Positions 1-64,000 of a DNA stretch of 64,000 nt are shown here, one piece after another. Made by a program: the position numbers and the translations under genes. The first letter of the stretch is position 1. Every line of letters begins with the position of its first letter. Under the pieces are notes generated by a model. It had not been told where the DNA came from. It did no database searches and was given only the letters and a program-made list of their open reading frames with translations. Origin of the DNA: Halalkalicoccus jeotgali B3 (GTDB lineage: Archaea > Halobacteriota > Halobacteria > Halobacteriales > Halalkalicoccaceae); the NCBI RefSeq assembly GCF_000196895.1, contig NC_014299.1:186001-250000 (forward strand), in the 5' to 3' direction.

Positions 1-67
1 TCCGGGCAAGGAACCGGGCAGTGATCTTGAGTACAAGATTGAGTATTCCGGGACGGGGGACGAATGA
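1..67 (+). CDS. C-terminal end of a gene starting before the window
   Basis: An open frame (phase starting at base 2) runs in from the left edge and stops with TGA at 65-67. It encodes a short acidic tail that ends in the residues YSGTGDE. The stop overlaps the ATG of the next gene as ATGA, the same coupling seen at the next two junctions, which supports this as the true end of an upstream operon member. No family can be assigned from 21 residues. Confidence 0.5.
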   Translation, partial: PGKEPGSDLEYKIEYSGTGDE

Positions 68-450
68 CCCCCGACCTCAGTGAGAGTGATCGGGCGCTGG
101 TCCGGGGAATCGTGTACGAACTCGACGGGCTCGACGGTGATGAGGACCGCCTGTCACTTGTCCACGCCCTGCTGCTCGCGAACGACCTCGAGCCCAACGA
201 GGACGTGGTCTACGTCCGCGGCGAGGACGGCGCTCTGCGACTCGACACCCTCCGTGACGACGCCGACGCTGAGGCGGCCCTCCAGCACGCTCGTGAGATG
301 GTCGCCTACGCTGGCGAGATCCAGGACGACGAGCTGGAGATGGCCCTCAACGGCTCGATTCGCCGGCGGGCGGACCTTCCCCTCTCGGTTCGGCTTCGCG
401 ACCGTCTAGTCGGCGCGTGGGATCGATTGACTGGAGGCCTGTCCCGATGA
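64..450 (+). CDS. Hypothetical acidic protein, 128 aa
   Basis: Family not recognised. It is a soluble, acidic, alpha-rich-looking protein with no membrane segment and no cysteine pairs. Codon choice is GC-rich at third positions, as in genuine haloarchaeal genes. The start is fixed by the ATGA overlap with the upstream frame (64-67), and its stop overlaps the next ATG in the same way (447-450). It is therefore translationally coupled inside a run of small genes that lies just upstream of the mobilization region, and it may belong to plasmid or mobile-element housekeeping. That role is only inferred from position. Confidence 0.7.
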   Translation: MTPDLSESDRALVRGIVYELDGLDGDEDRLSLVHALLLANDLEPNEDVVYVRGEDGALRLDTLRDDADAEAALQHAREMVAYAGEIQDDELEMALNGSIRRRADLPLSVRLRDRLVGAWDRLTGGLSR

Positions 451-650
451 CCCACGACTTCGCGACCCGTGGCGAGGGCGTCGCGACGCCCGCTGCTGTG
501 ACTGTCAGCAGCATTAACACCAGTCTTCTCTCCGTTCAAGATCGCCCCACTGACCGCGGTGAGAGTCCGCGGAAGGGGCGTCTTCGCGATCTGGATCGGC
601 AGCTGACCAATTGCAATTGCGATTACAATTACGATTACGATCAACCATGA
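447..650 (+). CDS. Small hypothetical protein with NC/DY repeat tail, 67 aa
   Basis: This short gene is linked by ATGA overlaps at both ends (447-450 and 647-650), which is the main argument that it is real. The body is basic and low in complexity. The C-terminus alternates Asn/Asp with Cys/Tyr (NCNCDYNYDYD), encoded by a six-base alternating repeat at about 609-642. Two tail cysteines could bind metal or form disulfides, but the tail could also simply reflect repeat expansion. No homologous family is recognised. Confidence 0.5.
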   Translation: MTHDFATRGEGVATPAAVTVSSINTSLLSVQDRPTDRGESPRKGRLRDLDRQLTNCNCDYNYDYDQP

Positions 651-1117
651 ATTCGAACCGCGAACTCGACCAGGAACAAGTTGATTTGCTTTATGACCAC
701 CGGCGGATGAAAGACCGCGGCGAGGATCCAGTCCTCGTTAGCGAGCAGTCGGTTGACGCGATTCGCGAGGTTCTCGGGACTTCGCTCGGCCAGCGCGGCG
801 TCGCCGACCCCGACAGTCTCGATCTCGACGCCCTCGCGGGGCAATTTATCGCGATGGACAGAGACGAGGCAAACGAGACCGTGACGGCCCTCTCCCAGCA
901 GCCCGAGACGGGTGGGGCCAGTCCGGAGTTGCTCGAGGACAACGACGAGGGGAGTGTTGAGGACCTCACGGCCGAGGAGCGCAACACCGCCCGCGAGAAG
1001 CTTGAAAGCGCGCAGAGGATGGAGACTCGCGCCCCCCAATATGCCGAGGCCCAGCGCCAGGAGGCAGCGGACATCCTCAACACCTCCCACGAGGACATCG
1101 ACCTCGAGGCGCTCTAG
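647..1117 (+). CDS. Hypothetical acidic helical protein, 156 aa
   Basis: An upstream in-frame ATG at 611 exists, but ATG 647 is preferred because it forms an ATGA overlap with the preceding stop. The product is soluble, very acidic and probably mostly helical, with no cysteines or membrane segments. The C-terminal third is rich in Glu, Ala and Arg and looks like an amphipathic helix. No function can be named. It is the fourth gene of the ATGA-chained operon and is followed 8 bp later by the zinc-finger microprotein. Confidence 0.7.
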   Translation: MNSNRELDQEQVDLLYDHRRMKDRGEDPVLVSEQSVDAIREVLGTSLGQRGVADPDSLDLDALAGQFIAMDRDEANETVTALSQQPETGGASPELLEDNDEGSVEDLTAEERNTAREKLESAQRMETRAPQYAEAQRQEAADILNTSHEDIDLEAL

Positions 1118-1125
1118 CGCCCCGA

Positions 1126-1248
1126 ATGAGCGCGGATACTCCCGGCCTCTCGGAGCTACTCGTCGACAAAGTGGTTCCGTGTCCTGAGTGCGGTCGCCCC
1201 TTCATCCAAGAAAATGCGATGAAGGTCCACCGCTCGAGCACGCACTGA
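1126..1248 (+). CDS. C2H2 zinc-finger microprotein, 40 aa
   Basis: The 40-residue product carries one classical zinc finger, spaced C-x2-C-x12-H-x4-H, within CPECGRPFIQ...HRSSTH. The finger fills the C-terminal half and ends on the last residue, so the whole protein is essentially one finger plus a short helix. It starts 8 bp after the preceding stop and closes the operon that begins before base 1. Haloarchaeal single-finger proteins of this size are thought to be nucleic-acid or protein binding regulators. A role in controlling the neighbouring mobilization genes is possible but inferred. Confidence 0.7.
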   Translation: MSADTPGLSELLVDKVVPCPECGRPFIQENAMKVHRSSTH

Positions 1249-1436
1249 GTCGTTCCCGATGACCCCTGACGGGCGAGGGACTGTGTTCGTCGAGGTAGGA
1301 CTCCGTCAGGCCCGGCCCGTGGGCCTGGATCAATCACGGGCATCGCTTCCATCGTTGCTAACTCATTAGCCGCCTCTCGGGGGCCACCCTCCCGGCAGGC
1401 GGTCCACTCGTGTTAGGCGGTATGACTACTGTCCCG

Positions 1437-1508
1437 TAGCGGCGCGAGAATCCCCGTCTCGGAGCGGCCGAAGGCCGCGAGAATACGGCGTTTCTTGGAG
1501 CGCCGCTA
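1437..1508. ncRNA. Candidate structured RNA, cloverleaf-like, 72 nt
   Basis: A perfect 9-bp closing stem pairs TAGCGGCGC (1437-1445) with GCGCCGCTA (1500-1508). Inside it are a 5-bp stem CGAGA/TCTCG (1445-1449 with 1457-1461, sharing base 1445 with the outer stem) and a 6-bp stem GCGGCC/GGCCGC with a GAA loop (1464-1478). A weaker AGAA/TTCT stem lies near 1480-1497. The size resembles a tRNA, but no T-loop or D-loop consensus is present, so I do not call a tRNA. It could be a small RNA, a replication or transfer structure, or an IS terminus. The strand is unknown. Confidence 0.4.
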
Positions 1509-1541
1509 GGGTTCCGGTTACAGCTGGCCTATCATCATGAC

Positions 1542-1560
1542 TGATATGCCAGACATATCA
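1542..1560. repeat. 7-bp inverted repeat TGATATG-N5-CATATCA
   Basis: A perfect palindrome with a 5-bp spacer upstream of the mobilization genes. It is a plausible dimeric-protein binding site. No partner gene can be assigned. Confidence 0.5.
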
Positions 1561-1682
1561 GGACGCCTGCCGACCCTAGTAGGTTGGGTGGAGGGGGTAA
1601 GTTTCGACCTTACTGTAAGCTTGCACTCAGACGCCGACGGCTGTAGGGAGAATTGAGGGGGGAAGTTTTCTATCAGCGATAT

Positions 1683-1897
1683 GGTATGCGGGCGGACTTA
1701 GACAGGGCCGGGTATGCCATCGTCTGAGGCCGACGGGGCCGAAACTTACTAGGTACTGTACCACATTGGTATCTACTGTGGTAGAATTGGTATGAAACCG
1801 ACAGATGAGAGGTGAATTGAGAAGAAACCAATGCGAATTTTAGCTTGCCTACCGCTCCGCTCACCAGCAAAACCACCACTTAGCCAGCCCGCATACC
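1683..1897 (+). promoter_or_regulatory. Candidate oriT / MobC operator region
   Basis: GGTATGCGGG (1683-1692) and its perfect inverse CCCGCATACC (1888-1897) flank the segment, and another GGTATGC lies at 1711. A TACCACA/TGTGGTA hairpin arm pair sits at 1759-1765 and 1777-1783. The segment ends 25 bp before the MobC-like start. A diverged inverted copy at 18.5-18.74 kb keeps the GGTATGC-type sites and a hairpin at the same place with different bases (CACATT/AATGTG), which suggests selection on structure. Placement beside mobC and a relaxase gene is what is expected of an origin of transfer. No nick site has been shown. Confidence 0.45.
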
Positions 1898-1922
1898 CAC
1901 CCCTCAAAGAACTAACCAACAC

Positions 1923-2390
1923 ATGAGCAGAGACACAGTCATCAGCGTCTACGTATCAGAATCAGAGAAGAATCACCTCAAGAGCGAGGCCAACGATGCA
2001 GGAGAAACACTCTCCAGCTATGTCTACAAGCTCATGCAGGCCGAGCGCCAACGCCAGAATCTGGATCAATCGGCTACAGAGCTATCCGCCGAGGAACGCA
2101 TCGAGGCCTTGATCGCTGAAGGGACAGATGCCCTCGAGGAAATCGCCGAAGACATACGAGACATGAACGCTCGTGCCGGGACCTACTCAGTCGCGAACTT
2201 CGAGCTGCTGAAACAGAACTACCCGGATGCTCGTCGACGTGAGGTACTTCAGACGGGTGCTCGCCGGCTTCGCTACCCGCTTGAGGAACATACTGATCTC
2301 TCGAGTGAGGAGTCGAACAGTGCCGACTCAGACGCTGAAACCGACGATAAAGACGATGATGGACCGACGGAAGTCGATGACCTCCTATGA
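1923..2390 (+). CDS. MobC-like ribbon-helix-helix mobilization accessory protein, 155 aa
   Basis: The N-terminus (residues 4-40) has the pattern of plasmid MobC/RHH proteins. A beta strand (VISVYVSESEKN) is followed by a helix, a turn with GETLSSYV and a second helix. Such proteins bind oriT DNA and assist the relaxase. The middle is helical and the C-terminus a low-complexity acidic tail typical of haloarchaea. The gene follows the repeat-rich 1683-1897 region, and its stop overlaps the relaxase start (ATGA at 2387-2390), so the two are co-translated. A broken second copy on the minus strand at 18221-18499 retains the first two thirds but has ATA instead of ATG. Assignment rests on the fold pattern and gene order. 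Confidence 0.7.
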   Translation: MSRDTVISVYVSESEKNHLKSEANDAGETLSSYVYKLMQAERQRQNLDQSATELSAEERIEALIAEGTDALEEIAEDIRDMNARAGTYSVANFELLKQNYPDARRREVLQTGARRLRYPLEEHTDLSSEESNSADSDAETDDKDDDGPTEVDDLL

Positions 2391-2908
2391 CGACGTTTCT
2401 CCAGACGGAGTATCGTGATTCTGGCGCAGGGAAACTCATGGCATACATCGGCAGAGAGGGAGATACACCGGTTCACGACAGAGCCGGCCGCCTCATATCC
2501 AACAAGCAGAAAGAGCGATTCGTCGAAAAGAGCGAACGTCACCAATTCGAGAGACACATGATAATCAGCCCAGAGAACGGAAATGACCTCTCAAACGATG
2601 AGATCGGCAAAGAGACGCGCCGAACAATGGAACAGTTCACGAAAAACCGACCCACGGTGACCTACGCGTATAGTGTTCATCGGGATACTGAACACCCGCA
2701 CGCTCACGTTGCCATGACGGGTGAGAAGACGGACCTCTACATGGATCGTGGTGACGTCGAGAATGTCCGAGAGACGGCCAATGAGCGGATGGTCGAACGA
2801 GAGAGGTACAAACACCGCCGACAGGAGAAAGAGCGTGCGAACGAACGTGATTCGCGAGAGCGGGAGCAAGAACTAGAGGACGAATTAGAGATTGAGAGGG
2901 GCCGCTAA
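2387..2908 (+). CDS. Relaxase / mobilization nuclease-like protein, 173 aa
   Basis: The central part matches the relaxase core. ERHMIISPENG is the first strand, then comes a helix, then VHRDTEHPHAHVAMTG carries the metal-binding HxH signature of MOBP/MOBQ-type relaxases. Candidate nucleophilic tyrosines lie near the N-terminus (TEYRD and LMAYIGREG). The C-terminal 50 residues are a charged Arg/Glu helix. Relaxases nick oriT, stay covalently attached to the strand, and are handed to a coupling protein. This one is short but keeps the core. It overlaps mobC by ATGA, and its stop lies one base before the coupling-protein start, giving an order as in bacterial mobilizable elements. Which tyrosine acts cannot be told from sequence alone. 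Confidence 0.75.
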   Translation: MTTFLQTEYRDSGAGKLMAYIGREGDTPVHDRAGRLISNKQKERFVEKSERHQFERHMIISPENGNDLSNDEIGKETRRTMEQFTKNRPTVTYAYSVHRDTEHPHAHVAMTGEKTDLYMDRGDVENVRETANERMVERERYKHRRQEKERANERDSREREQELEDELEIERGR

Positions 2909-2909
2909 G

Positions 2910-4504
2910 ATGGTGCTTGGAACCCTCCTCAATCTGACGGCGGTAGCCGCCATGTTAGCCTACGTAAGCAAAGTTAAAGGATTCTCCCCTGTCGGTCCCT
3001 ACGATGCATGGCGGGTGATTACGGCCCCGCTACGCGACGTCAATAGAGCACTCACACCCCTAGCAGCCATCATCGGGTGGTTCGTGGCCCTTTGGTTGGC
3101 TGACGTAACCGGCGCGATATGGCTTACTGTCGCCCTGTTCTTCGGTATCGGTGGGGCATTGCTCTATGAGACGATTCGAGTTGGAATACCCACGGCTATC
3201 GGCGCGACTATCGGCCTTGTATCGGGTCTAACGAGCGACGTTAGGCCCGATCGGGATAACTTCTCACTCCCATTGACTATCTACGAATCGCAGGCTGACG
3301 ACGTGAGCGAGTGGACAGACGGCGCTATGCACGTTCCACGTCGTTCGTTGCTGACTCTTGGAGCGAGTGGAGCCGGCAAGAGTGAGACACTAAAGCACTT
3401 CGTCGATCAGCTCCAGGCCGACCCGAGTGAGCCTGTGGTAGTGTTCGACATGAAGCGAGATTACCAAGCATTCCTCAAGGAACGCGGTGCGTCCATGATC
3501 CGCCTCTCATCCCAGGGTTCGAGCACAGAGATAGGGTCACCGATCGCGTGGAACATCTTCGCGGAAATGGAAACTGAGGCTGACGCCGACGAGATTGCAA
3601 GGTCACTGTTTCCAAAGGGACGCGACCAGAACAATTTCTTCGATACGGCAGGCCGCCAGCTATTTGCCGCGAACCTGAAGTACCTGAAACGTGAGCTCGA
3701 CAATCCGACGAACGCCGACCTCGTGCGCTACTGGCAACGCGCCAGTCCTAAGAAAATGCACGAGAACCTTAGCAGAGACGGCCACGAGGACCTAACGGCA
3801 GCTGCGAGTGCGATTGACCCGGAGACGGCCAAACAGCCGGGGGAGTGTTCTCAAGCGCCCAGCAACAAGTTCAAGACCTCTTTGTGGGTGACTTCGCGAA
3901 GTCCGGCGACTTCTCGATTCGTGAGTACATGGCGAATCCGCAAGGCCGTATTCTCGTACTCGACTACCCGACGCGCCAGAGCGAGACGATCGCGCCCGTG
4001 TTCCGCTACCTGATAGATGAATCCATCAAACACGGGATGTCTGACCCGCGTCGGTCGGCGTACTACCTACTCGACGAGATAGAGCATATGGGCGTGTCTA
4101 TCAGCCGACTCGGAGAGCTGATAAACGTCGGCCGGGGGAACAACTGTCAGGCGATACTCTCCCTACAGAGTGTCGCGCAGCTCCAGGACACGTACGGCCG
4201 CGAGAGAGCGAACGCGCTACTCTCGGGGATGGTTACGGTAATCGGCCTTCGGACGGCCGACGAACCGTCAGTGGACTTCCTACGGGAAACGGTCGGTACG
4301 GAGTTCAACGAGTACACCGGCCACGTTGAGCGGAAAGAAGCGCCGTTAGGTGGCGGTATGGTTGAGACGTCGCGAGAAATGAAAACTGAGGAAGAACACA
4401 AGTTCGCGAAGGGCGACCTTCGGAGCTTCGACGCGGGGGAGGCGGTAATTTGTCGACAGGGTAAAGGCTACGTCCATGGCCGGATTCGTATGCTTGAGGA
4501 GTAG
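2910..4504 (+). pseudogene. VirD4/TraG-type coupling ATPase with one frameshift
   Basis: Restored, this is a 531-residue type IV coupling protein. Three to four N-terminal membrane segments come first, then Walker A (GASGAGKSETLK, about residue 150), then Walker B (YYLLDEIEHMG) in the second half, and a C-terminal domain. Such ATPases recruit the relaxase-DNA complex and pump DNA. The first frame (ATG 2910) runs out at 4013. The second frame takes over at 3845. The break is a run of five G at 3839-3843, and one more G restores AKQPGGVFSSAQQQ. A homopolymer error in the assembly, a true mutation or programmed slippage are all possible. The TTG at 2892 is less likely as start than ATG 2910. A fragment of a second copy lies at 18051-18220. 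Confidence 0.75.
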
Positions 4505-4558
4505 CTCGGGATAACAGACAATGCCAACATCTATTATGATGTGGTTCGTAACATCAAT

Positions 4559-4870
4559 ATGTCCGGGGACGAGGCCACACTCATACTCAGTGAATCACTC
4601 GACTTCCCCGAGACAGGGCGGATCGTTCGGATGAATGTGTGGTCTGTCCCGGCGTCAGACGCCTATCCAGATGGCATCAAATACCGGTTGCACTACGGGA
4701 CAGGTGAGGGAGAGACGATCCTCCGCTACGATAACTCACACGCCGATACGAAAGGCCACGAACGCCACACGGCCGATGGAGTGGATGGTACCTACGAATA
4801 CCCAGGCGACTACAAAGCCGTCTTAGAACGGTTCAGAACAGAGGTCGAAAATCATGAACGCACCGACTAA
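4559..4870 (+). CDS. TumE-family toxin, 103 aa
   Basis: The product matches the TumE family of archaeal toxin-antitoxin systems. A beta-rich N-terminal half includes IKYRLHYG, followed by the conserved RYDNSHADTKGHERHT core and a C-terminal helix. It partners the HVO_A0114-type DNA-binding protein that follows, overlapping it by 17 bases. A GTG at 4541 would add six residues, but ATG 4559 is preferred. The pair directly follows the coupling-protein gene, a position expected for a stabilising module on a mobile element. A second diverged pair is at 16667-17479. Biochemical activity is not established from sequence. Confidence 0.75.
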   Translation: MSGDEATLILSESLDFPETGRIVRMNVWSVPASDAYPDGIKYRLHYGTGEGETILRYDNSHADTKGHERHTADGVDGTYEYPGDYKAVLERFRTEVENHERTD

Positions 4871-5255
4871 CCACAACAGCGCCCCAATGCACCGAACGCT
4901 GACCGTTCGTGTCGCCTCGCCGAGCAACGCCTTCGAGAAGGTTGGCGAGCGTTTCGAGGCGCTCGACCGAGGCGAAGATATTGATCCGCTTTACGAGATC
5001 ACGTTTCAGCGAGAGGAGGATTTACAGCGGCTTCTCTCGGCAAATAACATTCAGATGCTCCGATCAATTGCCCGCGAGTCGCCTGAGAGCATTCGAGCAC
5101 TTGCCCGTGGAGTTGGGCGTGATATCCGGCAGGTTCACGACAACCTCCAAGAACTCGAAAGTTACGGACTCGTCGAGATCGAGGACGAGGGGCGTTCACG
5201 GCGGCCCTCAGTTTGGTATGATGATATCGAGATCAAGGTACCTATCGCTCCGTGA
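4854..5255 (+). CDS. HVO_A0114-family winged-helix antitoxin (TumA type), 133 aa
   Basis: After an N-terminal strand (LTVRVASPSN) and a helical linker comes a winged HTH at about residues 60-115 (ESIRALARGVGRDIRQVHDN, then a short wing). The C-terminal strand ends in IEIKVPIAP, as in haloarchaeal HVO_A0114 proteins. This is the putative DNA-binding partner that neutralises TumE and represses the operon. The frame overlaps the toxin by 17 bases, and ATG 4887 (MHRTLTV) is an alternative start. The toxin-first order is the same in the second copy at 17030-17479. Confidence 0.75.
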   Translation: MNAPTNHNSAPMHRTLTVRVASPSNAFEKVGERFEALDRGEDIDPLYEITFQREEDLQRLLSANNIQMLRSIARESPESIRALARGVGRDIRQVHDNLQELESYGLVEIEDEGRSRRPSVWYDDIEIKVPIAP

Positions 5256-5283
5256 TCTGCGGACCCATTTTGGTGCTACTGTG

Positions 5284-5356
5284 GGGTTGCACGTACAGAA
5301 AACCCGATCCCGACTTTTGCACAATATCCGAGTGTCTTGATATGCAAAATCAGACT
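5284..5356. repeat. TTGCACA hairpin element, copy 1 (mate at 8942-9017)
   Basis: About 73 bp similar to 8942-9017. GGTTGCACG leads to a near-palindrome, TTTTGCACA...TATGCAAAA. It abuts the truncated end of the TrkA-like gene, as if it were an IS terminus or MITE that cut the gene off. No transposase accompanies it. Confidence 0.55.
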
Positions 5357-5809
5357 CTTAGTCTGTTGGTTTTGCGTGTAATCTTGGATGGTAAGATCCG
5401 TTGTACGGTCAAGTGCCCATTCAATAACTGGCGTCAATGCTCGATTCAATAGTTGGCTACGAGCGAGAAGAATAATCCCGATAACGCCACCGATAACGTA
5501 GATGAGAGTAAGAATGTTTTCGCCCTCGGCGTTGGTGAACGACAGAAGGAGCGACCCAAGCATACTCACAATCCCGATGCTTCCGAGTCGGATGAGCCAG
5601 ATGACAATGGTTCGTCTGCTTGGGTCTGAGACCGTAAACTCTGCTTCTTCGGTCGTGTACCCCGCTCCCGAAAATGCTGATGCTGCCTGAAATGAGGCCA
5701 CGTCCGGTGAGATACCAGTCATTCGGAGTGCAATCGCTCCGATCCGGGTCACGAGTAGTACGAGGGCAAAGATGATGAAAACGGACAGGATTTGATTTGT
5801 CGCTACCAT
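5352..5809 (-). pseudogene. Truncated TrkA/RCK-type membrane protein
   Basis: From ATG 5809 (MVATNQIL) the product shows membrane segments and the motif SAFSGAGYTTEEAEF, as in haloarchaeal TrkA-associated membrane proteins. Two more hydrophobic segments follow, then a polar segment (LTPVIEWALDRTTDLTIQDY) where the cytosolic RCK/TrkA-C domain should begin. That domain is missing. The frame instead runs through the 5284-5356 repeat to a stop at 5276. The gene was probably cut by the repeat-bearing element. Family identity is moderately certain, the truncation more so. Confidence 0.55.
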
Positions 5810-5999
5810 GAGATGGTGTTCTACAGCGAACTGTAAAAATACGCAGTCCCCATTCAACGGGATCGCTATCTTAGCAGACTCTACTCACCGACCACCGTAC
5901 TCTGAATTCGTGTTGATACCCTCTCATCACCCATGCTTTGTTGTACAACCAGCTGCCCATCTTCCAACCGGAAACTCAGTAAAATCAGTGACGCGGATC

Positions 6000-6278
6000 T
6001 CAATCGTCGGCAGTATATGCACCACCACGATGTTTGATCCGGGCGACGATCATGTCCGTGTTCGAATGGTCAAAGGTCGTTGACAGCCGAAAACCGCCAA
6101 CTCTGACCTTCTTATAAGGACTGTTCTGCATCGGCTCTCCATACTCCGGCGGGTCTCGCCATGGCGACTCGCAAATCTCATCGAGCTTCTTGCGGATTTG
6201 CTGCTGGTCATCGCGTTCGAGCTTTTCGAAATCGTCGCGCGCCTGTGACGTGAATCGCCACGTCCACTCATCGCTCAT
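6000..6278 (-). CDS. RelE/ParE-family toxin, 92 aa
   Basis: Small basic-acidic RelE-fold protein. WRFTSQARDDFEKLERDDQQ forms the N-terminal strand and helix, and KKVRVGGFRLSTTFDHS...MIVARIKHRGGAY gives the beta sheet and a C-terminal HRGGAY tail typical of RelE relatives that cleave ribosome-bound mRNA. It starts six bases after the stop of the RHH antitoxin, so the two form one operon with the antitoxin first. Confidence 0.8.
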   Translation of the reverse strand: MSDEWTWRFTSQARDDFEKLERDDQQQIRKKLDEICESPWRDPPEYGEPMQNSPYKKVRVGGFRLSTTFDHSNTDMIVARIKHRGGAYTADD

Positions 6279-6284
6279 TCGAGT

Positions 6285-6587
6285 CTACTCCTCTTCGGAG
6301 CTTTCGGTGGTATCGAGATCGAACTCGTCGATGATCTCCTCACGAGAATAAGTCTCGCCGTCCCGGATCTCGCGTTCGGCGCGGGCGAGTGCGGACAACT
6401 CGTCACGGTCGAACGTAGGGTTTTCGACTGAATCACGGAGCACGTGCCGAATGTACTCTGAACGGGAATTGAATCCCCGTCCTTGCCACACATCGTCGAT
6501 CTGTTCAAGGAACGTCGGGGTGACACGGACGTTGATTTGCGGACGCTCATCACCATCACTGGGTTTAGTTGGCGATGCGTCTGACAT
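6285..6587 (-). CDS. Ribbon-helix-helix antitoxin, 100 aa
   Basis: Residues 17-52 form an RHH DNA-binding domain (INVRVTPTFLEQIDDVWQGR...NSRSEYIRHVLRD). The acidic C-terminus (EREIRDGETYSREEIIDEF) is the likely toxin-neutralising segment. It lies immediately upstream of the RelE-like toxin and, as is usual for type II systems, probably represses its own promoter in the 6588-6700 region. Confidence 0.8.
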   Translation of the reverse strand: MSDASPTKPSDGDERPQINVRVTPTFLEQIDDVWQGRGFNSRSEYIRHVLRDSVENPTFDRDELSALARAEREIRDGETYSREEIIDEFDLDTTESSEEE

Positions 6588-7099
6588 ACGTGTGTATTAC
6601 AATGGCGATACAAATAGAGCTGTCGCTGCATGCAAGCCCCACGTCTGACTGACTGGTATGGTTTCAGCCGGTTTCAACAGAATGGGATAGTCGAAGTTGT
6701 CTTAACAGTCACAGCACCCCCTCCCCCTTTCACCGACCCGTTCTCACCGCTCAAAGAGATGACAGAGTACTCGCGCAGCGCGGACATCGCCCCAAAGTAG
6801 AGTGTGGTTGGATGTGCTCTATTGAAAATGCGGTACAGCAGCGGAGTCAAGAAAATTTTGCGTCGAGAATTCACGAATTTCTACTGGGAAGTGGCGTAAT
6901 TCCTCTCCATTTTGACGATGAACCACGAACTCATCTCGAAACGAGTATATTCGTGACTAAGGAGTGTGGATATTACCGAACAGCAACCGTTGAAATCGGC
7001 AAATCGCCACGCTGTCTTCCATTTTCAATAGAACACTTAATAGGACTTTGCAAGGACAAGCCACACCATCATGCAGACGGCTGTTTAGTACTGATCGTT
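6588..7099. other. Intergenic region between RHH antitoxin and alcohol dehydrogenase
   Basis: It should contain the divergent promoters of both neighbours. The frame upstream of the dehydrogenase is open from 6812, but its sequence is AT-rich, lacks protein-like composition and is not part of the enzyme family. A C-tract and T-rich stretch lie near 6714-6730. Nothing else is recognised. Confidence 0.6.
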
Positions 7100-8245
7100 A
7101 TGCAAGCACTCCGCTGGCACGACGAGGGCGACGTCCGGGTCGACGACGTCCCGAAGCCGGAGATCAAGGAGCCGACCGACGCGATCGTCGAGATCACGGC
7201 GACGGCGATCTGTGGCTCGGACCTCCATCTCTACAACGACTTCATGCCGGGCATGGAGGAGGGCGACATCCTCGGTCACGAGCCGATGGGCGAAGTCGTT
7301 GAGGTCGGCGAGGAGGTCGACGACCTCCGGGAGGGCGACCGCGTCGTCATCCCCTTCACGATCAGCTGTGGCGAGTGCTGGTTCTGCGAGAACGATCTGT
7401 ACTCGCTGTGTGACGAGACGAACCCGAACGCCGAGATGGCCGCCGAGACGATGGGCCACTCGCCAGCCGGTCTGTTCGGCTTCTCGCACACCCTTGGCGG
7501 GTACGACGGCGGGCAGGCCGAGTACCTGCGGGTACCCCACGCCGACGTCGGCCCGATCAAGATCGAGTCGGACCTCTCGGACGAGGAGGTACTGTTCCTC
7601 TCCGATATCTACCCGACGGGGTATATGGCCGCCGAGAACGCCGAGATCGAGGAGAACGACACGGTCGCCGTCTGGGGCTGCGGCCCGGTCGGCCAGTTCG
7701 CCATCCAGAGCGCCTGGATGATGGGCGCCGACCGCGTGATCGCAATCGACCGGATCGAGGAACGCCTTGGGATGGCCGAGGGTCACGCCGACACCGAGGT
7801 GATCGACTACTCCGAGGACGACGTCTACGAGTGGCTGATGGACGAGACCGACGGCCGAGGGCCCGACCGGTGTATCGACGCCGTCGGCTCGGAGGCCCAT
7901 CACACCTGCGTCGATCACGTCCCCGACGAGCCCGACCGTCCCTACGTGCTCCAGGAGGCGATCAAGTCCTGTCGCAAGGGCGGAACCCTCTCGATCCCAG
8001 GCGTCTACATCGACGGAGTGGACGACATGCCGATGGGCCCGCTGATGAACAAAGCTCTCACGGTCAACGCGGGCCAGACCCACGTTCAAGCCTACCTGAA
8101 CCCGCTGCTCGAGACGATCGAGAACGGCGAAATCGATCCCGCGGAAATCATCACCCACCGGGGCTCGCTCGAGGACGGGCCCGAACTCTACGAAACGTTC
8201 AACGACAAGGAGGACGACTGCATTAAAGTCGTCCTAGAGCCGTAA
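7100..8245 (+). CDS. Zinc-dependent alcohol/formaldehyde dehydrogenase-like, 381 aa
   Basis: Medium-chain dehydrogenase. The GroES-like catalytic domain carries [11 protein letters not shown] and GHEPMGEV (catalytic zinc ligands). A structural zinc site has four Cys ([15 protein letters not shown]), followed by the Rossmann domain with [15 protein letters not shown] for NAD(P). The overall pattern resembles the glutathione-independent formaldehyde dehydrogenase-like subgroup of MDR enzymes common in haloarchaea. The substrate cannot be fixed. ATG 7100 ([12 protein letters not shown]) is the family start, although the frame is open from 6812. Third positions are strongly GC-rich compared with the flanking genes, which suggests a different history. 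It stands alone. Confidence 0.9.
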
Positions 8246-8592
8246 TCGGCGAACGACTCACCCCGTTAGATCCTGTACGAACGTCACCTGCTTCTCGATA
8301 CACGCGGTAGCGGTAGGGACCGTGCTTCTCGCCGCCGCTCATGCAGTGACAACTGTCGTATCTCTTCTCGTCCGAATCGAGGGGAACACTAATGCGTCGC
8401 TGGTGCTGGAGGAGATTGGTCCCTCCAATGTATCCCTCAAGCGAGAGTCTGCTCGCTCGTAATTAGCCCCTGTACCCGGCAGCGGTGCCGGCGCTTCGGT
8501 ATCAGGGACTGATCAATAGCGTATCAAACAGTATCGACAGTTGTTTCGGCTTCTAGCAATTCACATCTAAATATTGCAGTTAAGGATTAGTA
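8246..8592. other. Intergenic, no gene seen
   Basis: About 350 bp follow the dehydrogenase. No protein-like frame or clear repeat is seen. The last 60 bp are AT-rich and probably hold the promoter of the zinc-ribbon gene. Confidence 0.5.
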
Positions 8593-8853
8593 ATGAACAT
8601 CAGTATGACTCTTGATCGACGGATTTCACGACACACCTCGTTCGCAAGGCCACTTCTCAAGAAGCGGCAGCCGCTAGTCGGACGCATGCGAGACAATCGA
8701 GTCCATAAGGACAAAACCAACCTGAGCAATACAGATCAATGGCGGTACGCATGTCGAGTGTGTGGAACACCGTACAGACGGAGCGTCGATACCTGCAACG
8801 ATTGTGGAAGTGCTGCCATCGTTCCCACTACCCAACTGACCTCCAAGAACTGA
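8593..8853 (+). CDS. Small zinc-ribbon protein, 86 aa
   Basis: The C-terminal half has a zinc ribbon, C-x2-C-x10-C-x2-C (CRVCGTPYRRSVDTCNDCGS). The N-terminal 45 residues are basic and without a known domain. Small zinc ribbons of this kind are common in haloarchaea and usually of unknown function. The start is uncertain because two in-frame ATGs lie close together (8593 and 8605). It is isolated, with the TTGCACA repeat copy 2 just downstream. Confidence 0.6.
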   Translation: MNISMTLDRRISRHTSFARPLLKKRQPLVGRMRDNRVHKDKTNLSNTDQWRYACRVCGTPYRRSVDTCNDCGSAAIVPTTQLTSKN

Positions 8854-8941
8854 TCCGACAGATCCCGATCCAGCTTCACACGGCAGAGTTGATAAGCGCG
8901 ATCGGAGACCCCGTGGAAGACGTCTCTTGGGCAACTACTGG

Positions 8942-9017
8942 CGGTTGCACGCCCACAGAATCCGATCCCCGATTTTGCACAATATCCGAGCGTCCCGATG
9001 TGCAAAAACGCACCCTC
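8942..9017. repeat. TTGCACA hairpin element, copy 2 (mate at 5284-5356)
   Basis: GGTTGCACG is followed about 30 bp on by TTTTGCACA (8973-8981) and its perfect inverse TGTGCAAAA (8999-9007). Similarity to 5284-5356 is roughly four of five bases by eye. It probably derives from the end of a transposable element. Confidence 0.55.
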
Positions 9018-9193
9018 AACAGGCGAGATTGATCCAGTTGGAAGTAGATCACGCCGGTCGATCAGCACTTAGAGGAAGATAGTGCCGGGAAGTCGCCGTT
9101 GAGTAACCCGCGAGAAACGGCTGTCAGGGACAGATGTGCAAGAAACGGACTCCTGATCACCCTAGTTCCCTGCTTCGTTCCATCGTATTGAGG

Positions 9194-9525
9194 GATGAAG
9201 CAGCTGTTAGGTAGTTCTTGCGTATGTAACGGCTGTTCCTTGTGGAGAGATGAACAATCCATTTATGTAATTCCGCAATGAGTTCGCAGATATGCCCCGC
9301 GACCCCTTGCTCAGTACTGAGTCGAAGATAACGCTGATATTTATGTTTCTTGGCCTCACAGCGTGGTATTTAGCAACAGAGTACGCTAATAGCGATCTGT
9401 TAGAACTTGTGGCACTATTTGGTGTTGGTATTATACTTCCAACGTTGCTGAACGAGCTACGGCGGCACTCACGGTCAGAGTAACAGACCCACGGTCTGTA
9501 TGTAACGGCCCTCCAGATACGAACT
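9194..9525. repeat. Boundary boxes around a small membrane-protein gene
   Basis: GATGAAGCAGCTGTTAGGTAG (9194-9214, split as GATGAAGCAGC + TGTTAGGTAG) recurs at 19520-19540. CGGCCCTCCAGATACGAACT (9506-9525) recurs at 19964-19983 with one change. In addition GTATGTAACGGC is directly repeated at 9222-9233 and 9498-9509. Each pair of boxes encloses a different small membrane-protein gene. Confidence 0.55.
9292..9483 (+). CDS. Small two-helix membrane protein, 63 aa
   Basis: Two predicted membrane helices (about residues 12-29 and 36-54, LVALFGVGIILPTLL) and a charged C-terminus. No family is recognised. It lies inside the direct repeat GTATGTAACGGC (9222 and 9498) and the boundary boxes described for this region, so it may be cargo of a small mobile or exchangeable cassette. 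Confidence 0.5.
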   Translation: MPRDPLLSTESKITLIFMFLGLTAWYLATEYANSDLLELVALFGVGIILPTLLNELRRHSRSE

Positions 9526-9732
9526 CTATACTGAATTCTAAGGCTAAAATAAATACATTTCAAAAATCTGCCCGGATTCGTCTGGATTGTTGGTTTTATT
9601 GTCTGAATTCATACTGCTTCTCCCTCTGTTCCGCTCCGCAGCCTTGGTAGAATAGAACACTATTATATACTCGCGTCAGGAGCAATAAAACTAAACAGCA
9701 CTCTTTTCGATGCGGGGACGGGGTAGTTTCTA

Positions 9733-10182
9733 CTAATTGGTGGTCTCCGTTTCTTGGATTGAACGAGTTCTTTCAGTAGCTGTGTTATCGTCATCGGTCC
9801 CTTCACCTGGTTCATCAAGAAGCTGCTCAAGCCGAGTTTCGAATATCTCTTCACTTATATCTCCGTTTACATACTGTTTTCGGAGCCTCTGGATAGAGTT
9901 GCTTTCTTTATCACCGGTGGTATCGGTCTTTTGCTTGTTGTTCAATAGTGGCCTTACGAGAAGTACGATAGGTATAAACATCAAAAGAAGCATGCTGAGC
10001 CCAGCAATGACGCCTGCGGTAACACTTCCGAGTTCAACACCGGCAGCAACGACCGCAAAAAACAAGCGAAGGATCGTTGATACTACGGTCATTACGACGA
10101 GCATGCCAAGGAGTATGCTAAGGAGAACAGCCCATCTGGGGAGACTCTGAATCCAGTTTGGTACCCATTTACTAATCTCCAT
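9733..10182 (-). CDS. SHOCT-domain membrane protein, 149 aa
   Basis: Two membrane helices (about residues 15-45 and 55-78) are followed by a linker and a C-terminal SHOCT motif (RLRKQYVNGDISEEIFETRL), a short two-helix oligomerisation element frequent at the ends of haloarchaeal membrane proteins. The tail is polar and Thr/Glu-rich. ATG 10182 (MEISKWVP) is preferred over 10251 because the extra 23 residues are unlike the family. It is transcribed in the same direction as the serine hydrolase operon upstream but 91 bp away. Confidence 0.7.
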   Translation of the reverse strand: MEISKWVPNWIQSLPRWAVLLSILLGMLVVMTVVSTILRLFFAVVAAGVELGSVTAGVIAGLSMLLLMFIPIVLLVRPLLNNKQKTDTTGDKESNSIQRLRKQYVNGDISEEIFETRLEQLLDEPGEGTDDDNTATERTRSIQETETTN

Positions 10183-10273
10183 GCTATGAGTTGATTGTAT
10201 AGAATAATGAACCTTTTCTCGATCCCTGATTACGCTGTTCCAAGTACCCATCCAAACGAACGCGCTTATGATC

Positions 10274-12448
10274 TCAGCCAGGAATCCCGAACAAGTTCCA
10301 GTAGTACAGCAGCCAGCAGCTGACCGCCGTTGACATGGTAAGAGTACAGTACGTGATCAGAGTCCGAGGACGCCATGAGCCGGCACGCCACGTTACTATT
10401 GCTGACCCCACCGAAACAGCCGTTATCAAGGTGGCCAGTGGAGGAAGAACCAGCAGCAGCCGGTACCACAGTGGTGGATTCGAGAACAGCGTCGGATCAA
10501 CGGCCAAACCCACACCTAAGCCAATAACGAACACAACGCTGAGTCCGGCAGCAGTGCCGATCATTCGGCACGCGGCCTCGGGCGAAGCAAGCCATGCCAG
10601 CAGTCGGTTGCTCATGGATCGTTCGCCGGCTTTCGCTAGTGAATCGTCGGTCGATATTATGTCCGCTGAATTAGCCGCCGTATCGCTCTCACCTTCCGTC
10701 CGAGAGAACGCTGCGTTGGTAGTACTGTCGGCGCTCATTCCGCCTGCGGGCTTGCTATCGCCCTTGGGCGCTGTCGCATCGACTGAGTTACTGCTGCAGA
10801 ACTGGCGTACCCTGGCGGCAAGTGGTGGACCGACAGTACCAGCAAGGATCCCTAGAATCGAGCCGGCGCCTAGTGCGCCGTGGAGCGCCAGCGACTCGGA
10901 CCATGAACGGCGCTCAAACGCTTGATATCCCAGGTACAGTTGGGAAATATCTTCGGAGAATGCGAGTGTTTCGTGGCCATCAACCTTGTCGAATACCAGC
11001 GGATCGCGTTCAATCCAGCGCGTTGATCCGCCCCCAGCCTTAGTGATCAACTGATCGCCCTCAACAGCGACATTGATCTCGCCAGCCTGCAGTGTCGTGA
11101 ACAGCTTTGAGTGGGAGGTTTCCGCGATTCGAAGGCCGCGGTACGTCCCAGTAAGCTCATCAGCATGGTCAGGTCGACCGCTGGGCTTGCGCTCCGGTGG
11201 CTCGTTCAGCCCGACACTCTCGTTGAGGAACGCATTGATAAGTTCGCCTGCTGCCTCCGCACCAGTATCAGTATTATATGAAACGAATAGACCGAGATCG
11301 GCGTCGGGTACCAAAACAAGGTGACTATAGAACGATCCAGGAATCGCGCCATTATGCCAGAGCGTCTGGACGTTCCCATAGGCCGTTTCTATCCAGCCAA
11401 AACCGACGCCGTCAACCGCAGGGTGGTGTGTGAACCACTGCTCTCGCATTCGCGTCACGACATCGAGCGAAAGACCACGCTCGCCGGTTTCTGCATTCGC
11501 TAAGTGTGCACGCATAAACCGACTCATGTCTACCGCACTGGCGGTCATCGAGCCAGCCGGCCAGAGCTCTAAAGCGAGCCCCGGTGCCACCGTCGGCGAC
11601 CCAGCAAGAGCCGTGTACCCCTGTATCGCTGAGGGATCAGCCGGCTGTGCGATCGATGCAGTATCCATCTCCAGGGGTTCGAAGATATGCTCACGGATGT
11701 ACACACCGAGCTTTTGACCAGTCACCTCGGCAATGACTTGTCCTGCCAGCGCTGACCCGTAGTTTGAGTACGAGAATGTCTCACCGGGAGGACGAACCTG
11801 GGCTGGCTGCTCCGCCTTGAGCACGCCGGGTAGCGAACGCCGCTTATCCGGACTACTCACCCATAGTCCTTGGTTTCGTTCCTCGAATCCGGCAGTATGA
11901 GTTGCCAGATTAGCCATCGTGATCGGCTCGTTACCTGGAACTGAGACTGAGTCCAGATATGCCTGGATATCCTCTTGTGGATCGATTTTACCGGCTTCAA
12001 TTAGCTGCATGGCAGCGGTCCAGACTACTGGTTTAGTGATTGAGCCAATCCGGAACGGCATCGTAGCACCCACGGATTCGCCGCCGTTTGCCTCAGTCTG
12101 GCCATACCCCTTTGTCAGCACGGTCTCACCACTGTGGACGACGGTGACTGTCGCGCCCACAATGTCGCCGTTATTGACCGCATTGGCCATCTGATCATCG
12201 ATCAGAGTCTCAACATTAGTGAGTGAAACACTCTGTTCGATGGCGGTATTGGTTGGCTGATTACGAACCGGTGATATCTTACTCCCATCTTGGGCTGTCC
12301 TGGTTGCGCTCGTTGATGCAGTCCCAGCCACAAGCGCACCGGTGCCCGCAAGAACGGCTCTGCGAGTCGGTTCGCTTCCACTGAGTTGCTGTCCGAGGGA
12401 GGTCGAGGGCTTGGAATTGCTATCGAAGGGTGGTGTATTGTTATTCAT
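10274..12448 (-). CDS. Beta-lactamase-like serine hydrolase with C-terminal membrane domain, 724 aa
   Basis: A Tat-like signal (EPTRRAVLAGTGALVAGTA) is followed by a class C beta-lactamase/penicillin-binding fold. Its nucleophile motif is SITK (S136-K139), the second motif YSN (Y227-N229), and HNG stands in the KTG position. After the catalytic domain (about residues 75-415) come a beta-rich linker and four or five membrane helices in the last 170 residues. The enzyme domain therefore lies outside the cell and is anchored. Substrates could be peptides or esters. ATG 12448 overlaps the XRE gene stop by 8 bases, so it is the last gene of a four-gene operon. Confidence 0.85.
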   Translation of the reverse strand: MNNNTPPFDSNSKPSTSLGQQLSGSEPTRRAVLAGTGALVAGTASTSATRTAQDGSKISPVRNQPTNTAIEQSVSLTNVETLIDDQMANAVNNGDIVGATVTVVHSGETVLTKGYGQTEANGGESVGATMPFRIGSITKPVVWTAAMQLIEAGKIDPQEDIQAYLDSVSVPGNEPITMANLATHTAGFEERNQGLWVSSPDKRRSLPGVLKAEQPAQVRPPGETFSYSNYGSALAGQVIAEVTGQKLGVYIREHIFEPLEMDTASIAQPADPSAIQGYTALAGSPTVAPGLALELWPAGSMTASAVDMSRFMRAHLANAETGERGLSLDVVTRMREQWFTHHPAVDGVGFGWIETAYGNVQTLWHNGAIPGSFYSHLVLVPDADLGLFVSYNTDTGAEAAGELINAFLNESVGLNEPPERKPSGRPDHADELTGTYRGLRIAETSHSKLFTTLQAGEINVAVEGDQLITKAGGGSTRWIERDPLVFDKVDGHETLAFSEDISQLYLGYQAFERRSWSESLALHGALGAGSILGILAGTVGPPLAARVRQFCSSNSVDATAPKGDSKPAGGMSADSTTNAAFSRTEGESDTAANSADIISTDDSLAKAGERSMSNRLLAWLASPEAACRMIGTAAGLSVVFVIGLGVGLAVDPTLFSNPPLWYRLLLVLPPLATLITAVSVGSAIVTWRAGSWRPRTLITYCTLTMSTAVSCWLLYYWNLFGIPG

Positions 12449-12641
12449 TGAACGCTGGGTTGAAAATATCTTCAATTATGCAATCGTAGTGGCGAGCGAG
12501 CGTGAATGCTAACTCTAGCGATGGGTCGTAGCGTTGACGTTCAATCGAGTTGATTGTCTGGCGTGTGACGCCAATGGCAGCGGCCAAGTCAGCCTGGCTC
12601 TCGCCAGTTTGGCCGCGGCGCTCACGGAGATCGTTTTTCAT
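12441..12641 (-). CDS. XRE-family regulator, 66 aa
   Basis: The compact helix-turn-helix protein has RERRGQTGESQADLAAAIGV and TRQTINSIERQRYDPSLELA, as in the small HTH_3 regulators paired with DUF2178 membrane proteins in bacteria and archaea. The C-terminus (DCIIEDIFNP) is the usual family ending. ATG 12641 overlaps the DUF2178 stop as ATGA, and its own stop overlaps the hydrolase start. It probably represses or senses for this operon. Confidence 0.85.
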   Translation of the reverse strand: MKNDLRERRGQTGESQADLAAAIGVTRQTINSIERQRYDPSLELAFTLARHYDCIIEDIFNPAFNE

Positions 12642-13054
12642 AGACTCGCGGCGAACCGGTCGTACAGCTGGAAGCCCCCATATACGAGGTAGAATAGTAT
12701 AATGAACGCGCTGATCGGCACGAGCCACAACGGGAACTCAAGCAATCCTAGTGCATCGAGCACAACAATTGTCGGATACACGAGAGCTGCGAGCCAGCCA
12801 AACAACGTAACGGTTCGGCTAGCTGCATGGCGGTGGATCTCATCGTCGCGTTCATCCCACAATGGTCGGTCACTTGTAAGTGCAAGCGTGATAGCCACGC
12901 CAAAGCCAAGCACGAGCGCAGCGACTCCCCATATTGGATAGCCGAGGGCTTGTAAGCCAAAGTAGAGTATTAGCCCAAGGGTAATTGAACTACCGTAAAC
13001 AGTACGTCTGGAACCGAGGATCGTGAACGAGTCGGAATTTCTATTGGATGTCAT
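12638..13054 (-). CDS. DUF2178-type membrane protein, 138 aa
   Basis: Four predicted membrane helices, in pairs, are separated by a polar loop with DERDDEIHRHAASRT. That loop resembles the conserved DER-x-x-x-I segment of DUF2178 proteins, which are usually encoded beside small XRE regulators. Stop and start overlap the regulator by ATGA. Its role is unknown, and sensing or anchoring the regulator system is inferred. Confidence 0.75.
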   Translation of the reverse strand: MTSNRNSDSFTILGSRRTVYGSSITLGLILYFGLQALGYPIWGVAALVLGFGVAITLALTSDRPLWDERDDEIHRHAASRTVTLFGWLAALVYPTIVVLDALGLLEFPLWLVPISAFIILFYLVYGGFQLYDRFAASL

Positions 13055-13072
13055 TGTGAATGATTTCTGACT

Positions 13073-13489
13073 TCACACATATTGTCGGAGGATGGTGTAG
13101 ATCACGCCGAAGACAATATAGACTGTGACCAGTACCCACATTGCTCCATGAAACGCGTTTGGAAGGGTGAGAACTCCGCCGTGCTCAAGGATGAGGCCGC
13201 TGGGAGCACCGAGAACGAGCACGAATGCGAAGATGCTAAGCGTCCAATCGCTTGCCTTCCGCTCAATGGCGATGTCACGCTCGTCGTATAGTAGCACTGG
13301 GCTGAGCTGCCAGACGCTGAGCATGCCGAAGAAGCCAACCCAATAGAGCAGCACTCCGGCAACGAATTGATTGAAGTAGACTCCGATGAGCAGACCGAGA
13401 ATACCGGCCACGAGCAACCCGTACATGAGGTGTTGATACTGTTGTCTCTGCGAAAGCCGTTGCATCATAGGTGATTCGTGTTCAGTCAT
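13073..13489 (-). CDS. DUF2178-type membrane protein, 138 aa
   Basis: A second paralogue of the same layout, with four helices and the loop YDERDIAIERKASDWT. ATG 13489 (MTEHESP) is chosen because upstream residues are basic and unlike the family. It is the promoter-proximal gene of the operon DUF2178-DUF2178-XRE-serine hydrolase, and 18 bp separate it from the next gene. Confidence 0.75.
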   Translation of the reverse strand: MTEHESPMMQRLSQRQQYQHLMYGLLVAGILGLLIGVYFNQFVAGVLLYWVGFFGMLSVWQLSPVLLYDERDIAIERKASDWTLSIFAFVLVLGAPSGLILEHGGVLTLPNAFHGAMWVLVTVYIVFGVIYTILRQYV

Positions 13490-13885
13490 GATTGTTGCCA
13501 GTTTGTGTAAAGCTCGCTTTCCGTAAAGGAAGCTTTCCAGTAAAACAACCTTTACATTACTACTTATATTTTTCGGCCGTCGGGATGCCAGCATCTGCTA
13601 TATATTGTATCACACATATAAATATTGAATTATTGTTATATACCTTGATTGACTGTTGGTACGCTTATCGGTGTCGATGGGTTAGTCGGTTGCTCTCTGT
13701 CTAAGAGTCGGTGTGTGGACCGAATGAATAAGAAAATACGAATTGGGTCCTAGGGACGACCTCAAAGCATCTCCCAAGAGCCAGCTACCATGATCCTCGC
13801 CATCGGTATCCTGAAAGGAGTAGAATCTCCTATTGTCAGTGAAGCGCCCGTCGGTCTTGGGTTTAGTCCGGGAGACGACTCACCG
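13490..13885. other. Intergenic region upstream of the DUF2178 operon
   Basis: The AT-rich block at about 13600-13650, with TATA-like stretches, is the probable promoter of the leftward operon. The remainder is the downstream region of the converging lipoprotein gene. No gene is seen. Confidence 0.5.
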
Positions 13886-15001
13886 TCACCCTTCAGGAAT
13901 TTGGTAGATACCGATCGCCCAGTTTGGCCCATCCATCCCCCGAGCACCGCCATCGACAGCGGCACGCCATCCGCCACCCTCGCCGCGATACCACGGGTCA
14001 TAATGGTGCATCCGTAGGGAGTTCCAAGCTGGATCTTCGTTTTCTTCTTCGGCAGTCCCCTCCAGCAGCGGTGAGGTTGGATCTTGCTCCTGCTCGAAGG
14101 TTTCGGGACTGAGGTCAGTGATATGGTAGGCTGAGAGTGACTCTCCGTAAAACTCCACAGTCGCCTGGTAGAACATCATGATCCCCTCGTCGGTCACGAT
14201 CGGCCGACCGCCGGGTCGTGAAGCATCGGGTCGTCCCTCGATCACCGGGTTGGCATCGTGGGCCGTCCAGTCGCCGTCGAGGGCATCGCTGTAGTACGCA
14301 TAGGCATCCTCGTTCGCGTCACCGGCAATCGACCACCAGCGGTCCTCCCACCGGAAGAATACGTGGTCAGTCACGCCGTGGCCGAACTCAGCGGGATCGT
14401 ATGCGGGTCCGACATCTACCCATTCCCTTGGGAACTCTTCGGCCCGGTAGAGGGGGACAATAGCGTCCTCGCGACCTTCCTCGGTCGTCATGTAGTACTC
14501 ACCGTCCCATTTGAACACGTACGGGAAAGACAGATGCCAGTCGCGCTCAAGGACGACCTCCTCGTACTCCCAGGAAACGCCACCATCCGGGCTACTCGCA
14601 TGGGAAATCACTCCGCCGACGCCGGCCTCGACGGCCTCAAGGAACATGTGCCACTCACCATCCTCGACGAACAGGAACGGGTCCGCGACGAAGAGTGGCT
14701 CGTCAAGATCCGTCACGTTCTCGGCAGTCAACACCGGATTGTTGACCGCCGGATCGGGCTTCGGAGTCAGCGGCCCGACGCCGGTTTCCGGATAGGGGTA
14801 CGTGGGGATCGTCTCATCCCACGCCGGTGGCGCCTCGGGCTCGCCTCCGCTCCTCTCGCTTCCTCCCGTCGACCCGATCTCGGTCCCCTCAGCCGGGAGG
14901 CCAGGTAACCCCTCGTCGCTCTCCTCTGTTTGGTCGGTACAGCCCGCCAGCCCGGTCAGCACAACGCCGAGACTCCCCAGTACCTCCCGCCGTCGATTCA
15001 T
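13886..15001 (-). CDS. Secreted lipoprotein with five-bladed beta-propeller (GH43/GIPC-like), 371 aa
   Basis: The lipobox VLTGLAGC gives a lipid-anchored protein, followed by an acidic linker (residues 25-60). The propeller domain has the repeated ADPFLF, HMFLEAVEAG, WHLSFPYVFKWDGEYYM and GRPDASRPGGRPIV blades seen in glycoside hydrolase-like and GIPC-transferase-like proteins. It probably binds or cleaves surface glycans outside the cell. It is followed upstream by a polysaccharide deacetylase in the same orientation, 82 bp apart, which fits a shared role in cell-surface sugar processing. The precise substrate is unknown. Confidence 0.75.
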   Translation of the reverse strand: MNRRREVLGSLGVVLTGLAGCTDQTEESDEGLPGLPAEGTEIGSTGGSERSGGEPEAPPAWDETIPTYPYPETGVGPLTPKPDPAVNNPVLTAENVTDLDEPLFVADPFLFVEDGEWHMFLEAVEAGVGGVISHASSPDGGVSWEYEEVVLERDWHLSFPYVFKWDGEYYMTTEEGREDAIVPLYRAEEFPREWVDVGPAYDPAEFGHGVTDHVFFRWEDRWWSIAGDANEDAYAYYSDALDGDWTAHDANPVIEGRPDASRPGGRPIVTDEGIMMFYQATVEFYGESLSAYHITDLSPETFEQEQDPTSPLLEGTAEEENEDPAWNSLRMHHYDPWYRGEGGGWRAAVDGGARGMDGPNWAIGIYQIPEG

Positions 15002-15083
15002 GATTGTCTGATCTTCCTATCGTACACGTCTTCCATTGCATAAATCACGATAATTATCCCACACATTTGTTTAAGAAATAAAA

Positions 15084-16211
15084 TCAGTGATGACCGGTTG
15101 CCGTTTCAGACTCATCGGCGTAGATCGATATCGCCTCACGAAGTGTCAGAACTTCGATCTCGCGTTCTTCAATCCACTCAAGCATTTGGCCGATCGACTC
15201 TTCAGTCACCTTCTTTTTGACCGTGTGTGCCCCAACCACGCCAAGAAGTGCCTCCTCAGCAATCTCATCTAGATCTTGTTTGACTGCCGTCTCCGTCGTG
15301 AATTCAATGAAGTAATCTCGTTTGGTCTCATATGGATCGTACTCTGTGGGGTCATTAATGCGAGATCCATGTCGAGCGTTCGCCACACCATCGTAATACT
15401 CTGGGACGAACAAGTCCGAATACCCTGAATATGCATCATACGGTGCCAACAGTGTTGACACGTCATAGCCCATCTCTTCGAGCGTGTCCTTTGAGTCGCC
15501 AAGCGCCTCATGCATTGTCTCAGCCGGATGGCGAATTTCTGTGTCCTCTGCGGAGAATGACTCACCAACTGGTTCGGTCAGTGCAATGCGGCGCTCACCG
15601 GGTGCTCCGCCAAGTCCAGCGACTTCTCGAGTGACTTTCGTCTCTCCATCACTGATTTCGACTGTACTCCCTTCGTGGTGACCCTGTCGGTACCCTTTCG
15701 CCGAAACCTCTGTATCCGTGGGATGGATGTCCGTGACGAGTGAAAATGCTGCAAGTGGACGATGTTCTTTCGTGTGACTAGCGATCTCCCAGCCCGCATC
15801 GACTAACTCGTCTAATTCCTCAGTGCCCATGTAATCAGTGCGCCCAACCCACTCGCTCACAATACCAGTAGTCGCAGGCACGTCAAACTCTTCATGAGCT
15901 GGGAGTGCCTGCGTATAGTCAGTCATTGGTCCATCATCGTAGACAAAAACAATGGCTCCGTTTTCAGGCTTGGCTGGTTCCGAGTCTTCTTCCTCTTGTT
16001 CTTCAGTTTCGTCTTCTAATTCCTCACTTTCCTCGTTGGGTCCGTCAGGTGGCTCTTGGTCAGTACGTTGTGGGTTGCTGTTCGGTTGCGTCGTTTCGTT
16101 ACTGTCCTGTATCCCGAACAGCTGTTTTATTGTAGAAATTATCCATGAAAGTATCCCCCATCCGAAGACGCTGCGTAGCACTTCTCGCCGTGTCTCTCCC
16201 CGTTCTCCCAT
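15084..16211 (-). CDS. Polysaccharide deacetylase family protein, 375 aa
   Basis: One N-terminal hydrophobic segment (IISTIKQLFG region) anchors the protein. An acidic low-complexity linker follows (residues 45-83), then a CE4/NodB-like domain with IVFVYDDGPMTDY (catalytic Asp pair) and WEIASHTKEHRPL (His pair). The ending VLTLREAISIY is also of this type. CE4 enzymes remove acetyl groups from surface glycans. The insert of about 60 residues after the His motif is larger than usual. Confidence 0.8.
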   Translation of the reverse strand: MGERGETRREVLRSVFGWGILSWIISTIKQLFGIQDSNETTQPNSNPQRTDQEPPDGPNEESEELEDETEEQEEEDSEPAKPENGAIVFVYDDGPMTDYTQALPAHEEFDVPATTGIVSEWVGRTDYMGTEELDELVDAGWEIASHTKEHRPLAAFSLVTDIHPTDTEVSAKGYRQGHHEGSTVEISDGETKVTREVAGLGGAPGERRIALTEPVGESFSAEDTEIRHPAETMHEALGDSKDTLEEMGYDVSTLLAPYDAYSGYSDLFVPEYYDGVANARHGSRINDPTEYDPYETKRDYFIEFTTETAVKQDLDEIAEEALLGVVGAHTVKKKVTEESIGQMLEWIEEREIEVLTLREAISIYADESETATGHH

Positions 16212-16377
16212 AATATGCCATTTGACACACGACAGATATATATTGCGAAAATGTTAGAAAGAGCACAATAACAATTAGAATCTAAATACGAATTGGGATT
16301 TTATAACGAGAATTATCTTAAGTAGAATGGAGAGAAATCTATAATCAGATTAGAGATCAGAAACAACGACTGATAGT

Positions 16378-16629
16378 ATGCCGAGAGAGAAACGCACAAT
16401 TGAACGAGACTGCATGGAGTGCGGCGAGGTAATCGAAATCACAACCTACGAGGACGACACGTACAAGGGAAATCACTACTTCGGCGAGTTTACAATTCCG
16501 GACGAAGACAGCGAGGAGGAATACGAGAAGACAGGCGAATGGAAAGGACATGACGTGGTGAAATGGACTGGTGGCGAGGAATCATATGAGTATTGGAGTG
16601 CGACGACTGCTATTGTTCTCCTGACCAAT
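16378..16629 (+). pseudogene. Zinc-binding small protein with a one-base deletion
   Basis: The N-terminus has CMECGEVIEI, the first Cys pair of a zinc site. The frame from 16378 loses the second pair. At 16591-16612 the reading is YWSATTAI, but one added G after TGG gives YWECDDCYC and a stop at 16627. That restores CxxC...CxxC in an 83-85 residue protein. Without the fix the frame runs on to 16695 and overlaps the toxin gene. This is either a recent inactivation or a sequence error. Confidence 0.65.
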
Positions 16630-16666
16630 AGTCTTATAGTATTGGCCAGTGTACCAATGGATGAGG

Positions 16667-17005
16667 ATGGCCTCACTGACGGACGACGACCTTGATGGCA
16701 TGAGCGAGGGGAGGAAGTTCCCCGACGGGACTGTCGTCCGTGTGTTCTGTATGCGGACAGACCGTGGCGCGTACCCGTCTGGGTGGGCGTATAAGCTCCA
16801 CTACGGTGCAACGGAACCGGACCCGCCCCGTACGCTTGACGATGGAACGATTCGTCGGTACGACAACTCACACGAGGACACCAAAGGGCACGAACTGCAC
16901 GTCGCACCGGACCCCGACCCAGACATCATCACGTTCCCCGGGATGGTCGAACTTTGGGAACGGTTCTGGCGCGAGATCCCGAAATCCGAGTTAGAGGTCA
17001 AGTGA
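16667..17005 (+). CDS. TumE-family toxin, second copy, 112 aa
   Basis: Shares the YKLHYG strand and the RYDNSHEDTKGHELH core with the protein at 4559-4870, but is otherwise diverged. The first start is uncertain: ATG 16667 (MASLTDD) is preferred over ATG 16661 or GTG 16649. It precedes its TumA-type partner by 24 bp. Here the mobilization genes lie downstream as reversed fragments, instead of upstream as in the first copy. Confidence 0.75.
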   Translation: MASLTDDDLDGMSEGRKFPDGTVVRVFCMRTDRGAYPSGWAYKLHYGATEPDPPRTLDDGTIRRYDNSHEDTKGHELHVAPDPDPDIITFPGMVELWERFWREIPKSELEVK

Positions 17006-17029
17006 GGCCCTCACACCACGGTGATACCC

Positions 17030-17479
17030 ATGAACGATACCACACTGCCGCTGCACCCGATGGAACGCGAACAGCTTCGAGCCGAATCAACTCTCGTCGT
17101 GACCGTGAAGTCGTCCGGTGAGTTCCACGACAACGTCACCGACGGGATCGAGACGCTCGAACGGGGCGACGCGGTGAATTCCACGCCAACGCTCTCGTTT
17201 AGTAGCTACGACGATCTTATGGGGACACTGACGCCGCGCGTCCTCGATCTCATTGAAGCCATCCGCCGGGAAAAGCCAGCCAGCATCAACGAAACCGCAC
17301 GGGTCGTTAACCGGGACGTGAAGAACGTCCACGAGGAACTCAGCCGACTCGCCCAGCTGGGCATCATCTTCTTCGAGGAAGACGGCCAGAGTAAGCGCCC
17401 GGTCGTTTGGTTCGACGAACTCATCATCAATCTCCCGTTCGATCCAGAGACTGGCGACACGGCCACTGCCGCGCCATAA
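17030..17479 (+). CDS. HVO_A0114-family antitoxin (TumA type), second copy, 149 aa
   Basis: N-terminal strand (LVVTVKSSGEF), family signature TLSFSSYDDLMGTLTPRVLD, a winged HTH (KPASINETARVVNRDVKNVH) and the terminal strand ELIINLPF. It is closer to the canonical HVO_A0114 family than the copy at 4854. ATG 17030 is taken, with GTG 17021 as an alternative. It is the predicted repressor-antitoxin of the TumE gene just upstream. Confidence 0.8.
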   Translation: MNDTTLPLHPMEREQLRAESTLVVTVKSSGEFHDNVTDGIETLERGDAVNSTPTLSFSSYDDLMGTLTPRVLDLIEAIRREKPASINETARVVNRDVKNVHEELSRLAQLGIIFFEEDGQSKRPVVWFDELIINLPFDPETGDTATAAP

Positions 17480-17537
17480 ACACGGCGCTTTTCAAACCCG
17501 GCTGAAATTGACGAAGTTACGCCTTAGAAAGTCGAGA

Positions 17538-18050
17538 TTACTGCCCGATATTGCGTACTTCTCGGAGGAATGAAAACGGGTCATCGAGCCGTAGATAGTC
17601 GAAATATGGCATCTCGTAACAGGATTGTGCGATTTCCCATCCCGTCCCTACGAGTGATGGTGTTTCAACTAATGGAGAGTCTTCACGCACAATACTCAGA
17701 ACATGCTCAGCCTCGCCATATAGGTAGTGACTCCCAGTACCAACCGTATAGCCAGGCTCAACCAGATCCGAACGACCACCAGCTTGGAGCCAGTACCAGT
17801 ACGGGAAGTCCGCATTGGCATGAACGGCACACGCTAATGATTGCCACATTCGTGGATTGATCTCTGCGACTTTGAACTCGCCAGTCTCTGCATCCTCCAT
17901 GAATTCAATACAAGCGATACCGTGCCAGTCAAGTTCGTCGAGCAATCGTCGCCCGACTTCTTCGAGTTCCGGTATATCGACCGTTTCACGGTAGACACCC
18001 CCGCTTCCAGTATAAGAATCATCTCGGATCTGTCGATGTTGGAACGTCGC
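17538..18050 (-). pseudogene. C-terminal fragment of an ATP-grasp ligase
   Basis: The frame reads FQHRQIRDDSYTGSGG, GIACIEFMEDAETGEFK and VAEINPRMWQSL. The ExNPR motif supplies the magnesium-binding Glu/Asn of ATP-grasp carboxylate-amine ligases, and about 165 C-terminal residues with a natural-looking stop remain. The N-terminal ATP-binding half is gone. The 5' side is fused in frame to a piece of the coupling-protein gene at 18051 (after GEAV), so no functional ligase is possible. The fusion could still be translated. Confidence 0.75.
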
Positions 18051-18220
18051 TACCGCCTCACCGGGGTCGAAGTTCCGAAGGTCGCCCTTCGCGAACTGAT
18101 ACTCCTCTTTCTCCTCGCTCTCGCTTGGTGTACGGTCGTCGCCGGACGATCGCGTGTACTGCTCGAAAGAGGTCCCGATTGCCTCACGGAGGAAGTCCAC
18201 ACTTTCCTCGTCGGCCGTTC
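18051..18220 (-). pseudogene. Internal fragment of a second VirD4/TraG-type coupling gene
   Basis: Encodes RTADEESVDFLREAIGT... to FAKGDLRNFDPGEAV, matching the C-terminal part of the coupling protein at 4246-4446 (RTADEPSVDFLRETVGT, FAKGDLRSFDAGEAV). It is joined on one side to the mobC fragment and on the other to the ATP-grasp fragment. The relaxase gene and the ATPase motor between them were deleted. Confidence 0.8.
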
Positions 18221-18499
18221 GAAGTTCGCGATCGAGTAGGCGCCGGCCCGTGCGTTCATGTCCTTTGTGTCCTGGGCGATCTCGGTCAGGTCCTCTTTTG
18301 CCTCGGCGATCAGGGCCTCGATGCGTTCCTCGGCGGAGAGGTCGGTGGCGGCCTTCTCGACACCGCGGCGTTTTCGTTCGGCTTGGGCGAGTTTGTAGAC
18401 GTAACTGGAGAGCGTTTCGCCCTCGTCGTTGGCCTCGCTTTTGAGGTGATTCTTCTCTGATTCTGATACGTAGACGCTGATGACTGTGTCTCTGCTTAT
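18221..18499 (-). pseudogene. Second mobC-like gene, start lost and 3' end deleted
   Basis: Reverse-strand translation gives SRDTVISVYVSESEKN and continues through AGAYSIANFE, closely following the protein at 1923-2390 for about 90 residues. The start codon position (18497-18499) reads ATA instead of ATG. At about 18220 the sequence jumps into the coupling-protein gene, with a short TTCG microhomology at the join. Confidence 0.85.
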
Positions 18500-18524
18500 G
18501 TGTTGGTTAGTTCTTTGCGGGGTG

Positions 18525-18738
18525 GGTATGCGGGCTGGCTGCGTCGATGTTTTCCCGGTGAGTAGAGCGGTAGGAAGCTAAAATCCGCATTAGCTTGCCC
18601 TCGATGGCGTCGCCCTCTCGGGATTCCGCACTAATGTTGCCACATTAGATATCAATGTGTTCTATTAACTAGAAAGTTCCGGGCCTGTCGACCTCAGGCA
18701 GTGGGCATACTTGGCCAGTCTAAGAACGAGGGCATACC
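18525..18738 (-). promoter_or_regulatory. Diverged inverted copy of the oriT-like region
   Basis: GGTATGCGGG at 18525-18534 and GGGCATAC at 18703-18710, with GGCATACC at 18731-18738, repeat the GGTATGC-type sites of 1683-1897. A hairpin CACATT-N7-AATGTG (18641-18659) sits where TACCACA/TGTGGTA sits in the first copy. Sequence right up to the mobC start is nearly identical (18500-18535 versus 1888-1922). Confidence 0.6.
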
Positions 18739-18895
18739 AATCGTGTCTTCACATCTGATACTTTTGATTCGTCTCACCTTGTGCAACACGTCTCCTCCTC
18801 ACAAAGGCGATTGTTGCACAAGGAAGGATATCAGGGACCGATTTGACTGACTTGGTTTCACGTCAAACTTCGGCAATCATACTGATACATAGAAC
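18703..18895. repeat. Repeat A, about 190 bp (mate at 22412-22600)
   Basis: Starts in the oriT-like copy and runs through CATACTTG, GTGTCTTC and the hairpin CCTTGTGCAAC (18777-18787)/GTTGCACAAGG (18813-18823, 11 bp perfect). It continues into GTTTCA(C)GTCAAACTTCG near 18860. About 70% similar by eye to 22412-22600 in the same orientation. It also accounts for the otherwise gene-free stretch 18500-18974. Confidence 0.6.
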
Positions 18896-18974
18896 GTGCA
18901 TACTGAACACGGTATTCTGGTCGGAGCTACCTGCAAAGAAGAACACTGATACCCTCTGTAGACCTTTTCCTGGA

Positions 18975-19280
18975 TCATCCAGACGTGATGAGCCCTATTG
19001 AAACGAAAATAACGATCATAATAAGCGCGCTCCCCCCAAGCACTTGACCGATTCGCAGGTATCTTTGAGGATTCTGATATATTCTTCCAGTGATAACACC
19101 AAAAGAGGTGATAAGAATACCTAGGCAAACTGCAGTCACTAAACTAATCCACAGGACGATCTGTATATCTTGGAGATTAGGATCTAAGAACCAATGAATA
19201 TACAAGGTGTGAATGGCCCAGACTGCGGCAAATATTCCTGCTGCTACTTCCCATTTCGAGCGAGGATTGAACCAAGTCAT
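18975..19280 (-). CDS. Three-helix membrane protein, 101 aa
   Basis: Predicted helices at about residues 10-30, 40-62 and 80-99, with a basic loop (YQNPQRYLRIGQ) between the last two. Family not recognised. It is probably a single gene with its promoter in the AT-rich stretch above 19280. Confidence 0.6.
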   Translation of the reverse strand: MTWFNPRSKWEVAAGIFAAVWAIHTLYIHWFLDPNLQDIQIVLWISLVTAVCLGILITSFGVITGRIYQNPQRYLRIGQVLGGSALIMIVIFVSIGLITSG

Positions 19281-19519
19281 ACTGAGAACTATTTTTACAA
19301 GCCAATATATATTTCGTACAAAACGCTATTGTGCCTCCTTCAAGGGTTCGGGAACCGGAGAACCAACAAGAATCTCCTAATCAAAACACTACAACCTCCG
19401 AGCGTCCTCGTCACTACTGGTAACAACTAATACACACTACTCCTCAGTATCATCCTCATTCTCTTCATCCGCAGACTGTATGTAGGGATTGGTGCCGTCT
19501 TCAGTTCCCGGTCAGAATA

Positions 19520-19983
19520 GATGAAACAGCTGTTACGTAGAGGTGCTTAGTTATCATCATCTGTCGGAACGGGATACAAAATACCGTACCAGAATCGGTA
19601 ACAGAGTCGTCCAATGCTTCCGCCCAGAGAGAAACTTCGCCATTCATCTTCTGAGCGAGGAAACAAGCGTCTGGCAACGAGAATCCAAATTCCGATACCG
19701 ACAATCCGCTGCCATCGGTTCGTTCGAAGTGCACCGATATCGTTGTCGTATATCCAATTATAGCCAATTTGTATTGCTGTTCCGAAAACCAGCCACTCCG
19801 GTACGATTCTGTTCAAGCCATCTGCTGGCTTCTCGCACAACTTGCGGAAGCGATAAGAAACCGAGAGCAGTTCCAAGAGAAATTTCACACGGGCTTGCGT
19901 TCGTCGGTTGAACATGATTTTCTGTTCCGATGGAGCAATGATAGCTCTATACCCTGTATCTATCGGTCCTCCAGATACGAACT
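19520..19983. repeat. Second pair of boundary boxes around a membrane-protein gene
   Basis: Boxes at 19520-19540 and 19964-19983 match those at 9194-9214 and 9506-9525 in the same order and orientation, but the DNA between them is unrelated. Here it holds a leftward gene instead of a rightward one. Confidence 0.5.
19547..19915 (-). CDS. Hypothetical membrane-associated protein, 122 aa
   Basis: A basic N-terminus (FNRRTQARVKFLLELLSVSY) and one or two moderately hydrophobic segments (PEWLVFGTAIQIGYNW and IVGIGIWILVA). The end is acidic. No family is recognised. It lies within conserved boundary boxes shared with the 9.2-9.5 kb region. Confidence 0.5.
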   Translation of the reverse strand: MFNRRTQARVKFLLELLSVSYRFRKLCEKPADGLNRIVPEWLVFGTAIQIGYNWIYDNDIGALRTNRWQRIVGIGIWILVARRLFPRSEDEWRSFSLGGSIGRLCYRFWYGILYPVPTDDDN

Positions 19984-19986
19984 AAC

Positions 19987-20030
19987 CTCTGATACATGCC
20001 ACAGCTGACTCCCGGAACCCTCACTCACGA
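19987..20030. repeat. Dispersed repeat R3
   Basis: CTGATACATGCCACAGCTGA... followed by GGAACCCTCACTCAC resembles 20411-20470 and 20982-21042. It is a short relic of an element present three times within 1.1 kb. Confidence 0.4.
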
Positions 20031-20191
20031 GCAAGAAACGCCGTATTCTCTCTTCTCGTCGGTCGGCTTCGAGATGGGAGAACCTCGGTCCGAAACTATT
20101 TATCGAATATATACTAACAGGAGGAAGTACACAGGGAAGAACATCTCGACTGCATTCATAGAATCGATCCACATACATGAAAGTCAACACT

Positions 20192-20377
20192 ATGAACCAA
20201 TCCACGATTGAGATGATCGTGCTTGCTGTGATGGGTGTCCTCTTTCTCGTAGTCAGTGGCTTTCTTCTTACTCAGACTCCCGCTATTTCGTCTAGTGGTG
20301 GAAGAAACCGACTGTTCATTGCAGGAGTCATCGGAGCTGTGATTGGTAGTGTGTTTCTCTATGAGAGTATTACTTGA
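20192..20377 (+). CDS. Small two-helix membrane protein, 61 aa
   Basis: Two membrane helices (IEMIVLAVMGVLFLVVSGFL and LFIAGVIGAVIGSVFL) are separated by a Ser/Gly loop with two basic residues. ATG 20177 would add five residues. Family unknown. The composition is consistent with a real small haloarchaeal membrane protein. Confidence 0.55.
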   Translation: MNQSTIEMIVLAVMGVLFLVVSGFLLTQTPAISSSGGRNRLFIAGVIGAVIGSVFLYESIT

Positions 20378-20410
20378 TGGTGGTCCTGCTCTACTAATCC
20401 TCAAGCCATA

Positions 20411-20470
20411 ATCGATGGATGGAGACTCTCCTCTGAAATGCACCACAGCTCACAATCAGAATTCTCACTC
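20411..20470. repeat. Dispersed repeat R1
   Basis: GGAGACTCTCCTCTGAAATG then CACAGCTCACAATCAGAATT matches R2 at 20982-21042 in the same orientation over about 60 bp. Confidence 0.5.
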
Positions 20471-20494
20471 GAAATAATATACAGACATCTTATA

Positions 20495-20893
20495 TTAGTA
20501 ACCTATTCTGAAGTACAATACTATTCGGCTGGTTATATCCCCAACTAGAGCACCAACTAGCAGAATCAATACTATTGAGAAAGCTGCGCTATAGAACCAA
20601 TCTAATATTTGGAATATTATTATGAACCCAAAGATGAAAGACAGCCGAAATGAAAATTTGTTCCACGCCTGTGACACCCACTCACTGCGGCGAAAAAGAA
20701 ACACAGTACCACTCCCGATGGCTACACCTACAATAATCAATAGTCCATTCTCGATAATAGCTAGTGGAGAACTAACAAGGCCTGTGGCGAACGACGCTAT
20801 AAGAAGAGCAAGAAATACTCCATTGGTAATAACTCCGTAGAGCAGACCCTTTTGTGAGGTGGGATCGGAATAATCCAAAAAATCATTGCCCAT
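20495..20893 (-). CDS. Four-helix membrane protein, 132 aa
   Basis: A polar N-terminus (MGNDFLDYSDPTSQKG) precedes four hydrophobic helices with a short basic loop (FRRSEWVSQAWNKFSFRL) in the middle. Codon use is AT-rich. No known family. It is single-gene, transcribed leftward. Confidence 0.55.
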   Translation of the reverse strand: MGNDFLDYSDPTSQKGLLYGVITNGVFLALLIASFATGLVSSPLAIIENGLLIIVGVAIGSGTVFLFRRSEWVSQAWNKFSFRLSFIFGFIIIFQILDWFYSAAFSIVLILLVGALVGDITSRIVLYFRIGY

Positions 20894-20981
20894 GATGTTA
20901 TTCGATTATACTCGAGTAAGTTATTTTCTATTTTCTGCAACAGAATATATATGGCCAACCGATTCTGTAGACTTGAGTTAC

Positions 20982-21042
20982 AATCAACGGGCGTAGACTA
21001 TCCCCTGAAACGTGTCTCAGCTCACAACCGAAACCCTCGCTC
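20982..21042. repeat. Dispersed repeat R2 at the truncated end of a permease gene
   Basis: CGTAGACTATCCCCTGAAAC then TCAGCTCACAACCGAAACCC is the third member of the R1-R3 family. It overlaps the 3' end of the broken permease gene, suggesting that the element removed the gene's true end. Confidence 0.5.
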
Positions 21043-22257
21043 GCTCGGGACAGTAGTGATACCGCACGCACGGGATGGCCGCCTACCAAGGGGATACGAG
21101 AGACTAGCAACGGGAAGGTCCGGTATTCCGTTCCGATCGGGTCAGAAGCGAATGCGATTCCAGCCACCATGCCAAGGGTGACCGCAAACAACAACAGTAA
21201 GCCGTTCGGCCCGCTGCCACCGATAGCGACCGCCGGAAACCCGAACATACCGACGAAGAACAATACGTAGCCACTCATCAACAGTCCACGCGGCACGCGC
21301 CGTTCTAGGAGCCATCGTTCCCGGGCGACGGTGTACACGGCACGCGGAATGCGGTCACCGACGAATCGCTCGACTACTTTTTCCATAACGAGAGAGTGTG
21401 AGTCGTTCGATCCCGCCGATCCGACCGAACTGGCTGGCTCGGTCTCCCAGATTCGGCGTGCGACGACGGTTGACCCGGCTACGAGGACGGGGACCGTGGG
21501 TACGAGGAGTCCGAGCGCACCGACTGCGTGACCGACCGACCGACCCGAAGGCGAACTCCACGCTACCGACGAGCGCCAGATCGACGAACCATGCGAGCGG
21601 CAATACGCTGAATACCGCAAGCAATGGGGCGAGCGATATTGACAGTTCTTGAAGGATCATCGCACCAACGAAGAGCGGAATCCAGCCGAATACGACGAGA
21701 AGATCTCTGTAGAAGCGAACTCGTGTGAGTCTCAGTGCGACAAGGCGGGCGGCGAGTCTGCTTGTGGTCCCCAGTGCAACGGCGAGCACAACTAGACCCG
21801 CAACCGCCACGAGAACCGTGACGGCAACCGTCGGTGACCGGAGTCCGATCGCAATTGCAACCGCGACGCCGAGCGTCGGCAGGATGAGCGTGGTGATTAG
21901 TCGAGCGTAGACAAACCCCAGAAGCCCTAGGGCGGCCGTCCTCGCGGAGACAGTCGTCAACAGCAGATCCGGGCTCAGCCGCTCGAATCGAACGTGTGTG
22001 TACTGCGAACGCCGCCACGTCATCCAGACGAATACGACGCTCACGAGAAGGCTCAATAGCTCGTATGGAAGAGGTTGTCCCGCGGCGAGGTCACGCCCTA
22101 GTGAGTGAGCGAGCCATCCGAGAACGAGGGTGATTGCGGCGAACACGACGAGCAGGACGGGACTTCCTGTCAGAGTTTTTCCAAATTCCCGTCGATGGCG
22201 CGTCCATTCGGTCCGTGCGACCTTTGTTCCCTGCCAAAGCGACGGACCCGGATCCAC
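21043..22257 (-). pseudogene. Frameshifted ABC-2-like multi-helix membrane protein
   Basis: From ATG 22257 the frame gives a cytosolic N-terminus (RTEWTRHRREFGKTLTG) and at least six membrane helices up to about 21540. There it turns into Arg/Pro-rich nonsense ending at 21355. The neighbouring frame then continues membrane sequence (LGLLVPTVPVLVAGSTVVAR, then LLMSGYVLFFVGMFGFPAVA) down to repeat R2. The layout resembles haloarchaeal ABC-2 type permease subunits. A frameshift near 21540 and loss of the 3' end make it a pseudogene. No ATPase partner is nearby. Confidence 0.65.
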
Positions 22258-22289
22258 GATGATATCTAGTAACCATCAATCTTCGTATA

Positions 22290-22411
22290 AAAACTCTCCT
22301 TGAGGAGGTGCTATGGCCAGAGGTCGAATCGGCACTCAAAAACGAAACACGGACCGCGGTCGTTTCCGTTGACTCGATCGAACAGCACGGCCCCCATCTC
22401 TCGTTGAACAT
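22290..22411 (+). pseudogene. N-terminal fragment of a creatininase-family gene
   Basis: Reads LLEEVLWPEVESAL and VSVDSIEQHGPHLSLNMG, the conserved start of creatininase-family amidohydrolases (compare VGTTEQHGEHLAMG in the intact member at 48449). It stops abruptly at repeat B at 22412. Confidence 0.7.
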
Positions 22412-22600
22412 GGGCATACTTGATCGGGCTGAGAACGTAGGAATACCGAACGTGTCTTCGTATCTAATATTTTTAATCCATCCCACCTTGTGCAGCATAA
22501 CCTCTTTCCTACAAAGGCAGCTGTTGCACAAGGGAGGATAACAGAGATTGGTCTGACTGACTTAGTTTCACATCAAACTTCGACGACCTTACTGATAGGG
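22412..22600. repeat. Repeat B (mate of 18703-18895)
   Basis: Begins GGGCATACTTG and contains a hairpin CCTTGTGCAGC (22486-22496)/GTTGCACAAGG (22523-22533), which pairs fully if one G-U is allowed. It ends near TTTCACATCAAACTTCG. It interrupts the creatininase fragment and shows that the element moved independently of the mobilization genes. Confidence 0.6.
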
Positions 22601-22698
22601 AGTTCGTGTGAACCTAACGTTTGTATAGAGAAATTTCTGCCTAAAGAGATAATTCGAGAGTCACTAGATTTTTCACACCCACTCAAGAATTTAGAAAT

Positions 22699-23061
22699 AT
22701 GAATAGGAATCTTCCGCTCGCTGTTTTTTGTGGTCTGTTGATAGGTTTCGGTATATACTGGTTTCTCTCCCCTGACTGGTTCGTTGCGTCGGGGACAGCG
22801 GCAGTTTACGCTGGAGCGGCGTACTTCTATTTCAAATTTGATATTTCTCTCCTTGATAGTGCTGTGCAGTTTGACGACCGAATAGACAGATTGGGCTACG
22901 CTATTGGTCTATTCGGTCTGTGTGTGAGTCCGATGGCGTTCGCACAGTACTACGGGCAGCAAGGGACTACGACGATTCCATTCGTAATCTTGTTTATGGG
23001 TGTAATTGCATTTCTACTGTTGATTTCGAAGGCCCAGCAACAAACCAAACATATCCACTGA
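22699..23061 (+). CDS. Four-helix membrane protein, 120 aa
   Basis: Hydrophobic segments at about residues 4-22, 26-44, 65-85 and 92-110, with an acidic loop (DDRIDRLGY). The tail is basic and polar (KAQQQTKHIH). Family not recognised. It lies alone between repeat B and the EMC3-like gene. Confidence 0.6.
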   Translation: MNRNLPLAVFCGLLIGFGIYWFLSPDWFVASGTAAVYAGAAYFYFKFDISLLDSAVQFDDRIDRLGYAIGLFGLCVSPMAFAQYYGQQGTTTIPFVILFMGVIAFLLLISKAQQQTKHIH

Positions 23062-23280
23062 GACACACTACTAAGTACGGTCAACAGGCGTCTGAAAACT
23101 TCGTAGTATTTCACCTATATGCAGCGCTAGGCAACTCTACCAGTTCATTTGTAGAGGATCTCAACAAAGCCAGAAATTGTACTTCACAGTGAATTCAGTG
23201 CCGGGCTTACGCACTAAGCTCCTCTCTCTCAATAGTTCAGACGATACCTAATAGCTAGAAACCAAGCAACACTGAGAGTC

Positions 23281-24189
23281 CTATGCTGAGGTAGAATCGA
23301 GCCACCGACTAGCTGTTCGTTTGACGAGTAAATTAGAAGCAAGTGAACTCACGAAGTACCACACCATCCACATCTGCATCGGCCCGACTAACCGCGCACT
23401 CCAGACAATCTGATCGATTACCGGAATCAGTGGCGCAGCTGTGACAATGGCACCAGCGGGGTTCATTACGAACCAGGAGAGCCAGAGAAACACTGGGACT
23501 GTGACAAACATCGTCCACACTAATGGCCGAAACGTATTCTTCATAATTCCAAGTTGGTCACGCATCAGGTCTTGCTGATGATTGGTGAGGCGCTCAACAG
23601 CAGCATCATCTCCACGCTGTCTTGCCGCACTAAGGCTGTCTTGGGCCTGCTGCAACCGTTCTTTTTGCGCGTCTATTTGCTCTTGATCGAGAAGCCGACG
23701 ACGGACTCCCGTTGAGACCAGTGCAACCAGTGTTGCAAGAACAATAACTAACAGTGGAAATGGCAGCAGACCGGCAAGTGGACCGAGGACGAGATCCATC
23801 GGCCCGACAATCGCCGATTTGATAGCCGGAATCTGATAGCCGGCCACGAGCGTCAGTGAGCCAATACCAGCAACCTTGTCGACTGGGCGCCACGCCGATT
23901 CGTCAGTCTCTGCGCTGGTCTGACCGCTGTCGGTAGGGGGCTCAATATTCGCTCCTTCGAGAGCCTCCCGAACGGCTGGCGGATCATCAATGACGAAGAC
24001 GCTATCGGCAGGGACGAGAGCGCCGGTTTTGAGTAGACGCCCCCATGTTTCCGCTTCGATTACGTCGTTCACTGCAGCGTACGTCACGGTTCCATCGCCA
24101 TTTTCCGCATATGTAAGGACTCTTGCTAGCGCTTGCCGACTGGCTTCATCTTCGATGAGTGAGTGAAGGGTGGTATCATCCATAACCAA
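23281..24189 (-). CDS. DUF106/EMC3-like membrane protein, 302 aa
   Basis: An N-terminal soluble segment (about residues 1-100, including TYAAVNDVIEAETWGRLLKT) precedes the DUF106 core. The core is a helix, a cytosolic coiled-coil hairpin (DQEQIDAQKERLQQAQDSLS to LTNHQQDLMRDQLGIM), then KNTFRPLVWTMFVTVPVFLW and a last helix. DUF106 belongs to the Oxa1/EMC3/TMCO1 superfamily of membrane-protein insertases. The extra N-terminal domain and accessory location mark it as a paralogue rather than the housekeeping copy. ATG 24183 is a possible alternative start. Confidence 0.75.
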   Translation of the reverse strand: MVMDDTTLHSLIEDEASRQALARVLTYAENGDGTVTYAAVNDVIEAETWGRLLKTGALVPADSVFVIDDPPAVREALEGANIEPPTDSGQTSAETDESAWRPVDKVAGIGSLTLVAGYQIPAIKSAIVGPMDLVLGPLAGLLPFPLLVIVLATLVALVSTGVRRRLLDQEQIDAQKERLQQAQDSLSAARQRGDDAAVERLTNHQQDLMRDQLGIMKNTFRPLVWTMFVTVPVFLWLSWFVMNPAGAIVTAAPLIPVIDQIVWSARLVGPMQMWMVWYFVSSLASNLLVKRTASRWLDSTSA

Positions 24190-24386
24190 TAGTAGTCAAT
24201 GTAGGGTTAAAAATCCATGTCTGATTTCAGGAATATTGAACGATTCTAGGGCAAAGCGAAGCGGGTACGCTGTCTTCAAGGTCTCGTCCCCACCTAGTTA
24301 GAAGTGGTTAGACCGAATGAGGGAAGGGAAATGAGGTGTGTACGATAGTACCTCAAATTCAGTCACTTTCCTACTGGCACAAGCGG

Positions 24387-24704
24387 CTACGAAGTCCGTT
24401 CTAGATAGGGCATTCGTAAACCGTAGAGAATACACAGGAGTCCAGTAATCCGACTGATCTCTCCCAACATCCCATATACGAATGGACCGACAAGCGGAAT
24501 AAGGTACGGACCTGCGACCAGTAATATCGGCGTCCAGAAAACCAAGAAGAATCCGACTGCAATGAACAGCATTGGTCGCTTTCGGCTTTGCCAGTAGCCA
24601 CGCAGTGCCAGGTACCCCACTGCAAGTCCGAGGATCGTCGATGTGATTGTGAGTACGAATGCAATCTGGGATTGGAGGCTCGGGCTTAGCTGGAGGAATA
24701 TCAT
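24387..24704 (-). CDS. DUF7521-like three-helix membrane protein, 105 aa
   Basis: Three membrane helices with YLALRGYWQSRKRPMLFIAV between the first two, a layout common in haloarchaeal membrane partners of HTH regulators. The ATG overlaps the upstream regulator stop (24701-24704), so both are translated together. It possibly acts as sensor or anchor for that regulator. Confidence 0.65.
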   Translation of the reverse strand: MIFLQLSPSLQSQIAFVLTITSTILGLAVGYLALRGYWQSRKRPMLFIAVGFFLVFWTPILLVAGPYLIPLVGPFVYGMLGEISRITGLLCILYGLRMPYLERTS

Positions 24705-25054
24705 CGGTTACGTACCTCATCAATAAACTGTGTGAAGCGGGCGGCCATCTGCTCGCGGAGGGAGAGGTCGAGCTCAAATCCCTCAGAAGTCAACTTAATA
24801 ACAACACTGTCGAGCGTCGCAGTGTATACCTTGTAGTGATGGCCGCCATCGTCTAAATTGACTTCTTCGGCGATCATGTCGTATTCGTTCAAGTCCTCCA
24901 GTCGCCGATAGATGGTCTGTGGTGAGACGTCACAAGCGTCGCTCAGTTCGTTTGCAGACATCGGTTCAGTGGTCGTTTCGATGAGAATCTGCTGGGTCGT
25001 TTCATCTGCCAGCAGCGCACCAATTTCACGGACGTTCTCATCCACCTGTTTCAT
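24701..25054 (-). CDS. Winged-helix (ArsR-like) regulator, 117 aa
   Basis: DETTQQILIETTTEPMSANE, LSDACDVSPQTIYRRLEDLN and a wing (GGHHYKVYTATLDSVVIKL) form a standard ArsR-like winged helix. The C-terminal helix (LREQMAARFTQFIDEV) probably dimerises. ATG 25054 (MKQVDENV) is preferred because upstream residues are not protein-like. It forms a two-gene operon with the membrane protein that overlaps it by ATGA. Confidence 0.8.
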   Translation of the reverse strand: MKQVDENVREIGALLADETTQQILIETTTEPMSANELSDACDVSPQTIYRRLEDLNEYDMIAEEVNLDDGGHHYKVYTATLDSVVIKLTSEGFELDLSLREQMAARFTQFIDEVRNR

Positions 25055-25152
25055 ACTGTCTTCTCCAGCAGTCAGGATAAGCGAGGTTCCACAGTTCCAC
25101 GTCTTGGAGTCGTGCAAGTTCTGTTTATAGTACGGGATAGTAGTTGTTGTGT

Positions 25153-25344
25153 ATGATCCCAAAACGCGATACATCAAGTATCGGTACTCTCGTTGGAATT
25201 ATGATGGTAGCTGTCGCCATTGTTGGTTCCATTTTCTTCGACTGGGAGTGGGGTGCGTTCCCGAGTCAGCCAGTTCCGTTGGTAATCGGAGTATTCGCAG
25301 CCATTGTCGCAATCGCTGTTACAGTTCGCACTGTACGCAGCTAA
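25153..25344 (+). CDS. Small two-helix membrane protein, 63 aa
   Basis: Two membrane helices (TLVGIMMVAVAIVGSIFF and PLVIGVFAAIVAIAVTV) with an acidic-aromatic loop (DWEWGAFPSQP). It is divergent from the regulator operon, so the 25055-25152 gap may hold both promoters. Function unknown. Confidence 0.55.
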   Translation: MIPKRDTSSIGTLVGIMMVAVAIVGSIFFDWEWGAFPSQPVPLVIGVFAAIVAIAVTVRTVRS

Positions 25345-25417
25345 ACAGTCACGAAGTCCCGTGCTATCTCTCCATTTATTACTATTATCGATCTTCGTGG
25401 GACGAGAATCAAACTGC

Positions 25418-25866
25418 AGTGGCAGTGCTCGTGATCTACGCGATCTCAGGCGCGATCAACGTTGGTTATGAGAACGTGCTGATTGTCGAACTTTCGATCC
25501 ATTAGCACCTCGTCGTCATGGACGAACTTCTGGGCTGAATCCAAGAGGTCCTTGACGACTTCTGTGCGTGTCTCACCCTTCCTCACTGGCTGTGCATCCA
25601 AGACAATCAGGGCAGCATTACCCACCAGCTGGACTGTCGCCCACTGGCAGGCGTATTCGTCAGTCTTCCCTTTCGTCCTGCTGATCCCGCCTTCGTGGCT
25701 AGTTCAGTCGCTCGTGAACGGATCAGCTTCGGTGGTGTCAATGGTGGCAATTCCCGTTCGAAAGAACCCTTCCGTGTCTGCTAGCTCATCTAATAAGCGG
25801 CCAACGGCTTGCCGATACATCTCTCTTAAAGATAGCCCTCTAACTGCGGCAGCAGCAATATTATAC
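25418..25866 (-). pseudogene. Degenerate IS transposase fragment (DDE type)
   Basis: Reverse-strand reading gives IATIDTTEADPFTSD, then an in-frame stop, KGKTDEYACQWATVQLVGNA, QPVRKGETRTEVVKDLL and LMDRKFDNQHVL. The two Asp positions in TIDTTEAD and DRKFD look like the first catalytic residues of an IS4-like DDE transposase. Both ends are missing and the frame is broken, so it is a dead relic. It fills the gap between two membrane-protein genes. Confidence 0.7.
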
Positions 25867-25886
25867 TATATAGTGAGTGTCAAAAT

Positions 25887-26810
25887 ATGAAAGATATTTC
25901 GGACCATGTTCCTGCGACTGTAAGGGGACTACTGCCAGCAATTCTTTCCGCACTCATGTTTATAGTGGGGAGAAACTTGCTAAGACAATTCTTCGGGGAT
26001 ATAAATAACCTTTCTGGACCCTTATTTATCTTTTATATTTTCATGATGGGAATGATATTTCTCGGTATGCTTCTCGTAGGAATCTATACCGCAGCGCGAC
26101 TGGAACGGTCGAAGTTCTCTGAGTTCAGACCCAGTGTTGATCGAGAGTGGCGGCGAACGTTCGTCGCTGGTGTCGTAATCTCTCTGTTGGCTATTTCGAT
26201 CTCATGGGGGTGGGGTGTGTTCCGAGGGATTCGCTCGCTCAATCTCGCGTCAGTGGGAGTTCGTTCCCCGGAGGGAACGATAGTCACCGCCGTGGTTATA
26301 CTCGCTGCCACCGGCATGTTTTTTGCCAATATGACTCTGGAAGAAGTCGTCTACCGACGGATCATGCTTGACAATTTCATTAAGGGGTTGGCAGCACGCG
26401 GACTCTCGAGAAAGGCCGCCGCCAGCCTTGCAATGGTCGGTAGTCTGGTGGCGTTCGGGCTGTTGCACACCGTATATCGTGGAGGTGGTATCGTCGCGAT
26501 CGACGCCGCACTGACGGGAACGATGTTCGCGTTCGCGTATCTCCTCACTGGGAAGCTAGCACTCCCAATGGGCATTCACTTCGGTCGTCACATTACGACG
26601 ATATTAGGAGGTGAATCCTACGGTGTCGTCGACTTGATCGCAGTTGGTAATGTCACAAAAAACACGTTGACCGCGAACCTGGAAGTCGAATTCGTCCAGA
26701 TTGGGCTGGTCTGTCTACTCGTCTCCATATGGGTGTACCGACAGCGCGGGTCTATCCAAATTCCAGCAATCATCTACCAACCCCCCATACGACACTCTCA
26801 GAGCGACTAA
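25887..26810 (+). CDS. CPBP-family intramembrane metalloprotease, 307 aa
   Basis: A protein of about eight helices with the three CPBP/Abi motifs in order: LEEVVYRRIM (EExxxR), FGLLHTVYRG (FxxxH) and MGIHFGRH (second His). These residues bind the catalytic metal in the membrane. Members cleave prenylated or signal peptides, or act in bacteriocin immunity, and the archaeal substrate is unknown. It starts 21 bp after the dead IS4-like fragment, so its native promoter may have been replaced. Confidence 0.85.
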   Translation: MKDISDHVPATVRGLLPAILSALMFIVGRNLLRQFFGDINNLSGPLFIFYIFMMGMIFLGMLLVGIYTAARLERSKFSEFRPSVDREWRRTFVAGVVISLLAISISWGWGVFRGIRSLNLASVGVRSPEGTIVTAVVILAATGMFFANMTLEEVVYRRIMLDNFIKGLAARGLSRKAAASLAMVGSLVAFGLLHTVYRGGGIVAIDAALTGTMFAFAYLLTGKLALPMGIHFGRHITTILGGESYGVVDLIAVGNVTKNTLTANLEVEFVQIGLVCLLVSIWVYRQRGSIQIPAIIYQPPIRHSQSD

Positions 26811-26938
26811 TAGACTGAGTATTAGTTCTACAACTTATGAGCAATACGTTACTGGTGATGATCTTCTTCTCAGGACAGGTGGTGGCTGGAATTCCCCAGC
26901 TTGACATAGCGAGTCATGCCAGTGCCTGCTTACACGTA

Positions 26939-27231
26939 TATTCGGTTGATGAACTTGGGTAGGTTAGCCACCGCTAGATCAAGTTTGGCGACAATTTCAT
27001 GCATCTCGTGAAGTGCGTCCAGCAGCCGCCGATACATGTGATCTAAGTACTCACAGAGGCCGTGAATTGCCACGTTCACCCAGTCCGCGCAGCCGTTTTC
27101 TCCTTTTTGGAACGCTAGATCTTGGTCATCGACGACGGCTTTTGAGCAAGCGATCTAACCCGATCAGTGAAGCGGACGAGTTTGCTGGACACAAACCGTC
27201 TTGCGGTCTCACTTCCTAGTATGTTAGACAT
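26939..27231 (-). pseudogene. N-terminal relic of an IS5-type transposase
   Basis: From ATG 27231 (MSNILGSETARRFVSSKLVR) the frame shifts once and continues as ENGCADWVNVAIHGLCEYLD and RRLLDALHEMHEIVAKLDL. This is the helical N-terminal region of a haloarchaeal IS5-like transposase. The catalytic DDE part is absent. Assignment to IS5 is from memory of the family pattern and is less sure than the fact that it is an IS relic. Confidence 0.55.
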
Positions 27232-27318
27232 TTAGCCACTCTTATTAACATCTAACCACGGCCGATCGTACAGAAGAAAGTCAGGGCCGCCGAACAGCTA
27301 ACGAGTCGGTTGTCACGG

Positions 27319-27819
27319 TCAGCGGCCGGTGAACGCCTTGAACAGGCCGTAAATGCCACCGAAGATGAATGCGACGCCGAGGGCTGCGAACCAGAGCGGA
27401 CTTGACGACTCTTCGTTCTCGAGGAAGGCGTCATCGGGCGAGTTGGGGTTAACGTATGCAGTGACTGTTTCGCCCTGTTCGTACTCTTTCATCGCCGACT
27501 GTGCCCCCGACTTCGTGTCGTAGTTCTTACTGGCTGACGCTGGATAGAGATTACTACTGCTGTACCGCTCGCCCTCGTAACTGTACTTGAAGCTGACTTC
27601 TGGGTTGAACTGCGTGGTGCCGCTCGTCATAATCGAATCGACGTTCGTCCCCGTGACGGTAGCGTCTACCTCGACCGAGTTCTCGATTGCTGCCGACTGT
27701 TGAGTATAGTCGTACGCTCCGTATCCGGCGACCGCCAATCCGAGCATGAGGGCCAGCATGCCGCCGGGGAGCATACCGAGTTCTTTGTCGCCGATTTTGA
27801 TGTAGAAGCTATCGCTCAT
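27319..27819 (-). CDS. DUF3592-type membrane protein, 166 aa
   Basis: An N-terminal helix (LALMLGLAVAGYGAYDYT), an extracytoplasmic beta domain with the DUF3592 features VEVDATVTGTNVDS, VSFKYSYEGERYSSSNLY and GETVTAYVNPNSPDDAFL, then a second helix near the C-terminus. The family is widespread and of unknown function. It is single-gene, transcribed leftward. Confidence 0.8.
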   Translation of the reverse strand: MSDSFYIKIGDKELGMLPGGMLALMLGLAVAGYGAYDYTQQSAAIENSVEVDATVTGTNVDSIMTSGTTQFNPEVSFKYSYEGERYSSSNLYPASASKNYDTKSGAQSAMKEYEQGETVTAYVNPNSPDDAFLENEESSSPLWFAALGVAFIFGGIYGLFKAFTGR

Positions 27820-28072
27820 AGCCGCAGATGCTCGCTGAGATTGGGTAATTGGAACGCGTTCGAAATGTGTGAAATACGGCTGACAATGGTGTCGTTGGGG
27901 AAGCCTGTGACCACATCGTTTACGAGATGAATGGTAGTCAAGCGTATTTGTCGTTGCATTGTCGACAGGGTATCAGTTCCCGGTGTAGCCCAGTAGGTAC
28001 GCTGCCTCACCTATAGTGGAATTTAAATGCCAAAGCCGTGGTTGTTTAACTCCACACATTCCTCATTCCTGT

Positions 28073-28729
28073 ATGCGATATCTCACAGCGTTAGTCAAAC
28101 CAACTGAAGGAAAGGCATTCCACCCACTCGGGAAAGAACTGACAGACGACCCATCTATCAAGCGAAAGGCCATTCATCATATCGAGCTGCTCGATGATGA
28201 TACTGTGCTCCTATTTGCCGAGGCGAGCGGCAGTAAGGAGCGATACGAACAAATCATGGAGGAGTCCCCGCATGTCATCGGGTATCTCACCGCTGGAGAA
28301 GACCGGTGGATGGCTGTGAGTCAATTTGAGCCGACAGAAGAGGTTCGCAAATCCCTCGAATTGCAACGGGAATCGCTGCTGGTAATCGAGACACCGATTC
28401 ATTTCACGTCCGAAAATAATCTTAAAGCCACATACATCGGAACCGACGAGACATTCAGAAAGATGTACGAATATGCTGAGGAGATGGACCATCCTACATT
28501 TGAAATCCTCAAAGTGGGCGATTATGAGGCTAGTGAATCATCTATTGCCAGAGTAATTACAGATAGACAAGAAGAAGTGCTTGAGGTAGCAGTTGATCTG
28601 GGATATTATTGTGAACCTCGCCAAGCGTCGCTTGAAGACATTGGCGAGGTCATTGGAATTTCTCCGGGAACGGTCGGTGAACACCTTCGAAAAGCAGAAA
28701 AACGCGTGTTCACCGAACTCGTCGATTGA
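28073..28729 (+). CDS. Bacterio-opsin-activator (bat)-type HTH regulator, 218 aa
   Basis: The C-terminus carries the HTH_10 domain (RQEEVLEVAVDLGYYCEPRQ, then IGEVIGISPGTVGEHLRKAE) characteristic of haloarchaeal bat-like activators. The N-terminal 150 residues are the matching sensor-like domain (MRYLTALVKPTEGKAFHPLG). ATG 28073 is chosen over upstream codons because the conserved N-terminus starts there and a TATA-like TTTAAAT lies about 50 bp upstream. It is followed by an epoxide-hydrolase-like gene in the same direction, which is its likely target. Confidence 0.85.
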   Translation: MRYLTALVKPTEGKAFHPLGKELTDDPSIKRKAIHHIELLDDDTVLLFAEASGSKERYEQIMEESPHVIGYLTAGEDRWMAVSQFEPTEEVRKSLELQRESLLVIETPIHFTSENNLKATYIGTDETFRKMYEYAEEMDHPTFEILKVGDYEASESSIARVITDRQEEVLEVAVDLGYYCEPRQASLEDIGEVIGISPGTVGEHLRKAEKRVFTELVD

Positions 28730-28870
28730 CTCCCGCCACGGACACCGACCGTGCCGACGGAAAATGCCGAATACACCACGAGTTGACGCTCAAGAATTTA
28801 AAAGGAACCACATCGATGCGGCAGTCCTCATATCCAGCGCTGCCGCGTAACTCCACTCACGGGAAACACG

Positions 28871-29782
28871 ATGTCAGTTACGACACCACCCGAAACCGGA
28901 GATACGGTCATAACCACCGATCAATCGTTGCTCACCGATTACGATGTTGAATCCACCTATCGCGACATCAACGACGTGCAATTACACGTTGTCGCTGCCG
29001 GCGAGCCCGATGCGCCACTGGTCGTCCTCCTACACGGGCATCCCGATTTCTGGTACGGCTGGCGCGATCAGATCCGTTCGCTCGCTGAAGCTGGCTTCCG
29101 TGTAGTCGTGCCAGATCAGCGGGGCTGTAACCTGAGCGAAGCACCCGATGGGATCGATGCCTATCGACAATCAGAGCTTTCGGCCGACATTTGCGAATTA
29201 ATCCACAGTGAGAGCCGGGAATCGGCGCATGTCGTTGGGCACGACTTCGGTGGGTTCGTCGCTTGGAACCTCGCACTCCGTCACCCCTCCATGGTCGATC
29301 GACTCGGGATATTCAACGTCCCACACCCGACAGTGTATCGAGATACGTTACGGTCCAGTCCCCAGCAGATCGCACGGAGTTGGTACGTCTGGTTTTATCA
29401 AGTACCGAAGCTCCCCGAATGGATGCTGACTCGGAACGATATGGCCAATATGGTTGATTCCCTCGAAATAACGTCCCACCCTGGAACGTTCGACGAAGAA
29501 ACGATTGCCTGCTATAAGGCTGCCTGGCGTCACACCGGAATTACACCAAGAATTAACTGGTATCGTGGGTTTCGGCGTTCGGACAGTCAACCACGCGATA
29601 CAGTGACCCAGCCAACGCTGATTTGTTGGGGAGGTGACGATATAGCGCTTCTTCCCTCGATGGCGCAAAAAAGCGTCGACTACTGTGAAGACGGTAAACT
29701 ACAGATGTTCCCTGACGCGTCGCATTGGGTACATCTTGAGCGTGACGAAGTTAGTGAAGTGCTACGCTGTCATCTCTCGTAA
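28871..29782 (+). CDS. Alpha/beta hydrolase, epoxide hydrolase/dehalogenase-like, 303 aa
   Basis: The oxyanion-hole motif HGHPDFWYGW and nucleophile elbow GHDFGG, with Asp125 in place of Ser, put this in the epoxide hydrolase/haloalkane and haloacetate dehalogenase branch. The late acid and the His in ASHWVHLERDE complete the triad. The aromatic cap region (SWYVWFYQVPKLPEWML) fits a small hydrophobic substrate. The gene follows the bat-type regulator by 141 bp and may be controlled by it. Confidence 0.85.
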   Translation: MSVTTPPETGDTVITTDQSLLTDYDVESTYRDINDVQLHVVAAGEPDAPLVVLLHGHPDFWYGWRDQIRSLAEAGFRVVVPDQRGCNLSEAPDGIDAYRQSELSADICELIHSESRESAHVVGHDFGGFVAWNLALRHPSMVDRLGIFNVPHPTVYRDTLRSSPQQIARSWYVWFYQVPKLPEWMLTRNDMANMVDSLEITSHPGTFDEETIACYKAAWRHTGITPRINWYRGFRRSDSQPRDTVTQPTLICWGGDDIALLPSMAQKSVDYCEDGKLQMFPDASHWVHLERDEVSEVLRCHLS

Positions 29783-29986
29783 ACGACAGACCCGAATCAA
29801 CCGATGGCCAACCGAGAAGATGAAGTGAAAATTCGCTGCCAATCTTCGACATGAGCATCAACCGTTTTGTTGACGAGATAACTTAGGTGCGATAGATTAA
29901 ATCACTCCGGGAAACCGTATTTATATTCCATCATCAGTGAGGCAGAGTGCCTACTAGATTCCGCTGAGCACTGACGTCTGGAACGG

Positions 29987-31633
29987 ATGCAACAACGACA
30001 ACGTTCGACTGCCGACCGACTCATAGATAAGGCGGCCACAGCCCTCCCCAGCGAGGCCATCATCGACCGTGAATCACACGAGAACGCCCCTGCAGTCGTA
30101 ATCCGGGCCGATCAAGTCCGTAGGGTCCTCTCAACGTTTCGTTCGGAGGCGGGGCTTGACCACTGCTCATGTGTGACCGCTCAAGAGTACGAAGACCGCT
30201 TCGAGACGGTGTATCACCTCACCAGCTACGACAACCGAACGTGTGAGCTATCAGTTATCGTCCCAACGACGAAGGACAACCCAGTCAGCGAGTCGGCTGT
30301 GCCAGTCTACCGAACGGCTGAATGGCACGAACGAGAGGCCTATGATCTGCTAGGCATTGAGTACGAGGACCATCCGGATCTTCGGCGTATCCTCTTACCG
30401 GAGACTTGGCAGGGCCACCCGCTCCGGATGGCCTACGACCAGAACCAGCCACAGATCGTAACGCTGCGCGAACACGCTAATCCGATACAAGAAGACCATC
30501 GTGAGGCCGAGACAGACACAATGTTTCTCAATATCGGGCCCCACCATCCATCGACCCATGGGGTATTGCACCTGAAGACCACGCTGGACGGTGAGCAAGT
30601 GATAGATGTTGAGCCGGACATCGGCTATATTCACCGATGTGAAGAACAGATGTGTCAGCAAGGCACGTATCGCCACCAGATCATGCCATATCCCGATCGC
30701 TGGGACTGGGGTGGAGCGGGCCTGCTCAACGAGTGGGCTTACGCCCGTGTCATTGAAGATCTGGCCGACATCACTGTTCCCGAGTATGCCCAGGTTATCC
30801 GCACGTTGAGTGCCGAGCTCTCGCGCATCCTTTCGCACTTATTAGCTACTGCTACATACGCGCTGGATGTCAGCGGTGAGTTCACCGCTACTTTCATGTA
30901 CTGTTTTCGGGATCGGGAACTCGTTCAAGACATCCTCACGGACCTGACTGGCCAGCGTATGATGTTTAACTACTTCCGAGTCGGCGGCGTCGCTTGGGAT
31001 ATCCCCGAGCCCTATGAAGAATTTTTTGAGGACGTGCAGACCTTTATCAACGACTTGCCGCGGAAACTTGACGAGTATCACGACCTGCTGACGAGCAACG
31101 AGGTGTTCCAGATCAGAACCGTCGGAACCGGCGAATTACCGCCGAAGATCGCCAAGGCGTACGGCGCAACTGGACCGGTTGTCCGCGGGTCGGGGATCGA
31201 CTACGACCTCCGGCAAGACGACCCCTACGGCTACTACGACCGGCTTAACTGGGATGTCATCACTGAGGATGGCTGTGATAACTTCTCTCGCGTTCTTGTC
31301 CGACTGAGGGAGATTGAGGAATCGGCAGCCATTATTGATCAATGTGTTGACCTCCTTGCGGACTGGCCGAAAGGAGAGCGCACGTGTCAAGCCAACGTAC
31401 AGCGGACGCTGAAGCCGTCCGGCGAGTGCTATAGAGCTGTTGAAGGCGCCAAGGGTGAACTCGGCATCTATATCCGGGCTGATGGCACTGAGACTCCTGC
31501 ACGGTTTAAGATCCGCGGACCGTCATTTTCGAATCTTTCAGCGCTTCCGGCAATAGCAAACGGTGAGTTTGTTGCGGATCTTGTTGCGACCCTTGGAAGT
31601 CTCGATGCAATTATGGGAGAAGTAGACCGGTGA
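29987..31633 (+). CDS. nuoCD: NADH dehydrogenase-like subunit CD, stand-alone, 548 aa
   Basis: Fusion of NuoC (about residues 1-160; REAYDLLGIEYEDHPDLRRI and GHPLRMAYD) with NuoD (about 175-548; NIGPHHPSTHGVLHL, DIGYIHRCEEQ, then the [NiFe]-hydrogenase-like large-subunit fold with LGIYIRADG). Complete length. No other complex I subunit gene is nearby, which is unusual because nuo genes normally form one operon. It may be an extra paralogue exchanging into complex I or serving another redox module. Upstream 200 bp are AT-rich. Confidence 0.9.
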   Translation: MQQRQRSTADRLIDKAATALPSEAIIDRESHENAPAVVIRADQVRRVLSTFRSEAGLDHCSCVTAQEYEDRFETVYHLTSYDNRTCELSVIVPTTKDNPVSESAVPVYRTAEWHEREAYDLLGIEYEDHPDLRRILLPETWQGHPLRMAYDQNQPQIVTLREHANPIQEDHREAETDTMFLNIGPHHPSTHGVLHLKTTLDGEQVIDVEPDIGYIHRCEEQMCQQGTYRHQIMPYPDRWDWGGAGLLNEWAYARVIEDLADITVPEYAQVIRTLSAELSRILSHLLATATYALDVSGEFTATFMYCFRDRELVQDILTDLTGQRMMFNYFRVGGVAWDIPEPYEEFFEDVQTFINDLPRKLDEYHDLLTSNEVFQIRTVGTGELPPKIAKAYGATGPVVRGSGIDYDLRQDDPYGYYDRLNWDVITEDGCDNFSRVLVRLREIEESAAIIDQCVDLLADWPKGERTCQANVQRTLKPSGECYRAVEGAKGELGIYIRADGTETPARFKIRGPSFSNLSALPAIANGEFVADLVATLGSLDAIMGEVDR

Positions 31634-31658
31634 TGATATTGTCTCGATTATCTGTCTG

Positions 31659-32060
31659 GTGAACTTCTTGGAGCTGCTGACCCCAACGGTTGCAATCGTC
31701 CCGTCCCAAGAGGACGGCATCCCGTTTCTCGAGGAGAACACTGCCTGGGAGTTCGTCCGAATCGGGCAGAATCCGGAGTCTGCTGGACTGTATATCACCG
31801 GTGATAGTGGGGCCGTCGTGTATGTTGGGCATATCAAAGAAATCATGCCGGCCAGCGACGCGGCGTTGTCACGCCTGCTTGAATTATATACTGGTGATCA
31901 GGCCACGTTCGATCAGAACACGCGTGTCGTTGTCTTTGAGCCAGAATCATTGTATGAGCTGTCTGATCCGATTCCGCTGGCAACGCGTGTTCCGTACGGG
32001 TTGCGGTATACGGACCTCGAGTCGTTCCGGACAGCCGAGACCACGGACGAGATTCTGTGA
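31659..32060 (+). CDS. Hypothetical protein, possible partner of the nuclease gene, 133 aa
   Basis: Begins with GTG (no ATG nearby). The segment SAGLYITGDSGAVVYVGHIK, followed by a polar helix and RVVVFEPESLYELSDPIPL, has the look of a small PUA/EVE-like beta barrel, but I cannot assign it. It lies 25 bp after NuoCD and 190 bp before the PD-(D/E)XK nuclease. It could belong with the nuclease, or be the tail of a longer lost gene. Confidence 0.5.
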   Translation: MNFLELLTPTVAIVPSQEDGIPFLEENTAWEFVRIGQNPESAGLYITGDSGAVVYVGHIKEIMPASDAALSRLLELYTGDQATFDQNTRVVVFEPESLYELSDPIPLATRVPYGLRYTDLESFRTAETTDEIL

Positions 32061-32251
32061 GCCGGGCGTTCTTTCGTGTAGCGAGTTGTCTGTTCAGGGT
32101 CATACGACGATTTGGAATGGTTGGAACCTCTCAAACACTGATGGTCTCCAGAAGTCGTGTCGAATACAGAGCCCGCCTCTCGCAGAACGGCTCCTCAAGA
32201 ACATAGTTGGTGTAGCAATAGTTTGATTTAGCGATAATATGAACTACACTT

Positions 32252-33616
32252 GTGACTCAGAACACCCTTACTCGGCATTTTGACGAACTCCAGTCTCAAC
32301 TAGAGCGACTTCCAGAGACAGATGAACCGCCTCCGACGACGCTCCAACTCCTTGGGCAGAGTCGACAAGAAGGTGATTGGCAGCGTTTCCTTGCCTATTT
32401 CCTCTCGCCGAAGGAACCCCACGGGCTTGACTACGCCGCGGTAGAGCAGTTCCTACAGGGGCTGAGTGACCGAGACGATATCAACTTCGAATTCTCGCGA
32501 TTCGACCTCGAAGACATCAATGTGGCGACCGAAGTCCCGATTCCAAATGGTCGGCTCGACGTTCTAATCTGGTGTGAAGAAGAGTGGTTCGTCCTCTGTG
32601 AGTTGAAGATCGACTCCGCAGAGGGTGACGGACAAACACCGAAATACACCACTACCGAGACGTTCCAGAACATTGACTTAGATCCTGCTGACGTCCCGGA
32701 AGATCGTCGGCACTACCTCTATGTCACACCTGACCGATCACTACCTACGTCGCCTGTCTTTGTCGCTATTGGGTGGTCGTGGATCGCCGCACAACTCCGG
32801 GCCGTTCAAAAATCGGATTACGGCAGCTATCCAGCGCGTACAACCGGGCAACTAGACGACTTTATTGATACGATCGAAACTGAACTCACGATGACTGATC
32901 ACGAACGGAATGAGACTGAAAAGGCTAGCCTGTACGTCGACTACTACGACGAAATTGACGAAGTCCAGGGTGCATTCCAGAACGGGTGGAATGACCTCAT
33001 CAATACCTGGGGGCGCCGACTCGCTACCACTCTTGATGCTGCTCAACTCGTCGAGGGCCCTGAAGGTGTCCCACCGGTACCCGATGAGGACGTACTGCTT
33101 CAGCTTCCAGACGGAGAGGGTCGTCGCCGTTACTGGCTGTGTCGCCAAGCGAACGGCAAGTGGTCATGGCTGTTCCCAACCGAGTGGTGGACCCACTTAG
33201 ACCGTGGTGAACCAGTCTACCGAAACGAAAAGCCCAACGCACGTATCGGATTCCTTCACCGCCCGGAGTTCGACCGAGAGACCGTGCTTGGCGATCACGA
33301 GTTGACGTTCTACCTCCGAAATGCACCCTCCGGCAATGACAAATTCTATCCGCGATTCGCGGAACGATTCAATTCGGATGATAGGATCGCTGCTGCCCTC
33401 CCAGAGAGATCTGAGCGGCGCAGTCGAAAATCGAACGTCGTCGAGGGTACCTACGAGATCGATATTGACGAACATGACAGCCTGTTCTCTGGCTATATTG
33501 CTGCATTAGCCACTGCTGTCGACGACCACATCGTGTCGAATCCTTCCTTGATTGGACGGATCGATGAACTCTATGAGGAAACTCTTGCAGAGGTTCTTGC
33601 AAGTGACTCTGCGTGA
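32252..33616 (+). CDS. PD-(D/E)XK nuclease superfamily protein, 454 aa
   Basis: The N-terminal domain resembles the PDDEXK_4 family: DWQRFLAYFLSPKEPHGLDY, then RLDVLIWCEEEWFVLCELKI with Asp103 and ELK (Glu117, Lys119) as catalytic residues. The C-terminal 230 residues are a substrate or target domain of unknown type. Such nucleases are stand-alone or accompany defence and mobile systems. The start is GTG 32252, and no ATG lies near the conserved N-terminus. It is flanked by a small unknown gene and a TnpB relic, an accessory context. Confidence 0.8.
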   Translation: MTQNTLTRHFDELQSQLERLPETDEPPPTTLQLLGQSRQEGDWQRFLAYFLSPKEPHGLDYAAVEQFLQGLSDRDDINFEFSRFDLEDINVATEVPIPNGRLDVLIWCEEEWFVLCELKIDSAEGDGQTPKYTTTETFQNIDLDPADVPEDRRHYLYVTPDRSLPTSPVFVAIGWSWIAAQLRAVQKSDYGSYPARTTGQLDDFIDTIETELTMTDHERNETEKASLYVDYYDEIDEVQGAFQNGWNDLINTWGRRLATTLDAAQLVEGPEGVPPVPDEDVLLQLPDGEGRRRYWLCRQANGKWSWLFPTEWWTHLDRGEPVYRNEKPNARIGFLHRPEFDRETVLGDHELTFYLRNAPSGNDKFYPRFAERFNSDDRIAAALPERSERRSRKSNVVEGTYEIDIDEHDSLFSGYIAALATAVDDHIVSNPSLIGRIDELYEETLAEVLASDSA

Positions 33617-33791
33617 GTAGTTCATAGCCGAACCAAACCACTGTTTTAGGCGTGTGGGTTGAGCTAAGGAGATCTGCTGCATTCGGTCTCTCTGTGCAGC
33701 ACGCTATTCTTATCACAGTCTGTAAATTTCAATAGAGTACTGACTGGACCTCTGTGGTTGTTCATAAGAGGCCCTCTTTTGACGTGGTCAG

Positions 33792-33835
33792 CCTTGTGCA
33801 ACGAAACCTCCTTGAATGCGAGATGTTGCACAAGG
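33792..33835. repeat. TTGCACAA stem-loop, copy C
   Basis: Perfect 11-bp inverted repeat (33792-33802 with 33825-33835) with a 22-nt loop. The sequence beside it is about 70% identical over roughly 150 bp to that beside copy D at 53299-53339. Confidence 0.65.
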
Positions 33836-33892
33836 TAGACTCTCTTTGAGGAGTGACTACCCTCTGTTAGTCCTAATCAACGGATACGCTCC

Positions 33893-34171
33893 TCACCAGC
33901 GGCCGACAGCGTACGTCTTTCGATACGGCTGGTAATACGGCTTTTCGACAGTCCGGAGATCGAACTCACCGGAGCGTGATTTCTCGGTTTCGATGCCACT
34001 GGCAGAACACTCTGTGGTCGTTTCTCGTGGATCAACGGCGACGAAATGCGTTTTTGCGTTCGCACTTGTATTTGGGCATCCGGAGGAACATTCCCATGAC
34101 GCTGATGTCCGGTTGCGACTGTTCGACAGAAGTTTCATCAGCTCTTTTGCGTTGAGGGCTTCGACCACCAC
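33893..34171 (-). pseudogene. TnpB (IS200/IS605-type) C-terminal relic
   Basis: The reverse frame reads VVEALNAKELMKLLSNSRNR, then THFVAVDPRETTTECSASGI. This matches the RuvC-II region and the VDPRGTT..C..CG zinc-finger region of haloarchaeal TnpB. Internal frame slips and a lost second Cys pair show decay. The relic ends in a segment (FDLRTV...) shared with the 53.4-kb repeat. TnpB proteins are RNA-guided nucleases, but this copy cannot be active. Confidence 0.7.
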
Positions 34172-34202
34172 GATTTACTATGTGTGTTCGAGAATTAGTG
34201 GT

Positions 34203-35831
34203 ATGGATCCTAATCTGGATCGATTTTCCTCTCGCCGTTCAACCGTCTACGGAAAGCGCGGTGTTGTTTCGACGAGCCAACCCCTCGCAGCAGAAGCAGG
34301 AATCGCAATCATGCGTGACGGTGGCAATGCCTTTGACGCAGCGGTCGCGACCGCTGCAGCACTCAACGTTGTCGAACCAACCTCGACTGGATTAGGTGGC
34401 GACGTGTTCGCACTCTACCGAACTGCCGATGGTGATGTCGGTGCGATGCGTGCCTGTGGCGGCGCTCCTGCTGGCGCGACGATCGAGGCCGTTCGCGAGG
34501 CAGTCGCCGACGATGATTCCTCGGAGGTTGCGGATCCTGCGAGCGTCGAGATGCCTGAAACGGGTGCGCACGCGGTGACTGTCCCTGGGACTGCCCGTGG
34601 TTGGGAGGCCACTGCGGATCGCTTCGGGACTTTCGATCTCGGTCGATTGCTCCAGCCCGCAATCCGGTACGCAACGGACGGGTATCCAGTCTCGGAGGTT
34701 GTCTCGGCTCAATGGCAACACGGAGAGGACCTGTTCAAGACTGACCACGCTCGCGAGGCGTTCCTCTTCGATGGTTCCGCCCCGGAAACCGGTCAGCACG
34801 TTACGCTCCCGAAACTCGGCGCATCACTGGAGTTGATCGCTGAGGAGGGTGCCGACGTCGTTTATGACGGCGAAATAGCTGAGGCAATTGCGACAGAAGT
34901 TCAAAAAGAAGGTGGCTTCTTGACCGTCGACGATCTCGCCGCCTTTGAAGTCGAGTGGCCAGAACCCGTCTCAACGACGTACAACGATGCGGAGGTATTC
35001 GAACTCCCGCCGAATAATCAGGGGCTGATCGCCTTAGAAGCGCTCAACATTGCCGAGGAGCTTGGTGCAGGCGAGTACGATCGAAACTCCCCGGAGCGAA
35101 TCCATGCCCTCGTCGAGGCAATGAAACTCGCATTCCATGACGGACATCACTATATCACGGATCCCGAGTACGCCGACCATCCCCCGCTCGGGTCGAAAGA
35201 CTGGGCCAGACGTCGCGCTCAGTCCGTCGGTGAGACCACAAACAATGACGTTTCGGTTGGAGTCCCGAATGCCAACGCAGAGGACGCTGATACAGTCCTG
35301 CTGACCGTTGCTGACGACGAAGGCAACGTGGTTTCATACATCAACTCGCGGTTCGCCGGCTTCGGGTCGGGGGTCGTCGCCGGCGAGACGGGGATCGCAC
35401 TACAGAACCGTGGGTCGTCGTTTTCGCTTGATAAGAACCATCCCAATAGCCTCGAACCAGGCAAGCGTCCGTTTCACACGCTTATTCCCGGTCTCGTCCA
35501 GTTTGGAGAAGACGACTGGGCCGGTTTTGGTGTGATGGGTGGGTACATGCAGCCACAAGGCCACGTCCAGCTGATCAGCAATATTGTCGATTATGGCATG
35601 CCCCTACAACGTGCCTTAGACGAGCCCCGGTGGCGCTACCGAGAGGACGGCCAACTTGCAGTTGAGCCGCATTTCGACACCAGCGTGGTTGCGAAGCTCG
35701 TACGGAAAGAGCACGACATCTGTATCCTTTCATCCGGTATGTTCGGCGGCGCCCAGATCGCCCGTAACGAGCAAGGCGTCCTTTCGGGTGCGACCGAGCC
35801 GCGCAAGGATGGGAACGCTCAGGGCTACTGA
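34203..35831 (+). CDS. ggt: Gamma-glutamyltransferase family protein, 542 aa
   Basis: The full-length Ntn hydrolase has STSQPLAAEAGIAIMRDGGN, the family N-terminal region, and the autoprocessing Thr364 in DADTVLLTVADDEGN, which becomes the catalytic residue of the small subunit. Gly-rich FAGFGSGVVAGETGI follows. It transfers or hydrolyses gamma-glutamyl groups from small thiols, peptides or gamma-glutamyl amines. No signal peptide is seen, so action is probably cytosolic. Upstream in-frame codons to 33993 are non-homologous, and ATG 34203 (MDPNLDRFSSRR) is the family start. It opens the catabolic island. Confidence 0.9.
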   Translation: MDPNLDRFSSRRSTVYGKRGVVSTSQPLAAEAGIAIMRDGGNAFDAAVATAAALNVVEPTSTGLGGDVFALYRTADGDVGAMRACGGAPAGATIEAVREAVADDDSSEVADPASVEMPETGAHAVTVPGTARGWEATADRFGTFDLGRLLQPAIRYATDGYPVSEVVSAQWQHGEDLFKTDHAREAFLFDGSAPETGQHVTLPKLGASLELIAEEGADVVYDGEIAEAIATEVQKEGGFLTVDDLAAFEVEWPEPVSTTYNDAEVFELPPNNQGLIALEALNIAEELGAGEYDRNSPERIHALVEAMKLAFHDGHHYITDPEYADHPPLGSKDWARRRAQSVGETTNNDVSVGVPNANAEDADTVLLTVADDEGNVVSYINSRFAGFGSGVVAGETGIALQNRGSSFSLDKNHPNSLEPGKRPFHTLIPGLVQFGEDDWAGFGVMGGYMQPQGHVQLISNIVDYGMPLQRALDEPRWRYREDGQLAVEPHFDTSVVAKLVRKEHDICILSSGMFGGAQIARNEQGVLSGATEPRKDGNAQGY

Positions 35832-35916
35832 TAGCCCGTCCCTGAAGGCATAAGGATTTGCGACTGATTCAACGAAAGACCCGAACAGCTATTAGCGTTT
35901 CACCTCACGAGAAACT

Positions 35917-37149
35917 GTGACACTAGTCGACACAGAACGTTTCGAAAAGACCTACGAGAAGTATTCCGAGATCGGACGAACAGACCGAGATGGTCTCCAT
36001 CGTCTCACTCTTAGTGAGACTGATGCAGCGGTACGCGATCTATTTGTTGCTGATCTTGAGGACCTTGGACTCGATATTCGAATTGACGAAATTGGGAATA
36101 TATTCGGCCGCCGAGATGGGACCAAACCTAATGCCGCACCAGTTCTTATCGGATCACATCTAGATTCACAGCCTTACGGGGGGCGCTATGATGGACAGCT
36201 TGGCGTTCTTGCTGCACTAGAAACGCTTCGCCTGTTTGAAGATAGAGATATCGACACATCACGACCGGTAGAAATAGTTAATTGGACTAATGAAGAAGGA
36301 AGTCGATTCAAACCTGCTCTAATGGGGAGTGGAGTCTTCACTGATAAGTTTGAAACCGAGGAGATTCTCTCTAATACAGATCGAGACGGTATCTCGGTTG
36401 AGGCAGCACTGCAGAATATCGGATACGATGGAGAGAGCCCAGCCAAACCGATGGAGGACATTCATGCATATCTTGAGGTGCATATTGAGCAGGGGCCGGT
36501 ATTAGAGCAAAATGAAACAAATGTCGGAATTGTCGATGGCGTATTTGGAATGTCATGGCTTGAAGCAACGATCTACGGTGAGGCGGACCATGCAGGACCG
36601 TCGCCTATTCATAGCCGGAATGATGCGTTAGTTGCGGCAGCCGATGCCGTTACTGCCATTCGGCGATTATCTAATCGCTTTTCAGACGACGTGGTTACAA
36701 CGGTTGGTGAGTTTTCAGTTTCCCCAGACTCAATCAACGTTGTTCCAGATGAGGTCACCTTCTCAATTGACTTACGGAGCTACGATGATGATACTGTTGC
36801 CCGTGGTGTCGAACATATCGAAAAAGAGCTGGAAACCGTCTGTGAACGTGAAGGGACAGAATTTGAGTTGGAGGAACTCTGGCGAATTCCGCACACGGAG
36901 TTTTCGCCTACTGTGTGCGATATTGTTACTGAGGCAGCAACGGAATCGGACTGCAGTTATCAGCGGATAATTGGTGGCGCTGGCCACGATGCAAATTATC
37001 TAAATGATATTACTGACGCGGCCTTACTATTTGTACCGAGTGTAGACGGTAAAACTCATAACGAAGCGGAATTCACCGAATGGGAGGATATACTTGCAGG
37101 TGTTGATGTGTTTGCCCGAGCGACTAACCAACTGGCGGATCAAAACTAG
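35917..37149 (+). CDS. M20 amidase, hydantoinase/carbamoylase (HyuC/AllC-like), 410 aa
   Basis: The motifs follow the N-carbamoyl-amino-acid hydrolase/allantoate amidohydrolase branch of M20: IGSHLDSQPYGGRYDGQLGV (metal His and Asp), TNEEGSRF (Glu pair), YLEVHIEQGPVLE and GGAGHDA. Activity would be hydrolysis of an N-carbamoyl or ureido bond. The start is GTG 35917. Third positions are AT-rich compared with ggt. Converging with the substrate-binding protein gene 26 bp downstream, it fits a route together with HyuA/HyuB at 54-58 kb. Confidence 0.85.
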   Translation: MTLVDTERFEKTYEKYSEIGRTDRDGLHRLTLSETDAAVRDLFVADLEDLGLDIRIDEIGNIFGRRDGTKPNAAPVLIGSHLDSQPYGGRYDGQLGVLAALETLRLFEDRDIDTSRPVEIVNWTNEEGSRFKPALMGSGVFTDKFETEEILSNTDRDGISVEAALQNIGYDGESPAKPMEDIHAYLEVHIEQGPVLEQNETNVGIVDGVFGMSWLEATIYGEADHAGPSPIHSRNDALVAAADAVTAIRRLSNRFSDDVVTTVGEFSVSPDSINVVPDEVTFSIDLRSYDDDTVARGVEHIEKELETVCEREGTEFELEELWRIPHTEFSPTVCDIVTEAATESDCSYQRIIGGAGHDANYLNDITDAALLFVPSVDGKTHNEAEFTEWEDILAGVDVFARATNQLADQN

Positions 37150-37175
37150 GTTAAAGAGTAAGAGAAAGGTGTCCC

Positions 37176-38357
37176 TTACGCGGCTTGGACGTTAGTCCAA
37201 ATTTCGTCGTATCGCTGTTCAACTTCGTCATCAAGCGGTCCATTCCAGTAAAGATTGTCAACATTAATGTCATTCCATTGAATAGCTTCAACAAGCCCAT
37301 CGTCAATTCGATCGTCATCTGAAAGAAGAGATTCAATGTCCTCGTGGGGGACTTTATAATTCATGATATTAACGAATTCTCGGAATGAGTCCTCACTAAT
37401 CACGTAATTTAGGAAGTTGAGTGTTGCCCGTGGATGTGGCGCATCAGCCGGAATTACGATTGAATCTGTTCCGAAGAGCGATCCGGCCTCAGGAACAGTC
37501 CATGAGACATGATCTGCATCATGCGAAAAATTAGCAATATTTATCCGTCCACTAGTATGTGTCCCAAGAATAACTTCTTCATTGATAAATGACTGCATAT
37601 GGCTTTCGTGCTCCGAGGCGTAGGTCACGACCAAGTCTTTCTGGTTAATGAGGACTTCTTCAATTTCATCAAAGTCATCCGGATCATTTGGATCTTGGCC
37701 AGTATAGAGGGCCCCGAGTTTTCCAGCAGCCGATGCGTAGTGGACCATCAACGCCATCTGGTCAGCAAACTCTTCATCCCAAAGGATGTCCCATGAATCC
37801 GGCTCACTATCGAAATATTCGTTGTTGTATACAAGTGCAGGGAACACGTTGATCGAATGGGGCACAGCATATACACCACCGTTCTCACCGCTCAAATTCT
37901 CAACAATCGGATCGGTGAAGTTACTATCTAAATGCTCCCAGTTTGGTAACCGGTCAACAGGGATTTCGGCGAGGAATCCTGATTCAGATGCTCGGCCAGC
38001 CCATTCGCCGGTTGTCCCAATATGGTCGATATTGTGATTTCCAGACTGGAGTTGGGCGAACCATTGGCTAGGTTGGGAATATCCTTCCACCGTTGGATTG
38101 ACATCAAACTCCTCGCCAAATGATTCAGAAGCCCACTCAGCCCATTGAACATACCAGTTCCAGACATTGAGTTCTTCCTCGTATTCATCGGTAGGAATTT
38201 CTTCAACATCCATGAGAACTGTTGATCCCTCTCCATTATTGTTTTCAGTTGGATCTCCGCCTAAGCAGCCCGCAAGAACGGTTACAGATCCGATACCGCC
38301 TGCTTTGAGAACAGATCGCCGATCAAAAGCAGTGCGGTTCGTGTTATCTTGACTCAC
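37176..38357 (-). CDS. PotD-like polyamine/amine-binding lipoprotein, 393 aa
   Basis: The Tat-lipoprotein signal RRSVLKAGGIGSVTVLAGC is followed by a periplasmic-binding fold of the spermidine/putrescine type (ELNVWNWYVQW, GGVYAVPHSINVFPALVYNN, VSWTVPEAGSLFGTDSIVIP). It is anchored outside the membrane and delivers substrate to the transporter encoded divergently (38613-41456). The 255-bp gap holds both promoters. The substrate may be a polyamine, but related proteins bind other organic cations. Confidence 0.85.
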   Translation of the reverse strand: MSQDNTNRTAFDRRSVLKAGGIGSVTVLAGCLGGDPTENNNGEGSTVLMDVEEIPTDEYEEELNVWNWYVQWAEWASESFGEEFDVNPTVEGYSQPSQWFAQLQSGNHNIDHIGTTGEWAGRASESGFLAEIPVDRLPNWEHLDSNFTDPIVENLSGENGGVYAVPHSINVFPALVYNNEYFDSEPDSWDILWDEEFADQMALMVHYASAAGKLGALYTGQDPNDPDDFDEIEEVLINQKDLVVTYASEHESHMQSFINEEVILGTHTSGRINIANFSHDADHVSWTVPEAGSLFGTDSIVIPADAPHPRATLNFLNYVISEDSFREFVNIMNYKVPHEDIESLLSDDDRIDDGLVEAIQWNDINVDNLYWNGPLDDEVEQRYDEIWTNVQAA

Positions 38358-38612
38358 ATCATCTATCCTCTGTTACGCCTACTTATGCCTATTGGTATCT
38401 ACAACATTACTAATCAAGAAGATTTCTCCCAAAACTCTTCAATTGCTATTATACTTGGATAATCAGACTACCGAGAGGACATCACATGATGTATGATATC
38501 TTGTCACAAATCGTCACCCTTATCACGAGCGATGCAGTCAGCCCGATTATGGACTGTACAACTAATCAATTACTTCGGATTGATGTTGGTAAACACAAGG
38601 GAGTGAGCGTAA

Positions 38613-39725
38613 ATGTCCAGTGAGACATCAGTAGCAGTTGAAAATCTCCGAAAAGAGTACGGAGATTTGACTGCAGTTAAGGATGCGAATTTCGAGCTTG
38701 CGACAGGGGAATTCGTTTCGATTCTTGGACCAAGCGGGTCTGGAAAATCAACCATTCTTCGTATGATTGCTGGTTTTGAATCAGCGACGTCTGGAACAGT
38801 CACGGTTGCCGGATTTGATATTACCAATGATCCACCTTTTGAGCGGAATACTAATATGGTGTTTCAAGATCTTGCGCTATTCCCTCATCTCACTGTCGGT
38901 GAAAATATTGAATACGGACTCAAGCAACAAGGAATCAAAAAAGACGAACGAAAGCAATCAATTAAAGAGATGCTGACGATGGTACAGCTTGAAGGGTACG
39001 CAGATCGCGATATCAGCGAACTCAGTGGTGGTGAGCAACAGCGAGTCGCGCTTGCCCGGTCAATTGTCAACGAACCAGAGGTCGTCCTCTTCGACGAGCC
39101 ACTCGCATCACTTGACCGGAAGCTTCGCCAACATATGCAGTTTGAATTGCAGCGAATCCAAGAAGAGACTGGGATTACATTTCTCTATGTAACTCATGAT
39201 CAGGAAATCGCACTCTCAATCTCTGATAGAATGGTCATTCTAAACGATGGGCACATTGAACAGGTCGGGTCAGTTGAAGAACTCTATGAGACGCCTGCTA
39301 CCCAATTCGTCGCCGACTTCCTTGGAGATATTAATGCGATTCAGGTTCATGTAACACAACTCTCTGACAACACTGTGACGTTTACTGCAGACAATCTTAC
39401 ACTCACGTGTGACCAAGGGGATGTGACATTGCCTGGAAACACAAACCTACAGGAAGGAGATCATGGGACGGTCGCAATCCGTCCGCATAATGTCCGTCTC
39501 TCGGCGGATCCATCAGAGGGGCTTATCTCTGGTAGAGTGCAAAACCGGATGTATCGCGGAAACGAAACCGCCTATATCGTTGCGACAGACTGGGACGAAT
39601 TCCTCGTTATCGATGATACGCTCGGTACAACACTCGATATTGGTACAACTGTGTCCTTGGGGTGGGATATGAATGATGTATTCGTGTTTGTTACTTCAGA
39701 GGAAGTATCTAAGGAGGCCCGCTAG
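38613..39725 (+). CDS. potA: Spermidine/putrescine-type ABC transporter ATPase, 370 aa
   Basis: Walker A GPSGSGKST, signature LSGGEQQRVALARS, Walker B VVLFDEPLASLD and a switch His (THDQEIAL) form a complete ABC ATPase. The C-terminal 120 residues are a TOBE regulatory domain (GTVAIRPHNVRLS), as in PotA and MalK. It is first in the operon, and the next gene starts 1 bp after its stop. Confidence 0.9.
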   Translation: MSSETSVAVENLRKEYGDLTAVKDANFELATGEFVSILGPSGSGKSTILRMIAGFESATSGTVTVAGFDITNDPPFERNTNMVFQDLALFPHLTVGENIEYGLKQQGIKKDERKQSIKEMLTMVQLEGYADRDISELSGGEQQRVALARSIVNEPEVVLFDEPLASLDRKLRQHMQFELQRIQEETGITFLYVTHDQEIALSISDRMVILNDGHIEQVGSVEELYETPATQFVADFLGDINAIQVHVTQLSDNTVTFTADNLTLTCDQGDVTLPGNTNLQEGDHGTVAIRPHNVRLSADPSEGLISGRVQNRMYRGNETAYIVATDWDEFLVIDDTLGTTLDIGTTVSLGWDMNDVFVFVTSEEVSKEAR

Positions 39726-39726
39726 T

Positions 39727-40632
39727 ATGCCACTCTCGACTGGATCTGAAACTGCATCAGGTATGCGAGGTGTCTACCTCCAACTTCGCAAGTATCGGTG
39801 GTTCCGCCTGCTGATTCTAATCGGACTGCCGATGTTTGTCTTGGCTGCGTTTTTTGTTGTTCCGCTATTCTTCATGGTTGGGCTCTCATTTCTCGATGGT
39901 CTCCCACCCGGAGCGGGCATAACACTTGACAACTATCTCGGGGTCGTTGATAGCGTTTATCTGAGTGTCCTTTGGCGAACATTTGTTTTGACAGCACAGA
40001 CGACACTATTAGTGAGTGTGCTCGGCTATACGCTTGCCTATAGTATGGTTCGGTTCAGTAAGCATACAACTTTCTTCCTTCTCTTAGTCGTTCTGCCGTT
40101 CTGGACGAATTATATTGTCCGAATGTACGCATTGATTACAGTCTTTCAGAATGGTGGTGCATTGAGTTGGCTAATGAACGCTGTTGGTCTTGCTAACGGC
40201 GATTTCGGAATCTTGTATACAAACCATGCCGTGTTCCTCGGTTTATCCTATGTTTGGCTCCCACTTGCAACGCTGCCATTCTATGCGTCACTGACAAACC
40301 TTGATACGGATCTAATCGACGCTGCAAAAGATCTTGGAGCCGGACCAATCAAAGCGTTTGTCACTGTCACCCTCCCGATGACGTATACTGGAATTATGGC
40401 AGGTGTCGTGCTTGTTGCGATTCCAGCCTTTGGTTCGTTCGTGACGCCGGAGCTTCTCGGTGGGACTAATCAAGTGATGATCGGGAATATTATTGACCAA
40501 CAGTTCAACCAAGCGTTTAACTGGCCCTTTGGCTCAGCACTCGGAATTATTGTTTCTGCGTTTATGGTATTAATCTTGGCAGTAAGTGCACTAGGTGGGA
40601 ATAGTATATCGAGAACGGGTGATGTAGAATGA
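39727..40632 (+). CDS. potB: PotB-like ABC permease, 301 aa
   Basis: Six membrane helices with the EAA-type loop DLIDAAKDLGAGPIKAFVTV followed by LPMTYTGIMAGVVLVAIPAF, as in PotB. ATG 39727 (MPLSTGSET) directly follows the potA stop, and the longer open frame to 39673 lies inside potA. Its stop overlaps potC by ATGA. Confidence 0.9.
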   Translation: MPLSTGSETASGMRGVYLQLRKYRWFRLLILIGLPMFVLAAFFVVPLFFMVGLSFLDGLPPGAGITLDNYLGVVDSVYLSVLWRTFVLTAQTTLLVSVLGYTLAYSMVRFSKHTTFFLLLVVLPFWTNYIVRMYALITVFQNGGALSWLMNAVGLANGDFGILYTNHAVFLGLSYVWLPLATLPFYASLTNLDTDLIDAAKDLGAGPIKAFVTVTLPMTYTGIMAGVVLVAIPAFGSFVTPELLGGTNQVMIGNIIDQQFNQAFNWPFGSALGIIVSAFMVLILAVSALGGNSISRTGDVE

Positions 40633-41456
40633 ATCGTATCAGTGCTCCTATTGAACGGTTCATTCACAGCTACGGTAGTATTCTTGGGAGAGTAACGATG
40701 GTGCTCGTACTGATCGGTCTATGGGCACCTATCGCCCTTGTCGCATTTATGTCATTTGCTGAAGGTGGAGTCCTCACATTCCCTCCAGATGGTCTCACTA
40801 CACACTGGTACCGTGATTTCCTTGGGAATGGTTCTGCGATTCAGTCAATCATTACGACCTTGCAAGTTAGTCTTATCGTGACACCGATAACGGTCTCACT
40901 TGCAACAGTATTCTCATACGGTATCAGTCGGTATGAGTTCCGTGGGAAGGGACTTACTCAAATAGCGATTTCCTTGCCACTAATCGTTCCTCTCGTCGTA
41001 ACGGGGATCGCACTAACGCTATTCTTTGGCTTTCTTAATCTCGGTAGTGGTTACTTCGCTGTTGTCGTCTCACATGTTGTCCGAACGCTTCCATTCGCAG
41101 CGCTCATTATCCTTCCTACATTCCTGACGTTTGATACACGTCTCGAAGAAGCCTCGCAGGATCTTGGTGCGACTGAAATAGAGACATTTTTTAAAGTTAC
41201 ACTTCCTAACACATTCCCAGGACTTGTTGCCGGTGGTCTGCTTGCGTTTACAATCTCCTTCAACGAATTCGTCTATACCTACTTTGTTGCGGGAACTGGG
41301 ACAGAGACCATGCCGCTGTATCTCTGGAACCAGATCCAGTTCTCAGCAACACCAGAGGTCAACGTTCTAAGTGTGATATTTCTGCTCGTTGCGATCGCGA
41401 CTGTACTGATTGCCGTCCTCTTTACCAACGTCGAACGCATTACAACGCAGACCTGA
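40629..41456 (+). CDS. potC: PotC-like ABC permease, 275 aa
   Basis: Six membrane helices and the coupling loop LEEASQDLGATEIETFFKVT followed by LPNTFPGLVAGGLLAF. It pairs with PotB to form the channel. ATGA overlap at 40629-40632. The M20 deacylase gene follows after 66 bp in the same direction and may be part of the same transcript. Confidence 0.9.
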   Translation: MNRISAPIERFIHSYGSILGRVTMVLVLIGLWAPIALVAFMSFAEGGVLTFPPDGLTTHWYRDFLGNGSAIQSIITTLQVSLIVTPITVSLATVFSYGISRYEFRGKGLTQIAISLPLIVPLVVTGIALTLFFGFLNLGSGYFAVVVSHVVRTLPFAALIILPTFLTFDTRLEEASQDLGATEIETFFKVTLPNTFPGLVAGGLLAFTISFNEFVYTYFVAGTGTETMPLYLWNQIQFSATPEVNVLSVIFLLVAIATVLIAVLFTNVERITTQT

Positions 41457-41522
41457 CCAACGGATTCAGCATCTTCCGCAACCCGCATCTTTACCAAGGG
41501 ATGGTATGACTACACATACGAA

Positions 41523-42824
41523 ATGAGCGAGTTAGATAAGACAATAATTGCACATATCCAAGAACGGGAAGATGAACTCCTTGACCTCGTCACCAACCTC
41601 GTTAGAGCGCGCAGCGACAAAGGGAACGAAAAAGGTGCCCAAGAGGTCGTCATTGATGAACTCGAGACTCTAGGAATAGAGCCGGATGTATGGGTGCCTG
41701 ATGTTGAGCAGCTCCGCGACCACCCCGCATACTTTGATACCGCAACTTACGAAGACTACGGCTATGATGATCGACCAAACGTCGCCGGAACAATCGATGG
41801 GGAAGGGGACGGGCGCTCGCTTACGCTCTCTGGTCATGTTGATGTCGTCTCAGTCGACGATCTCGATAAGTGGACCTACGATCCATGGGATACAACGATT
41901 GAGGACGGGCGCATCTACGGACGCGGAACTACGGATATGAAAGGAGGCGTTGCAGCAAATATTTTCGCAGCAAAAACGCTTCACGACCTTGGCATCGAAC
42001 TCAATGGCGACTTCACTATCCAAACGACGGTCGACGAGGAAGCTGGTGGTACCGGTGGCGTACTCTCGGCCTTAGAACGAGGCTATCAACCCGACGCTGC
42101 GATCATCACTGAACCATATCTCATCCCAAATATCGGTGTCGCAAGTGCCGGCGTTATGTATTTTCGTGTAACTGTAACTGGGAAGGCAGCACACGCTGCA
42201 CGGGGATTCCAAGGAACGAACTCTGCAGTTAAAGCTGCTGCACTAATACAAGCGCTTGATGAACTCGATCAGCAGCGCAAAGCGGATATTTCGTTCGAAC
42301 CAGCTGTCAAACAGTATCCGAACGCGGAAGGAAGCGTCACGAACCTCAACATCGGTGTCGTTGATGCTGGCGACTGGCCATCGACAGTTCCCTCGAAAAC
42401 AGTTCTTGAATGTCGCATTGGATGGCCACCGGGCGAAACACGAGAAGAGGTACGCGAGCAGGTCGAATCCGTAATCGCTGATGTCACAGAAGACGACAGC
42501 TGGCTCAGCGAACACCCTCCTGAACTCGAATGGTACGGGTGGAGTGCCGAACCTCACGAAGTCGATTCAGACGAAGAGATCGTTCAACTCGCAAAAGAAC
42601 ACGCTGAAGCCATTACTGGGCAAACCGGCTCTTTCGTAGGAGGACTTGCAGGTCTTGATGAGCGCTTCTACAATCACTACTACGATATTCCGTGCCCAAG
42701 TGTCGGACCCCGCGGAGACAATATCCATGGTGCCGATGAGTACGCCGAAATTGACTCGCTTGTCCAGACTGCTCAAACCGTTGCCCTCGCTGCAGTCGAC
42801 TGGTGTGGTGTCGCCGAGCAGTGA
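41523..42824 (+). CDS. M20 ArgE/DapE-family deacylase, 433 aa
   Basis: Metal ligands are in the standard places: LSGHVDVV, GRGTTDMKGG, VDEEAGGTGG and ITEPY, with a dimerisation domain between. ArgE/DapE-type enzymes remove acyl groups from amino groups. It resembles 44529-45833 throughout (GVASAGVMYFRVTV, AGDWPSTVPSKTVLECRIGW), so the two arose by duplication around the aminotransferase. Following the importer, it may deacylate the imported compound. Confidence 0.88.
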   Translation: MSELDKTIIAHIQEREDELLDLVTNLVRARSDKGNEKGAQEVVIDELETLGIEPDVWVPDVEQLRDHPAYFDTATYEDYGYDDRPNVAGTIDGEGDGRSLTLSGHVDVVSVDDLDKWTYDPWDTTIEDGRIYGRGTTDMKGGVAANIFAAKTLHDLGIELNGDFTIQTTVDEEAGGTGGVLSALERGYQPDAAIITEPYLIPNIGVASAGVMYFRVTVTGKAAHAARGFQGTNSAVKAAALIQALDELDQQRKADISFEPAVKQYPNAEGSVTNLNIGVVDAGDWPSTVPSKTVLECRIGWPPGETREEVREQVESVIADVTEDDSWLSEHPPELEWYGWSAEPHEVDSDEEIVQLAKEHAEAITGQTGSFVGGLAGLDERFYNHYYDIPCPSVGPRGDNIHGADEYAEIDSLVQTAQTVALAAVDWCGVAEQ

Positions 42825-42877
42825 GGTAACCGTCCGTTCAACATGCCACGTGTGAAAATGAGACTGCAGCAAAAACT

Positions 42878-44233
42878 TTAGCGAGTCTTGAGAACGCTCT
42901 GAATTCCCTCGCAAACGATATCACTCCCGACTTCCGCTTGCTTTTTGGTCAGTACAAGTGGTGGGATAATCCGCAATACATTCCCGTATCGTCCAGCACT
43001 CCAGACCAATACACCGTTTTCGAAGCATTCCGTCTGGATCTCCTTGACTACGTTTGCATCCGGTTCGCCGCTTTCATCGACAAACTCCACACCAATAAAC
43101 AGGCCCCGACCCCGAACATCAACAATTCGATCGGTTACTTCCGAAACCTCTCTAAACCGTCCTCGGAGATATTCGCCGACATCGGTCGCATGTGCTAAGA
43201 GATCGTGAGCCTCGATATACTCAATCGCTCGAAGTCCTCCAACCATCGCCGGTGTGTTCCCACGGAATGTTCCAATATGACCACCAGCATCCCATGTATC
43301 GAATTTCTCATGGTATACCATCGCTCCGATCGGAAGTCCAGATCCACCCAATGATTTCGCCATTGTTATTGCATCAGGAGTTACGTCAAAATGATCACTC
43401 CCAAACCACTCGCCCGTCCGTCCAAGCCCTGTTTGGATTTCATCGACAATCAGCAACGCATCATTGTCATCGGCAATTTTGCGAAGTCCTTTGAGGAACC
43501 CCTCTGGCGGAACAACAACACCACCTTCGCCTTGAATCGGTTCGACCCAGATCCCCGCTGGATCTTCAGTCCCTCCATACGGATCTTCGAATTTCTGGCG
43601 CACTGCTTTGAGAGCCTGATCACGTTCCTGTTCGGTTGGAACGGTCGGATACGGTGCGTGAACGACGTCCGAAAGGAGCGGTGTGTATCCCTTTTTGTAC
43701 TTTTTTCCAGCAGTGAGACTCAATGCTCCCGATGTCGCTCCATGATATGCTCCTTCAAACGCAAGTAACCCATGGCGTCCAGTGTTGTGCTTAGCCAGTT
43801 TGATAGAGCCCTCAATTGCATCACTCCCACTAGGCCCACCGAATACGACATTGCTTGAGCCAGCAAGTCCACCTGGGGCGATCTCACGCAACTTCTCAAT
43901 GAGATCGAGACGAGCTTCAGTCGGGAAATCAATTGTATGCGTGATCTTTCCCAACTGCTCACGCGTTCCCTCTAGAACATATGGATTTGAGTGGCCTACG
44001 TTCAACACACCGATTCCCGCAAAGAAATCGAGAAACGTATTACCGTCCACATCACGGATCGTTGCTCCTTTCGCTTCTTCGAGTGCAATGGGAATGCGCT
44101 TTGGATATGCTACCGCAGCACTGTCAATTTCGACTTGCTGATCCAGCAGTGAACGCGATTTTGGCCCTGGCACTGTATCCACATTTGGTTCTTCGCTAAA
44201 ATGGAGCGTGTCAATATTTGGCATAGAAGCCAT
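42878..44233 (-). CDS. Class III (omega/GABA-type) aminotransferase, 451 aa
   Basis: PLP enzyme of fold type I with [42 protein letters not shown] and the Schiff-base Lys in [16 protein letters not shown]. Family members convert 4-aminobutyrate, putrescine or diamino acids to aldehydes. In this neighbourhood (polyamine-type importer, deacylases, amine oxidase) an amine or omega-amino-acid substrate is likely. Transcribed leftward between the two related M20 genes. Confidence 0.88.
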
Positions 44234-44493
44234 AATCTACTATCGAGAAGAAGGTGGCATAATAATTCGGGTCCCGGAACAACAGTGCTTTAGGTGTAGT
44301 ACTAACAAGGAAACTATTGTTTCTATCTTTCATAAGAATTGATCCGTAAACTGTTTATTGTTATTCTTGAACCACAATTAGCAAATGTCCTGTCTTCTAA
44401 GTACGACCGGGAAATACATCTAATCTGTCATTCTGGCGAAAAGTGAATTTTGCTAGGTGCCTCTTCAATACTTCAGTAGCTACTTTATCGCCG

Positions 44494-44500
44494 TATATTT
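44494..44500 (+). promoter_or_regulatory. TATA-box-like element upstream of the second M20 gene
   Basis: TATATTT lies about 29 bp before ATG 44529, which would give an almost leaderless mRNA as is common in haloarchaea. It supports the first ATG as the start. Confidence 0.4.
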
Positions 44501-44528
44501 CCAAAGTGGATAAGACCCCCCACTGTAT

Positions 44529-45833
44529 ATGATAACGTGTTACATGAATCACGTGGACACGATCCAAGAAACAATTGAGGCGAAAGAAGACGAACTCATT
44601 GAGCTTGCAACAGATCTTGTCGAAGCGAAATCAGTTACTGGTAATGAAGTTCCAGCACAAAATGTTATTGTCGACCGACTCGAACACTTGGATCTCGAGC
44701 CTGACGTATGGGACCCCTCTGCGGACGATCTTGCCAGTCATGAAGGGTATTTCGAGACATCGTCATACGACGACGTTGGCTACGAAGGTCGGCCAAATGT
44801 CGCGGCTCGTATTAAGGGTGGTGACGGGCCGACCCTAACAGTTGGTGGGCATATCGACGTCGTTGACGTTACTGAATCGGAATGGAACCGCTCTCCTTGG
44901 ACGGTTACACAGGAAGAAGACACTCTATACGGTCGTGGCGTCGCCGACATGAAAGGAGGTCTCGCCTCCGTGCTTATCGCGATTGAGGCGCTGGCTGAAA
45001 ACGATATAGAACTGAATGGCGATCTACTGTTCCAGAGCACAATTGAGGAGGAAGACGGTGGTGTCGGGGGTGCTCTCTCAGTGCTTGAGCGTGGTTATGT
45101 TCCTGATGCAGCGGTCGTAGCGGAACCGTTCAATCTCCCGAACGTCGGTATTGCAAGTGCCGGAGTGATGTACTTCCGAGTAACTGTGCCCGGAAAGAGT
45201 GTACATGCTGCATGGGGTCATGAGGGCGTCAACGCAATCGGAAATGCTGCGCTAGTATATCAGGCACTTGAGGAACTCGACACCGAGCGAAAAGCACACA
45301 TCGATTATGAACCGGCATATCGAGCCAATCCCGACCTCGAAGGAAACGTCACGAATCTCAATCTCGGTATGATTGAGGCTGGCGATTGGCCGTCAACGCT
45401 TCCCGCAGAAGCGATTATGAAAGGCCGTATCGGTTGGCCGCCGGGTGAAAGTCGCGCCGAGGTACGCGCTCAAATTGAAGACGCCGTTGCGGCGGTAGCC
45501 AAGGAAGACAGTTGGCTCTCTGAGTATCCCCCGGAAGTCGAGTGGTTTGGGTGGCAAGCTGAACCTCACGAGATTGATTCGACATGTGAGATCGCAACAA
45601 TAGCGAAAGGCGTTGGAGAGGCAGTCACAGGACGCTCTGGAACATACGTAGGAGGAAATGCTGGACTTGACGAGCGATTCTACACACTTTATTACGGCGT
45701 TGATGCCGTGTCAGTTGGACCTGATGGGGCTAATTTGCACGGTGCAGATGAGCATACGACTGTCACTTCGCTAAAAGAAACGGCACTAACGACTGCGGTT
45801 ATCGCGACTGAGTACTGTGGGGTATCTGCGTGA
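44529..45833 (+). CDS. M20 ArgE/DapE-family deacylase, paralogue, 434 aa
   Basis: Same architecture as 41523-42824, with VGGHIDVVDV, GRGVADMKGG, EEEDGGVGG and VAEPF as metal-site motifs. Substitutions near the active site (EEEDGG versus DEEAGG) may mean a different acyl amine. ATG 44529 follows a TATA-like box, while ATG 44544 (MNHVDTIQE) is an alternative that aligns better with the paralogue. It precedes the HDAC-like deacetylase by 190 bp. Confidence 0.88.
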   Translation: MITCYMNHVDTIQETIEAKEDELIELATDLVEAKSVTGNEVPAQNVIVDRLEHLDLEPDVWDPSADDLASHEGYFETSSYDDVGYEGRPNVAARIKGGDGPTLTVGGHIDVVDVTESEWNRSPWTVTQEEDTLYGRGVADMKGGLASVLIAIEALAENDIELNGDLLFQSTIEEEDGGVGGALSVLERGYVPDAAVVAEPFNLPNVGIASAGVMYFRVTVPGKSVHAAWGHEGVNAIGNAALVYQALEELDTERKAHIDYEPAYRANPDLEGNVTNLNLGMIEAGDWPSTLPAEAIMKGRIGWPPGESRAEVRAQIEDAVAAVAKEDSWLSEYPPEVEWFGWQAEPHEIDSTCEIATIAKGVGEAVTGRSGTYVGGNAGLDERFYTLYYGVDAVSVGPDGANLHGADEHTTVTSLKETALTTAVIATEYCGVSA

Positions 45834-46023
45834 CTGCTCAGAATCGCATCCCTTCAAATACGAATTTGAGATCGATCAGACCGAAAGATTACGGATTGAT
45901 CTGACGTCACTTACTATAACACAGCATTAGACATCGTGTTTCACCACTGCTACAGATTGTACCGGGAAATATTGGACGGAGACCGATCCATAGCAATACA
46001 CGAATTACAATAAAAACCCAACT

Positions 46024-47151
46024 ATGACCGATAATATAACCGTATATTGGCACGACCGAATGCTCGACCACGAGCCACCGAAAGGAGCCTTCAAATACCC
46101 ATCGACGCCCATCGTCGCACACGACGAAGTCCATCCAGACCGTCCTGAACGCGTCGAGAACATTTTAGCGATGATCAACCACTCGTTTCCTGAGCGCTCG
46201 CAAATCGTTGAGCCGGAGCGGGCAACTCGTGCGGAGATAGAACGTGTTCATAGTAGTGAGTATATTGACTGGATTGAGGAGTTCTGTGCTGATGGCGGTG
46301 GCCGTATCGAAGACACGACGACTGGACTAAATGAGGCGACGTTCGACACCGCCCGAGTCGCTGCCGGAGCAGCGATTGGGGCTGTTCACGATAGTATGGA
46401 GGGGTCACAGGACCTTCCGTACGCGCTTTGCCGACCAAGCGGCCATCATGCGCAGCCGACCTGCGCGGATGGCTTTTGCTTTCTAAATAACGCTGCAATT
46501 GCAGCGGAAGCCGCAATCGATATGAGCGCTGATCGAGTCGCGATTATTGATTGGGATGTCCACCATGGAAATGGAACGCAGGAAGCGTTCTACGACCGTG
46601 ATGACGTTCTCTTCGTGAGCGCCCATCACGACCACGGATCATGGCATCCTGAATACCATCCGCAGGAAGGGTCACTTGAAGAGGTCGGTACTAATCGCGG
46701 TGAGGGCTACAACGTGAACGTGCCCCTCCCACCAGGAACGGGTGATCGCGGCTATAATCATCTGTTTGATCGTCTTGTCGACCCAATCGTGAGCGAATTT
46801 GATCCGACGGTTATTATCGTCAGTGCAGGACAGGACGCGGGCGCGGCCGATCCGAACGGACGAAACCTCGTGACACGTGGGGGATTCCGGCAGCTAGGTT
46901 CGCGTGTAAAAACGCTTGCAGATCAAACAGCGGATGGTCAATTAGCACTAATCCAAGAGGGGGGGTATCAACCGTCCCACCTCTCATTTGCGACTCTTGG
47001 TGTATTCGAGGGCATTCTGGATCGACGGGTGGATCTAGAGCATTTTGGGATGGACGACCCCTTCGAGTGGCTTGACGAGCCGACCGATCTGGTCGATTCA
47101 TGGCTGGACAAAGCGGTTGATCATCACCGAAATCATTGGTCGATCGAGTAG
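46024..47151 (+). CDS. HDAC-family polyamine deacetylase, 375 aa
   Basis: Histone-deacetylase fold with the catalytic His pair in RPSGHHAQPT (H141-H142), zinc ligands in IIDWDVHHGNGTQ (D178, H180) and SAGQDAGAADP. A long N-terminal loop (FKYPSTPIVAHDEVHPDRPE) resembles bacterial acetylpolyamine amidohydrolases. These remove acetyl groups from acetylputrescine or acetylspermidine. With the PotABCD-type importer, aminotransferase and amine oxidase nearby, this is the strongest indicator that the island handles acylated polyamines. Confidence 0.88.
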   Translation: MTDNITVYWHDRMLDHEPPKGAFKYPSTPIVAHDEVHPDRPERVENILAMINHSFPERSQIVEPERATRAEIERVHSSEYIDWIEEFCADGGGRIEDTTTGLNEATFDTARVAAGAAIGAVHDSMEGSQDLPYALCRPSGHHAQPTCADGFCFLNNAAIAAEAAIDMSADRVAIIDWDVHHGNGTQEAFYDRDDVLFVSAHHDHGSWHPEYHPQEGSLEEVGTNRGEGYNVNVPLPPGTGDRGYNHLFDRLVDPIVSEFDPTVIIVSAGQDAGAADPNGRNLVTRGGFRQLGSRVKTLADQTADGQLALIQEGGYQPSHLSFATLGVFEGILDRRVDLEHFGMDDPFEWLDEPTDLVDSWLDKAVDHHRNHWSIE

Positions 47152-47465
47152 TTCGAACGTAGTTATTTTCAGAATCGACGCAAATTTGTTTTTGTTGGAA
47201 CCCTCAAGAGGTGATCGGCTTGGAGCTGTGCTAAATATAGGCGCATATTTTGCAAGCTCAAGTGTCTCGAACTCCTCATAACGAGCCTTCAATACCGGTA
47301 CCAGCAAAAGTACGATCATTGAGGTAGGGCTGCCGTAGACTATTGAAGTCCCCAAAGAAGGCCAATTGGCGGGACCACCGCTGTTAACCAGTTCCTGAAT
47401 AATATTCAGCTATTCTTATCAGCTGCCCCATAATATTTATCTACATCATTATCTTTCTACGTTGT
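47152..47465. other. Intergenic, no confident gene
   Basis: A leftward open frame (47098-47355) is partly hydrophobic but overlaps the deacetylase gene and has no family features. An AT-rich stretch at 47400-47460 is the likely promoter of the next gene. Confidence 0.5.
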
Positions 47466-48041
47466 ATGGACAAGAGTGCTCCGGAGGACGTTTCTGATTC
47501 GATTCGCTATCAGGGAAAGGCGGTGAACGATTTGGAGTGGATACTTCAATTTCTTTCAGATCAAGAGACGGGTGTTCTCGGTCTTATCGACGATAATTCT
47601 CCCCACCTCGTAACACAACTCTTCGTCTATGATGACGACAAAGGGGTGATTTTCATGCACGGTGCACAGGATGGACGGGCGTACAGCCTCGTCGAAAACG
47701 GAGACCGGCTGCGAGCTTCCTTCACTACGAGCGAAAAGGGGCGGTATATCCCGGCTGACGAGCCAGTGAATTTCACTGTCGAGTACTCAAGCGTGGTCGC
47801 GTATGGAACCATTGACCTCCTCACTGGCGAGGCGGAGAAACAACGTGTTCTCGAACGATTCATGGCTAAATTCGCTCCCCAGTTGACCAAAGGAGAGGAT
47901 TACAAGGAGATGACTGAAGAGTCAATCGGGCGAACGGCTGTCTATCGTCTTGATGTAGAATCTTGGAGTGGGAAAAAAGGGTGGAAAGACCCGGATACAC
48001 CGGGTGCATACGATCTTGAGGAAGTCTCAAAGCCGGGGTGA
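47466..48041 (+). CDS. PNPOx-like FMN-binding split-barrel protein, 191 aa
   Basis: The split-barrel pattern is LEWILQFLSDQETGVLGLID, PHLVTQLFVYDDDKGVIFMH, and SFTTSEKGRYIPAD then VEYSSVVAYGTIDLL. This fits the pyridoxamine-5-phosphate-oxidase-like/NimA family of flavin-binding proteins. It may act on PLP or a redox-active amine. It is next to amine-metabolism genes but has its own promoter. Confidence 0.8.
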   Translation: MDKSAPEDVSDSIRYQGKAVNDLEWILQFLSDQETGVLGLIDDNSPHLVTQLFVYDDDKGVIFMHGAQDGRAYSLVENGDRLRASFTTSEKGRYIPADEPVNFTVEYSSVVAYGTIDLLTGEAEKQRVLERFMAKFAPQLTKGEDYKEMTEESIGRTAVYRLDVESWSGKKGWKDPDTPGAYDLEEVSKPG

Positions 48042-48059
48042 GACTTTGCTTATCGTCGG

Positions 48060-48407
48060 CCGTATCGGGGATGTCGAAGCTGATCCACGAGATGTCCATA
48101 CCTATTGGGAGGTCGATCTTCTAGATCCAGGCGCTGTCAATACCTAGCAGATTGCTGTATGGCCGACCGCACGTGTATTTGCAGCAGGCCACCGGATCCG
48201 AATTGACGTGACGAGCAGTGATTTGTCGTGGTATAACCGGAATCTCAACACCGGTGAGGGACTCACGGGTGAAAAGATGAAAACGGCTGAGCAGACGATC
48301 TATCACGATCACGAACGCCCATCCCATATCTGTCTCCCGATTGTGCCGGTAGATGTCCTAGAAAAACGGATCATCAATGGTCCCACCCCTGATGAGGACG
48401 AATTATG
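48060..48407 (+). pseudogene. C-terminal fragment of a CocE/NonD-type hydrolase
   Basis: Reads VWPTARVFAAGHRIRIDVTS then AEQTIYHDHERPSHICLPIV, the beta-sandwich end of X-Pro dipeptidyl-peptidase/CocE esterases. A stop codon interrupts at about 48147, and the catalytic alpha/beta domain is missing. The fragment sits directly after the PNPOx-like gene. Confidence 0.7.
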
Positions 48408-48448
48408 ACCGTAGTCCGTCCTCGATAGGAGTCTCGTGGACGATCAAC

Positions 48449-49270
48449 TTACCACTGCTCTTGTGCACGGTCTGGGCGTTGGCGCTGGTAGATTTCGTCG
48501 CGAACGTCTTGGAACGTGTTGATGAGTTCGGCGACAGCATGGGTAATCGTCTCGAAGTATTCTTCGCCGAGTTCTGCAGTTGCGTCACTTGGATCGCCCC
48601 AGACGCCAGTTTCACTAATCCGGTAGTACGCCCCCTTGCCAATGAGTAGATGGTCCAACAGTGCCGCAGGGTTTTCAATATCCATCGGCAGATCAGGAGC
48701 ATCAAAGGCCGTCTCTTCGAGATCGACAAGATCCTCATCAATAGCCATTACTGCTGCCGTTTCACCGATATTTGCGTGCCAGCCAGCATCGAATGACAGG
48801 TACTCTTCCATGTCGTCACCGCTTAGTGCATCCCAATAGGGGAATGCATACACGTAGTTCTCTTCAGGCAAGTCGTGTGACGCTTGATTGGCCCCAACTT
48901 TCGCTGCCCAGTCATTAGTGAGATGGCCAGATAGAAATACGATATCAGTGAACCCGGCTTCGGCCAGCGAATATGCGATATCATGCACTACTGTTGCGAG
49001 GGTTCTGTACGTGAGATAGGTAATGCCCGCGTATCCAGCGTGCATGTCTGATGCGCCATAGTTTATCGGCGGGCCGACAAGCGCGTCAACGTCCTCTGCA
49101 ATACGTTCGCAGATTTCTGTTGGAATGAATGCGTCGGTCCCCATTGCGAGGTGCTCGCCGTGCTGTTCGGTTGTTCCGACTGGAATCAACGCTGTTGGTG
49201 TCTCTGCGCGGTCTAAGTATGATTCGACCTGGGGATGTCGAAGCTCATCGAGCCTGTGAGTGTCTGGCAT
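48449..49270 (-). CDS. Creatininase-family amidohydrolase, 273 aa
   Basis: Metal-binding motifs are VGTTEQHGEHLAMGTDAFIP, FLSGHLTNDWAAKV and AGWHANIGETAAVMAI, in the order of creatininase-fold enzymes. These hydrolyse cyclic amides such as creatinine or related amides. Complete at 273 residues. It fits the HyuA/HyuB and carbamoylase genes of the same island. A decayed N-terminal piece of another family member lies at 22290-22411. Confidence 0.85.
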   Translation of the reverse strand: MPDTHRLDELRHPQVESYLDRAETPTALIPVGTTEQHGEHLAMGTDAFIPTEICERIAEDVDALVGPPINYGASDMHAGYAGITYLTYRTLATVVHDIAYSLAEAGFTDIVFLSGHLTNDWAAKVGANQASHDLPEENYVYAFPYWDALSGDDMEEYLSFDAGWHANIGETAAVMAIDEDLVDLEETAFDAPDLPMDIENPAALLDHLLIGKGAYYRISETGVWGDPSDATAELGEEYFETITHAVAELINTFQDVRDEIYQRQRPDRAQEQW

Positions 49271-49641
49271 GATACTGTGTAGATCAAACTATTCGATAAA
49301 TCATTCCTTCAATCCCATTTTACTGAACATGGGATATATTCATTCTACCAAGCCTCACTTCTCGCCAGAAGTGACTGTGTCCTTGTTCCAGAGATCCACA
49401 ATGATGTCCGAGATGCGTGGTGATGATGAGCCCTACTCACTATAAAGGTTGAAATCCGGTTTGGTTCCGTCAGGATGTCGATATCGACACCACCACTCAC
49501 TTGGAGAGTCATTTCGCTTCACGCGTGAGACGTGGACTGGCTGTACCTCATGCATACACTGCGTATCGCCCTACTCTATGTATATGAGTCTTCAATCAAA
49601 CGGTACGTTATTGCGACGTAGATAGTCAACAACGCGAAGTA
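49271..49641. other. Intergenic with a possible 40-codon gene
   Basis: No long gene. It contains the short leftward frame at 49433-49555 described separately, and the promoter regions of the flanking leftward genes. Confidence 0.5.
49433..49555 (-). CDS. Possible 40-aa protein
   Basis: ATG 49555 opens a 40-codon frame with a protein-like, charged composition (VSRVKRNDSPSEWWCRYRHP then FNLYSE). No family known. It may be a genuine small protein or the tail of a lost gene, and the call is weak. Confidence 0.3.
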   Translation of the reverse strand: MHEVQPVHVSRVKRNDSPSEWWCRYRHPDGTKPDFNLYSE

Positions 49642-50979
49642 TCAATTGCACCACTCGAGGATCATGGCTGCATACACCTTGGTAGCGTTCATCAACTGCT
49701 CTGTCGGAATATGTTCATCTGGCCCATGAGCGCCCATAGAAATGTCCCCCGGTCCCATACTAATTGTATCAACACCGCATTCATGCTGGATATACGAATT
49801 GTCGGCTACTGCTTTAAATCCAGAATACACCGGTTGTTCATCTAGTGTCGCCTCAATCGCAGTTCCAAGTGCCTTACATCCGGGATGATCTACTGGCACT
49901 TCATATGGCGGCCAGTCGAAAACACTCTTCCAGCTCATCCGTGGGGGATGCTCTTTCAACCAGTCGTTTGTTGCTGCAAGCGTCTCCACAACTTCCTGCA
50001 TTTCGTCCCATAGCTCTCTATCGTCTACAAACGGCGGATAAAACACATGCCCCTCAATTTTGGCATGCCCAGGAATTGCGGCGATGTAATCTCCTGCCTC
50101 CATGATCGTACAATTGATACCAATTGGACCAACACCCTGCGTATCTGGAGTCTGGTACCCACCACTGCCGTAAATCTGATCTCGATATCGGAGGTTCCAC
50201 TGGTGTTCTAGATCACGCAGCTCATACAGAATATCGGCCATGATCATCGCTGCATCGACACCCACGTCTTGCCCAACAGGAATCCCGTAGCGTTGTGGAT
50301 AGCGTGTAAGATTCTTCTGAGATGTGTGAACTTCTTTGCCCTGTATCTCAATAGTGAAATCAAATGTTGCGGCACTCTTCGTATGAATCTCTAAGTTAGT
50401 TGGTTCTGTATTGATACAGATTGGAATCTCAATTCCTTCCTCGAGAAACGCATCCGTTGCTGCAATGGAGCCGTATTCTTGTTGGTTCAACTCTTCACCA
50501 ACAACGATACTCATTAGTAAATCACCGCTCAGTTCAGTATCTGCTTCCATCACCGCTTTTGCTGCCCATATCATCGCGGTGTTCGGTCCCTTCATGTCGT
50601 TAGCACCGCGACCATAGAGATAACCGTCCTCTATAATAGGGTCCCAGGGATCTTTTGCCCAATTTTCCGCAGCTTCTTCCGAAACGTCGACAATATCTGA
50701 GTGGCCGTTAAATAACAGTGTACGCCCTTCTCCATCGCTCTTTCCACTCAATCTACCATTGATGTTTGGCCGGTCCTGCTCTTCCGAGACATCAACGATA
50801 TCGATACTGTCCCATTCCATCTGATCGGTAAAGAATGGTTCAACGAATTCTCGCTGGACTTCTTGTTCCTGTTCGGTTGGCGAGCGATACGTGATATACT
50901 GTCTAAGGAAGTCAATTATTGCGTCTTCTTGGTCATCGATCCAAGCGTTGATTTCTGGGTCCATGTTGAAAGCCAACAT
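49642..50979 (-). CDS. M20 ArgE/DapE-family deacylase, divergent, 445 aa
   Basis: M20 motifs FNGHSDIVDV, GRGANDMKGP, IVVGEELNQQEYGS and NTEPTN, and a C-terminal GAHGPDEHIP (last metal His). It differs clearly from the two tandem M20 enzymes, so its substrate may differ. ATG 50964 (MDPEIN) is a possible alternative start. It lies downstream of, and in the same direction as, the copper amine oxidase gene, 119 bp apart. Confidence 0.85.
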   Translation of the reverse strand: MLAFNMDPEINAWIDDQEDAIIDFLRQYITYRSPTEQEQEVQREFVEPFFTDQMEWDSIDIVDVSEEQDRPNINGRLSGKSDGEGRTLLFNGHSDIVDVSEEAAENWAKDPWDPIIEDGYLYGRGANDMKGPNTAMIWAAKAVMEADTELSGDLLMSIVVGEELNQQEYGSIAATDAFLEEGIEIPICINTEPTNLEIHTKSAATFDFTIEIQGKEVHTSQKNLTRYPQRYGIPVGQDVGVDAAMIMADILYELRDLEHQWNLRYRDQIYGSGGYQTPDTQGVGPIGINCTIMEAGDYIAAIPGHAKIEGHVFYPPFVDDRELWDEMQEVVETLAATNDWLKEHPPRMSWKSVFDWPPYEVPVDHPGCKALGTAIEATLDEQPVYSGFKAVADNSYIQHECGVDTISMGPGDISMGAHGPDEHIPTEQLMNATKVYAAMILEWCN

Positions 50980-51098
50980 ACACCACTATTTCTTCTCACA
51001 AATATCTTCCCTATCAAGAGATTCCAATGGCTGGTACTACTGCTAAAATAGCGCTCTAATCGGAGAACTGTTAGATCAGGTGCTCGGCTTAGAGATAA

Positions 51099-53138
51099 TC
51101 AACCATCGAAGTCCATCGACTCTTGATTTTCCGTCTTCCAGTGCTCAACGTTCTTGATTGCGTGTTCCGGCGGGACGTCGATCGATGGATTCTCTTCGAA
51201 GAACCCTGCCGGCTCTAACTTGAATGAGAGCATTTTCACAGGGAGAACTGGCCAATCTTCTGGGACTCCAACGTGTGTCTGGCACATATTGTACCAGACG
51301 ACGATGTCCTCGTTCGCAATGGATCGATTTTCAGCAGTCCACGAAGGGAGGCCCTCCCCGCCAGGATTTTGATTTGGATATTCGCCTGCAGGGTAGATCT
51401 CATCGTCAGCGTGCTGTGTAACCCAGAGATGATTCATCGCAAACCCAGCTCGTTTCGCCATTGATGAACCCGGTTGCATTGCAAACGCCGTGTTCGTCCC
51501 TGATTTACCTCGTAATCGATATCCAACTGGACTGGCCGTTGCCTCGTTCAGCACATCCTCGTTGATGATTTCCCAGTAACGCCCGCTGTGTGTGTTCGTC
51601 ATCCGTTGGGCATCCTTTTCACGTTCGAAACGCGTTCGCTCTACGTACGCGGCGTTGCCGTGTGGGTTCAGCCGCATTCGATCACTCTCTGCATGGGGTG
51701 TTGGGTCATATCCGTCCGGCCCATAATCCACAGATTTGAGGTTCACTTCACGGACTGTGTTTCTCCGGCCGTCAAGTTCGAAATCCAACCGGCAGTTGAA
51801 CACGTGTTGGTGTAGCATTGACTTGTGACTAGGACCCACCATTTCCGCATACCCGGTTTCCTGTTGGTCTGTCTCGAGTAACCCAGTTGCGTTACACCCA
51901 GTGAGTCGTACCTGTCCCTCGATGCTCCCATCCTGATAGAAATACCAGTAAAACGCGAAATCGTAGTTCCCAATCGTTGAGATGAATGAAATTACTAACC
52001 GCCGGTTCCGACGGACTTCGTCGTCGTCAACACGCCAATCATGGTGTCGCCAGAGAGTCCCATAATCTTCCTCATGCAGACAGATCGCATTGGGAATCAC
52101 TTGCGGCTCACCATCACCATCATTAAGGAGAGCATCCCAGTAGTGCATATAGCCGAGGCAGTCACACCCCTCCGTCAGCGAGTTTGCGAGACGACCAATC
52201 CCGTACTCGCCAACATCAAACGGTGCCTTCCAATCATGGTCCGGATCCGAATCGTTATATGCTGTAACGACCTCGGGCCATGACGCCCGTCGGAGGATCG
52301 ATCGTTCCTCTCCGTCATCATCATATGCGACATTATAGAGAACGAGTCCTTCACGGTGATTGAATCCGACGCGGATGTGCCACTTTTGCCATTCGACGGT
52401 ATTCCCATCGACCTCCCAACTTGGTCCCTCAGGTTGGACGACGTTGTAGGGCTTGAGATCGTCTCGGAGGTCTCGTTTGTCTTCTCGGTAGTAGTGAGTC
52501 TTCAAGTTGTTCACGACGTCCGTATTCTTCGGTCCGGTATCGACGATCTTGATTACTTCGCGATCGTCGAGATCAACCCACGCGTGAATGCCTGATAGCG
52601 GTCGGTTATATGCTTCTGCCCCTTCATCGTCATCGGTAGCATTTACCCATGCGATACCATGTGCGAGTCGCCGGCTTCGATCAATATCCTCGGGTACAAA
52701 ATCGTAGCCGGCGGACCAAGCAGTAACAATCGCAAGATCTGGATCGGCACCTCGTTTCTGCACTGCCTCACGGAATTCCGCGTTGGACGTGACAGTCTCC
52801 TCGACTTCAACGAATTCTTCACCGATCATCCGGGGCTGTCCGCGTTCGATTTCGGTCCACTCGATAAGATCTCCGTCATCTAGCGAAGCGGTCCCCTCGT
52901 ACGAACGTTGCGCGTCTTTATCGCGGACGATTACTCGTGCCTGCCGTACAGGGGAGGTGCCTGTTTGTTCGAATTCTCGTAATGCGTTCTTTGGTGGTTC
53001 CGCGAGAGTGATTTCAATGAACCGTGTCTCATCAGTCACCTCCGTACCCTGATCGACAATCTCTCGAGCCTGTTCGATTTCTGTTGGAGTCAGTGGGTCC
53101 AGGGGATGCTGATTCGGATAGGTGTCATCAGATGCCAT
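51099..53138 (-). CDS. Copper-containing primary amine oxidase, 679 aa
   Basis: The TPQ cofactor is formed from Tyr392 in STIGNYDFAFYW (consensus T-x-x-N-Y-D/E). The catalytic base is probably Asp308 in APFDVGEYGIG. Copper ligands are HQH (443, 445) and a later His near VGVPEDWPVLP. N-terminal N2/N3-like domains occupy residues 15-250. It oxidises primary amines to aldehydes with release of ammonia and H2O2. No signal peptide is evident, so it is probably cytosolic. It fits as a terminal step for deacylated amines and is encoded upstream of an M20 deacylase in the same direction. Confidence 0.92.
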   Translation of the reverse strand: MASDDTYPNQHPLDPLTPTEIEQAREIVDQGTEVTDETRFIEITLAEPPKNALREFEQTGTSPVRQARVIVRDKDAQRSYEGTASLDDGDLIEWTEIERGQPRMIGEEFVEVEETVTSNAEFREAVQKRGADPDLAIVTAWSAGYDFVPEDIDRSRRLAHGIAWVNATDDDEGAEAYNRPLSGIHAWVDLDDREVIKIVDTGPKNTDVVNNLKTHYYREDKRDLRDDLKPYNVVQPEGPSWEVDGNTVEWQKWHIRVGFNHREGLVLYNVAYDDDGEERSILRRASWPEVVTAYNDSDPDHDWKAPFDVGEYGIGRLANSLTEGCDCLGYMHYWDALLNDGDGEPQVIPNAICLHEEDYGTLWRHHDWRVDDDEVRRNRRLVISFISTIGNYDFAFYWYFYQDGSIEGQVRLTGCNATGLLETDQQETGYAEMVGPSHKSMLHQHVFNCRLDFELDGRRNTVREVNLKSVDYGPDGYDPTPHAESDRMRLNPHGNAAYVERTRFEREKDAQRMTNTHSGRYWEIINEDVLNEATASPVGYRLRGKSGTNTAFAMQPGSSMAKRAGFAMNHLWVTQHADDEIYPAGEYPNQNPGGEGLPSWTAENRSIANEDIVVWYNMCQTHVGVPEDWPVLPVKMLSFKLEPAGFFEENPSIDVPPEHAIKNVEHWKTENQESMDFDG

Positions 53139-53793
53139 TCTACAGTCGTGTTAACAGGAACCAATATAAGTTTACTGTACAGAGTAGAGTCGATCGAGGC
53201 GTGGGGGTAAGAGCGGATAATATCGTCATCAAGGTATATCGGTTTACGGTAGGCGTATGCGAGGGTAGTAAGGACGAGGATTCTTGGAGGCAGTGAATCT
53301 TGTGCAACAAATTGTTTCTCGGATAGGATGTTGCACAAGGTAGACTCTCTTGGAGAAGTAACCATTGTCTGTTTGTTCAACAGATACGCTCCCCCCAACG
53401 GCGGACATTGAGTATCGTTTGATACTGCTGGTAGGACGCCGTCCCGACAATTTGGAGATCGAATCTACCCGGATTCCGGTCATGGGGTACAGTGAGGAAT
53501 CGTAGCAACAATCAAATCGCGAGATCGTCACTACAATGTTGTTCTCCAAGTGCTAATGGAGTTTCTTGAAATAGAACTCTCATCTGATCGCCGAGTTACC
53601 GACCACTGTAAATATGGCGTCAAAAACATTACTCCATTATTGTCTGGGATGATCTTGAGCGGTACTAACATATCTTCTAGGAATAATCGCTGTTCGACTA
53701 AATAGCCTTTATACTACTCTTGTCTTGTTTCTTATTAGATAAGTTTATACAGAGTGGACCTGAAACAGGTATTATCCGCTACAGTGGTATGAT
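53139..53793. other. Intergenic, transposon-derived repeat and promoter
   Basis: Contains stem-loop copy D (53299-53339) with about 150 bp of flank matching the sequence beside copy C near 33.8 kb. The AT-rich block at 53690-53760 includes TTTATAC (about 53743) as the likely promoter for the hydantoinase operon. No intact gene is seen. Confidence 0.6.
53299..53339. repeat. TTGCACAA stem-loop, copy D
   Basis: CTTGTGCAAC (53299-53308) pairs with GTTGCACAAG (53330-53339), a 10-bp perfect inverted repeat. Same family as 18777-18823, 22486-22533 and 33792-33835. Confidence 0.65.
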
Positions 53794-53943
53794 ATGACTT
53801 ACACAGACTACGCTGAGACCGGCACGAAATGCGCCCTCTGTGGGAAGAAGATGTTCGTTACCGACCACGAAATTGACGGTGTTACTGTGTGCTCGGAGTG
53901 GTGCGTCGAGGAGTACCGCCGTCGAGAAGGTGATTCCGAATGA
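53794..53943 (+). CDS. Zinc-finger microprotein leading the hydantoinase operon, 49 aa
   Basis: Contains KCALCGKKM and CSEWCVEEYRRR, a CxxC plus CxxxC zinc-site pattern in a 49-residue protein. ATG 53794 is the only fitting start, and the preceding ATG 53789 gives an immediate stop. Its TGA overlaps the HyuA ATG (ATGA, 53940-53943), so it is translated with HyuA. It could be a metal-dependent chaperone, assembly factor or regulator. That is inferred from position only. Confidence 0.7.
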   Translation: MTYTDYAETGTKCALCGKKMFVTDHEIDGVTVCSEWCVEEYRRREGDSE

Positions 53944-55997
53944 ACAATACAAAAACACCAGCTCGCTATCGCGTCGGAATCGATACTGGTGGGACATTCA
54001 CCGACTTCGTCTCGATCGACGAAGAAAGCGGCACACTCACCATAACCAAGACGTCTTCAACACCGCAGAATCCAATCGACGGGGTTGTCAACAGTATTGA
54101 CGAGTCAACGATCACAAATGAAACAGATGCGGTCTCGCAACTAATCCACGGAACAACGGTCACTACGAATGCGCTTATAGAACGGACAGGGGCTGAGATC
54201 GGCTACATCACGACTGACGGTTTCACCGACGTACCGTTCATCCAGCGGATCAACCGGAAGGATCACTACGATCTCCGGTGGGATAAGCCAGAACCGCTGG
54301 TCGAGCGGAAGAACTGTCATGGGATCACTGAGCGGGTGAACTACAAAGGTGAGGTTCTCGAACCGCTTGACGAGGCGGGGCTCCGAGAGACCGTCCGAGA
54401 ACTCTCGGAACAGGGGATCGACACGTATGCGGTGATATTCCTGTTCTCATATGTAAATCCGGAGCACGAGCAGCGAACACAGGAGATTATTTTTGACGAG
54501 AATCCGGATGCGACGGTCTCGCTCTCCCACCAAGTCTATTCGAAGTGGCGAGAATACGAGCGCGCGAGTACGACACTCGCCGATTCGTATCTCAAGCCGG
54601 ACATGCAATCGTACATCGATGAGTTTGAGCACCGAATGGACGACCGCGACATCACTAATACGGCGATAATGAAATCCAATGGGGGTGTGATGTTCCCGGA
54701 TGCCGCGAGACAAAACCCCGTTCACACGATCACATCCGGGCCTGCCGGCGGAGTCGTCAGCGCACGTTACTTCGGATCGAGCTTTGGTTTTGATGACATG
54801 GTCAGCATCGACATGGGAGGGACTAGCTGCGATCTCTCGATACTGACCGATGGAGAACAGAACTATACCACTAACTTTGAGCTCGAGTTCGGCCTGCCGA
54901 TCAACGTTCCCATGATCGATATTGCGACTATTGGGGCAGGGGGCGGGTCGATCGCCTGGATCGACGAGGGTGGGTTACTCAACGTCGGGCCGCGAAGCGC
55001 AGGCGCACAGCCCGGCCCAGCGTGTTACGGCCGCGGTGGGACTAACCCGGCCGTCACTGACGCACATCTGGTACTGGGCCGGCTCAACCCGGACTTCTTC
55101 CTCGGTGGTAAGCTTGATCTAGACGAGGAGGCTGCGTACAAGACGCTCGAGGAACTCGGCGACAAGATTGAAATGTCCGCTGAGGAAGCCGCCGCGAGCG
55201 TGCTGCAGATCACGAACAACAATATGTACAACGCGCTCTCGGCTGAGCTCGTCGAACGCGGACACGATCCACAGCAGTTCGCAATGGTGAGCTTCGGGGG
55301 TGCAGGGCCACTTCACGCCGCAGAACTCGCCCGGAAGTCCGGTATCTCAAATATCGTTGTCCCAGTTCATCCAGGTGTAGCGAGCGCGACGGGACTCGTG
55401 ATGGCTGATGGTCGTGTCGACTACGAGCAGACCATGGCAATGCGGTCGGATCAGTACGACCTCGAACAGATCGAGAATTTATTCGAATCACTCACACGGC
55501 GTGCGATCACGGATCTTGAACAGGAAGGATTTGACGGCGAGACCGACGTGACGATGGCCATGGGGATGCGCTACCTCGGTCAGAACTACGAAATTGAGGT
55601 CCCAGTCGGATTCGATGAGGTGACCGAGCAGAATCTTACGGAACTCTTCGACTGGTTTCATCAACGGCACGAACACCTCTACGGGTTCCAGAACACAGAC
55701 GAGGTTATCGAGATCATCTCGTTCAAGGCCACAGCACAGCAACCCCGTCAATCACCACCCCTCGAAGAGCTTCCTGAGAGGGACTCGACGGCCAAGGAGA
55801 CACGAGAAGTTTATTTCGAGGAGACCGGAAACGTGGTGACCGACATCTACGACCGCGACGAGCTCGGGCAGAATGCAGTTGCTGACGGCCCCGCGATCAT
55901 TGAAGACACGGACGCAACGACGGTCGTTCCACCGAGTGCAACGTTTGAGACGGACACCTATGGAAACATTCTCATCGAACTGGAGGACGACCGATGA
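53940..55997 (+). CDS. hyuA: Hydantoinase/oxoprolinase subunit A, 685 aa
   Basis: The ASKHA-type ATP-binding start RVGIDTGGTFTDFVSIDEES is followed by LIHGTTVTTNALIERTGAEI, VSIDMGGTSCDLSIL and GAQPGPACYGRGG, as in HyuA and the N-terminal half of 5-oxoprolinase. The subunit couples ATP cleavage to opening of cyclic amides (hydantoins, 5-oxoproline, N-methylhydantoin). It overlaps the microprotein gene at the start and HyuB at the end, both by ATGA. Confidence 0.92.
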   Translation: MNNTKTPARYRVGIDTGGTFTDFVSIDEESGTLTITKTSSTPQNPIDGVVNSIDESTITNETDAVSQLIHGTTVTTNALIERTGAEIGYITTDGFTDVPFIQRINRKDHYDLRWDKPEPLVERKNCHGITERVNYKGEVLEPLDEAGLRETVRELSEQGIDTYAVIFLFSYVNPEHEQRTQEIIFDENPDATVSLSHQVYSKWREYERASTTLADSYLKPDMQSYIDEFEHRMDDRDITNTAIMKSNGGVMFPDAARQNPVHTITSGPAGGVVSARYFGSSFGFDDMVSIDMGGTSCDLSILTDGEQNYTTNFELEFGLPINVPMIDIATIGAGGGSIAWIDEGGLLNVGPRSAGAQPGPACYGRGGTNPAVTDAHLVLGRLNPDFFLGGKLDLDEEAAYKTLEELGDKIEMSAEEAAASVLQITNNNMYNALSAELVERGHDPQQFAMVSFGGAGPLHAAELARKSGISNIVVPVHPGVASATGLVMADGRVDYEQTMAMRSDQYDLEQIENLFESLTRRAITDLEQEGFDGETDVTMAMGMRYLGQNYEIEVPVGFDEVTEQNLTELFDWFHQRHEHLYGFQNTDEVIEIISFKATAQQPRQSPPLEELPERDSTAKETREVYFEETGNVVTDIYDRDELGQNAVADGPAIIEDTDATTVVPPSATFETDTYGNILIELEDDR

Positions 55998-57802
55998 CAG
56001 ACACAACTACCGAAAACGAGACGAACGAGATCACGACTGACCAGGTCACCCTCAACACGGTCTCGAAGAACCTAGTCTCCATCTGCCGTGAGATGGGGAT
56101 CAATTTGAAGAACACGGCCTACTCACCGATCTTCAACGAGGGGCTAGACTTCTCGTGTGCTGTCTTCGACGCTGATGCAGAAATGATTGGTCAGGCAGAG
56201 TTCTGTCCCGCACAAATCGGGGCGATGCCATTCATCGTCGAATGGTGCGTTGAGGAACTGGGAGAGGATGCATTCACCCCAGGTGACGTAGTGTTGCACA
56301 ACGATCCCTACCGAGGTGGTTGTCACATCCCAGAACACTTCGTAATGAAACCGGCCTTCGTCGACGGGGAGCTTGTCGGATTCGCGGCAAGTATTGGACA
56401 CATGGCCGAGATAGGTGGGAAGACGCCGGGAGGATTCGCCGCCGACGCGACCGAAGTGTTCCAAGAAGGATATCGATTGCCTCCAGTGAAGATCATCGAG
56501 GGTGGTGAAGATGTCGAGAGTATCTGGAAGATCATCCTCAACAACGTCCGGACGCCGCGGGTCACTTATGGCGATTTGCGTGCGTTGATCAGCAGCGTCG
56601 ACCTCGGCCAAGAGCGGCTTGAAGAGCTAGTCGGTCGGTACGGTGACGAGGAATTCACGGACATTATCGAAGATGTACAGACCTACTCTGAGCGGCGGAT
56701 GCGGTCGTTCATCGAGTCCATTCCTAACGGTACCTATGAGGGAGTAGACTACATGGATGATGACGGGATCAACGATGGTCCATTCAAGCTCCACGTGAAC
56801 ATGGAGATCCGCGATGACGAGGTCATCGCTGACTGGAACGGCACGGACGACCAAACCGACGGTCCGATCAATGCCACCTTCGGCGTAACAAGTTCAGCCA
56901 CTTGGAACGCTATTCTTCAGCTGTACGACGGCGAAGGGGATATGCCGGTGAACAAGGGGTCCTACGAGCCGATTCACGTCATCGCACCTCCTGGAACGAT
57001 TGCGAACGTGGACTACCCAAAACCCGAGGTCGGTGGCAATACGGAAACGCATCCCCGAATGGTTGACACGATATACCGGGCGATGGCGGAGCCGCTTCCG
57101 AACAAGGTGGCCGCAGCTGATGGATCGACATGTATGAACTTCCTGTTTGGCGGCGAACACCCCGACACAGGCGAGCCCTACGTCAATTATCATCTCGAGG
57201 GAATGGGATGGGGCGGTCGCCCCTACGGCGACGGGAATGACTCGGTTATCGTTGTCAATGGTAACTGTCGGAACACACCAGTAGAGGTGTTTGAGACACG
57301 GTATCCATGGCTGACGAAGAAGTACGAGCTCAGACAGGATTCCGGCGGACCTGGCGAATACCGTGGTGGCCTTGGAATCGAGCGTATCGTCGAGGCTCGC
57401 GCTCCTCAAATTACGGTCTCGGCCCTGTTCGATAGGATGAAGAACGCCCCATGGGGACTCAAGGGCGGCGAGAAAGGCGGGAAGAGTTCGATCACCGTCG
57501 AGCGCTCCGATGACGACGAGTTCCGGACCTTTGACGAGGCGTTTGGCACGGATTCACCGAGCAAGTTTGCCGATGTGAAAGTCACGGAAGGAGACCGTGT
57601 GTGTATTCGGAGTCCGGGTGGAGGTGGCTATGGCGATCCAGAGGACCGCTCTCGGGCCATGGTCCAAGAGGACGTTGAAGAAGGCTTTGTCTCCCCACCT
57701 GCTGCGCGCGAACAGTATGGGGTTAACATGGCATCAGATGCGGACACGGCGGACATTACCACAGACGGAGGTGGGACGGCTGACGGATCGCGCTCTGAGT
57801 AG
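55994..57802 (+). CDS. hyuB: Hydantoinase/oxoprolinase subunit B, 602 aa
   Basis: HyuB signature blocks are FNEGLDFSCAVFDADAEMIG, VLHNDPYRGGCHIPEH and the terminal Gly-rich RSPGGGGYGDPEDRS. With HyuA it forms the ATP-dependent cyclic amidase. ATGA overlap at 55994-55997 implies coupled translation. The last 25 residues are an Asp/Thr-rich tail. With gamma-glutamyltransferase (5-oxoproline source) or with creatininase and the M20 carbamoylase it could complete two alternative pathways. Confidence 0.92.
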   Translation: MTDTTTENETNEITTDQVTLNTVSKNLVSICREMGINLKNTAYSPIFNEGLDFSCAVFDADAEMIGQAEFCPAQIGAMPFIVEWCVEELGEDAFTPGDVVLHNDPYRGGCHIPEHFVMKPAFVDGELVGFAASIGHMAEIGGKTPGGFAADATEVFQEGYRLPPVKIIEGGEDVESIWKIILNNVRTPRVTYGDLRALISSVDLGQERLEELVGRYGDEEFTDIIEDVQTYSERRMRSFIESIPNGTYEGVDYMDDDGINDGPFKLHVNMEIRDDEVIADWNGTDDQTDGPINATFGVTSSATWNAILQLYDGEGDMPVNKGSYEPIHVIAPPGTIANVDYPKPEVGGNTETHPRMVDTIYRAMAEPLPNKVAAADGSTCMNFLFGGEHPDTGEPYVNYHLEGMGWGGRPYGDGNDSVIVVNGNCRNTPVEVFETRYPWLTKKYELRQDSGGPGEYRGGLGIERIVEARAPQITVSALFDRMKNAPWGLKGGEKGGKSSITVERSDDDEFRTFDEAFGTDSPSKFADVKVTEGDRVCIRSPGGGGYGDPEDRSRAMVQEDVEEGFVSPPAAREQYGVNMASDADTADITTDGGGTADGSRSE

Positions 57803-57927
57803 GCGTTGAACCGCTACAAGTATGTTTGTGGATTTGAGTGATGTATTTATAAATGATATTAACACTCTCTCTATTCACTCATCAACTAATCATATGCAAA
57901 TCTGAGTAGAGAAGCAAACAGTATTAT

Positions 57928-59283
57928 CTACACGTTGCTATGTAATTGATCTAGATTATTCCACCAGTTCGAATATGAGACGGTTGGAATACTACTTGGC
58001 CCCTTGTTGTAGAGATACTCTAAAACCTCTCGGAAATCACTAGAACTCATTTCGCCGCCCGGTTGCCAGCCATACTCATCCAATCCATGGAAATTGAGCA
58101 CTGCTGTTTGATTGTGTTTCACGGCTAAATCGATGAGCTCCTTGGTACGTGAAATATTATCAGAATATACACTGTGCCCACTAATGTGGAGCGGATTTGT
58201 CAGAGTAGCACGATTCAAGGTATCATCAACGATCCGCCCCATCCCATAATATCCAGCGGTGATATCGAGAACTGTCTCGTCATGACTTCCATATGGATAT
58301 GTTATAGCTGGCACGTTTCCGATAAATTCATTCTCGACCAACCATTGCTTTGAATCTCTTACTTCCTCACGAACCTCTTCCTCCGAGAGATCTGCAGTCT
58401 GGGAGTGAGTTTTCATCTCAGATCCGAACTCCCATCCCTGTCTCTGCAGTTCCCTCATTTGATCAACCGTCATGGGGTCTTGATCTGTCTCGGCTACGCC
58501 CGACATCATATCTAATTGGGCATCGTTCTCATGGTAATATGTCGGAAGGCTAGCGAAGCCACTAAATCCGAATTCTTGCATAATGGGATATGCTTTTTCG
58601 TAGTGGCTGATAGTGCTATCATCAAATGTCAGTACACACTGAGCACCATCTGGTTTTGGATGATAACGGAGATTGTCTACCCACCCCTCTATACCTTCAT
58701 TTTCTGCGATGAACTGAACCTGAATTGTTTGTATATCGGTAATATCCACGTCTGATGTCTCGCTGGAAACACCCATATTCGACTGTAACCATCCGTCATT
58801 CGCCCGCAGCGGGCTTCGGTATACTACGTACTCTCCGTGACTATCACACAGACGGACCTCAATATCGGCGTTTGATTCCTTTAGTTTGGCAGCGATCGAT
58901 ACATCGTAGTTACTGAAGTTAGTTGAGGAAATTGATGTCTCAATCCGCACTTCTTTGCCGGATGTGGAGAGTTTCGCTGCTTGATCTCCAACATGTGATG
59001 TTGACGTATCCGCAGTCATTGATCCTGCCACTACATCCCACTCGGAGAGGTTCTCAAAGCTGTCCTTCATCCAACCAGCGTATTGCCACCGTGTGCGTGA
59101 ATCAGACGGTCTCTTCAGGATTTGTGTGTCTCTATTACGCTTCGATTTTAGGTCGGAGAATAGACCAACGTTGGATTGTGTCCCAAACAGGAGGGTACCC
59201 GAACTCACACCAATTCCGCCAAGGAACGATCGTCGAGTAGTACCGTTGGAGTCTCTTTCTTCGGACTGATCAGTGTTGCTCAT
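57928..59283 (-). CDS. Tat-exported polysaccharide deacetylase, 451 aa
   Basis: A twin-arginine signal (TTRRSFLGGIGVSSGTLLFG) precedes a beta-sandwich carbohydrate-binding-like region (about residues 75-215). The NodB/CE4 deacetylase domain follows (VLTFDDSTISHYEKAYPIM, then FGSEMKTHSQTADL and AITYPYGSHDE). It would modify surface or environmental glycans outside the cell. Its ATG overlaps the stop of the 90-residue gene upstream. Confidence 0.85.
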   Translation of the reverse strand: MSNTDQSEERDSNGTTRRSFLGGIGVSSGTLLFGTQSNVGLFSDLKSKRNRDTQILKRPSDSRTRWQYAGWMKDSFENLSEWDVVAGSMTADTSTSHVGDQAAKLSTSGKEVRIETSISSTNFSNYDVSIAAKLKESNADIEVRLCDSHGEYVVYRSPLRANDGWLQSNMGVSSETSDVDITDIQTIQVQFIAENEGIEGWVDNLRYHPKPDGAQCVLTFDDSTISHYEKAYPIMQEFGFSGFASLPTYYHENDAQLDMMSGVAETDQDPMTVDQMRELQRQGWEFGSEMKTHSQTADLSEEEVREEVRDSKQWLVENEFIGNVPAITYPYGSHDETVLDITAGYYGMGRIVDDTLNRATLTNPLHISGHSVYSDNISRTKELIDLAVKHNQTAVLNFHGLDEYGWQPGGEMSSSDFREVLEYLYNKGPSSIPTVSYSNWWNNLDQLHSNV

Positions 59284-59552
59284 GTCAATTTCACCTCTCC
59301 ACCGGTGAGTACTGAATTCTCAACCTCAGAGTATGCACGTGGCCCCAAGAACGAGATTGAACGCCGATATGGATACCTCGGAATGGTCTGCTGATCTCCG
59401 GTTATTTCGGTATTTACCGACTCAATGACTGTCGTAGCAATACCAGCGAGTGTTCCGATTGTTTCTGAGAACGTATTCCCTTCGACATATCTGCTGCTCG
59501 GATGTCGCTGATTATTTGTTGGGTTATCGTCGCTTGCTGTATCTCGACCCAT
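59280..59552 (-). CDS. Small hypothetical protein co-encoded with deacetylase, 90 aa
   Basis: Polar and Thr/Asn-rich with no clear membrane helix. The middle (FSETIGTLAGIATTVIESVN) could form an amphipathic helix. ATGA overlap with the deacetylase start (59280-59283) makes it the first gene of a two-gene operon. Family unknown. Confidence 0.55.
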   Translation of the reverse strand: MGRDTASDDNPTNNQRHPSSRYVEGNTFSETIGTLAGIATTVIESVNTEITGDQQTIPRYPYRRSISFLGPRAYSEVENSVLTGGEVKLT

Positions 59553-59722
59553 GGAGTCACATCTTAATCCATGACAATAAAACTGAGTTTCTATAATATT
59601 AATTATTTATCAAATTCGGGATTGTTATAGTACGAATGAAGATTGGCTGTATTCGCTTTCCTCATCTATATAGTAATCATCTAACATATACAGATGATTG
59701 CCGAATTACGTCATCTACAGAA

Positions 59723-60585
59723 TTATTCCGCTACCGGGCCGAACTCCTCCGGTGGCTGGCGATGCTGTGTTCCCTGCTCATACGCATATGCAACCTCCAG
59801 AAGCGTCGGTTCGTCGAATGGTCGGCAGAGGAACTCCATACCGATAGGCACCCCGCCTTCCGAAAATCCGCCCGGCACAGTGATTGAGGAGAAGCCCGTT
59901 CCTGAACTCAAGAACCCATTCCGACCTACTGATCGTCGCCGATCTCGGCAACAAGCTGTTTTTGATGCGGGAAGAAAAACGCATCCAGCTCATCTGCGGC
60001 CATAATGTCATACAATCGTTCTATGAACTGATTTCGGCGGTAGAGCCGTTTGAAATACTCCGGTTCATCCGTTGGCGATTCGATTTCTAATGCAGCCTGT
60101 AATCCGGATTCGAGCGACTCGTGATATTCGTCGGCCTCAACGAAGTCTTCGAACGTCTCGATTGGGGCTCCTGATCCAAGACTATCGAGATACTCGTTGA
60201 ACCGCTCTTGTTGCTCGAAGTTCCCCACGTAGAACGAGTCAATCAGTTCATCGACATCGATCTCTGCATCGACCTCAATCGTTTTCGCGCCCAATGCTTT
60301 GAGGTCACCAATAGCCTCTTCAGCGACTTCAACGACTGGGTCGGATTCAGGGCCGCTACTGAAAACGGTTCGAAGAATACCGATCCGGGCACCGTCCAAG
60401 CCAGTCGGATTGAGATAATCCGTGTAGCTATCGGGAATATGTTCGACCCCTTTCGCGGTTGACGGATCTTCTGGATCATACCCAGCGATAACGTCGAGCA
60501 TTCTTGCAGCATCAGTAACCGATTGAGTGATCGGTCCAACCATGTCCTGGGTGAGCGCTACCGGAATTGTCCCATACTGATATCA
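59723..60585 (-). pseudogene. Truncated amidase-signature enzyme
   Basis: Reads YGTIPVALTQDMVGPITQSV, DAARMLDVIAGYDPEDPST and, in another frame after a slip near 59915, TVPGGFSEGGVPIGMEFLCR. This is the C-terminal half of an amidase-signature hydrolase. The Ser-Ser-Lys catalytic region is lost, because the 5' part is replaced by the AlbA_2 gene at 60.56-61.77 kb. It is probably a former member of the amide-degrading set. Confidence 0.8.
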
Positions 60586-61766
60586 TATTGCAAGATATCA
60601 ATGATTTCAGGTTGTCTGAGATATTGGGAATCGCCTGCTATTGTAAGCATTTGTAAACCTCGACGTTGTTCATACACCTCGGGCCGCCTGTCTAGGCTTG
60701 TAAAGAACGATTGGTAGCCACTATCGTCAAATGGAATGTCAGTAAACACAAAACCACATTTTGTTTTTGAAAACTGGTCTCCTTGCCATTGGGTTTCGAT
60801 CCAAAAGATACCTGCAGCACAACTCACATAGGCTACCGCAGTAGGAGATGGGTTACTAGAGACATCGGAGATGGGTTCTTCTCCGTGAGACGCTTCTAAC
60901 AGCTCTATTGTATCAGCGATTTTTTCCAAGTCCTCAACGAACCAGCGATGCCCTCGACCTATCACTTGGCGGTCGCCCAGTTTAATTGCGTAGCCTACTC
61001 GTGAAGGAAGCAGGCTAATACCGGTGGTTTGTTCCAGCACATCAAATATTTCCGATATTTCCTCAGGAGATGATGCGTGAACTTGCTCCTCTACGTGATA
61101 GAGGACAGACTTTCCGAAGTCGTGAGAGAGGCCTGCTTCTCCAAAGACGACCATTGACGGCCCCTCCGATGTTGTAATCAACCAATTTGAAGGAGACTGA
61201 AGCGAGGGTACATCTTCTTGTAAATCGATATCGAGCTTGACGTTAACGCGATGTTCGATTTCAGAGGAGAACAAACTGTATTCCTCGCGTTCACGAGCTT
61301 GGAAGAATGCCAGAATCTGGTCGCTAGTCATTTCATCCATCCCATCTCCAACGCGAATCCAAGGAACATAATCCCCGTTTTCTTTGAATTGGACGGGTTT
61401 CTCTCGAGCTTTACCCACGTCAATACGAAGGAGACGTTTACCCGAATACTCAATAAAATTGATATCTAATAAGTTAGAGATAGGTGGAATTGTGTATTCG
61501 AGTGCGGAGTGGGTAATGTGTTGAACAACCTCTGAATCAACTGAGAACCCCTGAATAAGCAGGTTATTGTTCGATACTTTCCTAACGCCAATAACCACCA
61601 TTCCTCCGTTTTGGTTAGCCATCGCTGAGAGCACCTTTACGAGTTTTTTTCTACCGTTCGAACTCTCAATTATCTCCTTCGATTTACAGTCGAATTCTTC
61701 GGATTCGATCCCTGGCTCTGAAGCAAATCGTTCTACTAATCGTTTCGTTTCTTGCTCAAGACGCAT
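60558..61766 (-). CDS. AlbA_2 (Schlafen-like) DNA/RNA-binding domain protein, 402 aa
   Basis: The N-terminal AlbA_2 domain (about residues 18-150) carries SEEFDCKSKEIIES, LSAMANQNGGMVVIGV and RVGDGMDEMTSDQILAF. The remaining 250 residues are unassigned and contain a Cys pair region (YVSCAAGIFW). AlbA_2/Schlafen domains bind nucleic acids and occur in defence-linked proteins. The gene invades the amidase gene, and its last residues (about GQFR) are read from amidase DNA, so its own stop was probably lost on insertion. ATG 61766 is the natural start. Confidence 0.75.
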   Translation of the reverse strand: MRLEQETKRLVERFASEPGIESEEFDCKSKEIIESSNGRKKLVKVLSAMANQNGGMVVIGVRKVSNNNLLIQGFSVDSEVVQHITHSALEYTIPPISNLLDINFIEYSGKRLLRIDVGKAREKPVQFKENGDYVPWIRVGDGMDEMTSDQILAFFQAREREEYSLFSSEIEHRVNVKLDIDLQEDVPSLQSPSNWLITTSEGPSMVVFGEAGLSHDFGKSVLYHVEEQVHASSPEEISEIFDVLEQTTGISLLPSRVGYAIKLGDRQVIGRGHRWFVEDLEKIADTIELLEASHGEEPISDVSSNPSPTAVAYVSCAAGIFWIETQWQGDQFSKTKCGFVFTDIPFDDSGYQSFFTSLDRRPEVYEQRRGLQMLTIAGDSQYLRQPEIIDILQYDISMGQFR

Positions 61767-61884
61767 TTAATAGACAAGTTAACATCTACTCACAAGAGAC
61801 TACCTACTACACGGACGTCAGAATCATCATCTTCTATCGACATTGAGAACGGCCGTGAAGCCGGTCATTACTGCTTTGAAGGAG

Positions 61885-62091
61885 TCAAGATCTCGGGTCT
61901 TCGGCGAGTTCGTATAATCCTTCATACAGCTTACGTACGTTTCCGTGCTCAACTAATCGACCGAGCCGATCCCGAACATATTGGAGGCTATATCCAGTTT
62001 CATCGGCTGCATACGGTGCAGTGACTCGACCCTCACTTAGCATATCGAGTAGCGCCTCATCCGCCGGCCCTAAATCATCATCGCTGAGCAT
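61885..62091 (-). CDS. Small winged-helix regulator, 68 aa
   Basis: Almost the whole protein is one winged helix: DEALLDMLSEGRVTAPYAAD, ETGYSLQYVRDRLGRLVEHG and a short wing (VRKLYEGLYEL). No sensor domain is present. It may act on the promoter of the zinc-protein operon starting at 62282, which diverges from it by 190 bp. Confidence 0.7.
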   Translation of the reverse strand: MLSDDDLGPADEALLDMLSEGRVTAPYAADETGYSLQYVRDRLGRLVEHGNVRKLYEGLYELAEDPRS

Positions 62092-62156
62092 TCGATCTCA
62101 GATAGGATTAATCTACCTGCACCTAAAGAGGCAATGGCTTAGTGTATAATCCTTGT

Positions 62157-62163
62157 TCTATAT
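62157..62163 (+). promoter_or_regulatory. TATA-like element for the zinc-protein operon
   Basis: TCTATAT lies such that transcription would begin near 62187. Just downstream is a near-palindrome ACCCTAAGGGT (about 62171-62181), a possible operator for the divergent winged-helix regulator. Confidence 0.35.
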
Positions 62164-62210
62164 CCCATAGACCCTAAGGGTTAAGTAAGCATGATTCGTA
62201 GACACAACTG

Positions 62211-62269
62211 AGCACGGGATGCCTCAGAAATCTCTGAGGCCGGTGGTGATGACACCGACCTCTCGTGCT
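62211..62269 (+). ncRNA. Candidate three-way-junction RNA in a 5' leader, 59 nt
   Basis: AGCACGGGA (62211-62219) pairs with TCTCGTGCT (62261-62269) over 9 bp with one G-U. Within it two hairpins abut: GCCTCAGA-AATC-TCTGAGGC (62221-62240, 8 bp perfect) and CGGTG-GTGATGA-CACCG (62241-62257). The fold ends 12 bases before ATG 62282, so it could control translation of the zinc-protein operon as a riboswitch-like leader or protein-binding site. The loop GUGAUGA equals a C-box consensus, and CTGA occurs in hairpin 1, but the order does not make a standard C/D RNA. Confidence 0.5.
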
Positions 62270-62281
62270 GGATAACCAGCA

Positions 62282-62488
62282 ATGAGCACTAGCAACTCAA
62301 CAGCAGAAAACAGTATCGCCTCCGAACAACCAAACCGAATCACCGGTCCCCACCACGAACCCCCGACAGTCGCCAACGCCACTACCTACTGGCGCTGCGA
62401 GGCCTGCAATCGCGAATCCATCCGCGAGCAGGATCTCCACCGCGAGACCTTCCACGCCGCCGAGTGTGAGGTGGCCGAGCGATGCTGA
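62282..62488 (+). CDS. Small C2H2-type zinc protein, 68 aa
   Basis: The last third carries WRCEACNRESIREQDLHRET then FH, giving C-x2-C-x10-H-x4-H, with two further cysteines at the end. The N-terminus is a polar, disordered-looking tail. The ATG lies 12 bases after the structured leader. It overlaps the next gene by 7 bases. It may bind nucleic acid. Confidence 0.7.
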   Translation: MSTSNSTAENSIASEQPNRITGPHHEPPTVANATTYWRCEACNRESIREQDLHRETFHAAECEVAERC

Positions 62489-63237
62489 CCGAAATCCCCA
62501 CCAACAGTACCCAACTGTTCGCCGGCGCGCGCCTCTCCGACACCAACCCCGAGTGCACCGCCTGCAACCGAGTCCTTAGAGAAGGCGAACAGGTCACGAT
62601 CTACGTCGCTCGCGAAGAAGACGCCCCCACGTTCGCCATCGAACGCTGCTACTGTCGTGAGTGCACCCCCGAGGAACTTACCAGCCCGACACTCGGCCTG
62701 AGCGAACACCTCCTCCAAACCCGGCTCACCCGAACGCTGGACGTTCGCACCCAAAGCGAGTTCCCGACACTCGGCGAAATCATAACACTCGACACAAGCG
62801 CCCCGAGCCAAGGTACTGCCGAAGCCCACAACGAAGACCCTCCGACAGCACTCCTCCGGGACACGCACATCCAGAACCCCGCCAGCGCCGTCTATCACAT
62901 CGACGACGGGGAGGGTCAGCCGCTGTGTAACTGCACTAGCGACGCCCAGTACACGCCCGTTCCACTCGCGGAAGCCGAGGCAAGCACAGCCCGCCAATGC
63001 GGGAACTGCCAGATCGCCCGCGAGGGCGAACAGGCAACCCAGCCCTGTCCCCACTGCAACGTTCAGGTTGGGATGAGCGCGTGGCCCCAACACGTCCGGG
63101 CCTGTACGGGTGATCCCACTGACGCCGCCGAGGAGACTGATCCCGACGGCGACCCTGTAATCACCCAGACCCAGCGCGCCACCAGTCCGGCCACACGCAC
63201 GGGCGCTCGCACACAGCTCCACCAAAGCCAGGAGTAA
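62482..63237 (+). CDS. Multi-cysteine zinc-binding protein, 251 aa
   Basis: Several Cys pairs suggest at least two zinc sites. CTACNRVLREGEQV plus CYCREC near residues 25-62 form a treble-clef-like or ribbon site, CGNC lies at about 176-179, and CPHCNVQVGM then HVRACTG near 192-211 forms a C2HC knuckle. The linker is low-complexity. Family not recognised. The style is typical of plasmid or virus-related haloarchaeal genes. It overlaps the preceding gene, so both are in one operon. Confidence 0.7.
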   Translation: MLTEIPTNSTQLFAGARLSDTNPECTACNRVLREGEQVTIYVAREEDAPTFAIERCYCRECTPEELTSPTLGLSEHLLQTRLTRTLDVRTQSEFPTLGEIITLDTSAPSQGTAEAHNEDPPTALLRDTHIQNPASAVYHIDDGEGQPLCNCTSDAQYTPVPLAEAEASTARQCGNCQIAREGEQATQPCPHCNVQVGMSAWPQHVRACTGDPTDAAEETDPDGDPVITQTQRATSPATRTGARTQLHQSQE

Positions 63238-63261
63238 CCCGCGCCAGCAATGGGCGGGCTC

Positions 63262-63408
63262 TCACACAGCGCCAGCGCTGCACGCCCATCGAGAGCCCTG
63301 CCTGTCCCAGTCCTTGTCTTGAGTGTAGGTACGGCCACGCAGCCACGCGTTCGGATCGTTCGCCAGCCACGAGACGGGTCCGATCGTCTCACTTGCGACA
63401 CACCGCAT
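63262..63408 (-). CDS. Possible 48-aa protein, antisense in the intergenic gap
   Basis: A leftward frame from ATG 63408 with ordered composition (VSWLANDPNAWLRGRTYTQD then WACSAGAV). It lies between two rightward genes. It may be a small real gene or chance in GC-rich DNA. Confidence 0.3.
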   Translation of the reverse strand: MRCVASETIGPVSWLANDPNAWLRGRTYTQDKDWDRQGSRWACSAGAV

Positions 63409-63413
63409 TTCTA

Positions 63414-64000
63414 ATGACTGAACCCACAACGAGTACCGAGAGCACCGCCACCGACCAGCCTGCGACGACCGAGGAACCAACGCTCGAGTCCATCTCCGAA
63501 CAACTCGAAGCGCTCACCAATCGGGTCGAAGAACTCGAGGCCGAACTTAATCGCAAAGACGACCGGATTGAGGAGCTGGAAGCGGAGCTCACCGAGTACA
63601 AGCGTTTTGCCGGCTCGGAATTTGCTGACGTTCGCGGCCGGATCACCGACGTCGAAGACCAGATCCAAGAGTTAGAAACAACGCTCCAGGAGACGCCCAC
63701 GGAGACCACCACCGTTGCCGCCGAGGAGACTGGCTCCCAGACCACGACTACGGAGACACCGTTAGAACGCATCTGTACGCTTCCCGAGCACGTCGCCAAT
63801 CGCGAGCTCACGACCAATCAAAAACGTGCTCGCTTCATCGCACAGGACGTACAGGATTACGCCGAGAAGGCACCTGCTGGGCTCGTGCTCGATAGTCAGA
63901 CGATCGCGAAGGTCATCACTGCCGCCGAAGGGTCGAAGCCTCACACCCAAACTGTGGCCCGTGTCATGAACTTCCTCGAGAAGCTGGGGAAAGACGACGT
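63414..64000 (+). CDS. Coiled-coil protein, 5' part (runs off the window)
   Basis: An open frame from ATG 63414 continues past the edge for at least 195 codons. After a Thr-rich start come heptad-type residues (SISEQLEALTNRVEELEAEL to DRIEELEAELTEYKRF and VEDQIQELETTLQE), a Thr-rich linker, then a globular part (CTLPEHVANRELTTNQKRAR, then KVITAAEGSKPHTQTVARVM). Layout is coiled coil plus helical, HTH-like region. It suggests a DNA-organising or regulatory protein of a mobile element. Function not assigned. Confidence 0.7.
   Translation, partial: MTEPTTSTESTATDQPATTEEPTLESISEQLEALTNRVEELEAELNRKDDRIEELEAELTEYKRFAGSEFADVRGRITDVEDQIQELETTLQETPTETTTVAAEETGSQTTTTETPLERICTLPEHVANRELTTNQKRARFIAQDVQDYAEKAPAGLVLDSQTIAKVITAAEGSKPHTQTVARVMNFLEKLGKDD

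Follow-up and report, generated by a model that had tools for sequence, protein, structure and literature searches.

A three-way-junction leader RNA of haloarchaeal mobile elements, with a conserved opposite-strand promoter in the first gene and a proposed sense/antisense switch

In a 64,000-nucleotide stretch of the Halalkalicoccus jeotgali B3 genome (NC_014299.1, positions 186,001 to 250,000; the window), a short, strongly folding sequence lies immediately before a gene for a small protein. What is this element, and what would it control? An earlier note, made from the sequence alone, had proposed a compact three-way-junction RNA at 62211-62269 on the plus strand, with stems of 9, 8 and 5 bp. 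These stems are present exactly as proposed: P1 (9 bp, 62211-62219/62261-62269), P2 (8 bp, 62221-62228/62233-62240), and P3 (5 bp, 62241-62245/62253-62257). The junction ends 12 nt 5' of ATG 62282, as the note had counted. The claim that such order is unlikely by chance is borne out, since the minimum free energy of the 59-nt junction is -33.2 kcal/mol, compared with -17.1 +/- 2.9 for 200 dinucleotide shuffles (z -5.63; 0/200). The junction is a real folded RNA and a member of a leader family that had not been catalogued before.

Some other readings of the fold were rejected. The P3 loop motif GUGAUGA had been likened to a C box; it sits in a hairpin loop that varies in relatives (CUGGAA, UUGGAG, UUCCAG, and others), and no D box was seen, so identity as a C/D box RNA was dropped. 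Kissing between the P2 and P3 loops inside the leader RNA lacks covariation, and codons 10-14 pair with the P1/P2 joint no better than after permutation. Pairing of the P3 loop with an element in the downstream coding sequence gave a hint in the first set of leaders and was lost in a new set.

Rfam gave no credible match at gathering or loose thresholds, and its curated threshold was not reached. A covariance model of the junction alone, built from 8 leaders (R1), found many further leaders, and a refined model (R2) was built from 74 leaders with the window copy left out. R2 has a single match in the window, at 62209-62271 (E 0.00094). Matches occur in 207 of 394 Halobacteriales genomes and in 68 of 95 genera, and thus in about half of the sampled genomes; in a phylum-wide genome sample, every genome among the matches listed belongs to the Halobacteriales. 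Family members lie nearly always directly 5' of a start codon. They are found in the Halorubrum viruses BJ1, Humcor1 and Antarctic HRTV-DL1, in IMG/VR contigs, and in Haladaptatus megaplasmids. The phage copies were located by protein search plus R2; blastn of one leader against a phage collection returned no match. Two viral pattern matches (L101, L102) were discarded because each seems to be a chance hairpin resembling P3, with no leader attached. Within the genus, paralogues of the 68-aa protein encoded after the window leader are preceded by near-identical leaders, while diverged ones stand before unrelated genes in other families. Halalkalicoccus paucihalophilus has close relatives of the 68-aa gene.

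Covarying homologues, which the earlier note had proposed as a check on the fold, were found in two alignments. In the alignment of 74 sequences, 94.4% of cells pair, both partners have changed in 18 of the 21 pairs, and no shuffle (0/500) and no slid version reaches the real alignment in any of the five measures. A second alignment of 67 matches consists mostly of leaders unused before (it includes four matches set aside elsewhere, three of which are opposite-strand copies); here 92.7% of cells pair, and compensatory change is again seen in 18 of 21 pairs. Both alignments were fitted to the model, replacing MAFFT alignments that misplaced P1, and hence lean towards it. What counts is therefore the size of the excess of double-change cells, 173 and 208 in the two alignments compared with 39 and 55 after shuffling. 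G-U cells far outnumber A-C cells in P1 (72:12) and P2 (58:2), which marks the sense RNA as the strand whose folding is under selection. In P3, G-U is wholly absent, as if folding were needed on both strands; the A-C cells counted there probably stem from the ambiguous outermost pair of P3.

Where would the mRNA begin? The TATA-like box suggested upstream of the fold proved real (TTAAGT, 62181-62186). It forms part of a predicted sense core promoter at 62172-62188 (plus strand), which is supported by the family logo and a matrix score of 7.7. Relatives carry A at -36/-35, a TATA box at -32 to -28, T-3, and R-2 upstream of the fold. Because the distance from TATA/BRE to the fold is fixed across the family, the 5' end of the mRNA is expected at the fold, 1 or 2 nt ahead of P1. 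With the family promoter matrix, the window start is predicted at approximately 62210, and its score is in the top 0.09% of plus-strand positions. A start downstream of 62269, the outcome that the earlier note had named as counting against it, is not indicated. Judged by this predicted start, the mRNA is leadered and the window RNA, which has covarying homologues, is its structured 5' end. An operator-like near-palindrome, ACCCTAAGGGT (62171-62181), overlaps the BRE, and palindromes occur at the equivalent upstream place in many relatives, including BJ1.

The predicted mRNA opens an operon. Its first gene (62282-62488, plus strand) encodes a 68-aa CxxC small protein with no Pfam or PHROG match. 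The second (62482-63237) encodes a 251-aa Cys-rich protein with no Pfam match, and the third (63414-64000), a coiled-coil protein, runs past the end of the window. On the minus strand, a divergent gene (61885-62091) encodes a 68-aa winged-helix regulator (phrog_38164, E 1.1e-29; phrog_2440, 'transcriptional regulator', E 1.9e-7), and related divergent regulators occur at 53 of 88 leaders. The first genes of the family encode SWIM zinc fingers, zinc ribbons, small Cys-rich proteins, phage integrases, HNH nucleases, and a RAMP-like protein. The fold had been proposed to control translation of the downstream zinc protein, perhaps autogenously. The leader does probably control expression of the downstream operon; zinc-specific or autogenous control is not supported, given how many unrelated genes stand behind the same leader.

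Several observations concern the surrounding genes. A second family of small divergent regulators (MAKTRALLT...ERE...; phrog_26393, unknown function, no Pfam family) occurs, for example, at loci L023, L031, and L106. The RAMP-superfamily-like gene follows its leader at 1516-2403 of L066 (Pfam E 0.0059) and possibly represents a CRISPR-type system on a mobile element. In Haladaptatus relatives, a 23-aa ORF (MTSNTLSVEKRIDYQPP...) lies directly after the leader and before the annotated gene (L063, 1549-1617; L074, 1496-1564); it lacks annotation in L107. The annotation of ORF7 of the BJ1 virus (L103, 1124-1215) begins at a GTG that lies within the leader; the family pattern places the start of ORF7 at the ATG after GACAGC, at approximately 1213. 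Downstream of the window (L176), translations read as a TnpB-like ORF (5199-6417) and as a further copy of the third operon protein's C-terminus (7326-7652); given these, the window operon may belong to a decayed element. Elsewhere in the window (1923-4504), translated ORFs look similar to a relaxase and a VirD4-type coupling protein; a frameshift seems to divide the coupling-protein ORF.

Unrelated mobile-element proteins encoded after these leaders share similar first 13 residues, which is explained if these codons also encode a promoter on the opposite strand. Among 49 leaders, picked so that the proteins differ, AARANNNTNYCG stands at positions +26 to +37, and third codon positions are among the most conserved. 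This coding element is locked to the AUG (74% match in register, at most 42% elsewhere), and new leaders repeat it (72% match in register). On the opposite strand it reads as BRE plus TATA. A weight matrix trained solely on sense promoters and then scanned over the minus strand has a sharp peak at ATG-1, with a mean of 0.69 against -8.5 +/- 1.7 at 210 offsets; real genes score 1.36 at this site and codon-shuffled genes -4.6. The score is above zero in 108 of 147 leaders (and at or below zero in the other 39), compared with 4 of 169 ordinary gene starts taken as a control from the loci bearing the leaders. In the window, nucleotide-level conservation and these matrix tests place the element, GCGATACTGTTTTCTGC, at 62303-62319 on the minus strand (codons 8-13), and the antisense start is predicted at 62281 (ATG-1), a local matrix maximum of 2.0. 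This score is moderate, in the top 3% of minus-strand positions. Like the fold, the position of the mRNA start, and the pairing before the AUG described below, the opposite-strand promoter and its position were demonstrated by computation.

The antisense TATA is flanked by inverted repeats (coding positions 16-27 with 31-40) that covary across 98 nonredundant starts (z ~5, 0/300). In leaders such as L066, L128, and L162 these could be an operator palindrome or an RNA hairpin; the window copy shows no clear pairing of this kind. Palindromes here and upstream of the fold, together with the mobility of the carriers, would suit a DNA-level element such as a recombination or packaging site or an operator array, whose inverted repeats merely resemble RNA stems. 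We regard this as very improbable: the excess of G-U over A-C in P1 and P2 points to folding of a sense RNA, and the position of the element is fixed relative to both promoter and start codon.

The bases before the AUG offer a second pairing. Beyond almost every R2 match, at a distance of 10-20 nt, the sequence of the P1 5' strand recurs and the AUG comes next, so that the P1 3' strand can pair with either copy; the pre-AUG copy was not part of the covariance models. In the window the alternative hairpin, P4 (62267-62280, plus strand), pairs GCUGG (62267-62271) with CCAGC (62276-62280) and shares GCU with P1. Leaders that depart from GAAGC/GCUUC keep P4 by matching changes (5.65 bp, 3.92 permuted, 0/500), as do new leaders (4.63 bp, 3.63 permuted, 0/300), in tests that remove kinship among leaders only in part. 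P1 and P4 are mutually exclusive, covarying pairings; conservation of an unpaired core is weak. When the P1 5' strand is blocked, the unpaired probability before the AUG falls from 0.43 to 0.11, and the two states are near energy balance (median 3.2 kcal/mol). Shine-Dalgarno-like cores are enriched in the linkers (30/80 compared with 11), with the window copy lacking one.

All of this could be expected of a translational riboswitch or protein-sensing switch, in which the junction is the aptamer or protein site, the P1 3' strand moves to P4 to hide the start codon in the unbound state, and no antisense RNA takes part; P4 and the energy balance would be expected in that case too. However, the opposite-strand promoter and the loop sequence discussed below are left unexplained, the junction has few free bases, P3 is kept mainly as a helix, and the downstream genes share no pathway. 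P4 mismatches are also more often A-C (14) than G-U (3), small numbers that fit the antisense strand better and hint at an antisense RNA as the user of P4. On balance we consider a riboswitch unlikely.

The reading that we prefer starts from the P3 loop. A U-turn (YUNR), typical of antisense recognition loops, is found in 76 of 137 leaders compared with 23.6 by shuffling. A common variant of the loop, UUCCAG, is the reverse complement of CUGGAA and nearly that of the commonest form. These features, together with the precedent of the antisense RNA T(ant) of phage phiH, lead us to read the leader as a sense/antisense switch, and it is likely that the window copy is the leader of a mobile element's first operon under this phiH-type control. 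The predicted mRNA of this early operon is leadered and begins at a structured leader, the first gene holds an antisense promoter with its start at ATG-1 (moderate in the window), and a regulator gene diverges (the winged-helix gene at 61885-62091; 53/88 leaders).

In the proposed switch, the sense promoter would start the mRNA at the foot of the three-way junction and leave the pre-AUG bases free. The opposite-strand promoter in codons 8-13 of the first gene would start an antisense RNA at ATG-1 that copies the whole leader, and first contact would probably be made by kissing at the P3 loop. Pairing would then block translation or, as reported for phiH T1, open the leader to attack by a host RNase, with loss of the start region. 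We infer antisense transcription in this genome, and its effect, from these sequence features. Read further, the transcript from 62281 would reach the divergent regulator gene and, because the divergent gene is often a small regulator, could double as its mRNA. More tentatively, and as one possibility, we suggest a switch, general in archaea, that sets mobile elements to dormant or active, in which a single convergent promoter makes both leader antisense and regulator mRNA, and the RNAs fold into matching junctions that meet via the P3 loop.

A simpler account would make the junction a mere 5'-end stabiliser or translation enhancer and let the convergent promoter act by transcription interference, not by RNA pairing. 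A start at the first base of P1 and conservation of the convergent promoters themselves would be consistent with it. We find it quite improbable, since it predicts neither the covarying P4 nor the YUNR loop, and T(ant) of phiH acts through RNA (PMC4284463).

Antisense control of an early viral leader has phiH as its precedent. What the present analysis adds is its spread, a conserved fold, an antisense promoter that the family shares within coding sequence, and a connection with divergent regulators; open-access full-text searches found no description of the family. Structured leaders have been judged untypical of haloarchaea, and 72% of Haloferax protein-coding transcripts are leaderless (PMC4983044). 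The class of folded leaders described here is present in about half of the Halobacteriales genomes sampled. A single observation made in one virus in 1993 becomes a widespread, testable control system, and the leader becomes a marker for the first operons of haloarchaeal viruses and plasmids.

Among known systems, purine-type translational riboswitches such as add of Vibrio also combine a three-way junction with a P1 3' strand that can switch to hide the start site, whereas the leader has no purine-type junction core or Rfam match and carries an antisense promoter. CopA/CopT of R1 and hok/sok likewise use overlapping sense and antisense RNAs and hairpin loops with the YUNR U-turn; unlike the leader family, they are bacterial, have other folds, and control copy number or toxins. 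The lambda promoter P_RE lies within an opposing early gene and reads antisense and on towards the repressor gene, a read-through that in the archaeal case we infer.

The closest likeness is to phiH, whose early lytic transcript T1 is controlled by T(ant) (Stolt and Zillig, 1993, PMID 7683366; MK002701). According to a review of this work, T(ant) spans the T1 leader; once the two have paired, a host RNase can attack T1 and take off its ribosome-binding site (PMC4284463). T1 too is the early operon of a haloarchaeal mobile element with a divergent gene (imm). Its leader starts in P1 (GAGCAGG/CCUGCUC) and has a GAGC copy directly 5' of the AUG, with the Shine-Dalgarno sequence GGAGG between P1 and this copy; the antisense start is at ATG-1, and the coding element is at the equivalent place. 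Unlike the family, it has a 151-nt leader with a larger inner fold that is not an R2 match, and it is known from one virus, with no family described. With transcript starts as annotated in MK002701, the promoter matrix, for which no phiH data were used, peaks exactly at the T(ant) start (38732, ATG-1) and at T1. For T4 the peak is one base upstream of the start, and for the T4 gene the matrix predicts an antisense start, again at ATG-1. The annotated T5 start (L175, 34722) has a background-like score and may be a processed T4 end near the start codon. T4, which diverges from repR, is annotated to start at 34556, the first base of P1 of a family-like three-way junction that is the best R2 match in its region, a weak one (E 0.0097). 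This leader differs from the family in its 16-bp P1, its 174-nt length, and a second structured stretch before the gene, and resembles it in its P3 loop (CUGGUAU), its coding element, and its predicted antisense promoter.
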